Position numbers and translations under genes: made by a program. From contig CP070771.1 of NCBI GenBank assembly GCA_020345785.1, forward strand, positions 1,382,560 through 1,388,747: 6,188 bases of DNA, read 5' to 3'. This DNA is from Desulfobacterales bacterium. Its GTDB lineage: Bacteria > Desulfobacterota > Desulfobacteria > Desulfobacterales > JAFDCJ01. This document shows, one piece after another, positions 1-6,188 of this stretch (the stretch's first letter is position 1; each line of letters begins with the position of its first letter). The notes beneath the pieces are model-generated. The model was given only the letters and a program-made list of their open reading frames with translations, made no database searches and had not been told where the DNA came from.

Positions 1-1
1 G

Positions 2-181
2 GAATTCGGCATTGACTGCTTGATTGAATTGGTACCTCGAAACACCTTACCTAGAACTACATCTGGAAAGCTATCCCGCTCCGGAGCACGGACAGAGTAT
101 CTGAAGCGGATTGCCGCTGAAGATGCCATAGAAGCCGGCGAGGATCTTTACGCCGCAGCGCTCCGTCAGCGGGCCGTCTAA
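2..181 (+). CDS. aasR: Acyl-ACP synthetase / fatty acyl-AMP ligase, C-terminal end only (partial)
   Basis: Only the last 59 codons are present; the gene enters from the left edge in the frame starting at base 2 and stops with TAA. The fragment reads through the C-terminal subdomain of the ANL (adenylate-forming) superfamily. The A10 motif LPRTTSGKLSR lies at fragment residues 16-26, with the catalytic lysine at fragment residue 23, which in this family drives the adenylation half-reaction on the carboxylate. The SGKLSRSGAR-EYL continuation is of the fatty acyl-AMP ligase/acyl-ACP synthetase style rather than that of classical acyl-CoA synthetases, but the diagnostic N-terminal part lies outside the window. 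It lies 72 bp before the ceramide-reductase-like gene and upstream of a dedicated ACP and serine palmitoyltransferase. The likely role is therefore ATP-dependent loading of a fatty acid onto that ACP, as AasR does in Caulobacter. The symbol rests on context; the superfamily call is firm. Confidence 0.8.
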   Translation, partial: EFGIDCLIELVPRNTLPRTTSGKLSRSGARTEYLKRIAAEDAIEAGEDLYAAALRQRAV

Positions 182-227
182 CCTGGACTTAATTACCAAG
201 AAGCCATATATAAACAATGAATTATAC

Positions 228-255
228 ACTGATCAAATCGTTTAAACTGATCAGT
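228..255. repeat. 8-bp perfect inverted repeat overlapping the annotated cerR start
   Basis: The arms ACTGATCA (228-235) and TGATCAGT (248-255) are perfect reverse complements separated by 12 bases. ACTGATCA also occurs again as a direct copy at 246-253, because its core TGATCA is self-complementary. The right arm covers the first two bases of the GTG at 254, so the site could be an operator or an RNA hairpin at the translation start. No function is known to me; the structure is seen directly and the role is inferred. The rest of the 72-bp gap between the synthetase stop and this start shows no clear promoter. Confidence 0.4.
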
Positions 256-1210
256 GCAGGATAAGTCTTTGCGAAAATCTGACACAATAGCATTAACAGG
301 GGCAACCGGATTTATCGGTGCCACGCTGGTCCAACGATTGGCAGCCAGCGGTCGTAAAATTCAAGCCCTGATACGCCCTGCTTCAAAACATAAGCGACCA
401 CTCGCGGCTGCGGTCAGGTGGGTCGAAGGTGATCTTGAAGACATGGATAGTCTGCATCGTCTGGTTAAAGGAGCCGATGCGGTGATACACTGCGCCGGCA
501 CGGTTCGCGGTGCCACCCGAGAGCAGTTCAATCGTGTCAATGCTGATGGATTGGCGCGACTGGTAAACGCGACGAAGCACCAGCACCCGATGCCGCGCTT
601 TTTATTGATATCATCACTGGCAGCCCGGGAACCGCACCTGTCGCATTATGCCGCCAGTAAACGACAGGGGGAAAAGTTGCTGGCTGACAAATCCAACCAA
701 CTGTCCTGGACGATCTATCGGCCGTGCGCAGTTTACGGTCCGGGGGATCGGGAGATGCTGCCGATCTTGCGATGGATGACAAGGGGCATCGCTCCGATGC
801 TGGGAGACGGCAGCGGTCGTTTCTCCCTGCTTTATGTAAAAGATCTGGCGGAAGCAGTCGTACAATGGTTGAATTGCAATTGCTGTCAATCAGGCACATA
901 TGAGGTGCATGATGGACATCCCGGAGGCTATTCATGGCGCGATGTGATCGACACCGTTGGACAATTGCGTGCCAAATATGTTTTGCGTTTAAAAATACCG
1001 TTGGTTCTGGTCAGGCTGGCAGCGGCCTTTAACCTTTTTGGCGCCCGAACTTTCGGTTATGCGCCCATGCTGACCCCCGGCAAAGTGCGCGAACTGTGCC
1101 ATCCCAACTGGATTTGTGATAACACAGCGCTGAGCGCTGCCACGGGATGGTCGCCACGAATCTCACTGGTGGAAGGATTACAGCAAACATTAAGCTGGAA
1201 CAAGGCCTGA
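254..1210 (+). CDS. cerR: Ceramide reductase-like NAD(P)-dependent epimerase/dehydratase (extended SDR)
   Basis: A 318-residue extended short-chain dehydrogenase. The nucleotide-binding glycine motif TGATGFIG is at residues 15-22, an acidic VEGDLED stretch at 58-64 follows the expected beta strand, serines 120-121 precede the catalytic YxxxK (Y132, K136), and RPCAVYGPGD at 156-165 is the usual SDR substrate-side segment. Length fits the family. A short hydrophobic stretch at about 247-262 may touch the membrane. Between an acyl-ACP synthetase and an ACP/Spt pair, the best reading is CerR, which in Caulobacter reduces the 3-oxo group of the N-acylated sphingoid base to give ceramide. A sugar epimerase role is the main alternative. 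The start is uncertain. An in-frame stop at 248 limits the upstream extension, so GTG 254 is the longest form, but it has no Shine-Dalgarno sequence. TTG at 269 has AGGA seven bases upstream and would give 313 residues that still include the glycine motif. Confidence 0.78.
   Translation: MQDKSLRKSDTIALTGATGFIGATLVQRLAASGRKIQALIRPASKHKRPLAAAVRWVEGDLEDMDSLHRLVKGADAVIHCAGTVRGATREQFNRVNADGLARLVNATKHQHPMPRFLLISSLAAREPHLSHYAASKRQGEKLLADKSNQLSWTIYRPCAVYGPGDREMLPILRWMTRGIAPMLGDGSGRFSLLYVKDLAEAVVQWLNCNCCQSGTYEVHDGHPGGYSWRDVIDTVGQLRAKYVLRLKIPLVLVRLAAAFNLFGARTFGYAPMLTPGKVRELCHPNWICDNTALSAATGWSPRISLVEGLQQTLSWNKA
258..261 (+). promoter_or_regulatory. Candidate ribosome binding site favouring the internal TTG start of cerR
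   Basis: AGGA lies seven bases before the in-frame TTG at 269, which is normal spacing. The GTG at 254 has no purine-rich sequence in the usual window upstream. This supports TTG 269 as the true start, although TTG is the rarer start codon and the N-terminal residues before the glycine motif cannot decide it. Confidence 0.35.
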
Positions 1211-1226
1211 ACCGGGATTCGGCCTT
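1202..1226 (+). other. Hairpin spanning the cerR stop codon
   Basis: AAGGCC (1202-1207) pairs with GGCCTT (1221-1226). Inside these, GAA (1209-1211) can pair with TTC (1218-1220), leaving a six-base loop and one bulged T. The TGA stop of cerR sits in the left arm. No T-tract follows, so this is not a standard intrinsic terminator. It may protect the 3' end of the upstream message or slow transcription before the acp gene. Confidence 0.35.
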
Positions 1227-1369
1227 AGATGGGAGCCCATATTCAGTTCGCACTCGGATCCGAGGTTTCTTCTGTCCCTTGACACTTGAAACCTGCCTGC
1301 CCTCCGCAGCCTGAAAGGCGTAGGGGGGACACCTGAAACCAATCTGTTAAAAAAGGGAATGTCAGACGC
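1211..1369 (+). promoter_or_regulatory. 159-bp spacer between cerR and acp with several symmetric elements
   Basis: No coding sequence is evident here. It holds a perfect 12-bp palindrome CTCGGATCCGAG (1253-1264) and two near-identical 13-mers, GACACTTGAAACC (1281-1293) and GACACCTGAAACC (1328-1340). Two nested complementary pairs are also present: GGTTTC (1264-1269) with GAAACC (1335-1340), and GTCCC (1274-1278) with GGGAC (1326-1330). A small hairpin GCCT-GAA-AGGC lies at 1309-1319. An exact TTGACA at 1279-1284 has no matching -10 box. AAGGGA at 1353-1358 is the likely ribosome binding site of acp, 11 bases from its ATG. The spacer could be a regulated leader that gives acp-spt their own promoter or a folded 5' UTR, but no known riboswitch class was recognised. 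Confidence 0.35.
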
Positions 1370-1618
1370 ATGCATCTCAACGAAAATATTCTAGAAGAAT
1401 TAACGAAAATACTAAAACAATTTGTTCCTCAGGGACAGTCGATCAATGCAGAAACGGATCTGGTGGCTGATCTTGGTCTTGATTCATTAAAAGTAATGAA
1501 AATTCTGGAATCCGTGGAAGACAGCTTTGATATCTCGATCCCATTAAATGTGCTTCCGGACGTCCGCACGGTGAAAGACTTTGTTCTGCAGATTCAAAAA
1601 CTTGAAGGGGAAGGATGA
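1370..1618 (+). CDS. acpR: Acyl carrier protein dedicated to sphingolipid synthesis
   Basis: An 82-residue acidic acyl carrier protein of normal family length. The phosphopantetheine attachment site is Ser39 in the motif DLGLDSLKVM (34-43), followed by the acidic recognition helix (E47, E50, D51). The start ATG has AAGGGA 11 bases upstream. Its stop TGA overlaps the ATG of the serine palmitoyltransferase gene (ATGA), so the two are probably translationally coupled and made together. In Rhodobacteria a specialised ACP of this kind supplies the acyl thioester to Spt in place of acyl-CoA, and this gene sits where that acpR is expected. It is probably loaded by the upstream acyl-ACP synthetase. 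The 5' part of the gene is visibly more AT-rich than spt. The ACP call is certain; the sphingolipid-specific role rests on context. Confidence 0.9.
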   Translation: MHLNENILEELTKILKQFVPQGQSINAETDLVADLGLDSLKVMKILESVEDSFDISIPLNVLPDVRTVKDFVLQIQKLEGEG

Positions 1619-2820
1619 AAATGGGCATCTTTGATAAATTCGGGCAGCTGGCGGCAGCCCGCAAGGAGCTGGAGCAAAGCTGCGATAATTTCTTCAATAT
1701 CATTATAGATGATATCATTTCGGGTACCGAAGCCGTTGTAAACGGGCGCCCGATGATTCTTGCCGGCAGCAATAACTATCTGGGGCTGTCTTTTGATCCG
1801 GACTGTATCGACGCCGCCTGCCAAGCCGTCCGCAAGGAGGGCACCGGCACCACTGGATCAAGGATGGCCAACGGAACATTTTCAGGGCATGTGGCGCTGG
1901 AGCGGGAGCTGGCGGACTTTTTCAACCGCCAGGGTGCCATTGTCTTTTCGACCGGCTATGTTGCCAACCTGGCCATGCTGTCGACTCTGGTCGGCCCCGG
2001 TGAAATCATCCTGCTGGATGCCGATTGCCATGCCAGTATTTATGACGGCTGCCGTCTGGGGGGTGCCGAAGTCCATCGCTTCCGGCACAACGACCCGCAG
2101 GATCTTGAAAAGCGGTTGCGGCGGCTTGAAAAGCGCAACACCAATATCCTGGTGGTTGTCGAAGGGCTTTACAGCATGCTGGGCGACCGCGCGACGCTGG
2201 CCGAGATCGTCGCCGTCAAAGACAGATACGGCGCCTATCTGCTGGTGGATGAGGCGCATTCCCTGGGTGTGCTGGGTGCCCACGGACGCGGACTGGCCGA
2301 AGAGGCCGGCGTAGAGGACGGGGTGGATTTTGTCGTCGGCACTTTCAGCAAAAGCCTGGGGGCCATCGGCGGTTTCTGCGTCAGCAACCATCCCGAGCTC
2401 AACCTGGTCCGGTATGCCAGCCGCCCCTACGTTTTCACGGCGTCGTCGTCGCCATCCGTTATTGCCTCCACCCGCGTGGCCCTGCAGATTTTGAAAACCA
2501 GATCTGAACTGCGGCAACGCCTCTGGGAAAATGCCAACATGCTGTACCAAAAACTGCAGGACCTGGATTTCCAGGTGGGACCGGAGCCCAGCCCGATTGT
2601 GGCGGTCACAATGGAAGACAAAAACGAAGCCTTTGCCCTCTGGAGCGGCCTGCTCGAACGCGGGGTATATGTCAATCTGGTTTTGCCGCCGGCCACACCG
2701 GACGGCAACTGCCTGCTGCGCTGCAGTGTGAGTGCCGCGCACACCCCGGCGCAGATGGAGCGAATTTGCGAAGCGTTTGCGGCTGTCAGGCAAGCAACTT
2801 CAGTGGCTCAAATCGGTTAA
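1615..2820 (+). CDS. spt: Serine palmitoyltransferase (PLP-dependent alpha-oxoamine synthase)
   Basis: A 401-residue fold-type I PLP enzyme. It condenses L-serine with a long-chain acyl thioester, releasing CO2, to give 3-oxosphinganine, the committed step of sphingolipid synthesis; bacterial forms are soluble cytoplasmic homodimers. Visible features are GTGTTGSRMANGTFSGH (76-92), H139 in DADCHASIYDG (the PLP-stacking histidine), the cofactor aspartate D212 and H215 in VDEAHSLG, the Schiff-base lysine K246 in GTFSKSLGAIGGF, RPYVFTAS (270-277) and the PPATP loop at 358-362 followed by LLRCS (R369). FCVSNHP, RPYVFTAS and PPATP favour SPT over the related AONS, KBL and ALAS enzymes. One oddity is that the residue before PPATP is Leu357, where I recall Arg378 in the Sphingomonas enzyme. 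The start at 1615 overlaps the acp stop by 4 bp; ATG 1621 is a near-equal alternative. Base composition is more GC-rich than its neighbours. Confidence 0.9.
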   Translation: MKMGIFDKFGQLAAARKELEQSCDNFFNIIIDDIISGTEAVVNGRPMILAGSNNYLGLSFDPDCIDAACQAVRKEGTGTTGSRMANGTFSGHVALERELADFFNRQGAIVFSTGYVANLAMLSTLVGPGEIILLDADCHASIYDGCRLGGAEVHRFRHNDPQDLEKRLRRLEKRNTNILVVVEGLYSMLGDRATLAEIVAVKDRYGAYLLVDEAHSLGVLGAHGRGLAEEAGVEDGVDFVVGTFSKSLGAIGGFCVSNHPELNLVRYASRPYVFTASSSPSVIASTRVALQILKTRSELRQRLWENANMLYQKLQDLDFQVGPEPSPIVAVTMEDKNEAFALWSGLLERGVYVNLVLPPATPDGNCLLRCSVSAAHTPAQMERICEAFAAVRQATSVAQIG

Positions 2821-2828
2821 GCACGGAT

Positions 2829-2871
2829 GCGGCAATTCCACTGCCCTTAATTGTACCCATTGGAATGCCGC
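2829..2871 (+). other. Strong hairpin downstream of spt
   Basis: GCGGCA (2829-2834) pairs with TGCCGC (2866-2871) and TTCCA (2836-2840) pairs with TGGAA (2861-2865), leaving A2835 bulged and a 20-base loop. It starts eight bases after the spt stop. There is no immediate T-tract; a T-rich stretch comes only about 25-40 bases later. It may be a 3'-end stabiliser or an atypical terminator separating the ceramide genes from the exporter. The remainder of the 149-bp spacer to 2969 has no ORF or clear promoter that I can support. Confidence 0.4.
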
Positions 2872-2969
2872 TGCCGTTTCGATATTCAAGCCATACTGGT
2901 TTTGTATTTTTTCAGGCATCTAATCAGCCGGCAAGAAATAGGCGTTAATGCTATATCTTAGATTTTAAA

Positions 2970-4733
2970 ATGCGTCTGCTAACAACATTCATTCGTCGTT
3001 ACCCCTCACACAGCGCGTTCATGGTGTTCGCACTGTTGGTTTCCGGCGTCCTGGAGGGTATCGGCTTCTCCATGCTGCTGCCGATTTTGAGCATAGCGGC
3101 AGGCAAGCAGTTCGGCGGTGATAACGATGCCGCGCTCGCACGCTTGGTTGCCGATGGATTTGCGGCCATCGGAGTCGCTCCCACGGTCGGCAGCTTGCTG
3201 CTGGTTCTAATCATCGCAGTTACCCTGAAAAGCATATTGGTGTTACTAGCAAAAAAACAGGTCGGTTACACAGCCGCGCGTGTTGCTACCGACTTGCGGC
3301 TGGAGATGCTGCAAGCGCTGCGCAACAGCCGCTGGCAGTATTTCCTCAAGCAGCCTATCGGTCAGTTGGCCAACTCCATGGCCACCGAGGCCGCCCGGGC
3401 CTCCAGTTCCTATATGCACGGCGTCATAATGATCGCCGATTTTATCCAATTTTGTGTATACGGCGTCATCGCATTTCTCATATCCTGGCAGGTGACGCTC
3501 ATCGCGATAACGGCGGGGCTCGTTATCGTCTGCGGCTTGAAATATTTTGTTCGCAAGGCGCGCCGCGCCGGCATGCGTCAAACCGAACTGCTGAAATCAT
3601 TACTGGTTCTGTTGACGGACACGCTGCAATCCATAAAACCCTTAAAGGCCATGGGCCGGGAAAATGTGTCGGATTTTCTGTTGAAAAAAATGACCAACCG
3701 TCTCAACCGGGCGCTGCAAAAACAGGTGCTGAACAAGGAAATATTGAAAACCTTTCAGGAGCAGATGGAAACCATTGTTCTTGCAGCCGGCCTTTACATT
3801 ATGCTGATATACTGGAAAATGCCGCTGCCCAGTATTATTGTCCTTATTTTACTGGTTTCCAAACTGCTCAAACAGTTGAATAAAGTTCAAACGCGCTATC
3901 AGGAGATGGCAATTCTCGAAAGTGCCTACTGGTCGCTGAAAGATTCAATTGAGGTAATGCAGCAGGAGCGTGAAACCCTGGCGGGGAACCGGACACCGGA
4001 GTTGAGAAAATCAATCCGTTTGGATCGGGTAAGTTTTGCCTATGATAACAATTATGTTTTGCAGGAGGTCTCGCTTGTTTTTCCAGTGGGCCGCATAACC
4101 GCTATTTTAGGCCCTTCAGGATCCGGTAAGACAACCATCGTTGATCTGGTCACCGGTCTGTTAAGACCGCAAAAAGGCAAGGTCTGGATCGATGAAGTGC
4201 CGCTGGTCGAACTGGATCTTAAATTTTGGCGCCGCCAGATTGGCTATGTCGTCCAGGAACCGATTTTGTTGCACGATACCGTATTGAACAATATTACGCT
4301 CGGGGATCCGGAGCTCAGTGAGAATGATGCCGTAGATGCTCTGCGTGCTGCCGGTGCCTGGCAATTCGTCGCATCGCTGCCCCACGGAATAAAGAGCATC
4401 GTCGGCGAGCGCGGCGGTAAGCTCTCGGGCGGCCAACGGCAACGGATCGCCATCGCACGAGCCATCGTACACCGCCCCAAGCTGCTCATCCTTGACGAGG
4501 CAACAAGCGCACTCGATCCCCAGAGCGAAGCGGCCGTGTGCGAAACCCTGCAGAATCTGAGCGGGAAGCTGACCATCCTGGCCATATCGCACCAAGCGGC
4601 TTTAGTAAAGATAGCGGATATAACCTATCATATTGAAAATGGAATAATTGTATCAACCGAAAAAGATGCCGCAGACCAGCCGGGTGAAGTTGGCATCAAA
4701 GCGAATTCTGTTCGCAAGCAGCAAAGGATTTAG
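2970..4733 (+). CDS. Half-size ABC exporter (TMD-NBD fusion), lipid or lipid-linked glycan flippase type
   Basis: A 587-residue type IV ABC exporter half-transporter expected to work as an inner-membrane homodimer. About six membrane segments are visible, near residues 17-40, 74-94, 150-171, 172-191, 263-283 and 286-303. The ATPase domain from about 350 has every motif intact: Walker A GPSGSGKTT (381-389, K387), Q-loop Q429, signature LSGGQ (485-489), Walker B LLILDE (505-510, catalytic E510), D-loop SALD (513-516) and H-loop H541. The TM1 motif LEGIGFSMLLPIL (28-40) and the long TM1-TM2 loop (about 41-73) resemble PglK-type flippases of lipid-linked oligosaccharides more than MsbA. Placed between sphingolipid genes and sialic-acid-type genes, it may flip a sphingolipid or a glycan-lipid to the periplasmic leaflet, but the substrate cannot be read from sequence. 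ATG 2970 has no clear Shine-Dalgarno and an in-frame stop lies at 2946; Met18 (3021) is a less likely alternative. Confidence 0.85.
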   Translation: MRLLTTFIRRYPSHSAFMVFALLVSGVLEGIGFSMLLPILSIAAGKQFGGDNDAALARLVADGFAAIGVAPTVGSLLLVLIIAVTLKSILVLLAKKQVGYTAARVATDLRLEMLQALRNSRWQYFLKQPIGQLANSMATEAARASSSYMHGVIMIADFIQFCVYGVIAFLISWQVTLIAITAGLVIVCGLKYFVRKARRAGMRQTELLKSLLVLLTDTLQSIKPLKAMGRENVSDFLLKKMTNRLNRALQKQVLNKEILKTFQEQMETIVLAAGLYIMLIYWKMPLPSIIVLILLVSKLLKQLNKVQTRYQEMAILESAYWSLKDSIEVMQQERETLAGNRTPELRKSIRLDRVSFAYDNNYVLQEVSLVFPVGRITAILGPSGSGKTTIVDLVTGLLRPQKGKVWIDEVPLVELDLKFWRRQIGYVVQEPILLHDTVLNNITLGDPELSENDAVDALRAAGAWQFVASLPHGIKSIVGERGGKLSGGQRQRIAIARAIVHRPKLLILDEATSALDPQSEAAVCETLQNLSGKLTILAISHQAALVKIADITYHIENGIIVSTEKDAADQPGEVGIKANSVRKQQRI

Positions 4734-4735
4734 GG

Positions 4736-4774
4736 CGCCGGTGGAGATCTGTCAATAAATAGTCTTCGCCGGCG
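4736..4774 (+). terminator. 13-bp hairpin after the ABC exporter, possible intrinsic terminator
   Basis: Bases 4736-4748 pair with 4762-4774 over 13 consecutive positions including three G-T wobbles; the GC-rich base is CGCCGG/CCGGCG and the loop is 13 bases. It starts three bases after the exporter stop. The following sequence (TATTATATTTAA at 4779-4790) is AT-rich but not a clean T-run, so termination may be partial. The rest of the gap up to the phosphatase start holds nothing else of note. Confidence 0.42.
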
Positions 4775-4798
4775 GCGATATTATATTTAAGTGCGCAT

Positions 4799-4803
4799 AA
4801 GGG
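4799..4803 (+). promoter_or_regulatory. Candidate ribosome binding site deciding the phosphatase start
   Basis: AAGGG lies 11 bases before the ATG at 4815. The alternative in-frame GTG at 4791 has no purine-rich sequence at usable spacing upstream. The spacing is slightly long, so the support is moderate. Confidence 0.35.
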
Positions 4804-4814
4804 TTAAGTTTAGC

Positions 4815-5345
4815 ATGGCCCCGGAAAATACATTAGATAGTATCGAAGAAGTCATCCGGCGTATTCGCCTGATCGCCTTTGATTTCGACGGGGTGTTTAC
4901 CGACAATATGGTTTATGTATTTGAAGATGGCCGCGAGGCCGTGCGGTGCTTTCGAAGCGACGGGATTGGGTTGCACAAGCTAAAAAAATTAGGAATTGAA
5001 ACCGTGATTATCTCCACCGAAGCCAACCCAGTCGTTTCGGCCCGTGCGCGCAAATTGAATATTCGCTGCATCCAGAACTGTCAGGATAAACGCGCCGCCC
5101 TGCAGGAAATTGCTCGGGAAAAAAAGGTTGCTTTAGACCAGGTAGCTTTTGTCGGCAACGATATTAACGACTTAGCCTGTCTCGAATTTGTCGGGCTGCC
5201 CATTGTGGTGCAGGATGCCCACCGGGATATTCTGGCAACGGCGCGCTATCAGACGAAAAATCCGGGCGGTCGCGGTGCGGTAAGGGAGGTCTGTGATTTG
5301 TTTGAACGAGTACTGGCACAAAAAGGATTGAAGATTGAAAATTGA
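4815..5345 (+). CDS. KdsC/CMAS-C-type HAD phosphatase, probable nonulosonate-phosphate phosphatase
   Basis: Read from ATG 4815 it has 176 residues, close to the usual length of capless (C0) KdsC-type HAD phosphatases; a GTG at 4791 would add eight residues but lacks a ribosome binding site. HAD motif I is DFDGVFTDN (nucleophile D23, acid/base D25), motif II is the IIST strand (65-68), motif III is K92 in QDKRAAL, and motif IV is GNDIND (114-119; D116, D119 for Mg2+). The C-terminal GGRGAVREVCDLF is typical of the family. The ISTEANPVVSARARKL stretch resembles the phosphatase domain fused to bacterial acylneuraminate cytidylyltransferases more than true KdsC. With a NeuB-family gene next door, it probably dephosphorylates a sialic-acid-like or Kdo-like sugar phosphate in the cytoplasm; Kdo-8-phosphate remains possible. 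The last five codons and stop are part of a repeat arm. Confidence 0.82.
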   Translation: MAPENTLDSIEEVIRRIRLIAFDFDGVFTDNMVYVFEDGREAVRCFRSDGIGLHKLKKLGIETVIISTEANPVVSARARKLNIRCIQNCQDKRAALQEIAREKKVALDQVAFVGNDINDLACLEFVGLPIVVQDAHRDILATARYQTKNPGGRGAVREVCDLFERVLAQKGLKIEN

Positions 5346-5453
5346 ATATTTGTGATATTCTATCTAATTTATTCTAACCTTCTTCATGCAGAAAACAATG
5401 GCAAGAATAAAAAAGACATAGTTCCTTAATTATTCAATTTACAATCTTCAATC
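5326..5453. repeat. 22/23-bp inverted repeat of heptamer units flanking 82 bp
   Basis: The left arm (5326-5348) and the right arm (5431-5453) are reverse complements with a single mismatch. Each arm is built from seven-base units. On the left they are GATTGAA, GATTGAA and AATTGAA (5326-5346). On the right, read in reverse, they are AATTGAA, GATTGTA and GATTGAA, with a further degenerate unit ACTTGAA (5454-5460). The 82 bp between the arms are AT-rich with no gene. The left arm contains the last codons and TGA stop of the phosphatase gene. The layout could be a small non-autonomous mobile element (MITE-like), a dispersed intergenic repeat, or a long RNA stem acting at the 3' end of the message. 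No obvious target-site duplication flanks it. Confidence 0.6.
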
Positions 5454-5547
5454 TTCAAGTATTAGTTAAAACTAAAGTTATTCTGCTATATGTATTAAGT
5501 GTAAATATAAAAAGAAGCCAAAACAACAACCCTTGGGAGGAATAAAA
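5454..5547 (+). promoter_or_regulatory. AT-rich leader of neuB with a palindrome, weak promoter-like boxes and a strong RBS
   Basis: A near-palindrome TTAGTT-AA-AACTAA lies at 5462-5475 and could be an operator. TGCTATATG at 5484-5492 resembles an extended -10 element, but the sequence 17-18 bases upstream is a poor -35 box. GGGAGGA (5535-5541), six bases before the ATG at 5548, is a near-ideal Shine-Dalgarno site and fixes the neuB start. After the hairpin-bearing repeat, a separate promoter for neuB is plausible but not shown. Confidence 0.35.
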
Positions 5548-6188
5548 ATGCGCAAACTCATACTGGACGGCAAAGTCATTCAGGATAACAGTGATTGCTA
5601 TGTGATCGCCGAGATCGGGCACAACCATCAGGGCAAGCTCGAAACCGCCAAGGAAATGTTCCGGGTAGCCAAAGAATGTGGGGCTGACGCGGTAAAATTG
5701 CAGAAACGAGACAACCGCAGCCTGTTTACCAAGGCCGGCTATGAGAAGCCTTATGACAACCCCAACAGCTACGGAGATACCTACGGCGAACATCGGGAGT
5801 ATTTAGAGTTCGGCTGGATAGAATATAAAGAACTCCTGGATTACGCCAATGAAATCGGAATTACAATGTTTGCCACCGCCTTTGATTTTAGCAGCGCTGA
5901 TTTTTTGGAAAAGCTCGATATGCCAATATATAAAATCGCATCGGGTGATCTGAAAAATATTCCCCTGCTCACCCACATTGCCGAATTTCAAAAGCCGATG
6001 ATACTCAGCACCGGCGGAGGAACCATGGCGGATGTCAACCGGGCCTATGACGCCATCATGCCCATCAACCAGCAGCTGTGCATTCTGCAATGCACGGCAG
6101 GCTACCCGGCGGAATTCGAAGAACTCAATCTGAATGTGATCACAACTTTCCGTGAACGGTTTCCCACCACCACCATCGGTTTGTCCTC
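5548..6188 (+). CDS. neuB: NeuB-family nonulosonic acid synthase, N-terminal part (runs off the window)
   Basis: An open frame of 213 codons with no stop, continuing past the right edge. NeuB enzymes condense phosphoenolpyruvate with an N-acyl-hexosamine (ManNAc, its 6-phosphate, or a di-amino sugar) to form sialic, legionaminic or pseudaminic acid in the cytoplasm. The PEP-binding TIM barrel is recognisable: AEIGHNHQG at 21-29 (conserved E22), AVKLQKR at 48-54 (K50), a GDTYGEHREYLEF segment at 76-88, YKIASGD at 128-134 (K129), ILSTGGG at 152-158 and LQCTAGYPA at 180-188. Full-length members have about 340-360 residues, with metal-binding histidines and a C-terminal SAF (antifreeze-like) domain expected beyond the edge. 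The start is well supported by GGGAGGA six bases upstream. The upstream phosphatase suggests a phosphorylated intermediate, as in the 9-phosphate route, but which nonulosonate is made cannot be read here. Confidence 0.88.
   Translation, partial: MRKLILDGKVIQDNSDCYVIAEIGHNHQGKLETAKEMFRVAKECGADAVKLQKRDNRSLFTKAGYEKPYDNPNSYGDTYGEHREYLEFGWIEYKELLDYANEIGITMFATAFDFSSADFLEKLDMPIYKIASGDLKNIPLLTHIAEFQKPMILSTGGGTMADVNRAYDAIMPINQQLCILQCTAGYPAEFEELNLNVITTFRERFPTTTIGLS

Follow-up and report, generated by a model that had tools for sequence, protein, structure and literature searches.

An ACP-dependent ceramide cassette in a Desulfobacterota bacterium and the ABC exporter behind it, a candidate sphingolipid flippase

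What lipid pathway does this Desulfobacterales locus encode, and does the transporter gene next to it belong to the same pathway? We analysed a stretch of 6,188 nucleotides (hereafter, the window), for which the original prediction had been a complete-looking ceramide cassette. Our preferred reading, to which we assign a probability of roughly 75%, is that the window comes from a member of the Desulfobacterota, a relative of sulfate reducers, and carries its ACP-dependent ceramide cassette, behind which a dedicated exporter is encoded. The identities of the genes, their order, their co-inheritance and the linkage of the exporter to them were observed here. The features of the window are as follows:

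2..181, + strand: 3′ end of aasR, fatty acyl-AMP ligase / acyl-AcpR synthetase; last 59 codons (59 aa), cut by the window edge
254..1210, + strand: cerR, extended SDR, ceramide reductase; 318 aa, in a clade with BL21 CerR
1370..1618, + strand: acpR, specialised acyl carrier protein; 82 aa, PP-binding domain PF00550
1615..2820, + strand: spt, serine palmitoyltransferase; 401 aa, 637 bits against NF047599
2970..4733, + strand: ABC exporter, MsbA-like but non-MsbA, proposed sphingolipid flippase; ABC_membrane and ABC_tran domains, just outside the span of the original prediction
4791..5345, + strand: KdsC/YrbI-type ulosonate-phosphate phosphatase; 111.6 bits against TIGR01670 (cut-off 106.95)
5548..6188, + strand: 5′ part of a neuB-like ulosonic acid synthase; PF03102, cut by the window edge

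As predicted, the genes lie head to tail on one strand, all open frames being on the + strand, and the last two cassette genes overlap: the stop codon of acpR and the start codon of spt share the ATGA at 1615-1618, with a second ATG of the spt frame at 1621. The gap between cerR and acpR, 159 bases, is wider than in 21 of the 23 other loci measured. A scan of the window yielded 10 promoter-like sites vs 6.6 expected and 7 terminator-like sites vs 7.4 expected, and a plasmid search with the whole window as the query returned no match.

The cassette proteins are real rather than chance matches, because Spt scores above the curated cut-off of NCBIfam NF047599 (500 bits) and because Spt, CerR and AcpR are 54%, 44% and 48% identical to their counterparts from E. 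coli BL21 over 391, 305 and 63 residues, respectively. On the same profile, BL21 Spt reaches 599 bits, and five distant relatives (L024-L027 and L029) reach 168-261 bits on the matched stretch. In phylogenetic analysis, the window protein falls into a 31-row clade with BL21 Spt (100/100), with E. coli Kbl and BioF, the HemA sequences L024 and L025 and the BioF-like L026, L027 and L029 outside, several of them on long branches; thus, identification as AONS, KBL or ALAS was rejected, and by family the enzyme is a bona fide Spt, as originally proposed. (The Spt and CerR trees omit L002, L006, L010, L013, L021, L028, L105 and the short duplicates L044-L057.) In the PDB, the window protein matches Spt chains best, among them 2jg2, with which it has in common the motifs containing H139, D212, H215, K246 and R369; these we take to be the PLP lysine and the active-site residues that matter in Spt.

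An Spt-like enzyme could nevertheless take alanine, cysteate or lysine, or another acyl donor, and yield a 1-deoxyceramide, a sulfonolipid or a similar product. Indeed, the amino acid used cannot be fixed from sequence alone, and, on the basis of co-abundance, the available part of PMC11334938 connects Desulfobacterota and/or Bacteroidota with 1-deoxyceramides and sulfono-1-deoxyceramides. However, the score above the curated Spt cut-off, the position in the tree with BL21 Spt and the catalytic motifs as in 2jg2 render such a substrate rather improbable, as does the far lower score of the solved cysteate-C-fatty acyltransferase 28eh (208.6 vs 441.4 bits).

The extended SDR was likewise assigned correctly: it groups with BL21 CerR (99/98), with five sugar-nucleotide SDRs outside, on long branches, so that a sugar-nucleotide epimerase was rejected, and its YxxxK motif is present as YAASK (L059 is absent from this tree for reasons of coverage). 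In a tree with few columns, 31 AcpR rows, trimmed to the last 86 residues, separate from 13 AcpP rows with 100/100 support; the window ACP, with its phosphopantetheine Ser at residue 39 within GLDSL, lies on the AcpR side, and a housekeeping AcpP was accordingly rejected as well. Profile scores and annotations could be taken to suggest a sugar-nucleotide epimerase or some other reductase in place of CerR, a general ACP and hence no ceramide: the window SDR has no NCBIfam match at the cut-off, the best being OleD (82 bits, cut-off 580) and HpnA (71 bits, cut-off 367.65), and many of its relatives are named nucleoside-diphosphate-sugar epimerase by JGI. But BL21 CerR likewise has only a sub-threshold HpnA match at E<=1e-20, and with both phylogeny and synteny placing the SDR with CerR, and the ACP outside AcpP, we consider this scenario very improbable. 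In the available parts of the respective papers, cerR is named epi (PMC9386255) and CerR of Caulobacter is reported to be periplasmic (PMC11087976).

The adenylate-forming end was also predicted to be aasR. The 59-aa tail matches the fatty acyl-AMP ligase profile NF006624 (39.8 bits, profile positions 529-564 of 567) and is 46% identical to BL21 AasR over 39 residues and, over the corresponding tail, 86% identical to the full-length aasR product of L001, which scores 797 bits as a full protein (cut-off 600). The matches to both AasR proteins favour the assignment, which, for such a short C-terminal tail, leans on these relatives.

Completeness stood only in part: the aasR end, cerR, acpR and spt are present, but aasR is truncated by the edge, and a search of the window gave no match for bCerS, the fifth gene. 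Ceramide needs this N-acyltransferase (CC_1154/yghO), which we found in the genomes of 12 of 12 relatives, and from relatives we infer that the host has bCerS, a full aasR and lpt genes. The order aasR-cerR-acpR-spt recurs in 17 of the 23 Spt loci L001-L023. In E. coli BL21(DE3), which we read directly, ECD_02851-02854 are the same four genes in the same order and on the same strand; yghO (bCerS) adjoins aasR, behind spt come genes for LptG/LptF and, at a greater distance, for a Wzx-like Polysacc_synt protein, and no match to the window exporter was detected in 23.5 kb of this cluster. Caulobacter crescentus CC_1165-CC_1162 and CC_1154 are matched to this gene set through their names and the order of their numbers (PMC9386255 and PMC11324152, available in part), and the Caulobacter gene order given in the original prediction agrees with the locus numbers, CC_1165 to CC_1162, in the first of these sources.

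The chemistry is known from other bacteria, and by analogy the host would use it as follows. AasR would adenylate a fatty acid and load AcpR; Spt would convert acyl-AcpR and L-serine into 3-oxo-sphinganine, the synthesis that E. coli BL21 Spt is reported to serve in the available part of the literature; bCerS, encoded outside the window, would add the second acyl chain; and CerR would reduce the keto group. The product would then presumably be moved across the inner membrane by the exporter, with an LptF/G step after.

Bacterial sphingolipid synthesis had been described as limited to certain lineages but is less restricted, PMC11334938, in the part available, counting candidate producers in 40 phyla. 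As to whether the cassette moved as a unit, the genes were inherited together as a block, because tree splits common to them are far above chance (28 loci, quick trees; the window, with its cut aasR, and L005, with a partial aasR, left out) and because the trees of Spt, CerR and AcpR each place the window in a group with L001 and L003. The movement itself found less backing: a single clade holding 22 non-rhodobacterial rows together vs 9 others, a grouping of our own making that includes L009, titled only Proteobacteria, was not rejected (AU p = 0.225). Acquisition from Alpha- or Gammaproteobacteria, or any recent transfer into the host, is therefore conjectural. Other Desulfobacterota possess type II cerR/spt/bCerS clusters, for which the same ceramide chemistry would be expected. 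Their CerR is about 30% and their bCerS 30-37% identical to the queries, an acpR match is absent in 16 of 16 loci and an exporter match is absent within about 1.5 kb; type II Spt form a separate clade (89/84) and type II CerR a separate, weakly supported one (84/45).

The exporter has the ABC architecture in common with the lipid A flippase MsbA, but the clades are separate. It scores 264.1 bits against the MsbA profile TIGR02203, below the curated cut-off of 602, is 27% identical to E. coli MsbA and belongs to a clade of its own (27 rows), apart from the best MsbA matches of the respective genomes (quick tree; the partial G123 copy L112 left out); furthermore, in 19 of 19 genomes searched, a separate exporter is the best match to E. 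coli MsbA. On these grounds, identification as MsbA was rejected.

Orthologs of the exporter (45-67% identical) are encoded in 13 of the 14 surveyed Desulfobacterota cassette genomes, directly behind spt in 11, vs 5 of 283 genomes without the cassette (Fisher 7e-18, kinship ignored), in a survey that covered genomes of unstated completeness, scored 4 exporter candidates per genome and so may have missed an ortholog. In a second phylum, the exporter is present in 2 of 3 cassette genomes vs 0 of 145 others (Fisher 3e-4, kinship again ignored). A second Desulfobacterota survey drew nearly the same genomes and is not counted as independent; in G011, which it added, Spt and the exporter are on different contigs. 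In four of the five exceptions, the exporter has neighbours from gene families that, in cassette loci, are found flanking bCerS, and in G030, also one of the five, the exporter lies a long way from an Spt that belongs to the other type. G166, the only one of the 14 without the exporter, has a second, lineage-specific MsbA copy that adjoins an NTP transferase and bCerS.

Outside Desulfobacterota, the exporter is not universal among cassette genomes: when 19 further genomes whose Spt locus is of the cassette type were searched, 9 yielded no match at E<=1e-60. Several Alpha- and Gammaproteobacteria are among these 9, as is G440, which is also part of the second-phylum survey. The alphaproteobacterial loci L017, L018, L020 and L022 had no exporter match, and genome-wide searches found none in G461 and G463 and a 40% relative in G459. 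For Caulobacter, a ‘potential flippase’, CC_1166, and additional copies of LptC/F/G are proposed to carry out transport in the available parts of PMC9386255 and PMC11324152. The statistical and physical linkage makes the exporter family a candidate inner-membrane flippase, with sphingolipids as the presumed substrate.

The phosphatase behind the exporter matches, in the PDB, chains of the KdsC type and of acylneuraminate-cytidylyltransferase. The neuB fragment scores 176 bits against TIGR03569 NeuB, the cut-off of which (399.65) is set for the whole protein, and is 91% identical over 213 residues to a full-length NeuB ortholog in L001; neuB lies within about 3 kb of spt in three separate arrangements. 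It is conceivable, if doubtful, that the cassette and the genes next to it make and export a ganglioside-like lipid, i.e., ceramide to which an ulosonic acid resembling sialic acid is attached. In that case, the activated sugar would come from the KdsC-type phosphatase, NeuB and a CMP-transferase, the gene for which was seen only in relatives, and flipping of the finished glycolipid would fall to the ABC exporter. This headgroup proposal is weaker than that of the exporter as a sphingolipid flippase.

Alternatively, a real ceramide cassette might abut a locus for a surface glycan, be it O-antigen, capsule or protein glycan, to which the exporter, the KdsC-like phosphatase and NeuB would belong. 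In L001, the exporter is followed by KdsC, NeuB, an SDR, an aldehyde dehydrogenase, a CMP-transferase, a transketolase and a GT2, two TIGR04396-like glycan proteins are encoded beyond these, and exporters of the MsbA-type fold serve glycolipids too, as in the case of PglK, which is among the PDB matches of the window exporter. However, a neuB match is absent from the available stretch in 11 of 11 loci with both a cassette-type Spt and the exporter, the exporter and neuB occur together in 1 of 18 loci examined (L098, which is without spt), and the presence of the exporter is strongly tied to that of the cassette in the Fisher tests. Such an arrangement thus seems unlikely.

The gene set of the cassette itself was already known; what is new is the exporter linked to it. 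The findings place an ACP-dependent cassette of the Caulobacter/E. coli type in Desulfobacterota, a phylum in which a second type, lacking an adjacent acpR, occurs too. According to the available parts of two papers, a flippase or lipid transporter for bacterial sphingolipids has not been identified (PMC11087976), and their transport from the inner to the outer membrane is not known (PMC11324152). The exporter family tied to ceramide genes, together with the duplicated MsbA in G166, provides a concrete, testable candidate for the flippase.

The genes of the window are as follows.

..181, + strand: aasR tail, the end of a fatty acyl-AMP ligase (59 codons; NF006624 profile positions 529-564 of 567)
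254-1210, + strand: cerR, an SDR; open frame, Epimerase fold by family scan
1370-1618, + strand: acpR, an ACP; open frame, PP-binding by family scan
1615-2820, + strand: spt, serine palmitoyltransferase (NF047599, 637 bits, cut-off 500)
2970-4733, + strand: ABC exporter, behind spt
4791-5345: KdsC-type phosphatase, behind the exporter
5548-6188: NeuB-like synthase, incomplete, cut by the window edge

In E. coli BL21(DE3), genes for a fatty acyl-AMP ligase, an epimerase-like protein, an ACP and Spt are arranged as in the window, with yghO, the gene for the ceramide N-acyltransferase bCerS, lying divergently ahead of the ligase gene. The window proteins are 54% (Spt), 44% (CerR), 48% (AcpR, over 63 residues) and 46% (AasR tail, over 39) identical to their BL21 counterparts; of the relatives with a name, the Olavius Delta 1 symbiont (Spt 87% identical) and Desulfobacterales MAGs come closest, so that the host most likely belongs to Desulfobacterota. 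AcpR is reported to be loaded by AasR, and acyl-AcpR to be the preferred substrate of Spt from Caulobacter, E. coli B and Sphingomonas (PMC9386255). The cerR-acpR gap (1211-1369, 159 bases) exceeds that in 21 of the 23 other loci measured, and a promoter scan found no promoter-like site on its + strand.

The phylogenies agree with the original prediction of a bona fide Spt and a CerR. In the Spt tree (54 rows), the window joins L001 (support 100/98) and L003 (98/99), loci from other genomes, within a 31-row clade that includes BL21 Spt (100/100); E. coli Kbl and BioF, two HemA and three BioF-like rows fall outside, some on long branches; the protein thus does not group with AONS or KBL. The bioF model gives it 342 bits, under its cut-off of 426. 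The window CerR again lies beside L001 and L003 (99/93; 51 rows) in a 31-row clade with BL21 CerR (99/98), and the five sugar SDRs are placed outside, albeit on long branches; a grouping with sugar-nucleotide epimerases was thus not found either. In the AcpR tree (44 rows, few columns), AcpR separates from AcpP (100/100), and the smallest supported set holding the window has 3 rows (99/96), L001 and L003 being nearest.

The original observation also raised the question of whether the cassette moved as a unit. When quick trees were built for 28 loci, with L001 replacing the window because the aasR of the latter is cut, 17 of 25 splits were shared by spt and aasR, 14 by spt and cerR, 14 by cerR and aasR, and 10 by acpR with each of the others. 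Label shuffles gave a mean of ~0.2 and a maximum of 3; thus, the cassette genes are inherited together. All four genes occur in order in 17 of the 23 Spt loci taken from GTDB contigs (L001-L023); contig ends cut three (L002, L006, L010), and three deviate: in L011 aasR was not found, in L013 both aasR and cerR were missing, and L021 has its cerR at another place. Transfer itself did not receive the same backing: the Spt tree does not unite the non-rhodobacterial rows in a single clade, but forcing one is not rejected (p-AU 0.225), so that the tree fixes neither the direction nor the date of any transfer. The island with cassette and neuB in L012, an 'Acidobacteria' MAG, much resembles that of L014, a Geobacter MAG, reflecting either transfer or misbinning.

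The cassette had further been called complete-looking. Its genes are present in order, with aasR cut, and bCerS has no copy within the window; it was found in all 12 relatives' genomes tested and lies ~3 kb upstream of aasR in L001. Two NTP-transferase families (C3 and C5) adjoin bCerS in many loci (L001:601-4801; L104; L110; L190) and possibly activate a sphingolipid headgroup.

A survey of 297 genomes from the phylum of L001 gave Spt-like matches (E<=1e-90) in 46. In 14 of these (type I), Spt is 59-87% identical to that of the window; in the other 32, the range of type II, the match is 40-46% identical. In the 16 type II loci inspected (L058-L073), cerR lies beside spt in all 16 and bCerS is present in 15, with no match to acpR; their Spt form a 16-row group (89/84) outside the 31-row clade, and their CerR stand apart from BL21-type CerR, weakly (84/45). 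Judging from gene content, Desulfobacterota appear to have two ceramide systems, type II being without a neighbouring acpR. A divergent pair of spt-like (37%) and aasR-like (36%) genes near exporter, LptF/G and bCerS genes in genome G068 (L096:1481-4655) is possibly a third type of cluster.

The exporter follows the type I cassette closely. Ten of the 23 loci L001-L023 carry a homolog (49-66% identical) downstream of spt, and in 11 of 14 type I loci it lies within 1.5 kb behind that gene; none was found near type II spt (0/16, within a ~1.5 kb flank). A genome-wide search that scored no more than 4 candidates in each genome gave matches of 45-67% identity (E up to 1.2e-150) in 18 of the 297 genomes, namely, 13 of 14 type I genomes versus 5 of 283 others (Fisher p = 7e-18, kinship ignored); two next-best matches are only 29-31% identical. 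In these 13 type I genomes, exporter and spt are adjacent except in G307 (6.5 kb apart) and G291 (16 kb). Among the five exceptions, the exporter, close to the end of its contig, adjoins LptF/LptG and an NTP transferase (G013); stands beside LptF/G, bCerS, two NTP transferases, the aasR-like and the divergent spt-like gene (G068); adjoins an NTP transferase that elsewhere flanks bCerS (G185 and G030, the latter with two copies of the exporter and, far from it, an Spt of the other type); or lies 5 kb from a neuB-like gene (G025). Among 148 genomes of a second phylum (that of G005, titled Nitrospinota), Spt occurs in 3, 2 of which have the exporter versus 0 of 145 others (p = 3e-4), adjacent in G005 and 21 kb away in G444. 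Of 19 further genomes with this type of Spt locus, the genome of L017 not being part of the search, 10 have a match (E<=1e-60) and 9 do not; thus, the exporter is common alongside the Desulfobacterota cassette type, not universal. In some loci, a PLD-like and a TIGR04396 surface-carbohydrate protein follow it (L009:10218-12671; L109:6498-8941).

The exporter is not MsbA. Against TIGR02203 (cut-off 602) it reaches 264 bits; 27 exporters of its family group in a single clade (SH-aLRT 100, quick tree) that excludes E. coli MsbA as well as the MsbA matches of the genomes; and a separate best E. coli MsbA match (34-40% identical) exists in each of the 14 type I genomes and the 5 exceptions, 19 in all. 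G166, which is the type I genome that lacks the exporter, has a second copy of MsbA, sister to its other one, in the stretch L151:11096-14722; the frame of this copy overlaps an NTP-transferase gene abutting bCerS, ~12 kb from spt. That the genome lacking the exporter carries a copy of a lipid A flippase in its sphingolipid region is the best hint to the exporter's function.

In the BL21 region, a Wzx-like Polysacc_synt protein takes the place of the exporter. LptF/LptG-family genes are present in several loci with cassette or exporter, as in the BL21 cluster, and second LptF/LptG copies have been proposed for transport in Caulobacter (PMC11324152). Another Caulobacter protein, CC_1166, is called a potential flippase in print.

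Ulosonic acid genes also occur near spt. Behind the exporter, L001 encodes KdsC-like, NeuB, SDR, aldehyde dehydrogenase, PseF-like CMP-transferase, transketolase and GT2 proteins; behind spt, L014 and L012 have a small ORF, NeuB (36-37% identical to that of the window) and a CMP-transferase fused to KdsC (in L014 the fusion was detected by family scan), the frames overlapping or nearly touching; and in G444, CMP-transferase-like and neuB-like genes come after spt. The 27 cassette genomes contain 32 neuB-like places, in 17 genomes; in 5 genomes, representing three arrangements, such a place lies no more than 10 kb from spt, leaving 22 without such a link. Under random placement, 0.17 genomes would be expected, with a probability of 6e-4 for 3 or more, but envelope genes cluster anyway, so that the proximity is suggestive only. 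A literature search for spt with neuB gave nothing relevant among the 10 matches listed out of 149, many of which probably matched through author names.

PMC11087976, which describes Caulobacter CerR as periplasmic, states that neither a flippase nor a lipid transporter had been identified for these lipids, and PMC11324152 calls their transport not known. Searches of full texts, with most subscription papers and all bioRxiv preprints outside their scope and with matches assessed by title and the beginning of the abstract, yielded no paper describing such an exporter. The cassette itself is of a known kind; the spt-linked exporter is the new element and the part of the finding worth following.
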